Shown here: positions 1 to 64,000 of the stretch, piece after piece
How the letters are laid out: the number at the start of each line of letters is the position of its first letter
Position numbering within the stretch: the stretch's first letter is position 1
DNA from: Planctomycetota bacterium
Lineage (GTDB): Bacteria > Planctomycetota > UBA11346
NCBI GenBank assembly: GCA_014193115.1
Contig: BJHQ01000012.1
Span: 22,803-86,802, forward strand
Length of the DNA: 64,000 nucleotides
Reading direction: 5' to 3'
Notes under the pieces: generated by a model
The model's database searches: none
What the model saw: the letters and a program-made list of their open reading frames with translations, nothing else
What the model was told of the DNA's origin: nothing
Translations under genes and position numbers: made by a program

Positions 1-715
1 AGCCGAAACGCTGGCTGCGGCCAAGCCGGTGGGCCTGATCGGCAGCCCGGCGGATCTCCAGCGCCGTCGCCAGGCGGTGGAGCGGATGAAGGTCATGCAG
101 CTGGAATGGCGCAAGGTCGGTCCTGCGCCTCGGGAGCATGACGAAGCCCTGTGGGAACGTTGGAAGACCGCCGGCGACGCCTTCTGGGGCAAGCACAAGG
201 CAGACCTGGCGACCCGCGACGAGAGCTTCGCCGAGAACCTGAAACGGAAGGAAAAGCTGATCGCCGACGCCGAGCAGCTCGCCCAAGTGTCAGAGAACGC
301 CAAGGCCTCCGGCATCGTCACCGCCCATGACGTGATCCGCCGGCTGAAGGATCTCCAGCAGCAGTGGAAGGACATCGGCCACGTCCCCCGCGATCAGGTG
401 GAGACCACCTGGCAGCGCTGGCGAGCCGCGCTGGATCGGGCCTATGCCACCGTCAAATCCCATACCGACGCCATCGTCGCGGAACGGGAACGGAACAAGC
501 AGCAGAAGGAAGCCCTGATCGCCGAGGCCGAATCGGTCGGGACGAACGAGAACGCCCGGTGGTTCAAGGACGAGATCCGCGAATTGATCCGGAAGTGGCG
601 CGACATCGGCCCGGTTCCGCGAGAGGCCGAGGACGAACTGGAAATCCGCTTCCGCTCTGCCTGCGACAAGGTGATGAAGGCCGACCGCTCGGCGGCTGCC
701 GCGATCAATGCCTGA
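1..715 (+). CDS. DUF349 domain-containing protein, 3' part (5' end outside window)
   Basis: Repeated 'W+..G..PR......W.++..A.D' units typical of DUF349; the ORF appears truncated by the window start. Confidence 0.75.
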   Translation, partial: AETLAAAKPVGLIGSPADLQRRRQAVERMKVMQLEWRKVGPAPREHDEALWERWKTAGDAFWGKHKADLATRDESFAENLKRKEKLIADAEQLAQVSENAKASGIVTAHDVIRRLKDLQQQWKDIGHVPRDQVETTWQRWRAALDRAYATVKSHTDAIVAERERNKQQKEALIAEAESVGTNENARWFKDEIRELIRKWRDIGPVPREAEDELEIRFRSACDKVMKADRSAAAAINA

Positions 716-2639
716 ACCGATCGGCGCCGGGCCCGAGGATCGATCGGCGGCCAGCAAGACATCCCGCACCACCCTGAACGGTGGCGATGATCCTGAACTG
801 CGCCGGTTCGCCCCACCGGTTTTGTCGGCACGGATGCGGGCGGTCACCGGGACGGTCGGCGGGCGTCAGCCATCGATCCTCCGCGCCTATTTCCGCCTGC
901 AGCCGGGCACCTGGTGGGAATGGCTGATGATCTGGGTGCTGCAGAACCTGCGCCATGCGCCCACCTACATCTTCCCGTTATTGACGGGATTCCTGATCGA
1001 CCGGATCGATCCGGGCAATCCCGATCGGGCGATGGATGCCCTGCCCTGGGTGCTGGCCGCCACCTTTGGCCTGTGCGTCATGAATGTCGTCACCACCACC
1101 GCTGGCCGCATGATCCTGTCGCGGATCAACCGGACGTTGACCGCTGGGCTCCGCCGATCACTCGTCCGCCGGCTCAACCGGCTCGATTTCGCCTACCATG
1201 ACCGGGCCAAGGCCGGGGAGCTCCAGAACAAGTTCGTCCTCGACATGGCGCGGCTCGAAGGCATGCAGTCGTTCCTGTCTGAAAACATCCTGATGCATGG
1301 CACCACGATCCTGGTCATGCTGACGATCATCGCGTTCAAGAATCCCCTGCTGTTGATGGTGATCGCAGCCGCGGTCCCGATCAACCTGACCTTGGCCCGC
1401 CTGTTGTGGCGCCCGGTGAGCCGGACCACCGAGTCCTTCCGCAGGGCGGAGAGCACCTTTCTCTCCCATCTGAACGAGACGTTGCTGGGCCTCCGGCTGA
1501 GTCGCGCCCACGCCACCGAGGACTGGAGCGAAGAGCGCGTCGGCCGAGCGGCGGGCCGGGTCGCCCGCCGGGGGATGCAATACGACTTCATGATCAATTT
1601 GTTCGGATCCTCGGCCTGGGCGGTCTCCTCGCTGCTCCAGATGGTGGTGGTCGGCCTGGGGGTGTGGCTGGCCGTCCGCTCCCAGCAGGACCTGCAGATC
1701 TTCGGCTATGCCATTGCCTTGGAGCGGATCTCCCTGGGGGATCTCACGGTGCTGCTGGCGTACTATGGGCTGACCGCCGGCGCGATCGGAGCGATCCTCA
1801 ACAGCATGCCGACCATGGCGGCGGCCGGCGATGCGATCCGTTCGCTGTCCGAACTGTATCAGGAGGAAGGCGAGGCCGATGCCGGCAAACGGGCCTTGAT
1901 CCCGATCCGGGGCGAGGTCCGGCTGGAGCAGGTGCGCTTCCGCTACGCCGGTGCCGGCAACCACAGTCTCGATGGACTGAATCTGCATATCCCGGCCGGC
2001 ACCTCGCTTGCCCTGGTCGGCCACTCTGGTTCCGGGAAAAGCACCATCGCGAGCATGATCCTCGGATTTTACGCCCCGGAACAGGGCCGGGTGCTGATCG
2101 ATGGCTTCGATTTGGCCGGGCTCGACCGCCGGGTGGTGCGGCGTCAGGTCGGGGTGGTGTCCCAGGACGTGGTGCTGTTCCGGGATTCGATCCTCAACAA
2201 CATCGCCTGGGGTGATCGGACTCCTGATCGGGAGAAGGCCCGCGAAGCAGCGTTGCGCGCGAATGCCTTGGAATTCATCGATCATCTTCCCGGTGGGCTG
2301 GACCATCTGCTGAAAGACCGCGGCGGCGGATTGTCAGGTGGGCAGCGCCAGCGCCTGGCCATCGCCAGGGCGCTCTACCGCGATCCACGGCTGCTGATCC
2401 TCGACGAGGCCACCAGCGCCCTCGACCCGGCGAGCGAGCGCTTGGTGCAATCCGCACTGGAAGCCCTGATGCGCAATAGAACCACGGTGATCATCGCCCA
2501 TCGGCTGTCGACGGTGCGCCACGCAAATTGCATCGCCGTGATCGACCACGGCAAAGTGGTCGAGTCGGGGACGTTCGACGAGATGATGGACAGGGACGGC
2601 CCCTTCCGACAACTGGCCCAAGGGCAGCTCGCGACGTAG
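708..2639 (+). CDS. ABC transporter, fused permease/ATP-binding protein (MsbA-like exporter)
   Basis: N-terminal TM segments; Walker A GHSGSGKST; signature LSGGQRQRLAIARAL; Walker B LLILDEATSALD; overlaps the upstream gene. Confidence 0.93.
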   Translation: MPEPIGAGPEDRSAASKTSRTTLNGGDDPELRRFAPPVLSARMRAVTGTVGGRQPSILRAYFRLQPGTWWEWLMIWVLQNLRHAPTYIFPLLTGFLIDRIDPGNPDRAMDALPWVLAATFGLCVMNVVTTTAGRMILSRINRTLTAGLRRSLVRRLNRLDFAYHDRAKAGELQNKFVLDMARLEGMQSFLSENILMHGTTILVMLTIIAFKNPLLLMVIAAAVPINLTLARLLWRPVSRTTESFRRAESTFLSHLNETLLGLRLSRAHATEDWSEERVGRAAGRVARRGMQYDFMINLFGSSAWAVSSLLQMVVVGLGVWLAVRSQQDLQIFGYAIALERISLGDLTVLLAYYGLTAGAIGAILNSMPTMAAAGDAIRSLSELYQEEGEADAGKRALIPIRGEVRLEQVRFRYAGAGNHSLDGLNLHIPAGTSLALVGHSGSGKSTIASMILGFYAPEQGRVLIDGFDLAGLDRRVVRRQVGVVSQDVVLFRDSILNNIAWGDRTPDREKAREAALRANALEFIDHLPGGLDHLLKDRGGGLSGGQRQRLAIARALYRDPRLLILDEATSALDPASERLVQSALEALMRNRTTVIIAHRLSTVRHANCIAVIDHGKVVESGTFDEMMDRDGPFRQLAQGQLAT

Positions 2640-2655
2640 GCAAAAGATCAGAGCC

Positions 2656-2730
2656 TCAGCCCCGGCCGAGCGCCATCAGCCATGGCCGAGAGCCATCAGC
2701 CCTGGCCGAGAGCCATCAGCCCCGGCCGAG
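2656..2730. repeat. 20-bp tandem repeat, about 3.75 copies (tcagcc[c/a][c/t]ggccgag[a/c]gcca)
   Basis: Direct reading: four consecutive near-identical 20-mers; the last contains the stop codon of the minus-strand gene at 2716. Confidence 0.85.
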
Positions 2731-3339
2731 GGCGTCCAGTTCGTCTTCGTCGTACCCGAGATAATGGCCCAGCTCGTGCCACAGGGTCTGGCGGACCTCG
2801 GCGTCGAGTTCGCGCACCGATCCGCAGCCGTGCTCGTGGGCCCGGCGCCACAGATGGATGCGCGGCGAGATGCCGCCGTGGTCGCGCTCACTCCGCACCG
2901 GCCCTTCGAACAGGCCGAACAATTCCGGTTCCTCGGCATCAGCGAGCAGCGATGGCTCAGCGTAATCCGCGAGCACCAGGGTGGTTTCAGCGAAGGCGTC
3001 GCGCAGCGGATCGGGCAGCGCGGCGATGGCCGCGTCGACCGCCCGTTGGAACCGCCGCCAGCTGACCCGGCAGGGCAGGGCGATGGGGAAGCGGCCTGCC
3101 CGGTTGGCCCGGCGGAAAGCCTGATCAGCATCGATGAAGCGGCCCACCCGCTCCAGGCAGCAGGCCTCGGCATACCACAGTTCGCCGTGGTCGCCGAACT
3201 CCTCCCGGGCCTTGGCGGCAAGCGCCGCACCGGCAGCAGCGCGATCATCGCGGTAGCAGCGCCACACCGCTTGGCGGCGGCGGACCAACGGCGGATCGGT
3301 GTCGGCCTCGGCAGGAACTACAGCGTCGGAGTCGTGCAT
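2716..3339 (-). CDS. Metallopeptidase family protein (PF06262-like zincin)
   Basis: C-terminal LWHELGHYLGYDEDEL motif (HExxH); start chosen at MHDSDAVV. Confidence 0.75.
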   Translation of the reverse strand: MHDSDAVVPAEADTDPPLVRRRQAVWRCYRDDRAAAGAALAAKAREEFGDHGELWYAEACCLERVGRFIDADQAFRRANRAGRFPIALPCRVSWRRFQRAVDAAIAALPDPLRDAFAETTLVLADYAEPSLLADAEEPELFGLFEGPVRSERDHGGISPRIHLWRRAHEHGCGSVRELDAEVRQTLWHELGHYLGYDEDELDALGRG

Positions 3340-3406
3340 CGGGTTTCCATTCCACCCGTGACCGGCCCGGGAGCAATGCCTCACCCAATGGACTTGGCAA
3401 TTCCCT

Positions 3407-3432
3407 GGGAGCGCCGAGCTCCAGCTCGGCCC
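3407..3432. repeat. REP-like palindromic element (gggagcgccgagctccagctcggccc)
   Basis: Imperfect palindrome; same core occurs three more times at 34891-35031. Confidence 0.65.
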
Positions 3433-3589
3433 AAGGTGAATCTCGAAAAAGCATGAACCGCCAAGGCGCCAAGACGCCAACGAAAAAGAGAGGGATTCTC
3501 CGCTGGCCGGAAGGTCAACCGTTCCCCAACCGTGTCATGCCGCAGCGCCAACTGGTCTTGGACGTCTGGCGTGCATGCGGTCAACGCGC

Positions 3590-4456
3590 TCAACGCGCGG
3601 CGCCATCCAGCACACCAAACACGCCTTGCTCGACATCGGCCTGATTGCGCCGGGCTTCACTGTCCTCACGGACGAAACCAAGGGTGACGCCATCGCCGGT
3701 GACCGTGGCGGTGATCGTGGTCCAGCCGAGGTACCAGGTCAGGGCCTGCTCGGTGGTCAGGTGGGGCATGCCCCAACGCCGCATGAATTGCTCGCGGGCC
3801 CGCTCCAGGGTCAGCCCCTTGGCAACCAGGGTCGCCTCGCCCAGCTCACCGTGGCGGAAGATCAAGGTCAGGCCGTCCTGGGGCGAGGCCGTAACCCGGT
3901 CCTTTTGACGATCGATGAGGACCTTTGCCAAGGCGCCGCCGGCCGCAGTCAGATCGAGCAGCTTCGCGCCCCACGGGATGCCGGCGATAGCGATGGTCTC
4001 CTTGGGTTGGGGGATGGTGTCGCCGGCCAGTGCCAGGTGTTCAGCCACCGTCACCACGCCAAGGTCGGCGAGCTGCTCGCCGCTCAGCCAGGTCAGCGGG
4101 ATGGCAGGCAGCTGGACGTCTCCGGCAACCCGAGGAATCAGCGCCAACGTCACTGCGACCGTGCGGGTCTTTTCATTTTCAACCACGATCGGCGTGGCCA
4201 GTGAACGCCAGCGCTTGCTGTCGAGGGCGACCGCATTGGCCACCGCGGCGGCGATATCAATGCCCGGGATCTGCCGGGGCATGGTGGTGAACTCCAGCCG
4301 CACCACCTGGTTGAAGGCGATCTGCCGGCTCGACACCCGGGCGTTGACGAAGGCCCGCCGGGCGACGGGTTGGGTATCCGCCGGAGGATCCGCGGCGAAT
4401 GCCTGGACCGCAGCGAAGGGGACGGCAAGAGCGATGAGCAGAACGACCGGGCGCAT
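3590..4456 (-). CDS. Hypothetical secreted protein
   Basis: N-terminal signal peptide MRPVVLLIALAVPFAAVQAFAA; long ORF with flanking intergenic regions. Confidence 0.65.
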   Translation of the reverse strand: MRPVVLLIALAVPFAAVQAFAADPPADTQPVARRAFVNARVSSRQIAFNQVVRLEFTTMPRQIPGIDIAAAVANAVALDSKRWRSLATPIVVENEKTRTVAVTLALIPRVAGDVQLPAIPLTWLSGEQLADLGVVTVAEHLALAGDTIPQPKETIAIAGIPWGAKLLDLTAAGGALAKVLIDRQKDRVTASPQDGLTLIFRHGELGEATLVAKGLTLERAREQFMRRWGMPHLTTEQALTWYLGWTTITATVTGDGVTLGFVREDSEARRNQADVEQGVFGVLDGAAR

Positions 4457-4548
4457 GGCTGGGATGATGGCGTCCGGGTTCCGCTGTCATGCCGCGAACC
4501 ACGGATCCCTGGCGGAGTGCTTCACCGTCTGTGCGGAAGGTTCCGGGC

Positions 4549-4615
4549 GATCCAAGCGGCGGCGACCAAAGCGGCGGCGATCCCAGTGGCTCCGATCCAA
4601 GTGGCGCGGATCAGG
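4549..4615. repeat. 15-bp tandem repeat, about 4 copies (gat/cccaagtggcggc)
   Basis: Units gatccaagcggcggc / gaccaaagcggcggc / gatcccagtggctcc / gatccaagtggcgcg. Confidence 0.7.
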
Positions 4616-4806
4616 TCGCCATCCAGGGACGAACCCTGACCGTCGCTGAACACATCCTGAACCTTCGGCGTGGAAGATCGCCCGCGTGCCCACCTGCCGG
4701 ACCGCTCCCATGCCGACAGGTCAGCCGCATCCGCTAATCGCGCCGGCGACGAGAGACAGACGGCCCGGATCGTCCTCGACCACGTCTTCCACCCTGGAGA
4801 ATCGCC

Positions 4807-7800
4807 ATGAGCTGGGCAAACGACACGATCGATTCCTCCACGTCGCCCACCCGGCCGGCCAGTCCTGCGGTTGTACCGCCGACCCTGGGAGGCGATCCTG
4901 CGACCGTGACCACTGAGCACCTCGCTGCCGCCCGCCGGGACCTCCTTGACCTGGGGGTGAACCGCAACGCGCTGCTCAACTTCCGTCCGTCCCGCACTTG
5001 GACCATCGAATTGTCGGGAGAAAAAAGCAGTGATTTGTGGACACAATTGTTCGACAACGAGGCCACGTGCACCTTTCAGGCCGAGGAAAGCGCCGCCCGT
5101 ACCGGCGACCGCGCCCTGGGCACCCGGCTGGCCGCGCCGGTCCTGGCCCAGCGGCTGCGCGGCATCGCTGAGCAGGCCGCCAGCCATATCGAGGAACAAG
5201 GCGTCAATGTCCTGCATCTGGCCTTGGGTTTCCTCCACTGGCGCGATGCTGAGGGCACGGATCGCCGAGCTCCGTTGGTGCTGATGCCGGTGATCCTGGA
5301 GCGCATGGGGGTCAAGGCCCGCTACGGCCTGCGCCACGCCGGAGAGGATCCCGCCGACAACCTCTGCCTGCGGGAAAAGCTGCGGGTCGAGCATGGCATC
5401 GATCTCGACGGCTTCGCCGCGATGGATCCGGTGGATCTCGATGGGTGGGCCGAACAGGTCGGATCCCGGGTCGCCCACCTGCCGGGCTGGTCCGTCGCCA
5501 TCGATGAGCAGGCCCTGGGCTTTTTCGCCTTCGGCAAGTTCCTGATGTGGCAGGATCTCGATCCGGCGCGTTGGCCCCAGGACCGCCAGCCAAACCAGCA
5601 TGCGCTGCTGTCCGGGGTGCTCGCCGGCGGTCTTGCGTCGCCGCCGCCGGCCGTCGCGGCGGACGCCGATCTCGACGCGGTGCGCAAGGACCACCCGGCG
5701 ATCGAGGTGCTCGATGCCGATTCGTCCCAGGCGGCGGTCCTCCACGAGATCGCCCGCGGCCGTTCGCTGGTGATCCAGGGGCCGCCGGGAACCGGCAAGA
5801 GCCAGACCATCGCCAATGCCATCGCCCAGGCCGTGGCCGGCGGCAAGACGGTGCTGTTCGTGGCTGAAAAGATGGCCGCGCTCGACGTGGTGAAGCGCCG
5901 GCTCGATGACCTCGGCCTGGGCGGAGCGGTGCTCGAACTGCACAGCCACAAGGCCGGCAAACGGGCGGTACTCGACCAGCTGCGCCGGGCCCTCGATCTG
6001 GGCGAGCCGGTGTTCTCGGATCTGGAAAAACCGGCCAGCGATGGCGTCGTCGCCAGGGACCGGCTGAACGCCTATGCCCAGGCCCTGCATGAGCCGGTGA
6101 AGCAAGGCGATGCCGGCAGCACCCGCAGCCCCTATCAGCTGCTCGGCGAACTGGTGGCGATCGACGCCCGGGGCCGACCGCCGGACATCGCCGACGGCGA
6201 TTGGCAAAAACTCTCCGCCGACGCCTTCGCCGAAGCCTGCACCCTGGTCGAAGGCATGGAGGGCGTGCTCAGCCGGATCGGACTGCCTGCCGGGCATCCG
6301 TTCAGCGGCGCCGCCATCGACGCCATCTCACCTGGCGAACAGGACGTGCTCTCGTCCCGCCTGTCGGCCGTGTCCGGCGGCATGACCTCGTTGCTGGCCG
6401 CGGTGAACGATCTGGCTGGGGCACTTGGCGTGCCCACCGGCAAGGGCCTGGTTGGGGCGCGCAAACTGTTGGCGGCTGCCGCCTTGGCGGTGCAGGCGCC
6501 GGCACGGCTCGCCGACGCTGACGCCAGCCATCCCGACTGGACTCGCGACGCGGACACCGCCAAGCAGATTGCTGGCGAAGGCGCGGTGCTGACCGAACTC
6601 AAGCTGCGTCATGGCGCCCAGGTGGTGGAAGAAGCCTGGACCACCGATCTCGGCGCGGCGCGGCACAGCATCGCCTCGTATGGGGATTCGTGGCTGCGTT
6701 TCTTCAATCCGGCCTATTTGCGGGCCCGGCGCCAGCTGCGTGGAGTGTGCGTGGGCGGCGTGCTGCCCGCCAGCCATCGCGACCGGGTGGCGCTGGTCGA
6801 GGCCACCGAGCGGGTGCGCAAGATCACCGCCGACCTGGCCCAGCGCGAGACCACCGCCAAGGCCGTGTTCGGCAGTTTGTGGAAGGGCCTCGCCAGCGAT
6901 TTCACCGCATTGGTGGCCATCGCCCAGTGGTGTGCAGCGGTCCATGCCGCGGTGGCCAAGGGCGAGCTGCCCAAAGAGCTGCTGGCCAAGGCCGGTACCT
7001 GGGATCAGGCCGCTGTCGCCGCCGCCCGCGACCGCCTGGCGGCAGCGGTCGACGCCGTGTCCCGACCGTTGGCAGAGATTTCGGCGCAGTTGCGCTGGCA
7101 AGGCTCGTCCTTCGAGAAAGAGCCGCTGGCCACGCTGGCCGGGCGCCTCGACCGCTGGCGGGCCAACCTCAACACCCTCGATGACCATTGCCGGTGGCAG
7201 CGTCTGGCAGCCCATGCCCGCAACCTGGGCCTCGGCCCGCTGCTGACCGTCGCCGAGTCCTGGGACGAATCCGCCACCCGGCTGGGCGATTGCCTGCGCC
7301 GGGCCTGGTGCGGCCACTGGCTGGAGGTCGCCTGGCGCACCCGGCAGGCCCTGGCCTCCTTCGCCCCGACCGAGCACGAGGCCGTGCTCGACCGCTTCCG
7401 CCATGGTGAGGCCGCGGCCCTCGCCCTCGGCCGGGCGCGAGCCGCCCTGGCCCACTGGCAGCGCCTGCCCGGCACCGGCCTGGGGCTCGGACAGGTCGGC
7501 CTGCTGCGCCGCGAATGCGAGAAGAAATCCAGGCATCTCGCCATCCGCCAGCTGCTCGCCCAGGCGCCCCAGGCGGTCCAGGCGGTGTGTCCGGTGTTCA
7601 TGATGTCGCCGTTGTCGGTGGCCGCCCACCTGGCGCCGCACGGTCCGATCTTCGATCTGGTGCTGTTTGACGAAGCCAGCCAGGTGCGACCGGTGGACGC
7701 CTTCGGCGCCATCGCCCGGGCCGCCCAGGCGATCGTGGTGGGCGACAGCCGGCAGATGCCGCCGACCACGTTCTTCGACCGGTTGGCCGGCGGTGACGCC

Positions 7801-9555
7801 GATGACACCGACGAGGATGGCTCGGCGCCGCCGAACGCCGGGGTCGAGAGCATCCTCGCCCTGCTCCGCGCCCGGGGTCTGCCCGAGCGCACCCTCAACT
7901 GGCATTACCGCAGCCGGCATCCCTCGCTGATCGCGGTGTCCAACGCTGAATTCTATGAGCGCCGACTGGTGGTGCCGCCCAGCCCGCTGCTCACCAGCGC
8001 CGCTCTTGGCCTTCAGCTGGTGCATCTGCCGGCGACGGTCTACGAACGCGGGGGCAGCCGGACCAATCCGAAGGAAGCCGCAGCGGTGGCCGCGGCCGTG
8101 CTCCTTCATGCCCGGACCACGCCGCAGCTCAGCCTCGGTGTCGTGGCGTTCTCGATCGCCCAGAAACGTGCGATCGAAGATGAACTCGCCCGGCTGCGCG
8201 CCGGTTCCCGGCCCGAGCCGACGGCAGTGGTCCCCGAGGATGGCTTTTTCGGCGCCCATCCATCCGAGCCCTTCTTCGTCAAAAATCTGGAAAATGTCCA
8301 GGGCGATGAACGCGACGCGATCCTGATCTCGGTCGGTTACGGCCGCGACGCCGAGGGCAAGGTCGCGTTGAACTTCGGACCCCTGACCGCAGCCGGCGGC
8401 GAGCGCCGGCTGAATGTGCTGATCAGCCGGGCTCGGGTGCGCTGCGCGGTCTACACCAATCTGACCGCCGACGACCTGGACCTGGGCCGGACCGATTCCC
8501 TGGGAGTGGCTGCGTTCAAGCGGTTCCTGGCGTACGGCGCCAGCCTGGGGCAGCCGATTGCGGCTGGTGCCGAGGGACCGGCGCAAGCGGCCGATCCGCT
8601 GCTGGATGACATCGCGGAATCCTTGGCAGCGCGCGGCTGGACGGTGTCTCGGGGAGTCGGCGATGCCAGCTTGCCGGTGGATCTGGCCGTGCGCGACCGC
8701 ACCGATCCATCGCGGCACCTGCTGGCGGTGCTGGTCGATGGCGAACGCTGGCGGGCCGCCCGCTGGGCCAGGGACCGCGATCGGCTTCGCCCGGCGCTGC
8801 TCGAACGGCTCGGCTGGAAAGTCCACCGGTTGTGGTCGGCAGCCTGGCGCCGCGACGCCCAGCGCGAATTGGAGCGACTGCTCAACGCCCTGGAGCCGAG
8901 CCGCCGCAGTCCGGCTCAGCCGGCGCCGCCAGCCACGCCAGCTGCGCCAGCCACGCCAGCCGCGCCAGCGACGCCAGTACCGCCGTGGAAAAGGCGCGAT
9001 CCTGTCGGAGCCAGCGCACCGGTGCTGCCGATCTACCGCGAAGCGTCGCTGGACGTCGCCCTGGATGGCGAACTGCGCGATGCCAGCCAGGAAGCGGTGG
9101 CGGACTACCTGTCGTCGATCGTCGTCCAGGAGGCGCCTATCCACCGGGACGAGCTGCATCGCCGGTTCCTCGGCCTGGCCGGCAGCAAGAACGGCAGCCG
9201 GATCCAGCTCGCCATCGACGCCGGACTGGACCACGCCGTGGCCCGGCGCCAGGTCGAGCGGCGGGGAGATTTCCTGTGGAAACCCGGCCAAGCGATGGCC
9301 GACCCGCGTCAGCGCGCCTCGGGCAAACGGAGCGACCTGGTGGCTCCCGAAGAGTTCGCCGAAGCCGCGGTGGTGGCGATCCGCGCCGCCCTCGGTCTGA
9401 GCAAGGCCGATGCGATTCGAGCCGGCTGCCGGCTCATGGGATTCACCCAGGTGCCCGACGAGGTCCAGACCAGCATTGGGTTGGCGCTAGACCGCATCGT
9501 CGTTGCCGGCCGGATCGTGCCGGTCGGCGACGAACTGCGCGTAGCGGCGAGCTGA
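4807..9555 (+). CDS. DUF4011-type superfamily I helicase with possible C-terminal Vsr/REase-like region and DUF3320-like domain
   Basis: DLLDLGVNRNALLNFRPS (DUF4011-like); Walker A GPPGTGKSQTIANAIA; Walker B LFDEASQ; motif III VVGDSRQMPP; motif VI NVLISRARVRCAVYTNL; C-terminal DELHRRFLGLAGSKNGSRIQLAIDAGLD (DUF3320-like). Confidence 0.88.
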   Translation: MSWANDTIDSSTSPTRPASPAVVPPTLGGDPATVTTEHLAAARRDLLDLGVNRNALLNFRPSRTWTIELSGEKSSDLWTQLFDNEATCTFQAEESAARTGDRALGTRLAAPVLAQRLRGIAEQAASHIEEQGVNVLHLALGFLHWRDAEGTDRRAPLVLMPVILERMGVKARYGLRHAGEDPADNLCLREKLRVEHGIDLDGFAAMDPVDLDGWAEQVGSRVAHLPGWSVAIDEQALGFFAFGKFLMWQDLDPARWPQDRQPNQHALLSGVLAGGLASPPPAVAADADLDAVRKDHPAIEVLDADSSQAAVLHEIARGRSLVIQGPPGTGKSQTIANAIAQAVAGGKTVLFVAEKMAALDVVKRRLDDLGLGGAVLELHSHKAGKRAVLDQLRRALDLGEPVFSDLEKPASDGVVARDRLNAYAQALHEPVKQGDAGSTRSPYQLLGELVAIDARGRPPDIADGDWQKLSADAFAEACTLVEGMEGVLSRIGLPAGHPFSGAAIDAISPGEQDVLSSRLSAVSGGMTSLLAAVNDLAGALGVPTGKGLVGARKLLAAAALAVQAPARLADADASHPDWTRDADTAKQIAGEGAVLTELKLRHGAQVVEEAWTTDLGAARHSIASYGDSWLRFFNPAYLRARRQLRGVCVGGVLPASHRDRVALVEATERVRKITADLAQRETTAKAVFGSLWKGLASDFTALVAIAQWCAAVHAAVAKGELPKELLAKAGTWDQAAVAAARDRLAAAVDAVSRPLAEISAQLRWQGSSFEKEPLATLAGRLDRWRANLNTLDDHCRWQRLAAHARNLGLGPLLTVAESWDESATRLGDCLRRAWCGHWLEVAWRTRQALASFAPTEHEAVLDRFRHGEAAALALGRARAALAHWQRLPGTGLGLGQVGLLRRECEKKSRHLAIRQLLAQAPQAVQAVCPVFMMSPLSVAAHLAPHGPIFDLVLFDEASQVRPVDAFGAIARAAQAIVVGDSRQMPPTTFFDRLAGGDADDTDEDGSAPPNAGVESILALLRARGLPERTLNWHYRSRHPSLIAVSNAEFYERRLVVPPSPLLTSAALGLQLVHLPATVYERGGSRTNPKEAAAVAAAVLLHARTTPQLSLGVVAFSIAQKRAIEDELARLRAGSRPEPTAVVPEDGFFGAHPSEPFFVKNLENVQGDERDAILISVGYGRDAEGKVALNFGPLTAAGGERRLNVLISRARVRCAVYTNLTADDLDLGRTDSLGVAAFKRFLAYGASLGQPIAAGAEGPAQAADPLLDDIAESLAARGWTVSRGVGDASLPVDLAVRDRTDPSRHLLAVLVDGERWRAARWARDRDRLRPALLERLGWKVHRLWSAAWRRDAQRELERLLNALEPSRRSPAQPAPPATPAAPATPAAPATPVPPWKRRDPVGASAPVLPIYREASLDVALDGELRDASQEAVADYLSSIVVQEAPIHRDELHRRFLGLAGSKNGSRIQLAIDAGLDHAVARRQVERRGDFLWKPGQAMADPRQRASGKRSDLVAPEEFAEAAVVAIRAALGLSKADAIRAGCRLMGFTQVPDEVQTSIGLALDRIVVAGRIVPVGDELRVAAS

Positions 9556-9586
9556 AGCTGAAGCCGGAACCGGAACCACCGGGAGA

Positions 9587-10300
9587 TCAGCGCCCGATCG
9601 GCCGGAATCGCTCAGGGGCCAGCACCGGGTTGTCTTCCAGGCGGTCGATGCGATGGCTGCTGCGTTTGCCTTGGCGATCTTCCAGATCCACCTGGGTGAG
9701 GCTCGAACCGTCGGGCTTCAGCTCGGCTTCGATCCGGGCCACGGGGTTGGTGTCGCTCTTGGCGGTCAGGACGAGGCGGGAGCGTTCAGCCGCCTCGCTG
9801 ATCGAGAAATCCTCAGCCAAGGCTGTCAGATCGCCGCGCAGCAGCGCCGCCAATCGGCGCAAGTCGCCATCGTCGGCGCCGGCAGGCCGGGAGGTGACGT
9901 CAGGCGGAACGTCGGCCAGGGTTCGCTGCAAATGCCAGCTGGTTGCGCCGTCGCAGTACCAGGCTTCCATCCACACCGGATCCACCGGATCGGTCAGCTC
10001 CAGCCGATAACGCAGCTTGCGGTCCGCGCCGGCGACCTGCGCTTCCAGGTGTCCGCGCAGCACGCTGGGCGGATCGCCGGCCACGGTCCGGGTGAAATCG
10101 CAGGAAAATGCCGTGATCGCGGACCGGCTGGCGGCGAAGCGCTGGGCCAGACCGGTCACCGCAGGCGGCGCAGGTGCGTCCGGCTCGGCAGCGAACACGC
10201 AGGCGATGCCCAAGACCAGGCTCAGGCTCAGGACAATGGCAACGCAGACCGGTCGGTGTCGGAGCATGTCGCCAGCCTGATCAGCAACAGCCCAGGGCAA
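9587..10300 (-). CDS. LolA-like outer-membrane lipoprotein carrier protein
   Basis: Signal peptide; 'AQRFAASRSAITAFSCDFTRTV...GHLEAQVAGADRKLRYRLE' resembles LolA fold proteins. Confidence 0.6.
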   Translation of the reverse strand: MPWAVADQAGDMLRHRPVCVAIVLSLSLVLGIACVFAAEPDAPAPPAVTGLAQRFAASRSAITAFSCDFTRTVAGDPPSVLRGHLEAQVAGADRKLRYRLELTDPVDPVWMEAWYCDGATSWHLQRTLADVPPDVTSRPAGADDGDLRRLAALLRGDLTALAEDFSISEAAERSRLVLTAKSDTNPVARIEAELKPDGSSLTQVDLEDRQGKRSSHRIDRLEDNPVLAPERFRPIGR

Positions 10301-10371
10301 CCGCCGCTAGTCCGCAGTCCGCTTGCGGCCGTGACCGGTGGCGGACCATGACGAGTGAGGATGCATGTCCC

Positions 10372-10965
10372 ATGCCTGATGCCCTGGTGGTGCTCGCTCC
10401 TGGCGCCGAAGAAATCGAATTCGCTACGATCGCCGATCTGCTGGTACGGGCCGGGGTCACGGTAACCGTGGCGAGCGCTGGAGCGGAACCGCCGGCAGGA
10501 GCACCGCCAACCGTGGTCGGCAGCCGGGGAATCGTCCTCGGCGCCCACCGCATGCTCGATGCGGTGCTCGGCTCGACCCCCGATCTGCTCTATCTGCCCG
10601 GCGGAGGCGGCTCGGCGGAATGCTGCCGAAACGATCCGAGGATCCAGGATTTGGCCGAACGCCAGCTGCGCTCCGGCCGCTGGCTGGCCGCGATCTGCGC
10701 AGCGCCGACCGCGCTGATCCCACGGAAACTCTGCGCCGGCCGGCGGGTGACCTGCTTCCCCGGCCTGCGCGCCGAACTCGAACCCCACGCCGCTGCCTGG
10801 ATCGACGCGCCGGTGGTGGTGGATGGCAATCTGGTCACCAGCCAGGCTGCTGGCACCAGCATGCATTGCGCCTTGACCCTCGTGGAGCGCTTGGTCGGGC
10901 CAGGAACCGCCGCCCGCATCGCTGCCCAAATCCATCTCCCGGCGACTGCGCCGGCAGCGGCCTGA
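10372..10965 (+). CDS. DJ-1/PfpI family protein
   Basis: VLAPGAEEIEFATIADLLVRAGVTVTVAS; nucleophile elbow AAICAAPTAL; VTSQAAGTSMHCAL. Confidence 0.88.
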   Translation: MPDALVVLAPGAEEIEFATIADLLVRAGVTVTVASAGAEPPAGAPPTVVGSRGIVLGAHRMLDAVLGSTPDLLYLPGGGGSAECCRNDPRIQDLAERQLRSGRWLAAICAAPTALIPRKLCAGRRVTCFPGLRAELEPHAAAWIDAPVVVDGNLVTSQAAGTSMHCALTLVERLVGPGTAARIAAQIHLPATAPAAA

Positions 10966-11029
10966 ACGAGAAGCGCTGCTTCCGCTCTGCCAACCGACCG
11001 TGATGATCCTGAGGACGAAAGCCTCCCCC

Positions 11030-11695
11030 ATGCGCCTCCTCGCCCTCGCCTTCTGCTTGCTGGCCTGCGTCCAAGCCGGTGCCAGCGATACGGTCAACGA
11101 TCTGCAAGCGGCTCTCGCAGGCGAGAACCGCGACGAAAAGCTGGCAGCGCTCAGCGCGGTCGGTGGTGCGCCCAAGGACAAGGACGAAGCTGTATTCAAT
11201 GCCCTGATCGCCGCGCTCAACGACCGTCAGGTGGGCACCGAAGCGTTGAACGCCTTGCGCAGCCGGGCCGGTGTCAGCCCGAAGATCGGTTCGCGGGTCC
11301 TGGGCCCCGGCTTTCCCGGCTATCCCGGAAGCGACTCGGCCTCGGACTGGGGCGCCTGGCTGGCGGAATGGAAAAAGGACAAGGCCCAGGCCGCCAAGCT
11401 CAAAAAACTTGAGGAAGACCTCAAGAAAAAAGACGCCAAGCCCGAAGCCAAGCCGGCTGAGGCCAAGCCCGAAGCCAAGCCCGCCGAAGAGGTCGCCGCG
11501 GCGCCGCCCGACGATCTCGGGAAGCTCGACCGCCTCACCTTCACCGACGGCGGCAGCCTGGTCTGCTACATCCGCACCCGCCGTCTCGATGCCGATGGCA
11601 AGCTGCTCTCGGTGCGCATCGTCCACGCCAATGGCGCCGGCGAAGAGACCATCGCCGCCAGCCTGATCACCAAGATCGAAGACGACATCCGCTGA
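11030..11695 (+). CDS. Hypothetical secreted protein with K/P/E/A-rich linker
   Basis: Signal peptide MRLLALAFCLLACVQAGA; repetitive KPEAKPAEAKPEAKPAE linker. Confidence 0.65.
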   Translation: MRLLALAFCLLACVQAGASDTVNDLQAALAGENRDEKLAALSAVGGAPKDKDEAVFNALIAALNDRQVGTEALNALRSRAGVSPKIGSRVLGPGFPGYPGSDSASDWGAWLAEWKKDKAQAAKLKKLEEDLKKKDAKPEAKPAEAKPEAKPAEEVAAAPPDDLGKLDRLTFTDGGSLVCYIRTRRLDADGKLLSVRIVHANGAGEETIAASLITKIEDDIR

Positions 11696-12165
11696 TGCGA
11701 GCCCTGTATCCGGGCAGCTTCGACCCGCCGCACCTCGGCCATCTCGATCTGATCCGCCGGGCGGCTTCGGCCTGCGAACAGCTGGTGGTCGGCGTCGCCC
11801 GGAACCACGACAAGCAGGCCGCCCATCCGATCGAGCAGCGGGTCACCTGGCTGACGACCCTGACCGCCGACCTGCCCGGCGTCGAGGTCGTAGCGTTTTC
11901 AGGCGCCACCGTGACCTTCGCCAAGGAACGTGGCCTGCGGGTGCTGATCCGCGGCTTGCGCAATCACGCCGATTTCGAGGCCGAACAGGCGATGGCCACG
12001 GTCAACCGCAGCCACGGCTGCGACACCCTGTTCCTGATGACCGATCCGCTCCATGCCCACGTCAGCAGCCGCCTGGTGCGGATGGTGGCGGCCGCTGGGC
12101 TGCCGCTGGCAGAGCTGGTGCCAGCGGTCGTGGCGGCGGACATCGCCCGATCGGTAGCGAAGTAA
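11695..12165 (+). CDS. coaD: Phosphopantetheine adenylyltransferase
   Basis: MRALYPGSFDPPHLGHLDLIRRA; RGLRNHADFEAEQAMATVNR; SSRLVR. Confidence 0.93.
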   Translation: MRALYPGSFDPPHLGHLDLIRRAASACEQLVVGVARNHDKQAAHPIEQRVTWLTTLTADLPGVEVVAFSGATVTFAKERGLRVLIRGLRNHADFEAEQAMATVNRSHGCDTLFLMTDPLHAHVSSRLVRMVAAAGLPLAELVPAVVAADIARSVAK

Positions 12166-12219
12166 GGAAGCGCCCTGGTTCCCTTGGCGCAGCGGTATTT
12201 TGCCGGTTAATCCTGACCG

Positions 12220-13275
12220 ATGACTGATCCCGTTTCCGCCGTCCGCACCGCCCTGGCCACGGTCCAGGATCCCGACCTGCACCGCGACCTGGTGGCGTTG
12301 GGCATGATCCGCAACCTGACGGTGGTCGATGAGCTGGCGTCCTTCGATCTGGTCCTGACCACCGGCGCCTGTCCGGTGAAGCAGCAGCTCGAAGACCAAT
12401 GCGTTGCGGCCGCGAAATCAGTGGCGGGCATCCAACGCGTGCAGGTGCGGGTCTCGGCGGAGGTCCCCCAGGGCAAGGGCGCATCCCTGCCCGGAGTGCG
12501 CAACCTGATCGGCATCGGCTCGGGCAAAGGCGGAGTGGGCAAGAGCACGGTCACGGTGAATCTCGCCTGCGCGCTGGCGGCGAGCGGGGCCCGGGTCGGA
12601 GTGCTCGACGCCGACATCTATGGCCCGTCGATCCCGACCATGATGGGGGTGCGCCAGCAGCCCGAGGTGGTCGAGAAAAAACTGGTGCCGCCGGTGGCCC
12701 ACGGCGTCGCGCTGATGTCGATGGGTTTCATCATCGAGCGCGACCAGGCGGTGGTCTGGCGCGGACCGATGGTGACCGGCGCCCTCAGGCAGTTCCTGAA
12801 CGATGTGGCCTGGGGCGAACTCGACTATTTATTGGTGGATCTGCCGCCGGGCACCGGCGACATCCCGATCAGCCTGGCCCAGACCGCGCCACTGCGCGGA
12901 GCGGTGGTGGTCTCAACGCCCCAGACGGTGGCTCTCGACGACGCCCGGCGGGCCGTGGCGATGTTCGCCAAGGTCAACGTGCCGGTGCTCGGCATCGTCG
13001 AGAACATGGCAGATTTCATCTGCCCGGCCTGCGGCCACAGCGAACCGATCTTCGGCCACGGCGGCGCCGAGAGCGAAGCTCGCCGGCTCGGCATCCCGTT
13101 CCTCGGCCGGGTGCCGCTTGAACCCGGCGTGCGGATCAGCGGCGACGACGGCGTCCCGGTCGTCGTTGCCCGACCCGACAGCCGCAGCGCCGCGGCCTTC
13201 CAGCGCATCGCCCAGGCGGTCGCGGCCAGGATTTCGGTCGAGGCGCTGTCGGTACCAGCGGAAAAAACCACCTGA
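12220..13275 (+). CDS. mrp: Mrp/NBP35 family P-loop iron-sulfur carrier ATPase
   Basis: N-terminal MIP18-like domain; GSGKGGVGKSTVTVNLA; DADIYGPSIP; CPACG. Confidence 0.93.
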   Translation: MTDPVSAVRTALATVQDPDLHRDLVALGMIRNLTVVDELASFDLVLTTGACPVKQQLEDQCVAAAKSVAGIQRVQVRVSAEVPQGKGASLPGVRNLIGIGSGKGGVGKSTVTVNLACALAASGARVGVLDADIYGPSIPTMMGVRQQPEVVEKKLVPPVAHGVALMSMGFIIERDQAVVWRGPMVTGALRQFLNDVAWGELDYLLVDLPPGTGDIPISLAQTAPLRGAVVVSTPQTVALDDARRAVAMFAKVNVPVLGIVENMADFICPACGHSEPIFGHGGAESEARRLGIPFLGRVPLEPGVRISGDDGVPVVVARPDSRSAAAFQRIAQAVAARISVEALSVPAEKTT

Positions 13276-13308
13276 TTCGTGCGGATTCCGCACAACCCAG
13301 CGAAACCT

Positions 13309-13675
13309 TCAGGGCAGGAACTGCTCGACCAGCATCTCGGCCCAGCGCTGGTTGGCCTGGCGGGTGCGGCCGGCGTTGTGCGGCGTGTGGACGACGTTGT
13401 GGCGTCCGAGCAGCGGATCGTTCAGCGGCAGCGGCTCGACATCGAACACGTCAGCGGTCAGGGCCAGTTCGTCGGCCAGCACTCGGCGGCGGATGGCCGG
13501 CACATCGCAGATGCCGGCGCGGGTCACCAGCACCACCAGGCAGCCGCGGGGCTGGGCGTCGATGTGGGCGGCGGTGACCAGGTTCGTGGGCAAGGAGGCC
13601 AGCGCAGGTCCAGTTGACCGAAGTCACGGCATCAATGCCCGGCGGGCGACTTTCGATGATCGCCACGACGAACAA
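13309..13675 (-). pseudogene. Chimeric remnant: C-terminus of D-2-hydroxyacid dehydrogenase joined to C-terminal fragment of Gfo/Idh/MocA oxidoreductase
   Basis: 13309-13581 is nearly identical to 15376-15648; 13582-13675 resembles about 17381-17470 (FVVAIIESRPPGIDAVTSVNWTCAGLLAHE vs FVMAIVEGRPPAIDAVTSANWTCSGILAHE). Confidence 0.88.
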
Positions 13676-13725
13676 CGCAAGACGATCGGCATCGTATACC
13701 GCTGCATCCCAGGCAAGGAACGAAG

Positions 13726-14964
13726 ATGCCGCCGCGAATGCTCGTATTGCTCTGGGGAATGCTCATGGTCACGAATTCGACCTCTGCCGCTGAACATCCG
13801 TCTACCGAACCGCCTCAAGACATGGTCCTGGTACCTGCCGGCAGTTTCACCTTTGGGGCCGGTCCCAAGGAGCGCCAGCTGCTCAATCGGGTTCGCAAAG
13901 AACTGTTGGAAGGAGCGCGTGCAATCCTGCGGTCAGCGGACGGTACGACAGACTTCGCCCAGGCGGAGGACCTGACGACGGTTCTGGCCACAGCCATCAA
14001 GCAGGTCGCTGACGCGCGCAGCCGGGAGTCGAAGCCGCATCCCATTCCTCCGGCGGTTTCGGAAACCGCTGAGGAGACGGCCAACCGCAAGCAGCGCCTC
14101 GCCCAACTGGTGGCGACATCCGAGGTATTGTCCCAGGCTCAAGCCAAGGTCGTTCTGGCCGAGAAGATGGTGTCCTGGCTCAGAGCCGAGGAGCCAGGAG
14201 TGGTTCAGCAGGTCGAAGCATTTTATATGGACAAATTCGCCGTTACCATCGGGCAATACTTGGAATTCTGCAAGGCCACCCAGCATGAGATGCCGTTTCC
14301 CTATAAGTCCGCCGTCGCTGGAGCAGCTTCGAACAAGAGGTTTCCAGAAGTTGCCGACCCCTCATTCATGGATCCGAAGTGCCCGATCACCGCGGTGACT
14401 CAGCTTGAAGCGAAAGCCTATGCCGCCTGGGTAGGCAAACGCCTGCCCACCGAGATCGAGTGGCAATACGCCGCGCGTGGCGGCCGCGACACGGTCTTCC
14501 CGTGGGGCGATGAACCCTGGGATGGCACCCAGGCCAATCTCGGCGGCGCCTCCCTGGTGAAATTGAATCCGAAATATTCCCCATCCCTTTCCCACCTCCC
14601 CAAGGATGACCGTTTCGCTTGCCTGTCTCCAGTTGGAAGGTTCCCGCCGAATGGTTTCGGCATTTACGACATGGCCGGCAATGCGTCGAACTGGTGCGAT
14701 GGCAATCCCTGGTTCATGAGTTATCTGCTGGTAAAATTGGCGGGGGAACTGCCCAAGGATTTCGTTGAACCGAGGGCCAAGGATCCGTATTTCGGCGGAC
14801 ATACGATCGAGGAATGCCAGCCCCTGTGCGGCAGCGGCTATCTCAACACCGAATTTGATGCGCGGGTCACCCACCGCTATGGCACCCTGCTCATGCATGG
14901 CGAGCCAGAGCGTGGTTTCCGGTGCGTCAGGAACCCGACGGACGGGAGCACCGGGACCAGGTAG
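13726..14964 (+). CDS. Formylglycine-generating enzyme (SUMF1/FGE-sulfatase) domain protein
   Basis: MVLVPAGSFTFG; YMDKFAVTIGQYLEFC; GKRLPTEIEWQYAARGG; PNGFGIYDMAGNASNWC; RGFRCVR. Confidence 0.9.
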   Translation: MPPRMLVLLWGMLMVTNSTSAAEHPSTEPPQDMVLVPAGSFTFGAGPKERQLLNRVRKELLEGARAILRSADGTTDFAQAEDLTTVLATAIKQVADARSRESKPHPIPPAVSETAEETANRKQRLAQLVATSEVLSQAQAKVVLAEKMVSWLRAEEPGVVQQVEAFYMDKFAVTIGQYLEFCKATQHEMPFPYKSAVAGAASNKRFPEVADPSFMDPKCPITAVTQLEAKAYAAWVGKRLPTEIEWQYAARGGRDTVFPWGDEPWDGTQANLGGASLVKLNPKYSPSLSHLPKDDRFACLSPVGRFPPNGFGIYDMAGNASNWCDGNPWFMSYLLVKLAGELPKDFVEPRAKDPYFGGHTIEECQPLCGSGYLNTEFDARVTHRYGTLLMHGEPERGFRCVRNPTDGSTGTR

Positions 14965-15118
14965 GATCCGCACCGCTGATCAGCCATCGTGCCTGGCGAA
15001 CCCGACAGGGTCCGAACCTACAGGTTGACGATCCAACCTTGGCCCGACCACGCTATTGGCAACAATATCAGACATGCATGTAGGTTGAGAAATAGCATGA
15101 CGAGCGTATCTGATACTA

Positions 15119-15270
15119 TTGGCGACAATGCTCGTCTTCTGCATCCGCCACCGCATCGCGCCGGTCCTGGAGCGCTTTCCTATGATTCAGGTCAACGAGG
15201 CCTTCCACCGCCTGGAACGTGCCAGGCGAGTGCCGCCTGATGTTCGACAACCATCTGGGCTGAAGCTGCC
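15119..15270 (+). pseudogene. Possible C-terminal remnant of a zinc-dependent (MDR) alcohol dehydrogenase
   Basis: Peptide MLVFCIRHRIAPVLERFPMIQVNEAFHRLE resembles the C-terminus of YahK-like ADHs; the ORF then departs from the family pattern. Confidence 0.5.
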
Positions 15271-15376
15271 AGCCGGACCGCTCCCAAGCTGCGCTGACCC
15301 GACGGCGAGGCGATGGCCGCTGCATGGGCGCGGAGCTGCCTGGGTGGAGTTGGGCAGCTCCTTTTCGGGAAGACGT

Positions 15377-16393
15377 TCAGGGCAGGAACTGCTCGACCAG
15401 CATTTCGGCCCAGCGCTGGTTGGCCTGGCGGGTGCGGCCGGCGTTGTGCGGGGTGTGGACGACGTTGTGGCGTCCGAGCAGCGGATCGTTCAGCGGCAGC
15501 GGCTCGACATCGAACACGTCGGCGGCCAGGGCCAGTTCGTCGGCCAGCACCCGGCGGCGGATGGCCGGCACATCGCAGATGCCGGCGCGGGTCACCAGCA
15601 CCACCAGGCAGCCGCGAGGCAGGGCGTCGATGTGGGCGGCGGTGACCAAGCCGCGGGTCTTGTCGGTCAGCGGCACCATCGGCGCGAAGATCTCAGCGTC
15701 CTGGACCAGACGGTCGAGGTGCCACTCGCGACGTGAGCCGGCGCGGTGGAACGACGGCTCGGTGGCGAAGGGATCCCACGCCGCGACATCGGCCCCGAGC
15801 GCGGTGGCAAAGCTGGCGTAGCGACTGGCGATGTTGCCGGCGCCGACGATGCGCACCCGCTTGCCTTCGAGGGTGCCGTTGGTGAAGCGGCTGTCGTCAC
15901 CGTACTGGTAACCGCGCTGGCCGGGCCGTCCGACGCCGCCAGCCGGTCGGTAATCCCACGGTGCCTGATCGGTGATGATCTGGTGGTGGGTCTGCGGGAT
16001 GCGGCGCAGGCCGCACAGGGTCAGCGCCAGGCCGAATTCGGACACCGACTGGCCCCAGAAGCCTTCGCTCGGCTGGCGATACAACCGGACCCCGCGGCCG
16101 GTGAGTTGGGCGAAGATCGCATCGCGTTCGGTCGCATCCCGCCAGATCTCCAGCACCGCTTCGCGCAGGCCGGTGAACGCCTTCGCGCAATCCAGGGTCA
16201 CCGATCCGCCGAGCACCACCAGGCGCTGGACGGTGGCTGGGTCGCTGATCAGCGCGCTCGCCGGGGTCGCTGAGCCGTCGCCCTGGCGGATGAACTCCAC
16301 CGGCCCCTGGGCCTGCCACAGGGCCAGGAAATGATCAGCGGCCCACGGCCAGCTGAGGTCGAAGGAATGGTGGACGATGATGACGCTGCGCAT
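15377..16393 (-). CDS. D-2-hydroxyacid dehydrogenase (NAD-binding)
   Basis: GAGNIASRYASFATALGADVAAWDPF; VTAAHIDALPRGCLVVLVTRAGICDVPA; DVFDVEPLPLNDPLLGRHNVVHTPHNAG. Confidence 0.9.
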   Translation of the reverse strand: MRSVIIVHHSFDLSWPWAADHFLALWQAQGPVEFIRQGDGSATPASALISDPATVQRLVVLGGSVTLDCAKAFTGLREAVLEIWRDATERDAIFAQLTGRGVRLYRQPSEGFWGQSVSEFGLALTLCGLRRIPQTHHQIITDQAPWDYRPAGGVGRPGQRGYQYGDDSRFTNGTLEGKRVRIVGAGNIASRYASFATALGADVAAWDPFATEPSFHRAGSRREWHLDRLVQDAEIFAPMVPLTDKTRGLVTAAHIDALPRGCLVVLVTRAGICDVPAIRRRVLADELALAADVFDVEPLPLNDPLLGRHNVVHTPHNAGRTRQANQRWAEMLVEQFLP

Positions 16394-16472
16394 GCAGTGG
16401 GTTCCTGGGATTGCGGTTGGTCGTGGTGATCAGACAGGCTGCGCCGGCTCAGCCGTTGGCCGGGCACGGAAA

Positions 16473-17318
16473 TCAGGCGATGAAGCGGTCCCAGCTGGCC
16501 GCGGCCGCGCTGGGATCGATCGGCCCGGGATGGACCAGCACCCGATAGCGGGCAGTGGTGGAGGCGCCGGCGGCCAGGGTCCACGGTCCGGCGATGCACC
16601 GGCTCGGCGCGATGCCGAGCTGGCCATCGACTCGCCATGGCGACGGATGCTCGGCATTGGCCGGGTGATCCATCATCACCAGGCTGGCGCGGTCGTCAGC
16701 GGCATGGCGGTCCGGTATCGCGATGGCGATCGCGACCCAGCGCGCACGTTGCGCTTCGGCCGCGGTTTGGGTGGAGACCCCCTCGCTGGTGAGCACGGCG
16801 GCGCGATCCTTGGCCTGATCGCGGTAGGGCATGCGCACGAACAATCCGCCATAGGCATACTTGGCGAACGTCAGATCCACCGCCGCGATCAGGGTCCAGC
16901 TCAGGTCCAATTCCAGACTGTTCCCACGATCGTGCAGCGTCCACGATTGGATTTCAGTGAGCAGAGGGCCGCGGTCAGGTGCGCGCCAGTCCGCCACCAC
17001 GGTCCACGCCGCGCGATCAGCTCCGACGCTGGCCGAACCGAGAGGCCGGGGATGGAACGTGCCGTCCTTGGGATCGCCGCGCAGGCCCTCGGTCCAGAAG
17101 CCGAAACCGTTGATGCCGTTGAGCCCGACGTAGAGGCCGTGCTGCCATTTGTGGTGCGGCGGAGCGTCTTCAGTCAACGTCCCGTCACCATCAGGCACCG
17201 CGATCGGATGGATGAACGGGCGCAGATCGGGATCGGCACGCTGGACCAGCAGCGGAGCGCTTTGGCCGGCTCGTCGGATGGTGATGGCGTGGGGAGCGGA
17301 TTCAGCGGTCAGAGTCAT
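16473..17318 (-). CDS. DUF6807/PmoA-like family protein
   Basis: RPFIHPIAVPDGDGTLTEDAPPHHKWQHGLYVGLNGINGFGFWTEG. Confidence 0.75.
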   Translation of the reverse strand: MTLTAESAPHAITIRRAGQSAPLLVQRADPDLRPFIHPIAVPDGDGTLTEDAPPHHKWQHGLYVGLNGINGFGFWTEGLRGDPKDGTFHPRPLGSASVGADRAAWTVVADWRAPDRGPLLTEIQSWTLHDRGNSLELDLSWTLIAAVDLTFAKYAYGGLFVRMPYRDQAKDRAAVLTSEGVSTQTAAEAQRARWVAIAIAIPDRHAADDRASLVMMDHPANAEHPSPWRVDGQLGIAPSRCIAGPWTLAAGASTTARYRVLVHPGPIDPSAAAASWDRFIA

Positions 17319-18460
17319 GGGTTTTTCAGTTCGCGGGTGAAGGCAGGCAGGTCGATCCACGCCCCGTCGCGCAGCGCTGATTCGTGGGCAAGGATGCCTG
17401 AGCAGGTCCAGTTGGCCGACGTCACTGCGTCGATCGCCGGTGGGCGGCCTTCGACGATGGCCATGACGAATTCGTGGGCCAGGTGCGGATGCGAACCGCC
17501 ATGGCCGCTGCCCTGCTTGAATGACAGGTGGCTATCCGGTCCGTCGTAGACGCTGACCCGGGTGTACGGCCGGATCGCTTCGGGCAGGCGGTCGGCGGCG
17601 TCAGGGATGGCGAGGCGTTCCGCCTGCTCGCCGGTGAACAGCACCGGCTTGGCCTCGTGCTCAAGCTGCGCCCACTCGAACGACCGCTTGCTGCCATAGA
17701 CATCAAAACTTTCTACATATTCACGGGCGGTTTCGAACAGCGAGCGGGTCATCTCGCAGCCGACCTCGGAACCATCGAGTTGGATGTGCGCCGACTCGAC
17801 CGCGAATGGCGAGCCGTAGCGGATCGCCAGGGTGTCGGCGATCCGGCCCGAGCCGATGCAGGACACCCGCGCCGCCGGCCGCCCGGCCAGGCCGAGCATC
17901 GGCCCGACGCAGTGGGTGGCGTAGTGCATCGGCGGCAGGCCCTCCCAATAGCCCGGCCAGCCGGCCATCTCCTGCTGATGGGCGGCGCGCAGAAATTGCA
18001 GCCGGCCCAGTTCACCGCGGCGGTAGAGATCCTGGACGAACAGGAATTCACGGCTGTAGACCGTGGTCTCCATCATCATGTAGCTCCGGCCGCTGGCGCG
18101 CTGTGCGCGGACGATGGCGGCGCAGGCCTCGACTGAAGTCGCCATCGGCACGGTGCAGGCGCAGTGCTTGCCGGCGTTTAGCGCGGCGATGCTGTGCTCG
18201 GCGTGGAGCGGGATCGGCGTGTTGATGTGGATCGCATCGATCCCCGGCACCGCCAGCATCGCCTCAAAGCTGGTGAAGCGGCGGTCTTCCGGCACGGCGA
18301 AGCGATCGCCGCAGCGCTTGAGCACCGCCGGGTCGCGTTGGCAGATCGCCGCCACTTCGGCGTGGGGATGGCGCTGATAGATCGGGATGAACTCGGCGCC
18401 GAAGCCGAGCCCAACCAGTCCGATCCTGACCTTCCCTGGATGCTTGACTTGACTGACCAT
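17315..18460 (-). CDS. Gfo/Idh/MocA family oxidoreductase
   Basis: RIGLVGLGFGAEFIPIYQRHPHAEVAAICQRD; DAIHINTPIPLHAEHSIAALNAGKHCACTVPMA. Confidence 0.93.
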   Translation of the reverse strand: MVSQVKHPGKVRIGLVGLGFGAEFIPIYQRHPHAEVAAICQRDPAVLKRCGDRFAVPEDRRFTSFEAMLAVPGIDAIHINTPIPLHAEHSIAALNAGKHCACTVPMATSVEACAAIVRAQRASGRSYMMMETTVYSREFLFVQDLYRRGELGRLQFLRAAHQQEMAGWPGYWEGLPPMHYATHCVGPMLGLAGRPAARVSCIGSGRIADTLAIRYGSPFAVESAHIQLDGSEVGCEMTRSLFETAREYVESFDVYGSKRSFEWAQLEHEAKPVLFTGEQAERLAIPDAADRLPEAIRPYTRVSVYDGPDSHLSFKQGSGHGGSHPHLAHEFVMAIVEGRPPAIDAVTSANWTCSGILAHESALRDGAWIDLPAFTRELKNP

Positions 18461-18601
18461 GTCTGTGCCTGACCAGCGGAAGTCATCCGCCTTGGGTATT
18501 GGCGCTATTTTTGGAATCAACGCGAGAATTGGCCATCGCTAAAATCGTGTACGACCGCGCATCTGTATTGTACGATCGTGACTTTTTGCTGTACTCAATC
18601 C

Positions 18602-19516
18602 ATGAGCGCCAGCCGTTGGCTCGCCTTTGCCGTGGCCGCTGATGCGCCGCTGCGCCTGACCATGTGCGGCATCCGTGCGCCCTTGCAGCCATTCGCACAG
18701 CCGCGGCGGAGCATGCCGGACTTCATCGCGTTCCTCGTGATCCGCGGGGAAATCCGGCTGACCGATGAGATGTCGGATGGCCATGAATCGGTGGTCGTCG
18801 GACCTGGGGAAATCCATGTCGTCGCTCCTGGCATCTGGCAGGCGAGCACCACGCCGTTCCCCTCCGGCATGGTGTTCCTGTGGTTCCACTTCGCGATGGG
18901 CGGCTACGACCTGCTGACCGCCGAAGAGGTCGATGCCGAGGTCCGTTCCCAGCACCGCTCAGGCCAGGGGACTCCGGCGGCAGCCCGGCGCTGGCTGATC
19001 CCGCGCCAGTTCCAGCTTGGCGGCGACCTGGATGCGATGTCCAAGGCCCACACCGAGCTCCTCGAACACGCCCGCCTGTGGGGCATCGACGATCGCGGCA
19101 CCCAGGTGATCGGCGCGGCGATGGTCCACCGCCTCCATCGCGCCTTCTGCGCCAGCCGCCTGCACGGCCGCGAGATCACCAGACTCGAACCAGGCGTCGC
19201 CCACGTCGCCCGGGCCCAGGCCTGGATCCGCCTCCACCACGAACGTCCGATCGCCCTCGCCACCATCGCCCAGGCCATCTCGCTCAACCCAGCGTACCTC
19301 AGCCGCTGCTTCCGCCGCATCACCGGCCAGACCGTCGGCGAGGCCCTGCTCGCAGCGCGGATCGAGACCGCCAAGCGGCTGCTGCTTGATGGCGCCAGCT
19401 GCAAAGAGACGGCCCGCCTCGCCGGATTCGCCTCCAGCAGCTATTTTTGCAGGATGTTCCAGCGCGAGGTCGGCACCTCGCCGACCCGTTACCTGGTTCT
19501 CCGGCGACGGCGCTGA
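18602..19516 (+). CDS. AraC family transcriptional regulator
   Basis: C-terminal double HTH: ISLNPAYLSRCFRRITGQTVGEALLAARIETAKRLLLDG...CKETARLAGFASSSYFCRMFQREVGTSPTRYL. Confidence 0.93.
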   Translation: MSASRWLAFAVAADAPLRLTMCGIRAPLQPFAQPRRSMPDFIAFLVIRGEIRLTDEMSDGHESVVVGPGEIHVVAPGIWQASTTPFPSGMVFLWFHFAMGGYDLLTAEEVDAEVRSQHRSGQGTPAAARRWLIPRQFQLGGDLDAMSKAHTELLEHARLWGIDDRGTQVIGAAMVHRLHRAFCASRLHGREITRLEPGVAHVARAQAWIRLHHERPIALATIAQAISLNPAYLSRCFRRITGQTVGEALLAARIETAKRLLLDGASCKETARLAGFASSSYFCRMFQREVGTSPTRYLVLRRRR

Positions 19517-19602
19517 ACGGTCAGTTCAACAGCTGGCGTCAAGCAAGCTTGTTGCCAAAGGAAGGATCGGGCTTGTCCTGAACCTTGGCGTCCGCGGAAT
19601 CC

Positions 19603-20967
19603 TCATCCTCGGTAAAAAAAAGGGGTGATGCCGTACTGTGCGCACAGATCTCGGAACTCATGGCTGTTTGCAAAGCCCGTCAGCACCTCACTGCGTGGCA
19701 CTCCGCTGTCGATTCGGTCGGACCAGAACGTTCGACCGCTGGCGTCCGGCTCACGTGCCAAAAGGGTGCGGTAGAGAGCGACCACAAAGCCATCGTTGGA
19801 CAGGTCGCGATTGAGGAATTCGGGGCTGAGGAAGAAATTCCGAGCAAGATTCGCGCCCGACAAAGATCCGCCGACCAATCCATCCTGCCAGAAGGCGATA
19901 CCCTCCGCGTCGCCTTCGCGCTCCAACGACAGTTTGTAAAAGCGGCGGACGAAGCGCCGAACATTGAGCAATTGCAATGACTCGGGCCCGATGGCGTCAA
20001 TCTCGCTGGCGGTGCAAAAACCTCGGAACTCCGGGGAATCCAGGAATTCCCATAGGATATCTTCGCGCAGGACTCCATTGTTGAGCTGTGCGGACCAATA
20101 CGCCAGACTGTCCGGATCGATGGCCCGATCCAAGAAAGCAGCATGCAGTACACCAAGAAATTGGGCGTTAGTGGCATGCAGTCCCTGAAACTCAGGCGAG
20201 AAAACGAAGCTACGCGCCACGACCGCTCCATCTATGTCCCCAGCGGCAAGCTGTCCGCGCCAGTGGAGCAACCCGTCACGATCGGCATCACGGCCAAGGA
20301 TCGCATGATAGAACCGGGCGAGGAAGGGTTCCAACTGATCGATGATGGTGATGGAGAGTTCCGTATCGCAGATGCCGCCGACATTCACACCGGTGACCAG
20401 GAAACGGCTCGTTCCGGGTGTGGTAGCCTGGCCACTGATGTCGCCGTTGAGATCCAGACTCAATCCGTTTGGAAGATTACCTGCACTAAGGAAATAAATA
20501 CCGACGACAGGGTTAGATAGCAATTTGTAGTGGTAGGACTTCCGTAATTTGCCCGACGGCAATACGCTGCTGGTGATCATCGGCGGCAGTTTCGGGATGC
20601 CGTTTTCAGTACCATCGACCTCAATCGTGAACCTCTGGGGGAGGCTGGTTCCCTGCTCATTTGCCGCAGTGACGTAGAAAATGCGGAGACCAGCCTGATC
20701 CGTGGTTCCGCTGATGATTCCGGTGTCTGGAGCCAACGCCAGTCCAGAAGGTAATTGACCGTAAATAATCTGCCAGCTGGCCGGAACACCTGATGCCGTA
20801 AGTTGGACCTGGTAGGGGGAGCCGCCCCGGGTGATCCCCCCACCGCCGGGTGGAGAGATATACCAGGCACTGCCCCGAGGGAGTGTGCGCGTGGTGATCT
20901 CGGGGATGGCCGATTCACCGGCCTGACCTGAAAGCCCGCATGCTGTCAAAATCAGCAAGGCAAACAT
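19603..20967 (-). CDS. DUF4214 domain protein with putative Ig (He_PIG-like) domains, probable lipoprotein
   Basis: Lipobox LTAC; repeated FYHAILGRDADRDGLLHW / FYKLSLEREGDAEGIAFW / LYRTLLAREPDASGRTFW units; 'GLALAPDTGIISGTTD' Ig-like repeats. Confidence 0.82.
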   Translation of the reverse strand: MFALLILTACGLSGQAGESAIPEITTRTLPRGSAWYISPPGGGGITRGGSPYQVQLTASGVPASWQIIYGQLPSGLALAPDTGIISGTTDQAGLRIFYVTAANEQGTSLPQRFTIEVDGTENGIPKLPPMITSSVLPSGKLRKSYHYKLLSNPVVGIYFLSAGNLPNGLSLDLNGDISGQATTPGTSRFLVTGVNVGGICDTELSITIIDQLEPFLARFYHAILGRDADRDGLLHWRGQLAAGDIDGAVVARSFVFSPEFQGLHATNAQFLGVLHAAFLDRAIDPDSLAYWSAQLNNGVLREDILWEFLDSPEFRGFCTASEIDAIGPESLQLLNVRRFVRRFYKLSLEREGDAEGIAFWQDGLVGGSLSGANLARNFFLSPEFLNRDLSNDGFVVALYRTLLAREPDASGRTFWSDRIDSGVPRSEVLTGFANSHEFRDLCAQYGITPFFYRG

Positions 20968-21390
20968 CGGTAAGAACACGCCTTTAGTCCGAGAGACGGA
21001 TCCACATGTTCTGATAGATTGCAAAGCAGTGGCCAGCGACCTCGTGCGAAGCAGACACACCTGGGAGGCCCTTTCGTGGTTGAAGCGGGCTGTATTCGCT
21101 GCACTTGCGGCGATCGGCAATCGGCAGACATGAGCACCGATCTCGGTTTGGCAACACTGGGCAACCTGCCCCCCTGCGGCGCTTGGGGTTGCAGATGGGC
21201 GACGAGGAATGGAGGTCATGGACGTTTCCAGGTCAGGGTCTGGCTAAGCACTTAGCAGGTTTTTCGCCAGTGCAAGCGCATCATCGGCAAACGAGTGGAA
21301 AGCAATGGCCCAGATAAACGTCGCTCCTCAAGCCGATGGAGAAACCCTGCTTTTTCTTTGGCGCTTGGCGATTTTAATGGTTTTCGAGGT

Positions 21391-22338
21391 TCACCGCTTG
21401 GCCAGACCCGCCCAGGCTGCACCGGCGACGGTGATCAGGGAGCCGATCCAGCCGATGAGACCAGGATGCTCGCCGAGCAGGGCCCAGGCGAGGATCAGGG
21501 TCGCGACCGGGCCGATGGTCGTCACCACCGCCATGCGCGGCAGACCAAGGCGCTGCTGCGCCATCGATTGCAGCTGCACGGGTACCACGGTGCAGGCGAT
21601 GGAGAGAACAGCGATCCACGCCAGGGCTTCGCCGGGCACTGCGAGGGCGGCGACCGGACGTGTGAACAGGCATTGCACGATCATCCCGATGGTCGAGCCG
21701 ATCATCGCGATCGGCAGCACCCGCCCGCCAAACCGCCGCACCAGGGGCTCGGTCCCGACCAGGAAGCCGGCGAAGCAGGTGGCGCTGGCGAGGACGAACA
21801 GCACGCCGACGACATCGGCCGTGCCGATCGCGGCATGGCCCGACCAGGCGAGAACGACGCCGAGGTAGGTGACTGTCACCGCCGCGACCAGCGACCGGGT
21901 TGGCATGCGGCGATCGCGCAGATGAATCCACACCACCACCAGCGATGGATAGAGGAACAGCAACGTGCGCTCAAGCCCCGCACCGATGCGCATCAGCCCC
22001 TCGAAGTCGAGCCAGCTCGACAGGTGGTAGCCGAGCAGTCCCCAGGCGGCGATGGTCAGCAGATCGCGCCGCGTGATCGGTTCTCGGCTTCCGTCGCTCG
22101 GGCTGCGGCCGAGATGCCAGGCGATCAGGGCGAAGCACGGGGCGGCGAACAGCATGCGCCACGTGACCAGCACGGTGGCGTCGACCCCGAGCGGAAAGAT
22201 GAAGGCTTTGGCCAGGGTTCCCTTGCAACTGAACAGCAGCGAGAATCCAGCGGCGCAGGCAGTGCCGATGAGCAGTTGGCGGAAGGTGGATTGCTGGGAA
22301 GCGTTGGGGTCAGGGACGGTTGCAGATGCGACGGACAT
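21391..22338 (-). CDS. DMT family transporter (EamA)
   Basis: About ten hydrophobic segments in two repeats; EamA-like pattern. Confidence 0.8.
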   Translation of the reverse strand: MSVASATVPDPNASQQSTFRQLLIGTACAAGFSLLFSCKGTLAKAFIFPLGVDATVLVTWRMLFAAPCFALIAWHLGRSPSDGSREPITRRDLLTIAAWGLLGYHLSSWLDFEGLMRIGAGLERTLLFLYPSLVVVWIHLRDRRMPTRSLVAAVTVTYLGVVLAWSGHAAIGTADVVGVLFVLASATCFAGFLVGTEPLVRRFGGRVLPIAMIGSTIGMIVQCLFTRPVAALAVPGEALAWIAVLSIACTVVPVQLQSMAQQRLGLPRMAVVTTIGPVATLILAWALLGEHPGLIGWIGSLITVAGAAWAGLAKR

Positions 22339-22577
22339 GGCCGGATCGCCAGCGCCGGGATGGTGGCACGAACCCAGGCGCCCGGCGTCGCCCGGGTCGC
22401 GGAAACGACCGCGGCCCGCTCAGATGAGCGGGCCGAAGTCAGTGGAAGGTCACGACGCGCCGCACTCACCCGAGGTCGGGGAGAATCCACCAGCGCGTAA
22501 GCAGGTCGGCGCGACGCATGGCCGGGACTGTGGTCGATGCAGCCGCCGGGCAAGGGTCCGGGCGAACCCGCAATCGC

Positions 22578-23558
22578 TCAGCCCGGATACCAGATCTTTC
22601 GCGGATCGTCCGCTGCACGCCGGTAGTCCCACGCCGCATCGACCAGGCGCGGCAGGTCGTAGAGCGGTTTCCAGCCCAGCAGCAGCCGAGCTTTGCGGTT
22701 GTCGAGCCAGGTGCTGTGAAACCGGCTGCGGATCGGCACCGACGCCAGGCCGCGGGTGCGGGCGAGGTGGGTGGCGACTTCGGCGTAGTCCACCGGTTCG
22801 TCCATGCAGATGTTGAACAACTGTTGTTTTGCACGGGGATGGTCGAGGGCGATCAGCATCGCATCGACCAGATCGTCGACATGGACGAAGTTGCGTTTGA
22901 TCGCCACGCCGGCGCCGTCCTGCAGGATCGGCACCGCTCCGGTCGCGGCGTGGCTGGCGGCGGCCTCCGCGCCGATCAGATCGCGCCACGGCGGTCCGCC
23001 GAATTGGTCGTCGCCAAAGCGTAACGTATAGCGGAAATCGTCCTTTTCCATGATCCACGGCGCCCGCAGGCAGCAGCCGTCGAGCCCGTACTGGATGTAG
23101 TACTGTTCCAGCATCGCCTCTTCGAGGACCTTCGACAGCGCATAGCAGCCGGGATACGGGCTCCAGCGCTGGGTCTCGGTCACCGGCAGCGGATGGGGAT
23201 AGACGAAATGGCCCATCGCGGCGTCACCGCCGATCAGCATGAACCGGCGCAGGCTGGGCGACACCCGGGCCGCTTCGAGCAGCCAGAACAGGCCTTTCAC
23301 GGTGACGTCCATGACGTCTTCTGGCGTTTCCTTGCAAGTCGCTAGGTGGACGACGTGGGTGGCGCCGCGCATCGCCGCGTCGGCCACCGTGCGCTCGGCG
23401 ATCGAACCGCGCACCACCGACAGCCACGGCGATTCGGGCAGCGCCCGCGTATGGCAGAGGGCTCTGACGTGGTCGTCCGGATGAGTCTCGTGCAACCGGT
23501 CGATGAAGCGGCGGCCGACCTTGCCGGTGGCGCCGGTGACCAGGATGGTTCTCGCCAT
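22578..23558 (-). CDS. NAD-dependent epimerase/dehydratase
   Basis: ILVTGATGKVGRRFIDRL Rossmann motif; YALSKVLEE (YxxxK). Confidence 0.9.
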   Translation of the reverse strand: MARTILVTGATGKVGRRFIDRLHETHPDDHVRALCHTRALPESPWLSVVRGSIAERTVADAAMRGATHVVHLATCKETPEDVMDVTVKGLFWLLEAARVSPSLRRFMLIGGDAAMGHFVYPHPLPVTETQRWSPYPGCYALSKVLEEAMLEQYYIQYGLDGCCLRAPWIMEKDDFRYTLRFGDDQFGGPPWRDLIGAEAAASHAATGAVPILQDGAGVAIKRNFVHVDDLVDAMLIALDHPRAKQQLFNICMDEPVDYAEVATHLARTRGLASVPIRSRFHSTWLDNRKARLLLGWKPLYDLPRLVDAAWDYRRAADDPRKIWYPG

Positions 23559-23560
23559 GT

Positions 23561-24412
23561 TCAGCGGGTCTCCGGCAGCAGGGTGGCGAGGCTGCCGATG
23601 TTGCAACGCGTCATCCGTTCGCGGTAGAGCGCCGGATCGAAATAGCACGAGGTGTCGAAGATCCAGGCGTGTTCCGGGTCAGCCTCGCGCCGTTCGTTGG
23701 CCAGATTCAGACGGTCGAGCCAGTCGCGGTTGAGCGGCCAGCGCGTTCCATGGCCGCAATAGGACACATCGATGAAATAGCGGCCGCCGCTGCCTCCGGG
23801 TTTGGCCCGGCGGGCGTGCCAGAGGGCCGAATGGGCAAGCACGGCGCTGCCCGGCGCCAAATGGTCGAAGACTTTTTCGCCGGGCAGGGCGTTGGTGCCG
23901 AAGAGCGAAAGCGCATTGCGCTCGATCACCGCGCGATGGCTGCGCGGCACCACCAGCAGGTCGCCAATGGTTCCGTCGAGCCCGCTCAGGTAATAGAAGA
24001 CGTGGACCATCGGATAGACCCGATTGGTCTGGGGCAGCTGCTCATAGTCCTGGTGCCAATGCACCCCGACGCAGCCGGGGTCGTGGCGGTCGGCGTGGAG
24101 GTGGTGCATCGAGAAGGTCGTCCCGAACAGGCTGCGCACCCGGTCGAGCATTTCCGGCCAGAGCGCCAGGGCGCGCATCGCCGGATAATCGAGGGCATTG
24201 GGCCGCTGCTTGGTCGTCCGCCAAACCTGCACGTAGTCATCGAGTTCGGCGCGGAGCACGGCATTGCGCTCAGCGGGGATCGCTCCGGGCAGGGCCAGGT
24301 AGCCGTCACGTTCGAAATCGCCGCGGGCGTCGCCGGCGCTGACCACCGTGGGCACGGTCGCGTAGGTGTCGGATTCGGTCTGGGCTGGGAGCGGTGCGGT
24401 TTGGGCGAGCAT
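23561..24412 (-). CDS. Phytanoyl-CoA dioxygenase family protein
   Basis: FERDGYLALPGAIP; HWHQDYEQLPQTNRVYPMVHVFYYLS; LLVVPRSHR. Confidence 0.87.
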   Translation of the reverse strand: MLAQTAPLPAQTESDTYATVPTVVSAGDARGDFERDGYLALPGAIPAERNAVLRAELDDYVQVWRTTKQRPNALDYPAMRALALWPEMLDRVRSLFGTTFSMHHLHADRHDPGCVGVHWHQDYEQLPQTNRVYPMVHVFYYLSGLDGTIGDLLVVPRSHRAVIERNALSLFGTNALPGEKVFDHLAPGSAVLAHSALWHARRAKPGGSGGRYFIDVSYCGHGTRWPLNRDWLDRLNLANERREADPEHAWIFDTSCYFDPALYRERMTRCNIGSLATLLPETR

Positions 24413-24545
24413 GGTGGATTCCGGCAGAGTGTGATGACCGACGTTGGTGGATCGTCAGGGATTGGCGAGCTGTGGCGCATTCTAGCGCTCTGGCGTCGCT
24501 GTCTTCGCCGCGTATCGTGACCAGAAATCCGCAGGATGTGATACG

Positions 24546-25364
24546 ATGGCCGGACCGCTGTGGCGCCTCCATTCTTTTGAGAGCCACCAGATCTCACTGG
24601 GGCGACCCGGACGACGCGGCGATTTCATCCGTGAACCTGCCGAAGAGGACTCGGTGGTCTTCCAGCTGACCCTGGGCGGAGCGCTCCACGCCACCTGGCA
24701 CCAGCATGGGACGGTGCGTGATCTCGATGTCACCGCCGGATCCGTGCTGCTCTTCGGCGGTCCGGAGGAAGGCACCCGCTATGTGCCGATCGGCGTGACC
24801 TATCACGGTTTCTGGATGCGCCTGGAAGGAGCCGGCCTGCGCGCCCACTGGGCCAGGCTGCGGTCGAGCTTCGGCACCGTGGTGGCGGTCGCGGTCGAAG
24901 GCAGCGTCATGGAGGTCGCCCGCCGGCTGATTGAGGTCCACGAGGCCCGGGTCGATCCGCTCAGCGAGGCTGCCGCAGTCCATGCCTTCGTCATCGCCTT
25001 ATGGCACGAATTGGGCCGGAATATCGCGACGACTTTGTCTCCGGCCGAGCGCGGGGTCGATGCCATCCTGGCAGCTCCGCATCGTCCCTGGTCGCTGAAG
25101 GTGGTGGCCCGGGAGATGGGCTGCACCCGCGAGCACCTGGCGCGGTGCTTCCGCGATCGGGTCGGCGAACCGCCGGCGACCTGGCTGCGTCAGCGCCGGC
25201 TGGAACGGGCCCGGGATCTGCTGTCGTCCACCGATCTTCCGGTCGCCGCCGTGGTTCGCGCCGCCGGCCTGTCGTCGGTCGATACCCTCGCCCGCCTGGT
25301 CCGTTCAGCCCATGGCTGCTCTCCCGGCGAGCTGCGCCACCGATCAGGCGGTCGCCGGCGCTGA
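24546..25364 (+). CDS. AraC family transcriptional regulator
   Basis: C-terminal HTH: REMGCTREHLARCFRDRVGEPPATWLRQRRLERARDLL. Confidence 0.92.
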   Translation: MAGPLWRLHSFESHQISLGRPGRRGDFIREPAEEDSVVFQLTLGGALHATWHQHGTVRDLDVTAGSVLLFGGPEEGTRYVPIGVTYHGFWMRLEGAGLRAHWARLRSSFGTVVAVAVEGSVMEVARRLIEVHEARVDPLSEAAAVHAFVIALWHELGRNIATTLSPAERGVDAILAAPHRPWSLKVVAREMGCTREHLARCFRDRVGEPPATWLRQRRLERARDLLSSTDLPVAAVVRAAGLSSVDTLARLVRSAHGCSPGELRHRSGGRRR

Positions 25365-25384
25365 GGGCGGCCTGGCGCAGAGGT

Positions 25385-26494
25385 TCAGGTCGCGGCTTTG
25401 GCGGCCTGTGCCGCCTCGGACTTCGCCTCCGCGGCGGCTCGTGCCGCATCCGCGCTGCGCTGTTCCGCCTGACGCCGGCGGATCAGGCCGAGTTCATGGG
25501 CGGTGCCGCGCATCGGCGCGCCATAGCGCGCGGCGTCGAGCATGTGCTGGGAGACCCGCGAGGCGATGACCGAATCCCGGGCCTTGGGATAGCCGGTGTC
25601 CTGGCCGGTGAGGATCGCCTGGGCGACGCGATCGACCATGACATCGAGCTTCTTTCCACCATACGGGCCGGTCTGGTCCACGGTTTTGCTGACGCCGCGC
25701 AGGTGCACATCAACCAGGTTGAAGTCGTGGGAATACCACGCCACGCCGCGGGTGCCGATGGCCTCCAGGCCGCAGCTGATCGAGGTTTTTTCCGCGAGGT
25801 GGCCGTGGATGAAGCCTTGGGTGATGTCGAAGACCACGCCATTGGCGAAGGTGCCGTGGGCGTTGATCCACCACGGCACGGCGTGATCCCACAGGCACAC
25901 GCCCTGGGCATGCCAGGAGGCGTATTCGGCTCCGGCGTACCAGCGGGCGACATCGACATAATGCATGCCGCAATCGTGGAATGGCGGGCCTTCCGGCTCG
26001 TGGCCGCCACCAGGCAGCATCCCGGGGGTCTGGTGGCGGACGCGGACCACCGCCAGGTCGCCGATCTCGCCACTGGCGATAAAGTCGAGGATCAGCCGAT
26101 GGTACCAGGCATTGCGGTTGAAGATGTTCACCGCCACGACCAAGCCGCTGGCTTCGATGGCACCGAGCAGGGACTCCTCTTCGGCCACGGTCGCCGCCAG
26201 AGGTTTTTCAGCGATGACGTGCTTGCCGGCCGCCAACGCGGCCCGAACCAGGGCGGGGCGCGCATCGGCCAGGGTGGCGAGCACGACGACCGAGATGGCC
26301 GGATCGGCGAAGATCGCTGCCGAATCCCGCACCTGCCGGGCCTGCGGGGCGATCTCGCCGGCTCTGGCCAAGGCCGCAGAACTTCGATCGCAAACCGCGC
26401 TCAGGTGCAGTTTCGGCTCTGCCAGGACGGCTTTGATGAAGCCGCAGCCCATGCCGCCGCAGCCGATGACCGCGGTATTGAGAGGGAGGTTCAT
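25385..26494 (-). CDS. Gfo/Idh/MocA family oxidoreductase
   Basis: NTAVIGCGGMGCGFIKAVLAEPKLHLSAVCDRS; AGKHVIAEKPLA. Confidence 0.93.
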   Translation of the reverse strand: MNLPLNTAVIGCGGMGCGFIKAVLAEPKLHLSAVCDRSSAALARAGEIAPQARQVRDSAAIFADPAISVVVLATLADARPALVRAALAAGKHVIAEKPLAATVAEEESLLGAIEASGLVVAVNIFNRNAWYHRLILDFIASGEIGDLAVVRVRHQTPGMLPGGGHEPEGPPFHDCGMHYVDVARWYAGAEYASWHAQGVCLWDHAVPWWINAHGTFANGVVFDITQGFIHGHLAEKTSISCGLEAIGTRGVAWYSHDFNLVDVHLRGVSKTVDQTGPYGGKKLDVMVDRVAQAILTGQDTGYPKARDSVIASRVSQHMLDAARYGAPMRGTAHELGLIRRRQAEQRSADAARAAAEAKSEAAQAAKAAT

Positions 26495-26591
26495 GGAGGT
26501 CTCCGATGCAGACGTTTCCGTTGTGGTCGTCTGCTGATATGGATGATACGCAGGTTGAAATCGCATTGGCAATGGGAAGATTCCCGCAGAT

Positions 26592-27521
26592 ATGGATTTT
26601 TCCGATCTTCCGGCCGATCCGTCCCAGCTCCGCCGCGCGGTGCTCAAGGAGATCGTCGGCCTGGCCGGGCTGGTGATGGCGGATCCCCAGCGCTGGCACC
26701 TGCCGGGCCCACCGGCCCGCGGTCCGCTGCCGGTGGGCCATCTCCATCCGGTTCCCGAGTTGTTCGTCCAGTTCGCCGGAGCCACGACCCTGGTCGCGCC
26801 GGGCGGAGCGCTGCCACTGGCAGCGGGCCAGGTGCTGGTGGTGCCGCCGCGGTTGGTCCATCAGGAATTCCCCGCTGCCAGTTTCGCCAACCTCATCGTC
26901 AAATGCGATGAACACCGATGCCGATACCACCTGCGCTACCGCCGCAGCGGAGGCGAGCCCTGCATCACCGTCAGCGATGAGTTGCACGTCCCCGAGGTGG
27001 CGGCTCTGGGCGGGCATCTCGACCAGGCCTGCCATTGGCGTGGAAACAGCGATGCGTCGGTACCAGGCCAGGAGTCTTGCAAGCAGGCGATCGGGGCTCT
27101 GCTCGGCGTCGCCCTGCTCGATCTGGCGACGGCCTGCGGCCGGGCGCTTGCCGGCAGCGATCCGGAGCAGGCCGATGATCCCGTCGCCCGCTGCCGCGCG
27201 ATCGTCTCTGCCCATGCCGGCGACCCGGATCTGTCGCCGAGCGGCATCGCCAAGCATTGTGGCTGCACCACCGATCACCTGACCCGTCAGATGCGTGCGG
27301 CGGAAGGGCTGGGCCTGGCAGCCTATCTACGTCGAGAACGGCTGCGTCTGGCGGCCCGGCTGCTCGGTCGACCGGGCTGGTCAGTGGCCGAAGCCGCCCG
27401 CGCCGCGGGATTCCGCGATCCAGGGTATTTCAGCCGGTGCTGGCGGCTCGCTCACGGCAAGCCGCCAGGCGCAATGGGCGAGATGCAGGCTGCCACTCGA
27501 TCCACCGCCGTGAAACGGTAG
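26592..27521 (+). CDS. AraC family transcriptional regulator
   Basis: CGCTTDHLTRQMRAAEGLGLAAYLRRERLRLAARLL...VAEAARAAGFRDPGYFSRCWRLAHGKPPG. Confidence 0.92.
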   Translation: MDFSDLPADPSQLRRAVLKEIVGLAGLVMADPQRWHLPGPPARGPLPVGHLHPVPELFVQFAGATTLVAPGGALPLAAGQVLVVPPRLVHQEFPAASFANLIVKCDEHRCRYHLRYRRSGGEPCITVSDELHVPEVAALGGHLDQACHWRGNSDASVPGQESCKQAIGALLGVALLDLATACGRALAGSDPEQADDPVARCRAIVSAHAGDPDLSPSGIAKHCGCTTDHLTRQMRAAEGLGLAAYLRRERLRLAARLLGRPGWSVAEAARAAGFRDPGYFSRCWRLAHGKPPGAMGEMQAATRSTAVKR

Positions 27522-27554
27522 TGGAAACAGATCACCGCCAAGATTGATGGCCGT

Positions 27555-27842
27555 TCAGGGTTTCGGTGACGGTTGGCTGGCGATCAGGACATCATCGGCA
27601 AAGACCGTCCAGGTCGCCTTTCCATGCGCTTCCGTATAGGCGACCTGAAGAAATTTCGCCTCAGGCGGGAGCGTGATGGAAACCCCGTCTATCTTCAAGA
27701 GACGATCTTTGAGCTGAACCGGGCCGGATCCAATCGAGCTCTGCTCGATGGTGGTTGCGATGCGGATCGACCGCGTCTCTGATCCGCACGAGACTGCCGC
27801 CGCAACCACCATCAAGCCCGCCAGGATCCTTTGGATCCTCAT
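27555..27842 (-). CDS. Small hypothetical lipoprotein
   Basis: Signal peptide with Cys (LMVVAAAVSCG). Confidence 0.6.
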   Translation of the reverse strand: MRIQRILAGLMVVAAAVSCGSETRSIRIATTIEQSSIGSGPVQLKDRLLKIDGVSITLPPEAKFLQVAYTEAHGKATWTVFADDVLIASQPSPKP

Positions 27843-27847
27843 GCCGG

Positions 27848-29140
27848 TCAGCCCATGTGCTTGATCATCGCATCAGCGAACGCTGAGCATTTGACCTCAG
27901 TGGCGCCGGGCATCTGGCGGGCGAAGTCATAGGTCACGGTCTTGGCTGCGACGGCGCCGTTCAGGCCCTTGATGATCAGGTCGGCGGCTTCGTTCCAGCC
28001 CAGGTGGCGGAACATCATCTCGCCGGACAGGATCACCGACGACGGATTGACCACGTCTTTGCCAGCGTATTTCGGGGCGGTGCCGTGGGTCGCCTCGAAG
28101 ATCGCGCGGCCGGTCTGGTAATTGATGTTGGCACCGGGGGCGATGCCGATGCCACCGACCTGGGCGGCGAGGGCGTCGCTGATGTAGTCGCCGTTGAGGT
28201 TCAAGGTGGCGATGACGCTGTATTCGGAGGGGCGGAGCAGGATCTGCTGGAGCATCGCGTCGGCGATGACGTCCTTGATGATGATCTTGCGCCCGGTCTT
28301 GGGATTCTTCAGTTCCAGCCACGGTCCTTTGTCGATCACCGTCGCGCCGTATTTGTTCTGGATATAGGCATAGGCCCACTTCATGAAGCCACCTTCGGTG
28401 AACTTCATGATGTTGCCCTTGTGGACGATGGTCAGGTTGGGCTTGTCCTGATTGATGGTGTATTGGATGGCGGCCTCGACCAGGCGTTCGGTGCCTTCGC
28501 GGCTGACCGGCTTGATGCCAAAGCTGGCGGTGTCGGGGAAACGCACCTTCTTCAGTCCGCCCAGTTCCTTGAGCAGCGCCTTGATCTTCTCAGCCTCAGG
28601 GGTGCCCGCTTCGTATTCGATGCCGGCATAGATATCTTCGGTGTTTTCCCGGAAGATGATCATGTCGACCTTCTCGGGTTCCTTCACCGGGCTGGGCACT
28701 CCGGTGAAATACTGCACCGGGCGGACGCAGGCGTACAAATCCAGCATCTGGCGCAGGGCGACGTTGATCGAGCGGATGCCGCCGCCCACCGGCGTGGTCA
28801 TCGGGCCCTTGATGGCGATGATGTAGTCGCGCACGGCGTCGAGGGTCGCCTGGGGCAACCACCATTCCGGCTGGTTGTTCGGGCTGGTCGGATCGCCGCC
28901 GTTCAGCTTCACCGATTTCTCGCCGGCGAAGAGCTCCATCCAGGCGATCTGGCGCTGACCGCCATAGGCCTTGGCCACCGCCGCGTCGAACACCCGCACG
29001 CTTGCCCGCCAGATGTCCGGCCCGGTGCCGTCGCCTTCGATGAAGCCGATGATCGGACGGTTGGGCACCACCAGACGCTGGCCGTCGAGGGTGATCGGCT
29101 GGCCATGGGCGGGGACGACGGGAGCGGTCGGGCTGGGCAT
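27848..29140 (-). CDS. icd: NADP-dependent isocitrate dehydrogenase
   Basis: [92 protein letters not shown]. Confidence 0.96.
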
Positions 29141-29432
29141 GGGAGAGGTGTTCGTGGGTGGAAGCGATGCCGCAGAGGCCTGCGGTCGAGGCAGCGCGGG
29201 GGCCGGTCGGCGTCCGCAGGGAAGGGCGCAGGATGGTGCGCAGCGTCGCACCCGCAACCACGGCACCCATGCTCAGCCGCTCGACAGGCCGCGCATGACG
29301 ACCAGATGACATGCGATCGGCTTCCTGCGCTGTGCGAATCGAGTCAGCCTACGCCACGCCTGGGCCGTTGCGCAGGCTCAGCCATCCAGGTCGTTGACGG
29401 TCGCGGGCATCGCCCGACTCTGAAACGATCGT

Positions 29433-30872
29433 TTGAGGACCGCCATGCCCAGAGCCCTTCCCGGATTCCTGCTGCTCAGTGCGCTGGCCATGGCGGCCGA
29501 ACAACCGCCAGCGCTCGCGCCTGCTCCAGCGCCAGCGCCGCAGCCGTCTGCTGCCGTGTCCCTGGCCGAGGCCATCGCCTGGGCTGACGCGGCCAATGAA
29601 GGGCCAGCGATCGCTGCGACCCAGGTGGCTCGGGCATTGGCGGTGCAGCGCCAGGCCCGGTCCTTGCTGCTGCCCAGCGCGACTGCGACCGCTGGCTATG
29701 GAACCCTCAGCAACCAGGACGATTGGTGGGGCGGCCGGTCCGACGAGACCTTGAGCGGCTCATTGGCGTTGACCTGGTACCTGTACAACGGCCAGGCGCT
29801 GCCCGGGTTGCGCCAGACCGAACGGCAGACCGAAGCCGCCCGGCTCAGCGCCTGGGAGGTCCGCCGTGCGCTGGCCTTCACCGTCACCGATGGATTCCTG
29901 GATGTGCATGCTGCCGAGCAGTCGGTGGCGGCGGCCGAACGCCGCCGGGCCACGGCGGCCCAGTCCTTGACCGATGCCAAAGCCCGGCTGAACGCTGGGC
30001 TGGCAGCCCGCGGCGAGGTCGCCCGGGTCGAGGTCGAAGACGCCAGCGCCGATCTCGCGCTGACCACCGCGCGGCGCTCGTTGGCCACCGCCCGGTTGAT
30101 CCTGGCCGACGTGATCGTCCGCGACGTACCCGCCGCCCTGGGCGATGCCATCGACCTGGAGGCCCTGGTGGCGGCGAAGGTGACCTTCCAGGCGATTCCC
30201 CTGCGAGCCCAGGGCGAGACCGTCGACGTGTTCGATCCAGCGCCGCCGGTGAGCCTGGATTCGGTGTCCAATCCAGCAGTGCAGAGCCGACTGGTGCGGA
30301 CCGCGAGCAGCCTGCGCCCCGACCTGCGCGCCTTGCGGGAAAATCTGGCGGCGACCCAGCAGGCCGTGGCCCAGAACCGCAACCAGTACCTGCCCGACCT
30401 GACCGCCAACGCCAGCTATTCCGATCGCGACAGCAATGCGCCGCGATCCCCCGAGAACAGCCCTGAATGGCGGGCCTCGTTGAATTTATCCTGGAATATC
30501 TTCGATGGCGGCCGGCGCGAGGCCCAGATCGATGCCGCCCTGGCCAGCCGCAGCGAACTGGCGCTGCGGGTCATGCAGGCCGAGCGCCGCGTGGTCCGCG
30601 ACCTGGCGCTGGCGGCGCAGGATCTGGTCTCTGGACGGGCGGCGGTCCGCCAGGCCGAGGTCCAGGTCAAGGCGGCGCGGATCAACGCCGAGGACGTGAA
30701 TCAACGCGCTAAACAGGGCCTGGCCACCGCGCTGGAAGTCGCCGACGCCAATGTCGCAGCATTCGAGGCCGACTCCGAATTGGTGCGCCGCCGGCTGGCC
30801 CTGGCCCAGTCGTGGTTCGCCTTGCGCAAGGTCATCGGGCTGTGGCCGCTCGATTCGGTGCCGACCCGATGA
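29433..30872 (+). CDS. TolC-family outer membrane efflux protein
   Basis: Two repeats of coiled-coil OEP type; signal peptide; operon with MFP and RND genes. Confidence 0.9.
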   Translation: MRTAMPRALPGFLLLSALAMAAEQPPALAPAPAPAPQPSAAVSLAEAIAWADAANEGPAIAATQVARALAVQRQARSLLLPSATATAGYGTLSNQDDWWGGRSDETLSGSLALTWYLYNGQALPGLRQTERQTEAARLSAWEVRRALAFTVTDGFLDVHAAEQSVAAAERRRATAAQSLTDAKARLNAGLAARGEVARVEVEDASADLALTTARRSLATARLILADVIVRDVPAALGDAIDLEALVAAKVTFQAIPLRAQGETVDVFDPAPPVSLDSVSNPAVQSRLVRTASSLRPDLRALRENLAATQQAVAQNRNQYLPDLTANASYSDRDSNAPRSPENSPEWRASLNLSWNIFDGGRREAQIDAALASRSELALRVMQAERRVVRDLALAAQDLVSGRAAVRQAEVQVKAARINAEDVNQRAKQGLATALEVADANVAAFEADSELVRRRLALAQSWFALRKVIGLWPLDSVPTR

Positions 30873-32092
30873 GCGATAATGGTGAGCAGGAGGCGTCCCG
30901 CCCGGTGCCCGTCCTGTGGGCTTCGCCGCGCCTGTGGAGCGGGTTGGCCGTCGGACTCCTGATCGGGTTGGCGGTCGGCGCCGGTGGAGCGGGGGCGCTG
31001 CTCCGTCCCAAGTCCCCTGCGCCAGTCGATCCGTCGGTCCAAACCACCAAGAAAACCAAATTTCCCGTGGAGATCGGCGCGACCATCGCCGCCCCCGTGG
31101 AGCGCTCCTTGACCGCGACCGGCGCGATCGAGGCCTTCGAGACGGTGCGGGTGGCGGCCCGGGTCGCGGGCATCGTCGAGACCGTGCTGGTGGCCGAGGG
31201 CGACGCGGTGAGCGCCGGCCAGCCGTTGGTGGCCCTCGATGCTGCCCGGTTCCGTCTGGCCGTGGCCGGCGCCGAAGCGGCGCTGGCGGCGGCGCAGTCG
31301 CGGCTGAGCGAAGCCGACCAGCAATGGCGGCGCCGGTTGGCCGCGGAAAAAGCCCAGGTCGGAACGGTGCCGGCCGGCGAGCTGGATCAGTTGGCTGCCC
31401 GGGTCGATCAGGCCAGGGCCGACCTGGCGTCGAGCACCGTCAATCGCGACCGTGCGGCCCTCGACCTGAAGGAATCCATCATCACCGCGCCGTTTCCCGG
31501 CATCGTGCAAAGCCGCGACATCCAGACCGGCAGCGCTCTGCTGGTCGGCCAGGCGGTGGCGACGCTGATCCAGCGCGACCCGCTCCAGGTGCGGTTCGCC
31601 CTGCCGGTGGCGGATGCGGCGATCCTGCGCATCGGCCAGGCGATCGAGGTCGTCGTCGGCGGGGCTCAACCGGTGCCGGCCAGCGTCCGGTTGATCGCCG
31701 CCGCCGCCGACCGGGCCACCCGCCAGGTGACCGTGCTGGCCCGATTCGCGCCAGAGAACCACCCGGATGCCGGCCAAGCAGTGACGGCCCTGCGCCCGGG
31801 TTCCTTCGCCGCCATCCGCATCGTCCTGCCCGCCGGGCCGCCGGTCATCTCGATCCCCGACTTGGCGGTCCGCCCCAGCGAGCGCGGATTCCTGGTGTTT
31901 TCCATCGACGGTGACGGCGATAGCGCGGTCGCCCGGGAGCACCGGGTCGAGACCGGCGAGCGCACCACCGATGGCCGGGTGGTGATCCGCAGCGGATTGA
32001 CCCCTGGTCAGCGCATTGTCGTCCGCGGCGCCGAACCGCTGCGCGAGGGTTCGCCGGTCGAGATCCGGGACCAGCCGGCCCCCGCGCCGTGA
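30869..32092 (+). CDS. RND efflux periplasmic adaptor (membrane fusion) protein
   Basis: GAIEAFETVRVAARVAGIVETVLVAEGDAVSAGQPLVALD lipoyl-like hairpin; TAPFPGIVQSRDIQTGSAL. Confidence 0.93.
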   Translation: MSDNGEQEASRPVPVLWASPRLWSGLAVGLLIGLAVGAGGAGALLRPKSPAPVDPSVQTTKKTKFPVEIGATIAAPVERSLTATGAIEAFETVRVAARVAGIVETVLVAEGDAVSAGQPLVALDAARFRLAVAGAEAALAAAQSRLSEADQQWRRRLAAEKAQVGTVPAGELDQLAARVDQARADLASSTVNRDRAALDLKESIITAPFPGIVQSRDIQTGSALLVGQAVATLIQRDPLQVRFALPVADAAILRIGQAIEVVVGGAQPVPASVRLIAAAADRATRQVTVLARFAPENHPDAGQAVTALRPGSFAAIRIVLPAGPPVISIPDLAVRPSERGFLVFSIDGDGDSAVAREHRVETGERTTDGRVVIRSGLTPGQRIVVRGAEPLREGSPVEIRDQPAPAP

Positions 32093-35000
32093 ACCTCACC
32101 GCCGTCAGCATCCGCAAGCCGATCGCCGCCTGGATGGTGATGGCGATCACCGTGCTGCTGGGCTGCGTCTCCCTCGCCCGGATCGGCGTCGGATCGGTGC
32201 CCGATGTCGATCTGCCGCTGGTCAACATCAGCCTGGCATGGCCAGGCGCCGCAGCCGAAGTGGTCGAGCAGGATCTGGTCGAACCGGTCGAAGAGGCGCT
32301 CTCCGCGGTCGAAGGGATCAAGACGATCACCTCCCGGGCCCGGCTCGGTTCCGCCAACCTGACCCTCGAACTGCACCTCGGCCATGAGGTCGACGACGCC
32401 ATCCAGCAGGTCCAGACCCAGCTCGGCCTGGTCCGCAGCATCTTGCCCAAGGATGTTGAACCGGCGGTCATCACCAAGATCAACATCGACGAATTCCCTG
32501 TGGTGTGGATCAGCCTCTCGGGTCCGTACAGCCGGGCCAGGCTGGCCGACACGGTGCGTGATGTGGTCAAGGAACGCTTGCAGCGGGTGCCCGGAGTCGC
32601 CGACATCCAGTGGGGCGGCTATCTGGACCGCAATGTCCGGCTGTGGCTGGATCGCGACCGGCTCGACGAGCGAGGACTGACCGCCGCCGAGGTGGTGCGG
32701 CGGATCCAGGCCGAGCACGTCGAGCTGCCCGCCGGACTGATCGAAGGTCCGGCCAAGGAAATGGATGTGCGGGTGCTGGGCGAGGCTGGAAACCTGGACT
32801 CGATGCGCGCGTTGGCGGTGGGCGGCACCGCCGACCAGCCGGTACGCCTGGGCGACGTGGCGGTGGTCGAGAACGGCTTCGCCGACGAACGCACCCGGGC
32901 GAGGAACAGCGGCGATCCGGCCCAATCCCTCGGCGTGAAGAAGCAGCGCGGGTCGAACACCGTGCAGGTGGTGACGGCAGTCCGCAAAGCGCTCGGCGAA
33001 TTGCAGGCGGTCTTGCCCGAGGGCATGCGGCTGGAAGTCAATTACGACGACTCGATCTTCATCGCCGCGACTGTGCGCGATGTCGAGCACGAGCTGGCCT
33101 GGGCGGTGGCGCTGACCGCGATCGTGGTGTGGTTGTTCCTCGGATCGTGGCGGGCGATGCTCAACGTGCTGCTGGCGGTGCCGATGTCGCTGCTCGGCAC
33201 CATCGCCGCGATCTATGTCCTGGGCTACACCCTCAACACGTTCACCCTGCTCGCCCTGGCCCTGGTGGTCGGCCTGGTGGTCGATGACGCGATCATGGTC
33301 CAGGAGAACATCTCGCGGTACACCGAGGCCGGGATGAAGACCCGGCGCGCGGCGCTGAAAGGCACGTTGGAGGTGACCTTTGCCGCCGCCGCCAGCACCT
33401 TGGCGGTGGTCGCGGTGTTCCTGCCCCTCGGCTTGGTGCCGGGAACCCTCGGCCAATACCTGGTGCAGTTCGGCGTCACGCTGTCGATCGCGGTGATGCT
33501 CAGCTATCTGGAGGCCGTGACCTTGGCGCCGGCCCGCTGCGCCCAGTTCCTGACCGTCGGGCGGCAGGACCGCGGCCTGGTCGGGCGATCAGCCGACCAG
33601 GTCTTCAACCGCCTGCGCCAAGCCTATAGCGCGGTGCTGCCGTGGACCTTGCGCCGTCCCCTGCTCGCGCTGCTCGGCGCGCTGGTGCTGTTCATCGGCG
33701 GACTGGCCCTGGTGGCGTTCCTGCCCAAGGAATTGATGCCCAAGCAGGACCGCGGCGCGATGTTCGTGCGGGTCGAGACCCAGGCCGGCGCCGGCATCGA
33801 GGAGACCGACCGGGCCATGCGCCGGGTCGAAGGTTGGCTCGCCGGCCAGCCCGAGGTCGAACGGTATTTTGCGGTGATCGGCGGTTTCGGCGGCACCGGC
33901 GTCAATACCGGCGTGGTCTTCGTCACCCTCAGCCAGAAGCACCAGCGCAGCGCCAGCCAGACTGAGGTCGAGCAGCGGGCCCGGGCCGCCTTCGGCCAGT
34001 GGCCGGGCATCACCGCCACGATCCAGGATCTCGGCAACCCCGGCAGCCGTGGCGAGATCGATTTCAGCCTCCGCGGCAGCGACTGGCCGGGCCTGGCCAA
34101 GGCCAACGAGCAGGTCATGCAGCGGATGCGCGACAGCGGACGGTTCGTCGATATCGATACCGATTACCAGCTTGGACGGCCCCAGGTGGCGGTGCTGCCC
34201 GATCGCGACCGGGCGCGGGATCTCGGCGTGTCCACCGCCGATCTCGCCAACACCCTGAACATCCTGCTGGGCGGCGCGAAGGTCGGGAAGTTCAGCCTGG
34301 ACGGCCGCCGGGTCGATGTGCGAGCCCGACTGCTGGCCAGCGATCGGGTGCGCCCCGAGGACCTCGCCCGGGTCAAGGTGCGCACCGCCAGCGGCGACCT
34401 GGTTCCGCTGTCCCAGGTCGTCACCACCGAGGAACGCCCCGTGCTCGATGTCATCACCCGCAAGGACCGCAGCCGGGCCATCGGCATCACCGCCAACCTC
34501 GCCCCTGGCCAGACCCAGGAGACCGCCCAAGCCTGGCTTGATCGCGAGGTGCGCGGCTCGCTGCCCGAGGGCATCCGCCTGGTCAAGCAAGGTGCCGCTG
34601 AGACGTATCAGGAGATTTTCACCGGCCTGCTGCTGGCCTTCGTCGCCGGACTGGTGATCGCGTGGATGATCCTGGCTGCCCAGTTCAACTCGATGATCCA
34701 GGCGGTGACCGTGCTCTCGATCCTGCCGCTGGCGATCGCCGGCGCGGCGGGCGGACTGCTCGCCGCCGGGATGTCGCTGAACTTCCTGAGCGTTCTCGGC
34801 ATCTTGCTGCTGATGGGCATCGTGAAAAAGAACTCGATCATGCTGGTGGATTTCGCCAATGCGTTTGCACGGGGAAGGGTTCACGCCCCGGAAGCGCCGA
34901 GCGCCAGCTCGGCCCGGGAAGCGCCGACCGCCAGCTCGGCCCGCGGTCCTGAGGACGTGATCGCTGACGGCGATACGCAACCGCAAGCAAACCAAAACCC

Positions 35001-35457
35001 AATCCAGCCGAGCTGGCGCTCGGCGCTCCCAGCCCAGTCGAGCAAGCGCACGACGCCCCCGGCCGAGGCCATGCTCTCAGCCGGCCAGGTCCGCCTGCGG
35101 CCGATCCTGATGACCTCGGCTGCGACCATGGCGGCGGCGGTGCCGACCATGCTCGGTCTCGGTGCCGGGGCAGAACTTCGCCAGCCGATGGCCTTCGCCG
35201 TGTTCTGGGGCGTGCTGGTCGCCACTGCGCTCAGCCTGGTGGTGGTCCCGGCGTTCTATGTCGCGACCAGCCGCCACGCCTGGTTCCGCTGGGCGATGCT
35301 GTTCCTGGCTGCCCTGATCGGAATCGCTCCGCTGGCCGGATTGATTGCCGGGTCATTTCAGGCGCTTGGCATCGCCGTCGTGGTCATCACCGCGGTTTTC
35401 TGCCTGTGGGGGCTGGCGCAGCTGGTCCAATGGCTGAACCGGCTCAGCGACCGGTGA
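32089..35457 (+). CDS. RND efflux permease (AcrB/MexF-like)
   Basis: ISIRKPIAAWMVMAITVLLG; GLVVDDAIMVQENISR; LRPILMTSAATMAAAVPTM; gene overlap with MFP. Confidence 0.95.
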   Translation: MNLTAVSIRKPIAAWMVMAITVLLGCVSLARIGVGSVPDVDLPLVNISLAWPGAAAEVVEQDLVEPVEEALSAVEGIKTITSRARLGSANLTLELHLGHEVDDAIQQVQTQLGLVRSILPKDVEPAVITKINIDEFPVVWISLSGPYSRARLADTVRDVVKERLQRVPGVADIQWGGYLDRNVRLWLDRDRLDERGLTAAEVVRRIQAEHVELPAGLIEGPAKEMDVRVLGEAGNLDSMRALAVGGTADQPVRLGDVAVVENGFADERTRARNSGDPAQSLGVKKQRGSNTVQVVTAVRKALGELQAVLPEGMRLEVNYDDSIFIAATVRDVEHELAWAVALTAIVVWLFLGSWRAMLNVLLAVPMSLLGTIAAIYVLGYTLNTFTLLALALVVGLVVDDAIMVQENISRYTEAGMKTRRAALKGTLEVTFAAAASTLAVVAVFLPLGLVPGTLGQYLVQFGVTLSIAVMLSYLEAVTLAPARCAQFLTVGRQDRGLVGRSADQVFNRLRQAYSAVLPWTLRRPLLALLGALVLFIGGLALVAFLPKELMPKQDRGAMFVRVETQAGAGIEETDRAMRRVEGWLAGQPEVERYFAVIGGFGGTGVNTGVVFVTLSQKHQRSASQTEVEQRARAAFGQWPGITATIQDLGNPGSRGEIDFSLRGSDWPGLAKANEQVMQRMRDSGRFVDIDTDYQLGRPQVAVLPDRDRARDLGVSTADLANTLNILLGGAKVGKFSLDGRRVDVRARLLASDRVRPEDLARVKVRTASGDLVPLSQVVTTEERPVLDVITRKDRSRAIGITANLAPGQTQETAQAWLDREVRGSLPEGIRLVKQGAAETYQEIFTGLLLAFVAGLVIAWMILAAQFNSMIQAVTVLSILPLAIAGAAGGLLAAGMSLNFLSVLGILLLMGIVKKNSIMLVDFANAFARGRVHAPEAPSASSAREAPTASSARGPEDVIADGDTQPQANQNPIQPSWRSALPAQSSKRTTPPAEAMLSAGQVRLRPILMTSAATMAAAVPTMLGLGAGAELRQPMAFAVFWGVLVATALSLVVVPAFYVATSRHAWFRWAMLFLAALIGIAPLAGLIAGSFQALGIAVVVITAVFCLWGLAQLVQWLNRLSDR
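34891..34942. repeat. Two direct copies of REP-like palindromic core (gaagcgccgagcgccagctcggccc; gaagcgccgaccgccagctcggccc)
   Basis: Direct reading; inside the RND coding sequence and in frame. Confidence 0.75.
35006..35031. repeat. Inverted copy of REP-like core (agccgagctggcgctcggcgctccca)
   Basis: Reverse complement of the 34891 copy; inside the RND coding sequence. Confidence 0.75.
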
Positions 35458-35463
35458 CGATCG

Positions 35464-36780
35464 TCAGTTGGCGATCCGTTCGAGCAGGATCAGGCTCATG
35501 TCGTCGTCGAGCCCACGCTCGCCAGACCAGTCGGTCAATTCGCGCTCGACCCGATCAAGCGCGGCGTCGGTGGTGAGGGCCGGCCTGACCAGGCCCCGGG
35601 CCAGACGATCGCGGCCGAATTCGAAGCCGAGATCGGAGCGGGCTTCGGTGACCCCGTCGGAATAAAAACAGCAGCGGTCGCCGGGCGCCAGATCGACGGT
35701 GTGCTCGATCCACTGGGTCCGGTCGGTGGCGATCCAGCCCACCGCCACGCCCCGGGTGGCGAGGTGCTCGACCGGGCCGCCCTGGCGCACGACCAGCGGG
35801 CCAGGGTGGCCGGCGCTGGCGAAGCGGATGGTGCCGCTGCGCCCATCGGCGACTCCGACCACGATGGTGAAATACTGCCGGGTGTGCGGGTCCATGCGGT
35901 AATGATCGTTGAGCCAGCGGAGCAGCGGCAGCGGTTCGGCGACCGGCGCATCATGGGCCAGGCTGCGCTGGACCTGGACCGCGAGCAGCGCAGCTCCCAC
36001 CCCGTGGCCGCTGACATCGAGCAGATGGAAGGACAGACGTCCATCGGCGAGCCGCTTGAAGCCAAGCAGATCCCCGCCCAGGCCGGCGCACGGCCGCCAA
36101 CGCCAGGCCGCCGCCCAGCCTGGCGCCGCCGGATCGGCGACCGGCAGCAGGTGCTGCTGGTAGCGGGCGGCGGCGTCCAGCTCGCTGCGCATCAAATCGT
36201 GGAGGTTCGCCAGCCGCGTATTCTGCTTGCGCAGCCGCTCCTCGAGTTCGGCGATCCGGCTGCCGACCCGCAGACGTTGGATAAGAACATCATACAGGAA
36301 CGGCTTGACCAGGACGTCATCGGCGCCGCCTTCCATCGCTTGGGCAACCAGTTCGCGGCTGCCGCGGCGCATGGTGACGACGATGTGCAGATAGCCGCGG
36401 TCAGCGGCGCGGAGCTGGCCCAGGGTGAACGGACTTGGCCGTCCGGGCAGCGACCAGTCGAGCACCGACAATCGGATCGCCGGATCGGCGCGCAGGATCT
36501 CCTCGGCGTCGGGCCAGGTGTTCGCGACCTGGACCTCGCAGCCGTGCTCGCGCAGGCATTCCGAATACAGCTGTTGGACCTCCGGATCCGGATCGGCGAC
36601 CAGGGCGCGGTGCGACAGCTTGCACAAAGCCCGGAACTTGGCGGTGGTGGAGGCGGCCCGCGGGTCGAGGATCCCCGACGCCGACGCATCGGCGGCGATG
36701 GTCGGAGACAACAGCTCGGCCGACGATTCGACCGAGGGATTGCCCCGGGTGGGGCTAGCTGTCGGTGTGGCTGGGCTCAC
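35464..36780 (-). CDS. Response-regulator receiver fused to SpoIIE/PP2C serine phosphatase (RsbU-like)
   Basis: ALVADPDPEVQQLYSECLREHG; LGGDLLGFKRLADGRLSFHLLDVSGHGVGAALLAV; RCCFYSDGVTEAR. Confidence 0.9.
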   Translation of the reverse strand: MSPATPTASPTRGNPSVESSAELLSPTIAADASASGILDPRAASTTAKFRALCKLSHRALVADPDPEVQQLYSECLREHGCEVQVANTWPDAEEILRADPAIRLSVLDWSLPGRPSPFTLGQLRAADRGYLHIVVTMRRGSRELVAQAMEGGADDVLVKPFLYDVLIQRLRVGSRIAELEERLRKQNTRLANLHDLMRSELDAAARYQQHLLPVADPAAPGWAAAWRWRPCAGLGGDLLGFKRLADGRLSFHLLDVSGHGVGAALLAVQVQRSLAHDAPVAEPLPLLRWLNDHYRMDPHTRQYFTIVVGVADGRSGTIRFASAGHPGPLVVRQGGPVEHLATRGVAVGWIATDRTQWIEHTVDLAPGDRCCFYSDGVTEARSDLGFEFGRDRLARGLVRPALTTDAALDRVERELTDWSGERGLDDDMSLILLERIAN

Positions 36781-37179
36781 AACCGATCATCGTCCGCCAG
36801 CTGATGAACAGCCGATGAAGAAGATGACTTCTCGGCCCGAGACGAGCCCCGCGACCCGACCTGGATGGCGCGACTCCGGCGACTGGCCGAGCCTGCCTGG
36901 CGCAGCTCTGATCGACTCGGAAAAGCACGATAAAATAGGTGAGTATGATGGATCACGAAACCCTCTTCGCGATCCCGATGCGGATCGTTCCGGACCCTGG
37001 GCCGCGCCTTCCACCGCGCCATTGTCAGACAACCAGCCGTCTTGCAATGAGATGGTTGTGTTTCTAGGATAACCTCTACGTCGCAGTAGCGGCAATCGGA
37101 CGCTGGGCAATGGTTACGGTCGTCCACGGCCGGACCGCCTGGTGCCCGACTGCCGGGCCAGCGCCGGGAGACCGCCGCA

Positions 37180-38616
37180 ATGAGCATCACGCTCGACTAC
37201 ACCAATTGCCTGGCCGAGGCGATCAGTCCGACCCATGGTCTGATCCAGTCCGAGGTGAAGACGCTGATCGATAAAATCCCAGCCCATCATGCCAACCTTG
37301 AGGAACAACGCAGCAACGGCGAATCGGGCTTCTGGGAGCTCCCCTATCAGGACACTTCGGAACTCACGGCACTGCTGAAGAAGCACCAGGGCCGCTGGGA
37401 TCACCTGGTGGTTTGTGGAACCGGGGGTTCGGTGCTGACCCCGCGCAGCCTGTTCGGAGCCCTGGCCCATCGCCATCATAACGAGCTCGATCCCAAGGCC
37501 CGCAAAGGCGCCCCCAAGGTCCATTTCCTGTCCAGCGCCGATCCCCTCGCCGTGTCCCAGCTCCTCGGCGGCCTCGACCTCAAGAAGACCCTGTTCCAGG
37601 TGAACAGCCGGTCAGGCTCCACTGCCGAAGCGGTCGCCCAGACCTTGCTGATCCTTGAAGTATTGAAGAAGAAAGCCGGCAAGACCAGCCCGTCGAACCA
37701 GCTGGTGATCGTGACCGAACTGGAAAAATCCCCGCTGTTCGAGCTCGCCCGGCTGGAAAAATGCGATACGCTGCATTTCCCCGCCAACGTGTCCGGCCGC
37801 TTTTCCGTGCTCGGCAACAATACCTTGTTCATGGCCGGCTTGTCGGGGATCTCGGTGCCGGCGCTGCTCAAGGGCGGCGCTGCCGCCGACCAGCAGTTCC
37901 GCCATGGAGAGGCCAACGCCAATCCTGGCTACATGCACGCGCTGCTGCATTACCTGCTGACCCGCAAGCGCCGGAAGACCATCCACGCCACCTTCCCGTT
38001 CAGTGAGCGTCTGGGCCACGTCGCGACCTGGTACAACCATCTGGTCGCGGTCAGCCTGGGAAAAATGAACAACCGCCAGGGCAAAGCGGTCCATGTCGGC
38101 CCGAGCCCGGAATCGGCCGTGGGCACCTTCGACCTCCACGGCCAGCAGCAGCTGCATTCCGAAGGTCCGTTCGACAAGGTGGTCACGTTCATCACCGTCC
38201 GCGACCATGGCTCGACCCAGGCGGTGCCAGCATCGCCGATACGCTCGGATGGCCTGTCCTATGTCGGTGGAGCGGACCTCGCGACCCTGGTCGAACAGGG
38301 CCACCTGGCCGCCGAAGAGCACCTGACCAGCAGCGGCCGGCCGAGCATGAACCTGATCCTCGACACCGTCGACGAAGCCCACGTCATCGGCCTCTACCAT
38401 CTGCTCATGCTGTCGGCGGTGATGAGCGCCGAGTTGTACGGCATCGATCCGTTCGACCAGCCGAGCATCGAGCACGCCAAGGCCGGGATTTTCGCCCAGA
38501 CCGGGCGGAGCGGATTTGAGGATCGGGCCAAGAAATTGCGCGATTACCGGGCGAGACCTCGCCGCCGCACGGTCGAGCGCAGGATTCCCGAACCGGCCCC
38601 TGCGCCGGCTGAATGA
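37180..38616 (+). CDS. pgi: Glucose-6-phosphate isomerase
   Basis: VVCGTGGSVLTPRSLFGAL; FQVNSRSGSTAEAVAQ; GRFSVLGNNTLFMAGLSG; FDQPSIEHAK. Confidence 0.9.
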   Translation: MSITLDYTNCLAEAISPTHGLIQSEVKTLIDKIPAHHANLEEQRSNGESGFWELPYQDTSELTALLKKHQGRWDHLVVCGTGGSVLTPRSLFGALAHRHHNELDPKARKGAPKVHFLSSADPLAVSQLLGGLDLKKTLFQVNSRSGSTAEAVAQTLLILEVLKKKAGKTSPSNQLVIVTELEKSPLFELARLEKCDTLHFPANVSGRFSVLGNNTLFMAGLSGISVPALLKGGAAADQQFRHGEANANPGYMHALLHYLLTRKRRKTIHATFPFSERLGHVATWYNHLVAVSLGKMNNRQGKAVHVGPSPESAVGTFDLHGQQQLHSEGPFDKVVTFITVRDHGSTQAVPASPIRSDGLSYVGGADLATLVEQGHLAAEEHLTSSGRPSMNLILDTVDEAHVIGLYHLLMLSAVMSAELYGIDPFDQPSIEHAKAGIFAQTGRSGFEDRAKKLRDYRARPRRRTVERRIPEPAPAPAE

Positions 38617-38707
38617 TGCGGCCTGCACCTGACTGCACGGTAGGCAGAGGCTTGCCCGAACCCGCGTATCATTCGATGCTGGCAACCCTCCAGGGAAGGG
38701 GCGCTCC

Positions 38708-39571
38708 GTGACCGGCCTCCAGATCTTCGCCATCGTCGCCTTCGCCGTTTCGTTGGCGAATCTCGCCCGAGCGTTCTACCAGAACCGGGACCGGCCGCGG
38801 TCGCCGCTCACCCCCAGCGTTGGCGGATCGGCCTCGGCGGCCGCCACCCGTCCAGCGCCGGCTCCCCCTGCGCCCGCGCCCCGGCCGGCGCTGCCAGCTC
38901 GGCCACCAGCCAAAGCCGTCGAGGCCGGCACGGCGCCGACCGCCAAGGTTGCCGGCGGTCCTGGCAGCCCGCCACGTGCCGCCCTGCCTGGTCGTCCGGT
39001 CCAGCCGCCTCCAGCCAAGCCCGCGGAACCGCCAGCGCCGATCCTCAAGCCCGCCGAGACCAAACCGGCGGCAAAATCGGTAACCGATGACGATTCCGAT
39101 CGCGACGAGTTGTTCGCTGGCCTGAAGCCGACAGATGGCGGGGACGACGCCGCAGCGAAAGTGAAGCGTCTGCAGGAACTCGGCTTCCATCATTCCATCG
39201 AAGCCAAGACACCAGTGGTCGAACCGCTGGCCAATCAACCGCCCAAGCCGCGTACCCAGACCGCTGAACTCGACGACATCCTGAAGCGGATCGACAAAGT
39301 CCTGTCCGAAAGCCAGACGAACGAGGCCAAGCCGGCGGTTCCCGCTGCGGCACCAGCCGCTGCTCAACCGCCAAAACCGGATTCGATACCGGCGAAGCCG
39401 GAACCGGCCCGGTCCGAGTCAGTCGCCACCGACCTTGCGCCAGCACAAAACATCGATCCAGCCACTGGATCGAAGCCGCAGGATCCGGCCAAGCCGGAAT
39501 CGACGGCAAAGCCGGATGCAACAGCAAAGCCGGATGCAACGCCGGATCCTGGGCAGCAGAAGTTGTTCTGA
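38708..39571 (+). CDS. Hypothetical Pro/Ala/Lys-rich protein with N-terminal TM segment
   Basis: N-terminal hydrophobic stretch then low-complexity P/A/K region; C-terminal TAKPDATAKPDATPD repeats. Confidence 0.6.
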   Translation: MTGLQIFAIVAFAVSLANLARAFYQNRDRPRSPLTPSVGGSASAAATRPAPAPPAPAPRPALPARPPAKAVEAGTAPTAKVAGGPGSPPRAALPGRPVQPPPAKPAEPPAPILKPAETKPAAKSVTDDDSDRDELFAGLKPTDGGDDAAAKVKRLQELGFHHSIEAKTPVVEPLANQPPKPRTQTAELDDILKRIDKVLSESQTNEAKPAVPAAAPAAAQPPKPDSIPAKPEPARSESVATDLAPAQNIDPATGSKPQDPAKPESTAKPDATAKPDATPDPGQQKLF

Positions 39572-39613
39572 GCCCATCCAGAACTGACGAACCGCTTTCT
39601 GATCGACCTGCCC

Positions 39614-40108
39614 GTGCGCGCCCCGGACGCCGCCCAGACCAGCCTTTTCACGTCCATCACCCTCGCAGACCGGGTTCCGGCTCGGCATCCCCTCCGCCCG
39701 GTGCGCGCCGTGGCGGTTGCGGTTGCAGACGACCTCAGGCCGGCTCTCGACCGGTTGTATCGCCCTGGCGGCAGCCGGCTGGCACCGCCCCCGGAACAGA
39801 TCCTGCGGGCCTTGCTGCTGTGGTCGATCTACTCGCTTCCCAGCGAAATGCGGCTGCTCGAAGAACTCGACTACAACCTGCTCTATCGATGGTTCGTCGG
39901 GCTCGACGCCGATGCGCCGGTGTGGCGCGAGAGCACCTTCCGCTCCAATCGCCGGCGGATTCTGGCCGCGCCGGTGGCTGGGGAATTTTTCGCCCGAGTC
40001 TTCGCGCGGTTGCCGCCACGCCTGCTTCCCGCCCATCGTTTCTCGGTGAACTGGCCCCTGGTCGACGCCTGGAGCGGCCAGCGCACCCTGGCCGAGGTGG
40101 CGCGGTGA
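39614..40108 (+). pseudogene. Truncated IS5/IS1182-like transposase (N-terminal DUF772 domain only)
   Basis: LRPVRAVAVAVADDLRPALDRLY...PPEQILRALLLWSIYSLPSEMRLLEELDYNLLYRWFVGL...FSVNWPLVDAWSGQR*; catalytic part missing. Confidence 0.85.
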
Positions 40109-40288
40109 GCGGCCGCTGTCTGCGCTGGGCAGCGCCGGATAGGGCGCCCGAGACCGAACACGACCGCGTCGATGGAGTTCGCTCTGACCAAAGACGCCAT
40201 CCCCCTGTGCTTGACCTGCCCAATGAGGCTCCGCCACGGCGGGGTTTGACTCCGCCGTAACCAGCGGAACATCAGCGTTCCGGCCACG

Positions 40289-41284
40289 ATGTCAGATTTC
40301 ACGGTCATCCTTCGAGAAACCCCGCCGCCGTGCCGGGATTCCGTTGCCGCCTTCCTCGGCAAGGCGTTCAGCTTGAAGGAATCGACCTGTGCTTCGATCG
40401 CCCATTCGGCGCCCATCGTCCTGCTCACCGGATTGACCATCGAGGAGGCGGCGGCCTGCTCCCTGTCTTTGTCCGGGCTCAGCCGTGCCGGGGCCACCGT
40501 CGATTTCGTCAATTCCTTCCCGGCCGATCTGCCCAAAATCGACTGGCCCCGCCGGCCGCAGCTGTTCAAGCGCGATCTCGCGGAACACATCGCCGATCTG
40601 CTCCTGCCGGTGCAAGGTCTCGCCCCAGGCACGACCTTGCTGTCGCTGATGGTCGCCCGGGTCGGTGGCAGCGCTCCAGCGACGGGTCGTTTCGCCGCGC
40701 CGATCCCAGGCGTCCCGGTTGCCGGTCCGGCCGCAGCGCCTCCACCTGGACGGCCCTCTCAGGAGTTCAGGGGCATCCAGCTGCCGGAGATCACGCCGTT
40801 CTCGACGCCGATGCTGCCGCCGACCGCGACTCCGCCGCCGACGCCGGCGGTGGGCGATACCGTGTCGCGGCTCAATGAGCTGTTCCCCGACGAAGGCGGC
40901 GGGTTCGTTCCGAACAATTCCGACATCACCAGCCTGCTCGATCGCCTCCTGCCTGATGAGCACGCCGGCGAACCGTCGACGACCACCCCCAATCCCATTG
41001 AAGTCAACCGCGGAGCCCCGCACCGGGTCGGGATGAACCAGGCCCCCGCCGCGTCTTCTCCGGGTTTCGCTGTCTTTCTGGCCAAGATCACCGACGAGGC
41101 CCGCCGGCTGAAAGCCGTTCCGCTGATCGCCGAACTCGGCAAGATCAGCACCGACGAAGCCGATGCGCTTTCGAAAAAGGTCATCATCCCGGTGATGAAA
41201 GGCGCCTCGAAGGACGAGGCCGAAGCGGCGAAGCAGAAATTCGCCAAGATCGGCATCATCGCCCGGGTCAAAGGCCCGGAATAG
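40289..41284 (+). CDS. Protein with two ribosomal L7/L12 C-terminal-like (ClpS-like) domains and a disordered linker
   Basis: N-terminal and C-terminal segments (VPLIAELGKISTDEADALSKKVIIPVMKGASKDEAEAAKQKFAKIGIIARVKG) resemble the L7/L12 CTD; P-rich middle. Confidence 0.5.
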   Translation: MSDFTVILRETPPPCRDSVAAFLGKAFSLKESTCASIAHSAPIVLLTGLTIEEAAACSLSLSGLSRAGATVDFVNSFPADLPKIDWPRRPQLFKRDLAEHIADLLLPVQGLAPGTTLLSLMVARVGGSAPATGRFAAPIPGVPVAGPAAAPPPGRPSQEFRGIQLPEITPFSTPMLPPTATPPPTPAVGDTVSRLNELFPDEGGGFVPNNSDITSLLDRLLPDEHAGEPSTTTPNPIEVNRGAPHRVGMNQAPAASSPGFAVFLAKITDEARRLKAVPLIAELGKISTDEADALSKKVIIPVMKGASKDEAEAAKQKFAKIGIIARVKGPE

Positions 41285-41455
41285 CGTGTTCTTTGATTGG
41301 CTAACTACCAAGCGGTATTTTTTATTCCGGTATAAATCCATTTAGCTTAACCTCTACAAGACAAAGATTGCTTCTCATATTTGAAATATCTGAGGAAGAA
41401 TCAGCATATTTGCACATGAAAATCGCGATGGGGCATAAGGCTTCCCTCTCATCGA

Positions 41456-41536
41456 GCCCAACGCAGGTTGCCGGAATTGGTAGGTTGAGGTGCTTAACAA
41501 GGCCCCATGGCCGGTTCGGCGATCTTTACGTGAGCA
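41456..41536 (+). repeat. attC-like site 1 (GCCCAAC...GTGAGCA; degenerate)
   Basis: Right half ggccggttcggcgatctttacgtgagc matches consensus ggcccggtgatctttgacgttgggc; the left boundary could instead be GCTTAAC at 41492. Confidence 0.55.
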
Positions 41537-41563
41537 GATAAACCAATACATGAGGATAATACC

Positions 41564-41938
41564 ATGTCAGTTACCATTTCATTATCGGACGAGGAAATCG
41601 ATGTCATTAAATCATTAAATTCAGAAAATGATGTATGGAATTTTAATAAATGGCTCCTTTTAATTGTGATGATTGGCATGCTCATTGGATCCATGGCCCT
41701 CATGATAGGTGCCATAATTTTTGAACAATATGGAGATTTCTTTGAAGGTTTCATTATCATGATGTTCTGGATTTTGGGAACAATCGCCTTAAGAAAGAAT
41801 TGGAAGGATAATAAACGATCAAGACTGATTGATATGATTTATGAAAAATATAAGGAATCCGCCAAAAAAGGCGATGTACCAGGACCGGCGACTCACGCCG
41901 ATTCCGCTTCGCCTCCGTCTATCCCGCCGGCCCGGTGA
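41564..41938 (+). CDS. Cassette protein: small two-TM membrane protein
   Basis: WLLLIVMIGMLIGSMALMIGAIIF and FIIMMFWILGTIAL; C-terminus runs into attC. Confidence 0.75.
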   Translation: MSVTISLSDEEIDVIKSLNSENDVWNFNKWLLLIVMIGMLIGSMALMIGAIIFEQYGDFFEGFIIMMFWILGTIALRKNWKDNKRSRLIDMIYEKYKESAKKGDVPGPATHADSASPPSIPPAR

Positions 41939-41953
41939 TTGTTGATGCTGGGC
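41861..41953 (+). repeat. attC-like site 2 (93 bp)
   Basis: gccaaaaaaggcgatgtaccaggaccggcga...ccgccggcccggtgattgttgatGCTGGGC. Confidence 0.8.
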
Positions 41954-41967
41954 TCTTGGCTAATAAA

Positions 41968-42486
41968 ATGTTGTACAAAATAAGCAAGACGCCTTTGGAC
42001 ATTATTTTTTATCCCAGATCCTTCTGGCGAACAGAGGACTGGAAGAGCAGTTCCACAACCATGAAACCGGGATACATTTACGACGAGCTGCTCTATGCGG
42101 GAGACTTCGATGAGGTGAATATTCATTTATTACCCAATATAAAACGAATTCGTCTCTGGAATACTGATGATGTATTTCAGAAACTTACCAGCGTTTCCAT
42201 TTACCCTGACCATCAGGTCAAGGCCGTGATGATCACGGATGAAACGCACAGGGATTTGGTTTATCACTTTTCTCCGACCGTTCACTATTTCAACGATGAT
42301 GGATTTGAATATGTACCAAGCAATGAATGGATATCCCGTGAACCCAGGACGCCGATTAAATCCGAAGTCATTACCATGAATGAGGCAATCACACGATGGA
42401 ATATCGAGATTCATTTTGTTGATAATTACGAATTACTCAAGTTGGAATTGACGAAATGTGGCATACAGTACTGTGAACAAACCTAA
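41968..42486 (+). CDS. Cassette protein: hypothetical
   Basis: ORF starting MLYKISKTPLD; first gene of a two-gene cassette with no attC-like site before the next ORF. Confidence 0.65.
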   Translation: MLYKISKTPLDIIFYPRSFWRTEDWKSSSTTMKPGYIYDELLYAGDFDEVNIHLLPNIKRIRLWNTDDVFQKLTSVSIYPDHQVKAVMITDETHRDLVYHFSPTVHYFNDDGFEYVPSNEWISREPRTPIKSEVITMNEAITRWNIEIHFVDNYELLKLELTKCGIQYCEQT

Positions 42487-42488
42487 CC

Positions 42489-43136
42489 ATGAACAACGAG
42501 CGGAAGCCCATGAATAATCTTTTCCTCATCACCGGCATGAGTGGATCGGGTAAATCCTCCCTCATCAATCCATTACGAGAAATGTGCAATGATCAATTTG
42601 AAATATGGGATATTGATCAATTGATCTACAACCTTCGGGATAATGGGCATCCTGAGGCGCCCTTGTTAAAATCGTGGAAATTAGGCGATGATGGCAATCC
42701 GTTTGTCGAATGTTTCAATATTGTCTATTCCGATGCCTCCAGATCGCAGAAAGACGTTATCATTTGCGGCACTGTCTTTCCAAAAGATGTTTATGCGAAA
42801 ACCAAATTAGCGTTTAACGCAATTCGATGGATTGGATTGTACGCGAATCCCGATGACATTCGCACTCGGCTCGGCACAAGAAAATCCGATATATGGACCA
42901 AGGAGATGATTGAATTCCATGCGAATTCATTCACTTGGTTCAAGAAAATCCCTGATCAAATTGACAATAAAATGATATTGATCAACACGAGTGACCATGG
43001 CATATCAGATGTCGTGAAAATAATACATAATCATTTATTGGCTGAATTGCGCTTACTCGCCCCAAAAAGCGATGCGCCGGAGCCGGCGAAGAGCGCTATC
43101 CCCGTTTTGCCACAGTCCGATCCGCCAGCCCGGTGA
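42489..43136 (+). CDS. Cassette protein: P-loop nucleotide kinase-like
   Basis: Walker A ITGMSGSGKSSLINPL; C-terminal tail encoded by attC. Confidence 0.75.
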   Translation: MNNERKPMNNLFLITGMSGSGKSSLINPLREMCNDQFEIWDIDQLIYNLRDNGHPEAPLLKSWKLGDDGNPFVECFNIVYSDASRSQKDVIICGTVFPKDVYAKTKLAFNAIRWIGLYANPDDIRTRLGTRKSDIWTKEMIEFHANSFTWFKKIPDQIDNKMILINTSDHGISDVVKIIHNHLLAELRLLAPKSDAPEPAKSAIPVLPQSDPPAR

Positions 43137-43151
43137 TTTTGAGCGTTGAGC
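43059..43151 (+). repeat. attC-like site 3 (93 bp)
   Basis: gccccaaaaagcgatgcgccggagccggcgaa...ccgccagcccggtgattttgagcGTTGAGC. Confidence 0.85.
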
Positions 43152-43164
43152 GCCAGGAATTTAC

Positions 43165-44028
43165 ATGATAAATAAAATAAAAGATCAGTCTCAGGATTTT
43201 CCAGGTGAATGCTCTTTATTTGCGCTGGATTTACATAATGGCCAGGAATTATATTTCAATCAGGATGCAGTTCTCAATATAGCCAGTACCTACAAATTAC
43301 TTTCACTCATCTGCGCATATCAAAAGGCCGATTCAGGGGATCTCGATCTTTCGAAAGTTGTTACCATAGAACAAAAGGATCATAAACCCGGCTCAGGCAT
43401 TCTTCACGAACTGGCACATGATCTCGTCATTACCATACGCGATTTGCTCAGACTGATGATCATCATGTCAGATAACGCCGCTGCCATCTATCTGTATCGC
43501 ATGCTGGGCGGCAATTCCATCAATGCGGTCGCGGCCAACTTGGGTTTAAAAAATACGGCGTTTCATCCCCCCAAGGATGGCAATAAAGCATGGGCAAGCT
43601 CGACTGCGCGGGAATTGGTGTTACTCATGCGCAGTATCATCTGCAATGAAGCTGCCAGCACCACATCCTGTGAGGAAATGCGCTCTATTCTTTCACGTCA
43701 ATTCTACATGGACCAAATCGGACGATTCCTCCCCATATATCCCTACGCGTCAGATTTAGGCCTGACACCACGTGTGACCTTGCGTTGCAAAGGAGGCTTT
43801 GGCATTGGTGTTCGTTGCGATGTCGGATCAGTTGAGTTTATCGATAATGCACCCTTACTCATTGCTGTCATTTGCAATTTTAAACAAAATGACCCGACGA
43901 AATACGGCCTTCTGCAAGAACCGGCAAGCATCCTCAATGCCACCATGGCACGAATGACGATTGACGCGATGCGGCCAGGACTGATTGATCTGCCCTATAT
44001 TCCTTACCATGTTGGCAAAAGAGAATAG
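43165..44028 (+). CDS. Cassette protein: class-A-beta-lactamase-like serine hydrolase
   Basis: ASTYKL (SxxK), SDN (IMSDNAAAIYLY), and RCKGGFGIGV at the KTG position; no evident signal peptide and no ExxLN omega-loop motif. Confidence 0.78.
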   Translation: MINKIKDQSQDFPGECSLFALDLHNGQELYFNQDAVLNIASTYKLLSLICAYQKADSGDLDLSKVVTIEQKDHKPGSGILHELAHDLVITIRDLLRLMIIMSDNAAAIYLYRMLGGNSINAVAANLGLKNTAFHPPKDGNKAWASSTARELVLLMRSIICNEAASTTSCEEMRSILSRQFYMDQIGRFLPIYPYASDLGLTPRVTLRCKGGFGIGVRCDVGSVEFIDNAPLLIAVICNFKQNDPTKYGLLQEPASILNATMARMTIDAMRPGLIDLPYIPYHVGKRE

Positions 44029-44048
44029 TGATCGCATCAACAAATTGA

Positions 44049-44375
44049 ACCCAACAAGCCGATGCGCCGAAGCCGGGCACTCTGTTTTTTCTTTGAAATA
44101 TCTCGTCGGCCGGGACTGTGATCACTGACGCTGAGAGTCGGTAAGGATGGTTTTAAACAACGCCGTCGATTGATATGGATCCGAAGCGGGCGATACATGC
44201 ATAGGGTTTCCACTGGACATAGCCGAGCCTCAAAAAGCATTACCTATACAGGAGTTTGTTAATCTATAATGGCGAATAGGCTGTTGATTGACTTTTCAAC
44301 CGAACAACTACATTTCCACACATGCGTCTAATTTTCATCACAGTGCTTCGGGATCCCCCGAACAAACTATTGGGT
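44049..44375 (+). repeat. attC-like site 4 (44049-44136) followed by conserved non-coding block; compound junction about 327 bp ending ATTGGGT
   Basis: ACCCAACAAGCCGATGCGCCGAAGCCGGG...gatcactgacGCTGAGA; block 44166-44375 is homologous to 45918-46114. Confidence 0.65.
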
Positions 44376-44383
44376 CATGAAAT

Positions 44384-45058
44384 ATGATTTTATACGAATA
44401 TAAAAATAAAAAATGTCAGTGTCAATGTTGTCACAATGATGCGTTTACTCAGAATATGTATTTAGAATTCGAGGCTTTGAAATGCCGAGAATGCAAAAGT
44501 ATATTTTGCTCATTATGTACAAGGAAGGAAGAAGATTATGGGGATGGACAACAATTCAAAATTAGAGGATTTTGTCATTTATGTCCACAATGCAAAACAC
44601 GGGACATGAATATTGTTAAATTAAATTTAACATTATCAGACGGTTCAATTCGTTCCGTTGAAGAGCAATCGTTTCCAGAATGGCCCGAAATGAACAAAAT
44701 TGTTTATGGACAAATGCAATCAGAAGTTGGTATTATGCTACCAATAATGGTTGAATATCTTAGCCAAAATTTATCACTTGCCAAGATTGAGGAATTGAAA
44801 TTTCTGATTATTCAAGCAATTTGCACGAATGTTTATGTTAAATGGTGTTATAATAAACAAGAAACAGTCAGGGGTTATATAAATAATAATGATGAAATAG
44901 ATTTCGTAGCACCAAAAATATATGAAACAATTCAGATTATTAGGCGGGTCATTGAAATCAAAAATAATAAACAGGCAATGATCCAACAAGGCGATGCACC
45001 GGAGCCGGCGATGAATGCTGTTTCATCTTCGCAACCGTCCATTCCACCGTCCCAGTAA
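44384..45058 (+). CDS. Cassette protein: Cys-rich putative zinc-ribbon protein
   Basis: CQCQCCHND...KCRECKSIFCSLC...FCHLCPQCK spaced Cys pairs; attC-encoded C-terminal tail. Confidence 0.7.
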   Translation: MILYEYKNKKCQCQCCHNDAFTQNMYLEFEALKCRECKSIFCSLCTRKEEDYGDGQQFKIRGFCHLCPQCKTRDMNIVKLNLTLSDGSIRSVEEQSFPEWPEMNKIVYGQMQSEVGIMLPIMVEYLSQNLSLAKIEELKFLIIQAICTNVYVKWCYNKQETVRGYINNNDEIDFVAPKIYETIQIIRRVIEIKNNKQAMIQQGDAPEPAMNAVSSSQPSIPPSQ

Positions 45059-45073
45059 TCTTTGACTTTGGGC
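44981..45073 (+). repeat. attC-like site 5 (93 bp)
   Basis: ATCCAACAAGGCGATGCACCGGAGCCGGCGA...ccaccgtcccagtaatctttgacTTTGGGC. Confidence 0.88.
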
Positions 45074-45086
45074 GACCAAAATCACC

Positions 45087-45458
45087 ATGACAATCGATAA
45101 TACACCATATTCCAAAAGCTTTGTTGACGTAACAATAGCTGGCGATTTTAAAGATGTAGGCGTTGTAAAAATGGCCATCAGAAAAACAACGGCCCATTGT
45201 TATTTTTGGATTAATAATAAATACCTGGGAAGATCGTTTTCACTGAACCAATTTACAGATGATTTCACTTATACATATGAAGATAAAACAATTATTACAA
45301 TCAGGGGCAAATGGTTACCGATATGGAAAATTAGCGTTTATAAAAACAATGAGTTTTGCGGAGAACATTACTATTTATTGGGAACATTTATTTATTATAT
45401 ATCAAATGCATTGTCATTATTGCTCATTTTCCTGGTGATATGGTGGATATCTAAATAA
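45087..45458 (+). CDS. Cassette protein: hypothetical with C-terminal TM segment
   Basis: ORF directly after attC; C-terminal FIYYISNALSLLLIFLVIWWI. Confidence 0.72.
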   Translation: MTIDNTPYSKSFVDVTIAGDFKDVGVVKMAIRKTTAHCYFWINNKYLGRSFSLNQFTDDFTYTYEDKTIITIRGKWLPIWKISVYKNNEFCGEHYYLLGTFIYYISNALSLLLIFLVIWWISK

Positions 45459-45468
45459 TGATTAAATT

Positions 45469-45560
45469 CTTCGACAAGTCGACGCACGGTTCCGGCTACG
45501 AATGCTGATTTTGCCTCGCCAACATCTCATCGATCTTCGCGGCGATGTTTGACGTCAGCC
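45469..45560 (+). repeat. attC-like site 6 (92 bp, degenerate)
   Basis: cttcgacaagtcgacgcacggttccggct...gcggcgatgtttgacGTCAGCC. Confidence 0.6.
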
Positions 45561-45594
45561 AATAATCTGAATGTAATATAATATAACCAAACAT

Positions 45595-45918
45595 ATGCCG
45601 GATCCAAGAAAACTGAAAATTGGCGATAGAATCAAATATATTGCCAGACCTGCACACTGGCACAGAAGCGATTGTACAGTTGGCAACGAGGATATTGCTT
45701 TTATTGACACCATTATTCGCAGAAAATACTGGCAAAGAATTTCCAATATAGATCAAAATGGGAATAGATGGTTCAGGGCAATTTTAACAATAAAAAATGA
45801 ACGAATATACCATTCATGGGCAGTTTTAGAAAGGACAGGGTGGATAAAATATCACAAACCGCCCAACAAAACGATGCGCCGGAGACGGGGACCGAGAGAC
45901 GGTTTCAAAGGAATATGA
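45595..45918 (+). CDS. Cassette protein: hypothetical, paralogue of 48822-49166
   Basis: LKIGDRIKYIARPAHW...DIAFIDTIIRRKYWQRISNIDQNGNRWF...HSWAVLERTGWI. Confidence 0.75.
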   Translation: MPDPRKLKIGDRIKYIARPAHWHRSDCTVGNEDIAFIDTIIRRKYWQRISNIDQNGNRWFRAILTIKNERIYHSWAVLERTGWIKYHKPPNKTMRRRRGPRDGFKGI

Positions 45919-46114
45919 TTCCATCGGGCGACACATGCATAGGGTTTCCATTGGATATTGCCAAGCCACAGAAAGCACTACCGTGACGGGATATTTTTTC
46001 ATCTAAAATGGCGAAGAGGCCGTTGATTGACTTTTCAATCGAATACCTATATTTACACACATGCGTCACATTTATATCATAGCCCTTCGGGATCCACTGA
46101 ACAAATTGTTGGGC
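45861..46114 (+). repeat. Long attC-like junction, 254 bp
   Basis: GCCCAAC(AA)...(AATT)GTTGGGC with perfectly complementary outer heptamers; inner block homologous to 44166-44375. Confidence 0.65.
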
Positions 46115-46156
46115 TTCATGACTTTTAGGAATCTTTCACGACAAAGGGGACTGTAA

Positions 46157-46495
46157 ATGAATACTAAACGAATTGTAGAATTCGAAATAGTAAGGACTCC
46201 GTTCGATAATACTGACTATGTATTGGGTCACAATGTATTTCAAATTAATGCCAACACACTTGGAGATGTGCTAGATGCAATTCCGACAATACTGCCTATT
46301 AGACTTGTCCCTCGAGTCGATAAGGGGAAATGGTGGATTATGCAGTCAGAGAATATGAAAATAAATGGGAAAATGATTGACATTCATTTTAAATTACCTC
46401 GTGGAAAATCTGATGATTATATATGTCCAAAACACGACATATCCGCTATAATTCCTGATGGCGCGTCGGTTTGGGCAGGTATAATAATTTGTTAA
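46157..46495 (+). CDS. Cassette protein: hypothetical
   Basis: ORF between two attC-like sites. Confidence 0.72.
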   Translation: MNTKRIVEFEIVRTPFDNTDYVLGHNVFQINANTLGDVLDAIPTILPIRLVPRVDKGKWWIMQSENMKINGKMIDIHFKLPRGKSDDYICPKHDISAIIPDGASVWAGIIIC

Positions 46496-46541
46496 ACGCA
46501 TGATTGTATAAATTGTGCACCATGAAGAAGAAAAGAAAATT

Positions 46542-46634
46542 ACCCAACAAGTCAATGCACCGTGGCCAGGGACTAGCGCTATATCTGCTTCACAACCATC
46601 AAAACCGCCTGCCCGATGATCTCTGACGTTGGGC
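46542..46634 (+). repeat. attC-like site 8 (93 bp)
   Basis: ACCCAACAAGTCAATGCACCGTGGCCAGGGA...ccgcctgcccgatgatctctgacGTTGGGC. Confidence 0.92.
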
Positions 46635-46656
46635 AACCAGAAATAAGGAAAATAAA

Positions 46657-47357
46657 ATGACAGATACTCATATTATTGCTCTCGGCGGTGGTGGGTTTTC
46701 AATGGAAAATTCACCATTATTGGATGATTACATCATCAGTATTTCCGGGGAAAAGAACCCAAGAATCTGTTTTATTCCAACTGCATGCGGTGATGCAGAT
46801 AGTTATTCCATTAGATTTTATAGGAGATTCGCATCCGTTGGATGTTATGCTTTTGATTTGCAATTAGTACGGCGTCAAATATCAGACCTTGAAAGTTTTA
46901 TTTTGTCTATGGATATTCTTTATGTTGGCGGTGGGAACACGGCGAACATGTTGGCGATATGGCGCGAACACGGCGTTGATACTATACTAAAAAAACATGG
47001 TTATCCGGCAAGATACTCTGTGGAATATCGGCCGGTTCAATTTGCTGGTTCGAATACGGAATTACCGATTCGTTTGGTCCAGGATTGAAACCGTTAAAAT
47101 GTTTAGGATTCATTCCTGGCAGTAATTGCCCACATTATGACGGTGAAAGTGAAAGAAGACCTGCCTATCATGCAGCAATGAAATCCGGTATGCCGTCCGG
47201 ATATGCTGTGGATGATGGCGCTGCTATCCATTTTGTAAATGGTCAGCCATATACATGTATTTCCTCCAGACCGAAAGCAAACGTATATCAGGTGGAATAC
47301 ATTGATTCTCAAGTCCAAGAATTTTCTTTGGAAACCAAATTTCTCGGAAATTTATAA
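46657..47357 (+). pseudogene. Cassette gene: peptidase E (S51)-like, split by a -1 frameshift at A7 (46989-46995)
   Basis: ORF1 HIIALGGGGFSMENS...DILYVGGGNTANMLAIWREHGVDTILKK; the -1 frame continues TWLSGKILCGISAGSICWFEYGITDSFGPGLKPLKCLGFIPGSNCPHYDGE. Confidence 0.85.
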
Positions 47358-47370
47358 ATACCACCAGGCG

Positions 47371-47394
47371 GTCCGAAGACCTTTGACGTTGGGC
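47371..47394 (+). repeat. Truncated attC (right half only)
   Basis: gtccgaagacctttgacGTTGGGC matches the consensus right end; no RYYYAAC partner at the expected distance. Confidence 0.6.
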
Positions 47395-47423
47395 AATAAG
47401 CATCTGTTCATGGAAAGGGAGTT

Positions 47424-48218
47424 ATGAACTCATACATTCAACTTTGTGACAATTTTGTAATAAAAAAGGAAAATCCACATTTTCCTGAAGCACTGAAATA
47501 TATAATTCTGAATGATATTGGCGCTCCCGTTGTAAAATTAATTGACACAATAATTGATGATAATGACACATATCTGGTGTTGGAACGCGTACGAGATAAT
47601 AACTTGGATAGTTCTATGTTTTCCGACTTTAACATAATTATGGAACTGATTTGCAAGATGAACAGTCTTAGAAATGATCTTTATCCTCGTGTAAATTTGC
47701 AATATTACCAGAATTACTGGAACGTCTTCAATCACTTACATGATGTGGCCATCTCTAGTGATTTATTTGAAGTCGACATACTTAAATGCCTCCCTAAACC
47801 CAATGATATATTTACAAAATTTTTGGGAATTATGCAACAAAGTGACATGGTGATTTCACACGGCGATCCAGCGAATTCAAATATGGGATTTCGTAGATCT
47901 CAAATGATTTTTTTCGACCTGGGGTTATCATTCCAAAGTCACCCAATGGTTGATTTTAGCCTTCGCACAGGTGCCCAAGCGACAAAATATCCATCAAATA
48001 TGAGTATCTCTGATGAGATAAATCGTTATCTGGATAAAATCAATTATAATTGCACTAATTCAAAGTCAGTATATTTTATTATATCTTGTATTTTGGGATG
48101 TTATATGGAGCAAACCGCCATTGATTCTGTATTCAAGGATGGAAAATCGTCAAAATATTATGGTTGGTGCAATAATACATTGAAGAGGTATATTAAATTT
48201 TCTTCTGGTGTTTTCTGA
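47424..48218 (+). CDS. Cassette protein: APH/choline-kinase-like phosphotransferase
   Basis: ISHGDPANSNMGFRRSQMIFFDLGLSFQSHPMVDFS (HGDxxxxN...hxDxG Brenner-type motif). Confidence 0.8.
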   Translation: MNSYIQLCDNFVIKKENPHFPEALKYIILNDIGAPVVKLIDTIIDDNDTYLVLERVRDNNLDSSMFSDFNIIMELICKMNSLRNDLYPRVNLQYYQNYWNVFNHLHDVAISSDLFEVDILKCLPKPNDIFTKFLGIMQQSDMVISHGDPANSNMGFRRSQMIFFDLGLSFQSHPMVDFSLRTGAQATKYPSNMSISDEINRYLDKINYNCTNSKSVYFIISCILGCYMEQTAIDSVFKDGKSSKYYGWCNNTLKRYIKFSSGVF

Positions 48219-48239
48219 ATTCCGTTTACAGATTATTCC

Positions 48240-48430
48240 GCCCAACACGCTGCTGCTCCGGTAGTGGCCACTATAGCCTCAAATAGTACTACGATGTCGA
48301 GATACAAATTACATGTGCGCATAGGCCGTTGATTGACTTAATCAATCGAACACATATATTAGTCTTCATGCTCCAATTTTCTTTCACGGCGGTTCTGGAT
48401 ACCCTGGTTCCATTGAACAAGCTGCTGGGC
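48240..48430 (+). repeat. Long attC-like junction, 191 bp
   Basis: GCCCAAC...GCTGGGC; right about 120 bp homologous to the 44375 and 46114 junctions (ggccgttgattgact...caatcgaa...gaacaa..tgctgggc). Confidence 0.6.
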
Positions 48431-48450
48431 AATATTCATAGAATAGGGGT

Positions 48451-48660
48451 TTGACTATGATAAATTGGGAATACCATACCATGAAATTTGAATTCGGCAA
48501 TTGGCTCGTGAGTGGCAAATTTGACGAAGAGCAGTTTAATGTTTCAATTAATTCGATGGGGACACGAGGATGGGAATTGATCAATGTTTTTGCCACTGCT
48601 GGCGGAAATGGAAATACAAAATTTATCATAGCGGTATTTAAAAGACAATCTCAGATATGA
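48451..48660 (+). CDS. Cassette protein: DUF4177-like small protein
   Basis: WEYHTMKFEFG...NSMGTRGWELINVFATAGG...FIIAVFKR. Confidence 0.8.
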   Translation: MTMINWEYHTMKFEFGNWLVSGKFDEEQFNVSINSMGTRGWELINVFATAGGNGNTKFIIAVFKRQSQI

Positions 48661-48724
48661 ACCATAAAGTAATACAAGAAATTATTTGACAACCTCTGCA
48701 ATATTTCATTTTCAAATGGAGTTT

Positions 48725-48804
48725 GCCCAACAAGTGGGTGCGCCGGTGCCGGTGATTGAAAGGAAAACCACTATGAAAACATCACATTCGCCGGTCCGTT
48801 GGGC
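48725..48804 (+). repeat. attC-like site 11 (80 bp)
   Basis: GCCCAACAAGTGGGTGCGCCGGTGCCGGTGA...ttcgccggtccGTTGGGC. Confidence 0.88.
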
Positions 48805-48821
48805 AGATTGATAGAGAAATT

Positions 48822-49166
48822 ATGCCAAACGCCATGACTCTGAAAGTTGGTGATTGGATAAAATACGTGGATCGTCCATTGGAATGGAAATCGAAGAGGT
48901 TCCGAGTGAACAGATGGGATATTGAATTTTTGGATAAACTTATTGCTCGGGGTCGATGGCAAAGAATATCGAAAATAGATGAATATGGGACACCCTGGAT
49001 ATTCGTTCGTCTAAAATACAATAATCATTATGAACATCACACATGGGCTATTTTTGAATCTTCTGGATGGATCATGAAATCTCCCCAACTAGGCGATGCA
49101 ACGGAGCCGGCAACTGGTCCTGCCCTGCGGCAATCTTTCGGCCGTCTCGATAAAATTCGTCGCTGA
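48822..49166 (+). CDS. Cassette protein: hypothetical, paralogue of 45595-45918
   Basis: LKVGDWIKYVDRPLEW...DIEFLDKLIARGRWQRISKIDEYGTPWI...HTWAIFESSGWI. Confidence 0.75.
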   Translation: MPNAMTLKVGDWIKYVDRPLEWKSKRFRVNRWDIEFLDKLIARGRWQRISKIDEYGTPWIFVRLKYNNHYEHHTWAIFESSGWIMKSPQLGDATEPATGPALRQSFGRLDKIRR

Positions 49167-49168
49167 CT
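49083..49168 (+). repeat. attC-like site 12 (86 bp, degenerate right end)
   Basis: CCCCAACTAGGCGATGCAACGGAGCCGGCAA...ttcgtcGCTGACT. Confidence 0.6.
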
Positions 49169-49209
49169 AGATGCAACGGGAATACTTATGACATTACTTA
49201 AAATGATCA

Positions 49210-49365
49210 ATGGAATACGATGTGTTTACAAATTCTGGTATAAAAGATAGCGATTTAATTGCACTGATTCATGTCGCAATCTTGATTTTTGTAATGTGTA
49301 TCATTTTTGTTCAATGTCGCCATCCTTTCCACCTTCTACACGATGAAATAAGAATAAAAGAATAG
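49210..49365 (+). CDS. Cassette small ORF: 51-aa single-TM protein (not in supplied ORF track)
   Basis: Hand translation MEYDVFTNSGIKDSDLIALIHVAILIFVMCIIFVQCRHPFHLLHDEIRIKE*. Confidence 0.5.
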   Translation: MEYDVFTNSGIKDSDLIALIHVAILIFVMCIIFVQCRHPFHLLHDEIRIKE

Positions 49366-49445
49366 TTTTTCATGTTTCAATTGGTTTTTAAATTGCCCAT
49401 TTCATGTCTCTTATTTCTTAACCTGTTTGTTCAATATAATACTCT

Positions 49446-49537
49446 CTCCAACACGGCAATGCACCAGAACCGGGGTTGATTGACCTTGTTGCATGGGAAA
49501 GTGGGTTGGGCCGGCCCGTCGAACTTTGACGATGTGC
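49446..49537 (+). repeat. attC-like site 13 (92 bp; last site of the array)
   Basis: CTCCAACACGGCAATGCACCAGAACCGGGG...ggccggcccgtcgaactttgacGATGTGC. Confidence 0.75.
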
Positions 49538-49587
49538 AGATACCTTCATGCCCACCAAACTCGGGCACCCCTCACCTCATCGTTCGG

Positions 49588-50157
49588 TCACTTGGCTTGT
49601 GGCGGGTCGGTTTTCGCCGGCGCTGTTCCCGACAACGCCTTCAATTGGGCCAGGCCTTTCTCGAAATCCGCTCCGACCATTTTATCCATGTCCATGAACA
49701 GGCACACCGCCTTGGTCATGAAGTCGTTTCGGCCGCGCATGGTCCAGGTCACCGTGGTGCCGGCTGCGGTGGGGGTGAAATCGAAGATGGTCTGGTTCTT
49801 CGCCGCGAATGGCTTGAGGAATTCCAATTTGATGGTGATCTGCTGATCGGGCTTGATGGAGCTGATGGTCATCGAGCCTTCGCCGACCTGATCGTTGCCT
49901 TGCCAGCGATAGACCGCGCCGACGCCTGCGGTGATTTCACCGTAGGTACGTTTCAGGTTGGGATCGATTTTCTCCCATGGGCTCCACCCGCCCCAGCGTT
50001 TGAAGTCGTTGACCTCTGCGAAGATGGCGGCGGGTGGCGCGTTCATCGCCAACGAGCGGGTGATGGCGAACTCGGCGGGCTGGACAGCCACGACCAGGAC
50101 CAGCGCAGCGACGACGACCAGAACCAGGCCAAGGATGATGAAAGCGATTTTCCGCAT
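49588..50157 (-). CDS. SRPBCC family protein with N-terminal membrane anchor
   Basis: N-terminal IILGLVLVVVAALVLVVA; FAITRSLAMNAPPAAIFAEVNDFKRWGGWSPWEKIDP; TTVTWTMRG. Confidence 0.87.
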   Translation of the reverse strand: MRKIAFIILGLVLVVVAALVLVVAVQPAEFAITRSLAMNAPPAAIFAEVNDFKRWGGWSPWEKIDPNLKRTYGEITAGVGAVYRWQGNDQVGEGSMTISSIKPDQQITIKLEFLKPFAAKNQTIFDFTPTAAGTTVTWTMRGRNDFMTKAVCLFMDMDKMVGADFEKGLAQLKALSGTAPAKTDPPQAK

Positions 50158-50636
50158 GGGCGGCTCCGTCAGAAGGTGGCGCAACCGATTCCGCACGGCT
50201 GGCGCGAGCATGGTCGAGTGCCAGCTGGTCGAGGCAACGGTCCAAACGCCTGCTCAATCGTCCGTGAAAGTCGTTCCAGTCAGAGGAAAGTATACCAAGC
50301 TCGCATCTGCCTTTCACCGATGGACAATGCCGTGTCTCTCCCATCTACCAAATTCACCGGCAAATTCCGTGTGGTGATGCCTCGATGAGCAGCGTTCTTT
50401 ACCAACGCGGGGATGCGAACTGAAGATCACCTTTGATCAAGGCATGATGCGCTTGGTCGTCAATCGTCGCCCAACGGGACCAACCGCCTTTCCAGGACCT
50501 GCTCCTGGCGGTGGCCGGGTTATCCCCAGGTCCGATCGTGGATCCGCTGGCTGCAGCACCAGACCGGCTGTACTTCCACTGCATGGAAATCGAGTCATTT
50601 TCAGCCTCCTTCCGACCTGTCGTGGAAACTCGGGTC

Positions 50637-51515
50637 ATGACAACGATCGATTCCGCCGCCATCGCCGAACGTTTCCACCGCGATGGCTGGGCAGTGGTGC
50701 GCGGCGTCTTCCCGCCGGCTGAGGTGGCTGCGATCCGCGCCGCCATCGACCGGCTGCGCGACTGGGCCTTGGCGATCGGTGGAAATTATCGCCATGGCAA
50801 CCTGGTGACCTGGATCGACCAGATCGGCAAGGAGTTGCTGTTGCGGGGTATGCAATGGCCCGCCCATCGCGAACCGGTGCTGGAATCTGTCCGCACCGAT
50901 CCGCGGATGCTGGCCATCGTGTCTGGCATCGCCGGCCACGATCTGCGCCAGATCATCAATCAGATCCACTGGAAACCGCCTGGCTCGCCATCCAGTGTCC
51001 AATGGCACGTCGATCGCAAGAACCGCACTCCGGCGGAAGCATTCCGCGCCTTGGAGTCGTCGTATGTCCAGACCGCGATCGCCGTCGATCCGATGGTCGC
51101 CGACAATGGACCGCTGCTGGTGGTCCAGGGCAGCCACCGCCGGTCGGGCTGCTTGGATGATCGTGGCTACAACAATTTCGCCCGGGACGGACTCGATCGG
51201 GCCCCGATCCATGCGCTCGGATTCACCGATGCGGACATCATCGCAATTGAGTGCGATCCCGGCGATGTCCTTTTGTGGCATGTGGACACCATCCACGGTT
51301 CGGATCTGAACCGTCACGACCGGCTTGACCGCACCATCTATATCAACGGATATGTCGCCGCACGGTCGACCATGCGGGGCAATTGGGCGTTCCTGGCCGG
51401 CCGCCCGATGCCTTTGCCCGAGATCGACATTCCGGTGCTGATCAGCCGCGAAGACATCTTCGCTCCGGCGAGCCTGCTGCCGAGCCATCCCGGCCGCGCC
51501 AGATTCGCGGACTGA
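50637..51515 (+). CDS. Phytanoyl-CoA dioxygenase family protein
   Basis: FHRDGWAVVRGVFPPAEVAAI; QWHVDRKN; LLVVQGSHRRSG; LLWHVDTIHGSDLN. Confidence 0.85.
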   Translation: MTTIDSAAIAERFHRDGWAVVRGVFPPAEVAAIRAAIDRLRDWALAIGGNYRHGNLVTWIDQIGKELLLRGMQWPAHREPVLESVRTDPRMLAIVSGIAGHDLRQIINQIHWKPPGSPSSVQWHVDRKNRTPAEAFRALESSYVQTAIAVDPMVADNGPLLVVQGSHRRSGCLDDRGYNNFARDGLDRAPIHALGFTDADIIAIECDPGDVLLWHVDTIHGSDLNRHDRLDRTIYINGYVAARSTMRGNWAFLAGRPMPLPEIDIPVLISREDIFAPASLLPSHPGRARFAD

Positions 51516-51574
51516 CAGCGAGCCGCGGCCCGCCCTCTTGCCAACCGGTCCTGACCGCTGAGCGTCCGCGCCCC

Positions 51575-52408
51575 ATGGCGTCCGGCGACATCCTGATCTG
51601 CGGCCTGGGGCTGATGGGCGGCAGCCTGGCTGCGGCCCTGACCCGGGCCGGTCGCTCGGTTCTCCTCTGGCACCGCCGACCGGAAGTCGCGCAAGAAGCC
51701 GAGCGTCGCGGTTTCGGCAAGATGATTGCCACGCTTTCCGAAGCCCGCACGGCCGAGTCGGCGGTGGTGTGCACGCCGGTGTCCACCATCCCGTCGTTGG
51801 TCAGGGACATTGCAGCCGTAACCCGGGCGGTGATCACCGATGTCGGCTCGACCAAGTGCGGCCTGCTGTCGGAGCTCCACGATCTCGACGCGGCCGGTCG
51901 ATTCATCGGCAGCCACCCGATGTGCGGCAGCCATGCCACGGGGCTCGATCACGCCGATGCCGACCTCTATCGTGGCCGGGTGGTGATCACCACCCCGACC
52001 GAAAACACCGATCGGAAAGCCCTCGATCAGATTGAAGACATGTGGCGTGTGGTCGGCGCTCGGCTGGTCCGATTGGATCCAGCGGTCCACGACCGCGCGG
52101 TGGCGGTGGCCTCGCATCTGCCGCACCTGCTGTCCAGCGCTGCCGCAGCTGGATTGAGCGATGCGGCAGCGCCGCTGGCCGCAGGAGGATTCAGGGACAC
52201 CACCCGGGTGGCAGCCGGCGATCCGGCCTTATGGGCGGACATCTTGTTGGCCAATCGCGGCGAGGTTGTCCCGGAGCTGGCCCGGACCCTGGCCCGGTTG
52301 GAGGCGCTGCGCGACGCCTTGGCTGACGCTGACAGAGCAGCCGTGCAACGCTGGTTGGAAGCCGGCCAAGCAGGGCGGCGCCGATTCGAGGCGGCGCAGC
52401 ATCGCTGA
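51575..52408 (+). CDS. tyrA: Prephenate dehydrogenase
   Basis: ILICGLGLMGGSLAAALTRAG; VITDVGSTKCGLL; FIGSHPMCGSHATGLDHADADLYRG; GGFRDTTRVA. Confidence 0.9.
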   Translation: MASGDILICGLGLMGGSLAAALTRAGRSVLLWHRRPEVAQEAERRGFGKMIATLSEARTAESAVVCTPVSTIPSLVRDIAAVTRAVITDVGSTKCGLLSELHDLDAAGRFIGSHPMCGSHATGLDHADADLYRGRVVITTPTENTDRKALDQIEDMWRVVGARLVRLDPAVHDRAVAVASHLPHLLSSAAAAGLSDAAAPLAAGGFRDTTRVAAGDPALWADILLANRGEVVPELARTLARLEALRDALADADRAAVQRWLEAGQAGRRRFEAAQHR

Positions 52409-52419
52409 TCCCGCAGCCG

Positions 52420-52761
52420 CTATTTCACGGTATCGCGAGCGCCGAGGACGAACCGGACCAACGCCGCTTTATCCGTTTCGGACAGCTTGGCCTTCGCCGC
52501 CATTTCCGGCAGAATCTCCTGCTCCCATTCCTCAGCTGGCTCGCTGGCGATGGCCGGCAGGCCGTGGCAGGCCTTGCAATTCCCCACCATCACCGTCCGG
52601 CCGAGGGCGACTTGTTCGGCAGTGGTGCCGGGGAAGCGCTTCAGGGCGGCGGCGGTGATCGCCGCATCGGCCGCTGGCGGTTCGACGTTCCCGCGGGGCG
52701 GGAAACAGGCGGCCAGACCGATCGCTCCGACCAAGGCGAGCAAGACGGGAAGCGGTCGCAT
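52420..52761 (-). CDS. c-type cytochrome-like small protein
   Basis: Signal peptide MRPLPVLLALVGAIGLAAC; GNCKACHGLP (CxxCH) haem motif. Confidence 0.8.
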   Translation of the reverse strand: MRPLPVLLALVGAIGLAACFPPRGNVEPPAADAAITAAALKRFPGTTAEQVALGRTVMVGNCKACHGLPAIASEPAEEWEQEILPEMAAKAKLSETDKAALVRFVLGARDTVK

Positions 52762-52918
52762 GGCGATCTCCAGGAGGGCGGACCGTAATGCAGACCTGAT
52801 TGGGGACAATGCCAACCGGAGGTCCTCGCCATGGTTATGGGCGGATATCGGCTGCCAGCTGCCGGCTGTCGGGCTTCCCGACTTGGCGCGGCCGGCAATC
52901 ACCCAGTAATCTCTCAGC

Positions 52919-53374
52919 ATGCATACCTGGCGCACCCCGATCTGGACGAGAATCGCGGCGGGTCTGGCGGCTGCGGCGACGGCCGCTGCAGCTGCTTTGG
53001 TCACGATGCTTCTCATGGACCGCTATGTCGGGACCATGTTGGTTCCCATAGGCATGGCCGTGGGTTTTGCCGCTCGATGGACCGGCGGCCGCAGTGCACG
53101 GTGGCTCGCTCTCGGCCACGCCGTGCTCGGCATCACCGCGGTCTGGTTGCTGTTGCCAGGCCTGGTCCAAGGCGTCGCCCAGGGCAAGTTCCACCTCTCG
53201 TCTCTGGTTTCGCCGATTCCGCTCGGCGAGTTTTTCTCCAAGCATTATTTCCATGGGGCGCTCGACATCCTTTCGCCGTTGATCGCCCTGGTCGCCGCCT
53301 GGTTCCTCGCCATCCCCAAGCAGGCGCCGGTTCCAGCAAACCCAGCACCGCCGGCACCGATCAACCCGGGGTGA
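52919..53374 (+). CDS. Hypothetical integral membrane protein
   Basis: Several hydrophobic segments. Confidence 0.65.
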   Translation: MHTWRTPIWTRIAAGLAAAATAAAAALVTMLLMDRYVGTMLVPIGMAVGFAARWTGGRSARWLALGHAVLGITAVWLLLPGLVQGVAQGKFHLSSLVSPIPLGEFFSKHYFHGALDILSPLIALVAAWFLAIPKQAPVPANPAPPAPINPG

Positions 53375-53617
53375 GCCGAGGTCGGCGCGGAGCCGCTGGC
53401 TGGCCGGTTGGCCGATTGGCCAGATGGTCTTCACGGGCTTCACAGCCTCGACCTCCGCTTGTGCAAGGAGGATGAGGCGGCAATCCTCCCCAGCCGGGAT
53501 GGAGACCGCACCCTCCCCGCGGTCCCGCCGCAATCTGCTGGCGCACCGTCGTGAACGAACGGACGCCAGCCCAGTATCAACCAGCGGCATTGGCGAAACG
53601 CCGTAGCCGAGGAACCC

Positions 53618-54388
53618 ATGAACCGCTTCTATCCTTTCATTCTTCTCATCATCGGCGGGCTTGTGCTCGGGGTCGCCTTCCAGGGGGTCGGCGTCGCTGG
53701 CGACGCATCGCCGGCAGCCGAAGAGCATTCGTTCACCTGGACCGATCTGGTGCACATGATCAAGTCCGGCGGCGTCACCATGTATCCCCTTGGACTGCTG
53801 TCGATCGGGGCCTTGGCCTATTCGATTGAACGGTTGGTCCGGCTGCGCAAGCAGCGTCTCTCGCCGAGTGGTCTCAGCGATCGCTGCCGTGACCTGTGGG
53901 CCAAAAACGATTTCGCCGGCGTCGTCAAGGTCGCCCAGGAATCGCGCAGCGCCCTCGGCAAGGCGATCCAGGTCCTGGTCGAGTTCCGGGGCAATCCGGT
54001 CGAGCAGGTGCTGGTGACCGCGAGCAACGCCGCTACTGCCGAACTGCTGCCCCACATCCGCTCATGCAAGCCGCTGATCATCATCGCCACCACCGGCCCC
54101 CTGCTCGGCCTGTTCGGCACGATCCTCGGCATGATCGGCGCCTTCCGGAAATACGAGGCCATCGGCAATGCCGGCGGCGATCCGAGCACGTTCGCCGGGA
54201 ACATCTCCGAAGCGCTGGTCACTGCCGCCACCGGCCTGATCATCGCCGCCTATTCGCTGTTCCTCTACCACGTCTTCAAGAACCGGGCGCTGCGCATCGG
54301 CGATGAGATGCACGCCGAGATCAATTCGCTGGCGATGGAATGGCTGATGAAACGCCACGGCGTGTCTGCCCCCTCCGAAAAGGCCTGA
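53618..54388 (+). CDS. MotA/TolQ/ExbB proton channel family protein
   Basis: LIIIATTGPLLGLFGTILGMIGAFRKYE; ISEALVTAATGLIIAAYSLFLYHVF. Confidence 0.93.
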   Translation: MNRFYPFILLIIGGLVLGVAFQGVGVAGDASPAAEEHSFTWTDLVHMIKSGGVTMYPLGLLSIGALAYSIERLVRLRKQRLSPSGLSDRCRDLWAKNDFAGVVKVAQESRSALGKAIQVLVEFRGNPVEQVLVTASNAATAELLPHIRSCKPLIIIATTGPLLGLFGTILGMIGAFRKYEAIGNAGGDPSTFAGNISEALVTAATGLIIAAYSLFLYHVFKNRALRIGDEMHAEINSLAMEWLMKRHGVSAPSEKA

Positions 54389-54418
54389 GCCCACCAAGAA
54401 CCTCGCTAGGACCAGACC

Positions 54419-54910
54419 ATGTGGGCAAACCGCGGCTACGATGAAGAAGAACCCGGAGAAGAGGAGATCATGATCGTCCCCTTGGTGGACATCGTCTTCC
54501 TGCTGCTGATCTTCTTCATCGTCACCTCCAGCTTCCGCAAACCGATCCGGGAATGGGATGTCAAACTGCCCGATTCGACCTATGCGGCGAAGGGCAAGTT
54601 CCGCAATGACGAACTGGTGATCGCCTTCCTCGCCAAGCAGGATGCCAAGTCGGGCAAGATCCAGGTGTGGAAGAACCTGGTCTATGCCTGGTCGAAAACA
54701 CCCACCGACCCGGGTGGGAAGGAAGTGAAGGAGAACGTCACCGAAACCGAAATGCGCAAGGTGTTCTTCGCCGCCCAGAGCAAGATGACCCGGCCGGTGG
54801 TGCGCATGGAGATCGACCGGTCGGTGCCGTATTTCGCCGTGGCCGAAGTCCTCGATTCGCTGCACAGCTTCAACCTGCGCGACGTCACCTTCCGCGCCCG
54901 GGACCGATGA
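54419..54910 (+). CDS. ExbD/TolR family biopolymer transport protein
   Basis: IMIVPLVDIVFLLLIFFIVTSSFRKP; VRMEIDRSVPYFAVAEVLDSL. Confidence 0.88.
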   Translation: MWANRGYDEEEPGEEEIMIVPLVDIVFLLLIFFIVTSSFRKPIREWDVKLPDSTYAAKGKFRNDELVIAFLAKQDAKSGKIQVWKNLVYAWSKTPTDPGGKEVKENVTETEMRKVFFAAQSKMTRPVVRMEIDRSVPYFAVAEVLDSLHSFNLRDVTFRARDR

Positions 54911-54914
54911 TCCG

Positions 54915-56405
54915 ATGAGCATCCCGCCAGTGCAAGATGACGAACCCGTCATCGACCTCCGTCCGGTGCGCTGGAAGGGTCGGCTGGCCTTCTGGCTGAC
55001 CATGTCGGTGGTCTTCCATCTCGTCGCCGGCACCGTGCTCTGGCAGTCCCAGACCGTACGCGACTTCTTGTTCTCGTCCTTCCGCTCGCACCAACCCGAA
55101 TTCGCCGATCTGGAGGCGATGCGCCGGGCGCGATCGGTGTACGACCAGCTGGTGCGCAAGCGCATGGTCGACTCCAACAAGAAAATGCTGATGATCTCCA
55201 AGCAGGTCATGGACAAACGCGACCAGGAGTGGAATGGAGTCGTCGAACGGGCGGCGGTCAACCCGAATTTCAAAGAGATGAAGGACGGTGGCCTGCCCAA
55301 GCTCGATCTGATCGATTCTCCCGGGAAACACTCAGTCGAGGACATCCTGGCCTTGTATGACCGGGCCTGCCGGATCGAAGGCCAGGTCTTCACCTTGTAT
55401 GAGCATTTCAAGGCGGTGAATCTCAGCCTGATCTCGGTGTCAGGGACCAAGGATGGGCAGCCGGTACCGCAGGCTCTGGCCGACAGCCTGAGCCTGGTGG
55501 CGTTGGAACGGCCCGAACGCCGGGAACTGGACAAAACGCTGCTTCTGGCCACCGATGAGGCCTTGTTTGCGATCAAAGCGATCCCTGCCGTCCCGGGTAC
55601 GCCGGAGACCGGCCCGGTTCCGGCCCAACCCGATGGCTTCCAGCGTTGGAAAAAGGAGGCCACCACTGCCCTCGAATTGTGCGAGGTGATGTCCAACAAC
55701 TGCCAGCGCATCCTGGAAAACGTCAACAAGCCGGGGTTGTTCATCGATTCGGGTTTCGCCTCCCTGACCGCCGCGGCTGGTGGCGAGCAATGGACCGATG
55801 GCACCAATTATCAGGGCGAATCGCTGCGTCCTCAGGATACGGCCGATTCCGATCTGACCACCATCGACCCCAATGCGGTGATGACCTTCGGCAAATCCCT
55901 GGGTGCGGTCGAGACCTCGAAGCCGGCGAAATACCTGGTGGTGGACACCTGGTGGTCGATCGGTCCGTTCGAATACATCGGTGGCATGCGCACCGCCGAA
56001 AGCCTGCAGCACCGCTACCCGCCCGAGAACGGCGTCGACCTCGATGCGACTTATGTCGGTAAGGACGGCCGGAAACTGAAGTGGGAATACCACCCGATGA
56101 GTTCGGTGAAGCAGTTGCCGCGCTTCGTCCAACGCCGTTCTCTGTGGTATTTCTACACCGAATTCTGGAGCGATAAGGATCAAGAGGTGTGGGCCAACAT
56201 CGCCACCGATGATTATGGCGCGGTATGGCTCAACGATCGCACCGATCCGGTCTATACCAGCGGCATCGATCCCCGGCCGTGGATCGTGCTCGACGCCAAG
56301 CAATATGTGAAGCTGAAGATCCGCCGCGGCACCAACCGGATGCTGCTCAAGCTCGACAACAATGGCGGACTGACCGGATTCACCTTCTTGTTCCACCTGC
56401 GTTGA
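54915..56405 (+). CDS. Hypothetical protein: N-terminal TM anchor, coiled region and possible PA14/jelly-roll-like C-terminal domain
   Basis: TM segment LAFWLTMSVVFHLVAGTVLWQ; C-terminus WANIATDDYGAVWLNDRTDPVY...KLKIRRGTNRMLLKLDNNGGLTGFTFLFHLR. Confidence 0.65.
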   Translation: MSIPPVQDDEPVIDLRPVRWKGRLAFWLTMSVVFHLVAGTVLWQSQTVRDFLFSSFRSHQPEFADLEAMRRARSVYDQLVRKRMVDSNKKMLMISKQVMDKRDQEWNGVVERAAVNPNFKEMKDGGLPKLDLIDSPGKHSVEDILALYDRACRIEGQVFTLYEHFKAVNLSLISVSGTKDGQPVPQALADSLSLVALERPERRELDKTLLLATDEALFAIKAIPAVPGTPETGPVPAQPDGFQRWKKEATTALELCEVMSNNCQRILENVNKPGLFIDSGFASLTAAAGGEQWTDGTNYQGESLRPQDTADSDLTTIDPNAVMTFGKSLGAVETSKPAKYLVVDTWWSIGPFEYIGGMRTAESLQHRYPPENGVDLDATYVGKDGRKLKWEYHPMSSVKQLPRFVQRRSLWYFYTEFWSDKDQEVWANIATDDYGAVWLNDRTDPVYTSGIDPRPWIVLDAKQYVKLKIRRGTNRMLLKLDNNGGLTGFTFLFHLR

Positions 56406-56412
56406 GGCGGCA

Positions 56413-58569
56413 ATGAGCGATCGGTCGGGCAGCACCATCCTCGCTGGGTTGGCGATCTTCGGAGCCCTGATGGTAGCCGGATGCGGCGACGCACCGGCCG
56501 ATCCGAAGCAACGGGCGATCCGCGCGGCGTGCGCCCAGCTCACCGCCGACGCCGTTCCCGACCGCCGGCGGGCTGTGGCCGAGCTCGAAAAACTGTTACC
56601 GCCAGCCGCCCAGGCCGCCGGCCTGGATGCCGAGGCCATCGCCCAGCTGCGTCAGGTGGTCGCCGACGATCGTGATGACCATGTCCGGGCAGCCGCCGTC
56701 CGCGCGCTCGGTGCAGTGAAAGACGCCCAGTCGTGGGCCGCCATCACCGCCAGGTCCAGTGCGACGGAACCGCAATTGCGGATCGAGGTCCTGCAAGCCC
56801 TGGCGGCCATCGATGCGGAAAAAGCCCGCCCGCTGCTGATCGCAGCCCTTGCCGATGGCGATGGAGCTGTCGCGCTGGTCGCAGCATCGAGCCTTGCTCA
56901 ATCGGCCGAAGGCGTTGCGGAGCTGATCCGCCGTCTCGGCTCCAACGAAGGCGACCGGGCGAACCTGGTCAGCGGCCTGGAAAACAGCCCCTTGCCCGCG
57001 GCTCATGACGCGCTGCTGGCCGGGTTGACCTCCGCAGATTCGGCTCTGCGCCTGGCTGGCATCCGCGTCGCCGCGCGGACCCGGCATGCGCCATCGGTGC
57101 CGGCGCTGGTCGCGATCGTCCGACCCAATCCTGGCGCCAAAAAAAACCAGGGATCGACCGAGGAAGTCCAGGCCGCCGCCGAGGCGCTGTCGACCATAGC
57201 GACTCCTGAGGCCCTGCTCGCCCTGCTGGTCTTGTCCGCAACCGACAAGTCCGCTGAACCGCTGCTGAAGCCGCACGCCGAGGCCCTGCAGCCGATCATT
57301 CTGGCCGAAGCCGCCAATCCGCAGCGAACCGTTCCTGCGGAAATCGTGGTGCGTTATCTGCTGCGCGATGGTCGGGCCGAGGCCCAGGCAGCGCTTTCTG
57401 CCTTGGCCAGACCCGAGGTGAAGGAACTGCCGGACATCTGCCGCGCCCTGCGCACGGCTCCGGCCGAGTTGCGCGCCCAGGTCGCGGAACGGCTGCGCAA
57501 GGCGATCGTGCCTGTCAATGGACGCACCGCGGATCTGCTGGCGGCGCTCGGTCATGTCGGACAGGCGGAAAGCGGTCCTGACGTCGAACTTGCCTTGGGC
57601 ATTCTCAACGCGACCAACACTGAAGTCGCAGCCATCGCCGCAACCGGACAAACCAGCACTCCGCCGCCCAAAGGCACCATCGAACCCAAGGAAGTCAGCG
57701 AGAAACGGGAGCACCTGCGGGCCAAGGAGCTGTTGCTGGTCGGCGCAGCCCAGGCCTGCGCTCGTCTGAAGGCCACCGCAGCCCGGCCGGTATTCTGGGA
57801 ACTGCTCGCCAGCGCCAGCGGTGCGCTGGTCGGGGCCGGAGTGACTGGCAGCCTGGCGCTGGGCGATTCGGACAGCATCGAGCGGGTGGCGAAGATGCTT
57901 CAGGCACCAAAGGTCCATAGCTGGGTGCTGATGGTGCACTGCAAAGATGCGTTGTCTTCCTGCCACGATCCGCGGATGGTGCCTGGCCTCGCTCCCTATC
58001 TAGATGGCAGCGAGCGTGGCCAAGCCTACGAGATCGTCGCCAGCAATGGTACGACCGAGGCCGTGACCCTGATGCTGTCCAAACTGAAGGATCCGGCGGT
58101 TCCGCAGGATGTGAAGGTGCATCACATCGCTCCGCTGATGGCCGGGTTCGGAGCAACCGGTCGTCCCCTGTTCATCGCTGCGATAGTCGCTGAACCGCCG
58201 CCAGCCAAACGCGGCGATCCGGATCCAGGCTGGTGGTGTGCTGAGTTCCTGCGCGAACAGGCCGCCGCCGCCGCACCAGATGTACTGGCCGCCTTGCAGG
58301 CGGGTCCTCGTCCGACCGGTGCTAAAGCCGCGCGCTTCATCCATGCGCTGGAGCTTGCCGGCACCGAGCAGGCCGTCTCCGCCCAGGCGAGTTGGCTGAA
58401 CGACGCTGATCGGGCGATCGCGACCATCGCGTTGAACTCGCTGCTTCGTCAGCGCCGGACCGGGGCCATTCCGGCAATCCGCGCGGCCTTGACCGCAACC
58501 CAGCCTGGACCGTGGCATGACCGCCTCGAACAGGCTCTGGATACGTTGTCTTCACCGCCCAAGGAATGA
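56413..58569 (+). CDS. HEAT-repeat-like lipoprotein
   Basis: Lipobox LMVAGCG; repeated alpha-helical RAAAVRALGAVKD...LRIEVLQALAAID units. Confidence 0.75.
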   Translation: MSDRSGSTILAGLAIFGALMVAGCGDAPADPKQRAIRAACAQLTADAVPDRRRAVAELEKLLPPAAQAAGLDAEAIAQLRQVVADDRDDHVRAAAVRALGAVKDAQSWAAITARSSATEPQLRIEVLQALAAIDAEKARPLLIAALADGDGAVALVAASSLAQSAEGVAELIRRLGSNEGDRANLVSGLENSPLPAAHDALLAGLTSADSALRLAGIRVAARTRHAPSVPALVAIVRPNPGAKKNQGSTEEVQAAAEALSTIATPEALLALLVLSATDKSAEPLLKPHAEALQPIILAEAANPQRTVPAEIVVRYLLRDGRAEAQAALSALARPEVKELPDICRALRTAPAELRAQVAERLRKAIVPVNGRTADLLAALGHVGQAESGPDVELALGILNATNTEVAAIAATGQTSTPPPKGTIEPKEVSEKREHLRAKELLLVGAAQACARLKATAARPVFWELLASASGALVGAGVTGSLALGDSDSIERVAKMLQAPKVHSWVLMVHCKDALSSCHDPRMVPGLAPYLDGSERGQAYEIVASNGTTEAVTLMLSKLKDPAVPQDVKVHHIAPLMAGFGATGRPLFIAAIVAEPPPAKRGDPDPGWWCAEFLREQAAAAAPDVLAALQAGPRPTGAKAARFIHALELAGTEQAVSAQASWLNDADRAIATIALNSLLRQRRTGAIPAIRAALTATQPGPWHDRLEQALDTLSSPPKE

Positions 58570-58573
58570 GCCC

Positions 58574-61500
58574 ATGCAGTGCCTGATGAACCGGATGTGG
58601 CTCGGGCTGCTGCTGATCCTGACCGTGGCCTCGACTTCTGGGTCCACAGCGGCTGTGGAGATTGCCGCGATTCCACCGGTTGCCGCCACCAGCGAGGCGA
58701 TGATCGAGGTGCAATTGAAATCGGGCGTGCTGTGGAATGGCCGACCGCACAACCTGGTGCTGATGCTGAGCGCCGAGCAAGGACGCTGGCAGCGGGTACG
58801 CGGTTACTTTTTGTCAGTTTCCGTGGGCGATGTCCATGGTTACGTGGTGTCGGCCGAGACATCGCCAACCCGGGCATCGTGGGACATCGTCCTCTTCCTA
58901 CCCGGCGATCTCTACAACAAAGAGGCGCTGTTCGGGCGATTCCGCGTCCGGGCCGAGCGTTCCGCACCCCAAGCGCCGTGGGCTGCCACCTACGAAGCGC
59001 AGATGATGGCCCAGCCGGTCTACCGCGGTGCGGCAATCGTCACCGATCTGCCGCTGCCGCCGAAACGCCCCGGTGCAACGCCGGTCGCCCCCGGTGAGCA
59101 TCCCCGGCTGCTGTTCCGCAAATCCGACCTTCCCGAACTGCGCAAACGCTTGGCGACGCCCTTCGGCCAGGCGGCCAAGGACATCTTCGAAAAAGGCGAC
59201 ACCGAATGGAGCGGTCTGTGCGGCTGGGCTGACAGCGGCGACAAGAAGAAATTTCTTGGCAGCGATCCGGCATCATTGGGCATCCTGTATCAGCTGACCG
59301 GCGACAAAGCCTATGCCGAGCGCGCCAAAGAACCCTTCATGGCTGAACTGGCCACCGAGAACTATGGATTCCTCGGCATCGGCCAGATTTGGGCGAGCCG
59401 CATGCTGGTGCTGTCGATCGCCTGGGACTGCCTGCGCGAGGCCTGGCCCGACGATTTCAACCGGCAGGTCGAAAATGTCTTCATCAATCGCTGCGAATTG
59501 CTGTTCTTCAATAGCGGTGGGAATAGCGCAGCAACCAGCAACTGGGCCGGACCGCGGAACGCTGGCGCCGGCATGGCCTCGCTGGTCATGGCTGGTGATC
59601 CTGGCGATCCACCGCCGCCGTTGTTCTCGCTGCAAGGCGCCTCCACTCGCGCCGGCAACCGTTTTTCTCCGCTTCGCCTGGGCATCTACCGCGCCGACCT
59701 GCCGTTGGTCACCGAACTGCCCGCCCTGCCGGATGCGTCCGTACCAGTGTGGACACCTGGAAAAAACCTCGACGGCTGGATCTGGCCGGGCCTGCTGACG
59801 ATCGAACTGCGCGGGGTCCAGGATCTCCTCGCCGGCATGGGCGGCGCCGCCAAGGCCATCCCGGTGGAAGGCGCCACCACCACCAGCACGGTGTTCACCG
59901 CCGCCGAAGGTCCGACCGACATCGCCCTGCGTTTCGTCAAGCTGCCGCAGGACCTGGCGGGCAAGGATGGCATTTTGGCAGATGCCGTGCTCGGCACCAA
60001 AGGTTCGCGCACCACCGTGCTGAGCTGCCTGTTCAAAGTCGCCAGCGATCTGCGGGTGCGCTGCTCGCCCTTGGCCAAGGGCGCGGTGACCTGGCTCGAC
60101 AGCGCCAAACTCGATCCGGATCAATGCTATCTGCTCAAGGCGGGAACCCACCGGGTGCTGGTCTATGTCAGCGCCAAAAACGATGAAACCGTGGCTGGTC
60201 GGCTGGATCCGATCCTGCTCGATGCCGGTGCCGATGCGGTGGCCTTGGAGGATTCCCTGCGCCAGTTCGCCGGGCTGGAGCGCGGCGACTGGGAGGCGAA
60301 AGGCCGGCCGGATTTCCTGAAGGACTACCTGGTCGATGCAGGACGGAGCCTGCACTACAAATACTGTTGGCTGGGGATGGGCGAAGGCGGATTTCACGCG
60401 GAAACCGGCCACTACAGCCACGATGGCGGCCGGGGCATCTATCCGTATGCCCTGATGCACTGGAACGTCTTCGGCCGGCTGGTCAGCGGTCGCGGGGATA
60501 TCGCCCGCTACGTGCCGCGTCATGTGTTCAGCAACCCGGTCGGTGATCCCGTGCCCGGGCATTACAGCCCAAAGTCCCGTTTGCAGGGCCTCGCCATCAG
60601 CGGCATCAATTCACCATGTGCGGCTGCGTATGCCGCGACTCTGCCGTTCCTCGAACCAGCGTGGCGGCCAGCCGCGTTGTGGCTCTGGCAGCAGGATGAG
60701 CGGATCGATCCGGCCAAGCCAGAGCTGGCGGTCAAGAACGATCCATTGATCGCCTTCTTTACCTATCCGCTTGACCTGGAGTCGCGGCCGCCGACTTCGC
60801 CGATCTGGCCCCTGACCTGGTCCTCGCCCTTCCGTGGATGGTATGGCTACCGCAATGGGTACAGTGGAACCTCCAAGGACGCGCTCGTCCAGGTCTTTGC
60901 CAAAGCCTCCAATCCGATGGGTTGGAACCATGCTGATACTGGCACCTTCGCCATCCAGGCCCTTGGCCAGGGCTGGGCAGTATCGGTGGACAATCGCGAA
61001 GGCTACCGCTTCCAGGAATCTGTTGTGCAGATCCCGTCGATCGTCAATCATGGTGGCGGCTATGGCGTCGTGCGCAGTTCTACCACCGAACCGGATGGAT
61101 CCGGCACGTTATCGATCGATCTGGGCAACGTGTATGTACCGACCGAAAACGTGCCGCCGCTGCTCGACAAGAACCGGATGTATATCCCTGGAATGACCGA
61201 GCCTAGCGGTCCGATCACCCAGGGGCGGTTCCTGGCCGTGGATTACAGCGGTAAATCCGGCGTTCCGGTAGTGGTCGTGATCGTCGATCGCATCGATGGC
61301 TTGGATGGACTGCAACGCCACTGGCAGTGGATGATTCCGCTGCACCTGCGGGATGGGGTGACATACACTGAACATGACTTCACCGCCAACGCCGGCGATG
61401 CCACACTCCGGGTGACCTTCGCCCATCCAGCCAAGCCAGAATTCAAGAAGCCTGGCGAAGGATCGGTGACCGCGACCACCCGGAAGAAAGAAGCGAAGAA

Positions 61501-61792
61501 GGACGCCACCGAAGCCCTCGATCTGAAGATCGAAGGTTCTGATGGTGAAGTCGCCGGCCTGGGTTCGACCAAAAAGATCAAGGAGGCCAAGAAAGCGGCA
61601 GCTACCGAACCGCATCCCCTGCTGGGCGTCGGCGTGGTTGGCAGCGATCATTTCTTCGCTGTGGCGACCATCGGCGCTGGAGCACCGCCGGCCGTCGAAG
61701 TGCGCGGAACCGGACTCGACGCCGTGGTCGTGATCGGCAATCGCAGCTACCGATTCGATGGCTCCCGGGTGGTGGTCGGCGACAAGCCGTAA
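58574..61792 (+). CDS. Large secreted protein, heparinase II/III-like (polysaccharide-lyase-like)
   Basis: Signal peptide; HPRLLFRKSDLPELRKRLATPFGQ; tandem paralogue downstream. Confidence 0.6.
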   Translation: MQCLMNRMWLGLLLILTVASTSGSTAAVEIAAIPPVAATSEAMIEVQLKSGVLWNGRPHNLVLMLSAEQGRWQRVRGYFLSVSVGDVHGYVVSAETSPTRASWDIVLFLPGDLYNKEALFGRFRVRAERSAPQAPWAATYEAQMMAQPVYRGAAIVTDLPLPPKRPGATPVAPGEHPRLLFRKSDLPELRKRLATPFGQAAKDIFEKGDTEWSGLCGWADSGDKKKFLGSDPASLGILYQLTGDKAYAERAKEPFMAELATENYGFLGIGQIWASRMLVLSIAWDCLREAWPDDFNRQVENVFINRCELLFFNSGGNSAATSNWAGPRNAGAGMASLVMAGDPGDPPPPLFSLQGASTRAGNRFSPLRLGIYRADLPLVTELPALPDASVPVWTPGKNLDGWIWPGLLTIELRGVQDLLAGMGGAAKAIPVEGATTTSTVFTAAEGPTDIALRFVKLPQDLAGKDGILADAVLGTKGSRTTVLSCLFKVASDLRVRCSPLAKGAVTWLDSAKLDPDQCYLLKAGTHRVLVYVSAKNDETVAGRLDPILLDAGADAVALEDSLRQFAGLERGDWEAKGRPDFLKDYLVDAGRSLHYKYCWLGMGEGGFHAETGHYSHDGGRGIYPYALMHWNVFGRLVSGRGDIARYVPRHVFSNPVGDPVPGHYSPKSRLQGLAISGINSPCAAAYAATLPFLEPAWRPAALWLWQQDERIDPAKPELAVKNDPLIAFFTYPLDLESRPPTSPIWPLTWSSPFRGWYGYRNGYSGTSKDALVQVFAKASNPMGWNHADTGTFAIQALGQGWAVSVDNREGYRFQESVVQIPSIVNHGGGYGVVRSSTTEPDGSGTLSIDLGNVYVPTENVPPLLDKNRMYIPGMTEPSGPITQGRFLAVDYSGKSGVPVVVVIVDRIDGLDGLQRHWQWMIPLHLRDGVTYTEHDFTANAGDATLRVTFAHPAKPEFKKPGEGSVTATTRKKEAKKDATEALDLKIEGSDGEVAGLGSTKKIKEAKKAAATEPHPLLGVGVVGSDHFFAVATIGAGAPPAVEVRGTGLDAVVVIGNRSYRFDGSRVVVGDKP

Positions 61793-62459
61793 GCGGACTG
61801 CGTTGATGCGCCTCGACGCCGAGTTCGCTCAATGATCGCAGGAATCGACCTCCGATTACCAAGCCGGAGCACCTCGTCCCAACAGGGCTGACCTCTGGTC
61901 GACGAGGGTATCATTGCGTCCAACTAGGACAGGGCCGTTCGCGCAAAACCATTGGGGAAACTGCCGAGTCGCCAAGCCTGACAGGCACATACAAACGTCG
62001 TTTTCAAACGGCTGCAACCCTCGTCCGCCCAGAGGCGGCCGGCGGTCGCCATATTCCCAGAGAAATCGAGGGTGGCCGTCTGCCCAAGGGGCAGCGAGAC
62101 TCCTTCACCGCACGCAGGCTGTATTTTCAGCAGCCTGCTCGTGATGGAAGGTTTGACGAAGATCCATCCGCATCCGGTCGGTCCAGCCGTCAGATCCATT
62201 CTTAGGTTTGTTCTTCGGTTTCTTGTCACCCTGGCGTTACTTCTGCTGGTTGCGGCGGAAGTTGCTTCGAGCAGGTCAACAATTCATCATGAACAGCGTA
62301 TTGATTTCGCTCGTCACCGCCTTCGAACATTGATTGATATCGAAACAACCTCACCTGAGGTGTTCTCGACAATTTGACCGAGATTCACTCGCTCATGGTA
62401 TTGCATGAATGTACTATTGCCGAAGAGCAGCTGTCCCACGAATCGCCTGGAGCCACGTC

Positions 62460-64000
62460 ATGTCGATGAAGCAACTCAGTACCTCTGGAACAACAACGGC
62501 TGCCGGCAGATGGTCGAACAGCGCGATTATCCGCTTGGCCGTGACCGGATGGTGGCGCCATGGGGTAGTTGTGCTGTTGGCCTTCATCTCGTCGCTGGTC
62601 GCGGATGACCTGACGTCTCTGGCGCCTGTGAACGCACCAGGCGATGCCATGATCGAAGTGAAATTGAAGGGTGGTCTGCTTTGGGAAGGTCGCCAGCACA
62701 ACCTGGTCCTGCTCCTGAATGCAGAAGGCGGGCGGTGGCAACGAGTATGGGGATATTTCCAATCGATTTCCCGGAACGAGTCCCATGGCTATGTGGTGGC
62801 ATCCGAGATCGGCGCCACCACGGCGCGCTGGGACGTCGTGATGCATCTGCCCGGCGACTTGTGGGCGAAGCGTGCGACGTTCGGCCGATTCCAGATCATC
62901 GCCGAACGATCGGATCCGCAATCGCCTTGGCGCGCTGTGTATGAAGCCAGGGTCATGACCAATCCCGTCTTCCGGGGCGAAGCGGAAGTGCTCGATCTCC
63001 CATTCCCCGCTCGTCGTGCCGGGTATGTCCCGATCGTCCCCGGCGAGCATCCGCGCCTGCTTTTCCGCAAATCGGACCTTCCCGAACTCAGGAAACGTCT
63101 GGCGACGCCATTCGGCCAGGCGGCAAAACGCATCTGGGAGGAGGGCCGTCCGGCCTGGCGCGGCCTCTGCGGATGGCCCGATTCCGGGGTCGATAAAAAG
63201 CCATTCCTGCACGACGACCCGGCCGCGCTCGGCGTGCTCTACCAGCTCACCGGCGATCGGACCTATGCCGATCGCGCCTTGCCCGCCTTCCTGGTCGAAC
63301 TGGGCACGGAAAATTACGGCTTTTTAGGCATTGGCGGGATTTGGTCGGATCGGTTGATGACCCTCGCCGTGGCCTGGGACTGCCTGCGCGAAGCCTGGCC
63401 AGACGACACCAATCGCCAGATCGAGCAAAAATTCCTTCAGCGCATCGAACTGCTCTTCTACAACAGCGGTGGCAATATCGCCCCGACCAGCAATTGGACG
63501 GCTCCGCGGAATTCCGGAGGCGGCATCGTGGCGCTGACGATGGCCGGTGACCCCGGAGATCCACCGCCGGCGTTGTTTTCGCTCAACGGCGGGACCAGCC
63601 GGTTCGAGATGAAGTTCACCCCGTTGCGTCTGGGCATCTATCGTTCGGACCTGCCTCTGGTCATCGAATGTGCTCCGCTGGCCGACGTCAGCGGTCCGGA
63701 GTGGACGCTGGGCAAGCCCATGTCGGGCTGGGTCTGGCCGGGCCAGGTAACCCTCGAACTGCGCGGGATCCAGGATCTCTTGTCCGGGCTGGGCGGTGCG
63801 GGCGAGGCGGTACCGGTGGAAGGGACCACCACCACCAGCACGGTGTTCGCCACCGGAGAAGGACCCACAGAAATCGCCCTGCGCTTCAAGCATCTGCCAG
63901 CAGAAGCAACCGGCCCAGACGGATTGCAGGCGGGAATCATCCTGGGCGGAACCGGCCCGCGCACGACGGTCGTGAGCACCTTGTTTCGCGTGGCCGAGGA
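62460..64000 (+). CDS. Paralogue of 58574-61792, heparinase II/III-like, 3' truncated by window end
   Basis: Hand translation of an open frame: MSMKQLSTSG...DAMIEVKLKGGLLWEGRQHNLVLLLNAEGGRWQRVWGYF...GEHPRLLFRKSDLPELRKRLATPFGQAAKRIWEEG; absent from the ORF track because no stop precedes the window end. Confidence 0.88.
   Translation, partial: MSMKQLSTSGTTTAAGRWSNSAIIRLAVTGWWRHGVVVLLAFISSLVADDLTSLAPVNAPGDAMIEVKLKGGLLWEGRQHNLVLLLNAEGGRWQRVWGYFQSISRNESHGYVVASEIGATTARWDVVMHLPGDLWAKRATFGRFQIIAERSDPQSPWRAVYEARVMTNPVFRGEAEVLDLPFPARRAGYVPIVPGEHPRLLFRKSDLPELRKRLATPFGQAAKRIWEEGRPAWRGLCGWPDSGVDKKPFLHDDPAALGVLYQLTGDRTYADRALPAFLVELGTENYGFLGIGGIWSDRLMTLAVAWDCLREAWPDDTNRQIEQKFLQRIELLFYNSGGNIAPTSNWTAPRNSGGGIVALTMAGDPGDPPPALFSLNGGTSRFEMKFTPLRLGIYRSDLPLVIECAPLADVSGPEWTLGKPMSGWVWPGQVTLELRGIQDLLSGLGGAGEAVPVEGTTTTSTVFATGEGPTEIALRFKHLPAEATGPDGLQAGIILGGTGPRTTVVSTLFRVAE

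Follow-up and report, generated by a model that had tools for sequence, protein, structure and literature searches.

A repeated module with an attI-like right end at three junctions of a decayed integron cassette array in a Planctomycetota bacterium

Three junctions of a decayed cassette array in a Planctomycetota bacterium were found to be composed of attC sequence, either a whole site or its left arm, followed by a common module of about 205 bp (240 bp in the fullest copy), the right end of which resembles the attI sites assigned next to the integron integrases of the same genome. The junctions are J1 (44049-44376), J2 (45861-46114) and J3 (48240-48430). Coordinates without a contig prefix refer to the forward strand of the window, i.e. 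the whole 64,000-nucleotide stretch that was analyzed, which corresponds to bases 22803-86802 of contig C12.

The source genome comprises 5.25 Mb in 36 contigs and encodes two full-length integron integrases, on contigs C22 and C8, with Planctomycetota sequences as their best matches. Both are about 460 aa long (L132:9938-11326, minus strand; L133:7701-9101, plus strand) and carry about 120-150 extra residues ahead of the region matching most other integron integrases, an N-terminal-side extension that is also present in relatives of the same family. The arrays on C22 and C8 harbor dozens of near-identical attC sites of about 92 bp (GCCCAACAAGKCGATGCACCGGAGCCGG..CCGGTGATCTTTGACGTTGGGC), and the right end of attC sites in this genome reads TTTGAC followed by GTTGGGC. 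Beside the two integrases lies attI of the type TCCAYYCAATAARCT followed by GTTGGGC. The individual sites read TCCACTCAATAAACT on C22, TCCATCCAATAAGCT on C8 and, adjoining the integrase of the relative G003, TCCGTCTAATAAGCT, each followed by GTTGGGC; these three assignments are putative and were made by position next to intI. Some attI sites of other family members are similar, whereas that of G014 is dissimilar. Other contigs carry additional small clusters of attC left arms (G000; C1:830695-831801, C13:49362-50672, C18:83928 and C1:1261). The C22 array runs into the end of its contig, and C1:1261 may be its continuation.

The array in the window was delimited by a motif scan for attC arms and by reading, and extends approximately from 41492 to 49537. 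Its attC sites are of the same type as those on C22 and C8 but are degraded, with one to six mismatches in the left arms detected by the motif scan. The ordinary attC sites tested here folded with z-scores between -1.07 and +0.84 relative to shuffles, whereas an attC of an active array reached -3.69. No integron integrase was found on contig C12. The array is an old, decaying CALIN, i.e. several attC sites without an integron integrase on the contig.

Several cassette genes, all on the forward strand, are still recognizable in this array. The gene at 43165-44028 encodes a class A beta-lactamase-like protein (Pfam Beta-lactamase2, E 1.5e-43) with STYK and SDN motifs and KGG in place of the usual KTG; it scores below every NCBIfam resistance cut-off. 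A peptidase S51-like gene (46657-47357) is split into two overlapping frames, probably by a frameshift that would be a further sign of decay. Two separate cassettes (45595-45918 and 48822-49166) encode similar small proteins, which share WQRIS.ID..G..W and matched no known family. The 264-aa cassette protein encoded at 47424-48218 has a weak, below-cut-off likeness to aminoglycoside phosphotransferase/Bud32-type kinases.

The first-pass annotation had proposed a non-coding core common to the three junctions, and this was recovered by alignment. J1 and J2 are identical at 163 of 200 positions (81%; local score 119, maximum of 300 dinucleotide shuffles 17). Identity to J3 amounts to 66/86 for J1 (score 37, shuffle maximum 15) and 94/130 for J2 (score 44, shuffle maximum 13), so that J3 shares 72-77% over 86-130 bp with the other copies. 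Clear similarity between J1 and J2 begins at about 44172 and 45913, respectively, and extends as far as the R box; the three copies have no sequence in common in their 600-bp flanks. This is as expected for a unit that was moved by an integrase, and segmental duplication of the array was ruled out by the unrelated flanks. Copies outside the array, which according to the first-pass annotation would have pointed to an unrelated dispersed repeat, were not detected: a search of all 5.25 Mb returned these three only, all inside the array, and a dispersed genomic repeat was ruled out. Beyond this genome, a DNA search yielded no module homologue in 97 relatives, and none was found in the plasmids and phages searched or at 65 integrase loci. 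The core pattern had no homologue across a collection of 85,462 genomes, and a module profile gave only weak matches in 391 other genomes of the phylum (E at least 0.005), which were taken as chance.

To resolve the composition of the junctions, each was aligned to the canonical attC of the genome and scored against shuffles. J1 begins with a complete, degenerate attC of 88 bp (44049-44136; R'' ACCCAAC, R' GCTGAGA; score 106.5, shuffle maximum 61), which keeps its right half, GTGATCACTGACGCTGAGA, with its own R' box. It is followed by the fullest copy of the module (44137-44376, 240 bp). J2 consists of 52 bp of attC left arm without a right arm (45861-45912, the end of the arm being uncertain; score 56.5, shuffle maximum 42.5) and 202 bp of module (45913-46114). 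In J3 a 35-bp left arm (48240-48274), whose score of 48.0 is marginal against a shuffle maximum of 43.5, precedes 156 bp of module (48275-48430), which is missing roughly 80 bp at its start compared with J2. When 45901-46114 and 48265-48430 were compared with the canonical attC, scores were at null level and only the left arms matched. The J1 module has integrase R boxes on both sides; the J2 and J3 modules have no left boundary.

The junctions had been described as three unusually long attC-like sites with outer heptamers ACCCAAC/ATTGGGT, GCCCAAC/GTTGGGC and GCCCAAC/GCTGGGC. The heptamers are as stated, and attC parts as well as a common core are indeed present, but the core is not attC-like and the junction of 327 bp holds a separate complete attC. 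The junctions are therefore attC plus module and not members of an expanded attC class, which was ruled out since the common part is without attC similarity. Folding, suggested as a check, gave no excess either, as the modules fold no better than shuffles; since the ordinary attC sites of this array also fold weakly, weak folding alone would not decide attC status.

The right ends of the three modules are simple L-spacer-R sites with an R box of the GTTRRRY type, as is attI beside intI. They read TCCCCCGAACAAACT followed by ATTGGGT in J1 (44355-44376, starting at 44354 by the count of the scan), TCCACTGAACAAATT followed by GTTGGGC in J2 (46093-46114) and TCCATTGAACAAGCT followed by GCTGGGC in J3 (48409-48430), GTT being altered in two of the three R boxes. 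A matrix built solely from the C22 and C8 sites of this genome, and thus from no junction sequence, was used to scan 130 kb. Among 259,622 positions it ranked the ends of J3, J2 and J1 third, fourth and joint fifth, the other joint-fifth position being an attC left arm. After removal of the R box from the matrix J3 was still third, and J1 and J2 were tied at about ranks 6 to 13. The pattern TCCNYYNAAYAARYTRYTGGGY was written after the sites had been seen, and its matches measure rarity rather than discovery. Its seven occurrences in 392 genomes are the two attI sites of this genome, the three junction ends (J1 as C12:67156-67177, a 22-nt match that ends at the R box), the G003 attI and one other place, where no integrase was present in the surrounding 3 kb examined. 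The reversed pattern, used as control, matched once in the 392 genomes.

The likeness of the module right ends to attI is thus well supported by sequence comparison. Since no integron integrase gene adjoins them or lies elsewhere on C12, the sites are named attI-like and not attI, and because they share a single ancestral sequence the three ends amount to little more than one observation. The attC left arms weakly resemble the L box of attI, so a collapsed attC, in which a deletion joined R'' to R', could mimic the junction ends by giving an L-spacer-R end. The exact 5-nt spacer and the upstream TCC would fit attI better than a collapsed attC.

Within the module, the alignment of J1 and J2 reads GDTCIGFPLDIA(E/K)PQKALP over its initial 57 bp. 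In J2 this coding-like stretch, GDTCIGFPLDIAKPQKALP, is followed by a stop (45926-45986), and its J1 counterpart lies at about 44188-44262. Eight of nine changed codons are synonymous (p ~2.5e-4, for a pattern noticed before the test). In neutral simulations covering all frames and windows, an equally extreme result was obtained in 1 of 4000 runs for 19 codons, 8 of 4000 for 15 codons and 26 of 4000 for 12 codons. This suggests that the start of the module was formerly a translated tail or mini-gene. The peptide had no match in Pfam, in the PDB or in 391 other genomes of the phylum. A 'PLD' resemblance to the C-terminus of IntI was ruled out as an indication of its source, as 24-27% of shuffles equalled it in a comparison with 77 IntI tails.

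The best-conserved block of all copies (J1, about 44272-44315; J2, about 46011-46054; J3, 48317-48360) reads GGCYGTTGATTGACTT..TCAAYCGAA..TAYATT. It contains the inverted repeat GATTGA/TCAATC, with one mismatch in J1, and a promoter-like pair, TTGACT and TAYATT, separated by 15 or 16 nt. A promoter scan requiring a spacer of 16-18 scored the J3 pair only, and promoter-like matches in the region were only slightly above shuffles; from its sequence, the TTGACT..TATATT block may be a promoter. An Rfam covariance search of 41200-49600 gave no match up to E = 5, and neither terminal inverted repeats nor target-site duplications were seen around the copies. Neither a known structured RNA family nor a MITE is supported, the copies being confined to the array and their right edge lying exactly at the R box. 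Both a non-coding RNA and a MITE-like element residing in attC sites had been among the ideas of the first-pass annotation. Its third idea, the spread of an ORF-less cassette within the array, comes closest to the data: the J1 module is bounded by R boxes and nothing outside the module is common to the copies, but the right end is attI-like and two of the junctions contain half an attC.

The data directly establish the repeat, its restriction to the array, the complete or halved attC that precedes each copy and the attI-like right end, and several histories were weighed against these features. We give even chances to the module being an attI-ended, almost geneless cassette-like unit, which was spread by an integrase and then decayed together with the array. 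An integrase would cut at the R box of the module and at that of the attC before it, whereupon the module would move, and it would then serve as an entry point behind which further cassettes could enter. Later deletions in J2 and J3 would have taken the start of the module along with the right arm of the attC ahead of it, leaving the composites of 254 and 191 bp. Integrase-driven spread and the later one-arm deletions are steps that we infer, and loss of one arm from a hairpin site is plausible. Several points count against the cassette-like unit: no intact homologue of the module was found in the collections searched, the likeness to attI is confined to about 22 nt, outside of which the module is unlike the intI-attI intervals at C8 and C22, the three ends are hardly independent and a collapsed attC could mimic them, and this history does not account for the conserved coding-like tail. 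That the module represents a new cassette class with attI as its recombination site, acting as a mobile landing pad that creates entry points in the array and may bring a promoter of its own, appears rather doubtful.

The conserved tail has a natural place if the copies are instead three paralogous cassettes, each preserving the 3' end of a gene and an odd attC that is about 115-130 bp long and belongs to another family, with likeness to attI arising by convergence on the integrase binding box. The stop that ends the coding-like 57 bp indeed lies about 115-120 bp upstream of the R box, which is a usual spacing for a gene end plus attC. However, the stretch behind the tail has neither a palindrome nor excess folding, a left R'' arm was not found in it, its right end is nearer to attI than to any attC right end here, and the peptide is without homologue in the 391 other genomes, which leaves this origin rather improbable. 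The copies might also be relics of tandem integrons, three intI-attI-cassette units from which intI was deleted, so that each junction is the leftover upstream of attI and, in J2 and J3, the attC ahead of it lost its right arm to the same deletions. Such a history would account for the attI-like ends, for the half attC directly ahead of two copies and for the ordinary cassettes after each junction. It is nevertheless unlikely, since C12 holds no integrase remnant, three similar deletions would be required, and the coding-like tail is not an IntI C-terminus and reads towards attI, whereas intI at C8 and C22 reads away from it. Insertion of some unrelated sequence in or next to attC sites, either a small dispersed element or a non-coding RNA, might explain the conserved GATTGA-loop-TCAATC hairpin and the promoter-like block, but with no copies beyond the array, no Rfam match, fold energies no better than those of shuffles and a right edge that coincides with the integrase R box every time, we consider it very improbable.

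Normally, attI is single and fixed beside intI, and for this reason ready uptake of new cassettes and strong expression are limited to the first position of an array. With duplicated attI-like sites in its interior, an array would be able to take up cassettes in distant parts as well, and a cassette class ending in attI, if true, would provide one array with several 'first positions'. Composite junctions of attC arm and attI-like end also bear on how new recombination sites arise, and caution is advised, as site finders or readers may mistake them for attC sites of unusual length. In the open-access literature searched, the coverage of which was limited, no description of repeated attI-like sites within an array was found, and the novelty is provisional.

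Compared with the attI sites on C22 and C8 and in G003, the junction ends have the same TCC, pyrimidines, AAYAARYT, R box register and 5-nt spacer between L and R, but they lack an adjoining integrase gene, occur as three copies within an array and are unrelated in sequence further upstream. Geneless (ORF-less) cassettes with promoter activity have been described in Vibrio and Treponema (PMC11014356, PMC6557892), and promoters of this kind are stated to be unidentifiable in silico (PMC11014356). Like these cassettes, the module is short, has no substantial ORF and places a promoter-like block before the next cassette gene; unlike them, it does not end in its own ordinary attC but in an attI-like site without attC similarity, and its promoter role is putative. 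IntI1 uses attI-like secondary sites off-target (PMC10127599), which are likewise located away from intI. Those sites are scattered in plasmid or genome, whereas here the 22-nt match belongs to a 200-bp module that recurs within one array. The array as a whole fits a CALIN (PMC9668308), and differs from CALINs, as far as they are described in the part of that source consulted, by its internal attI-like sites.
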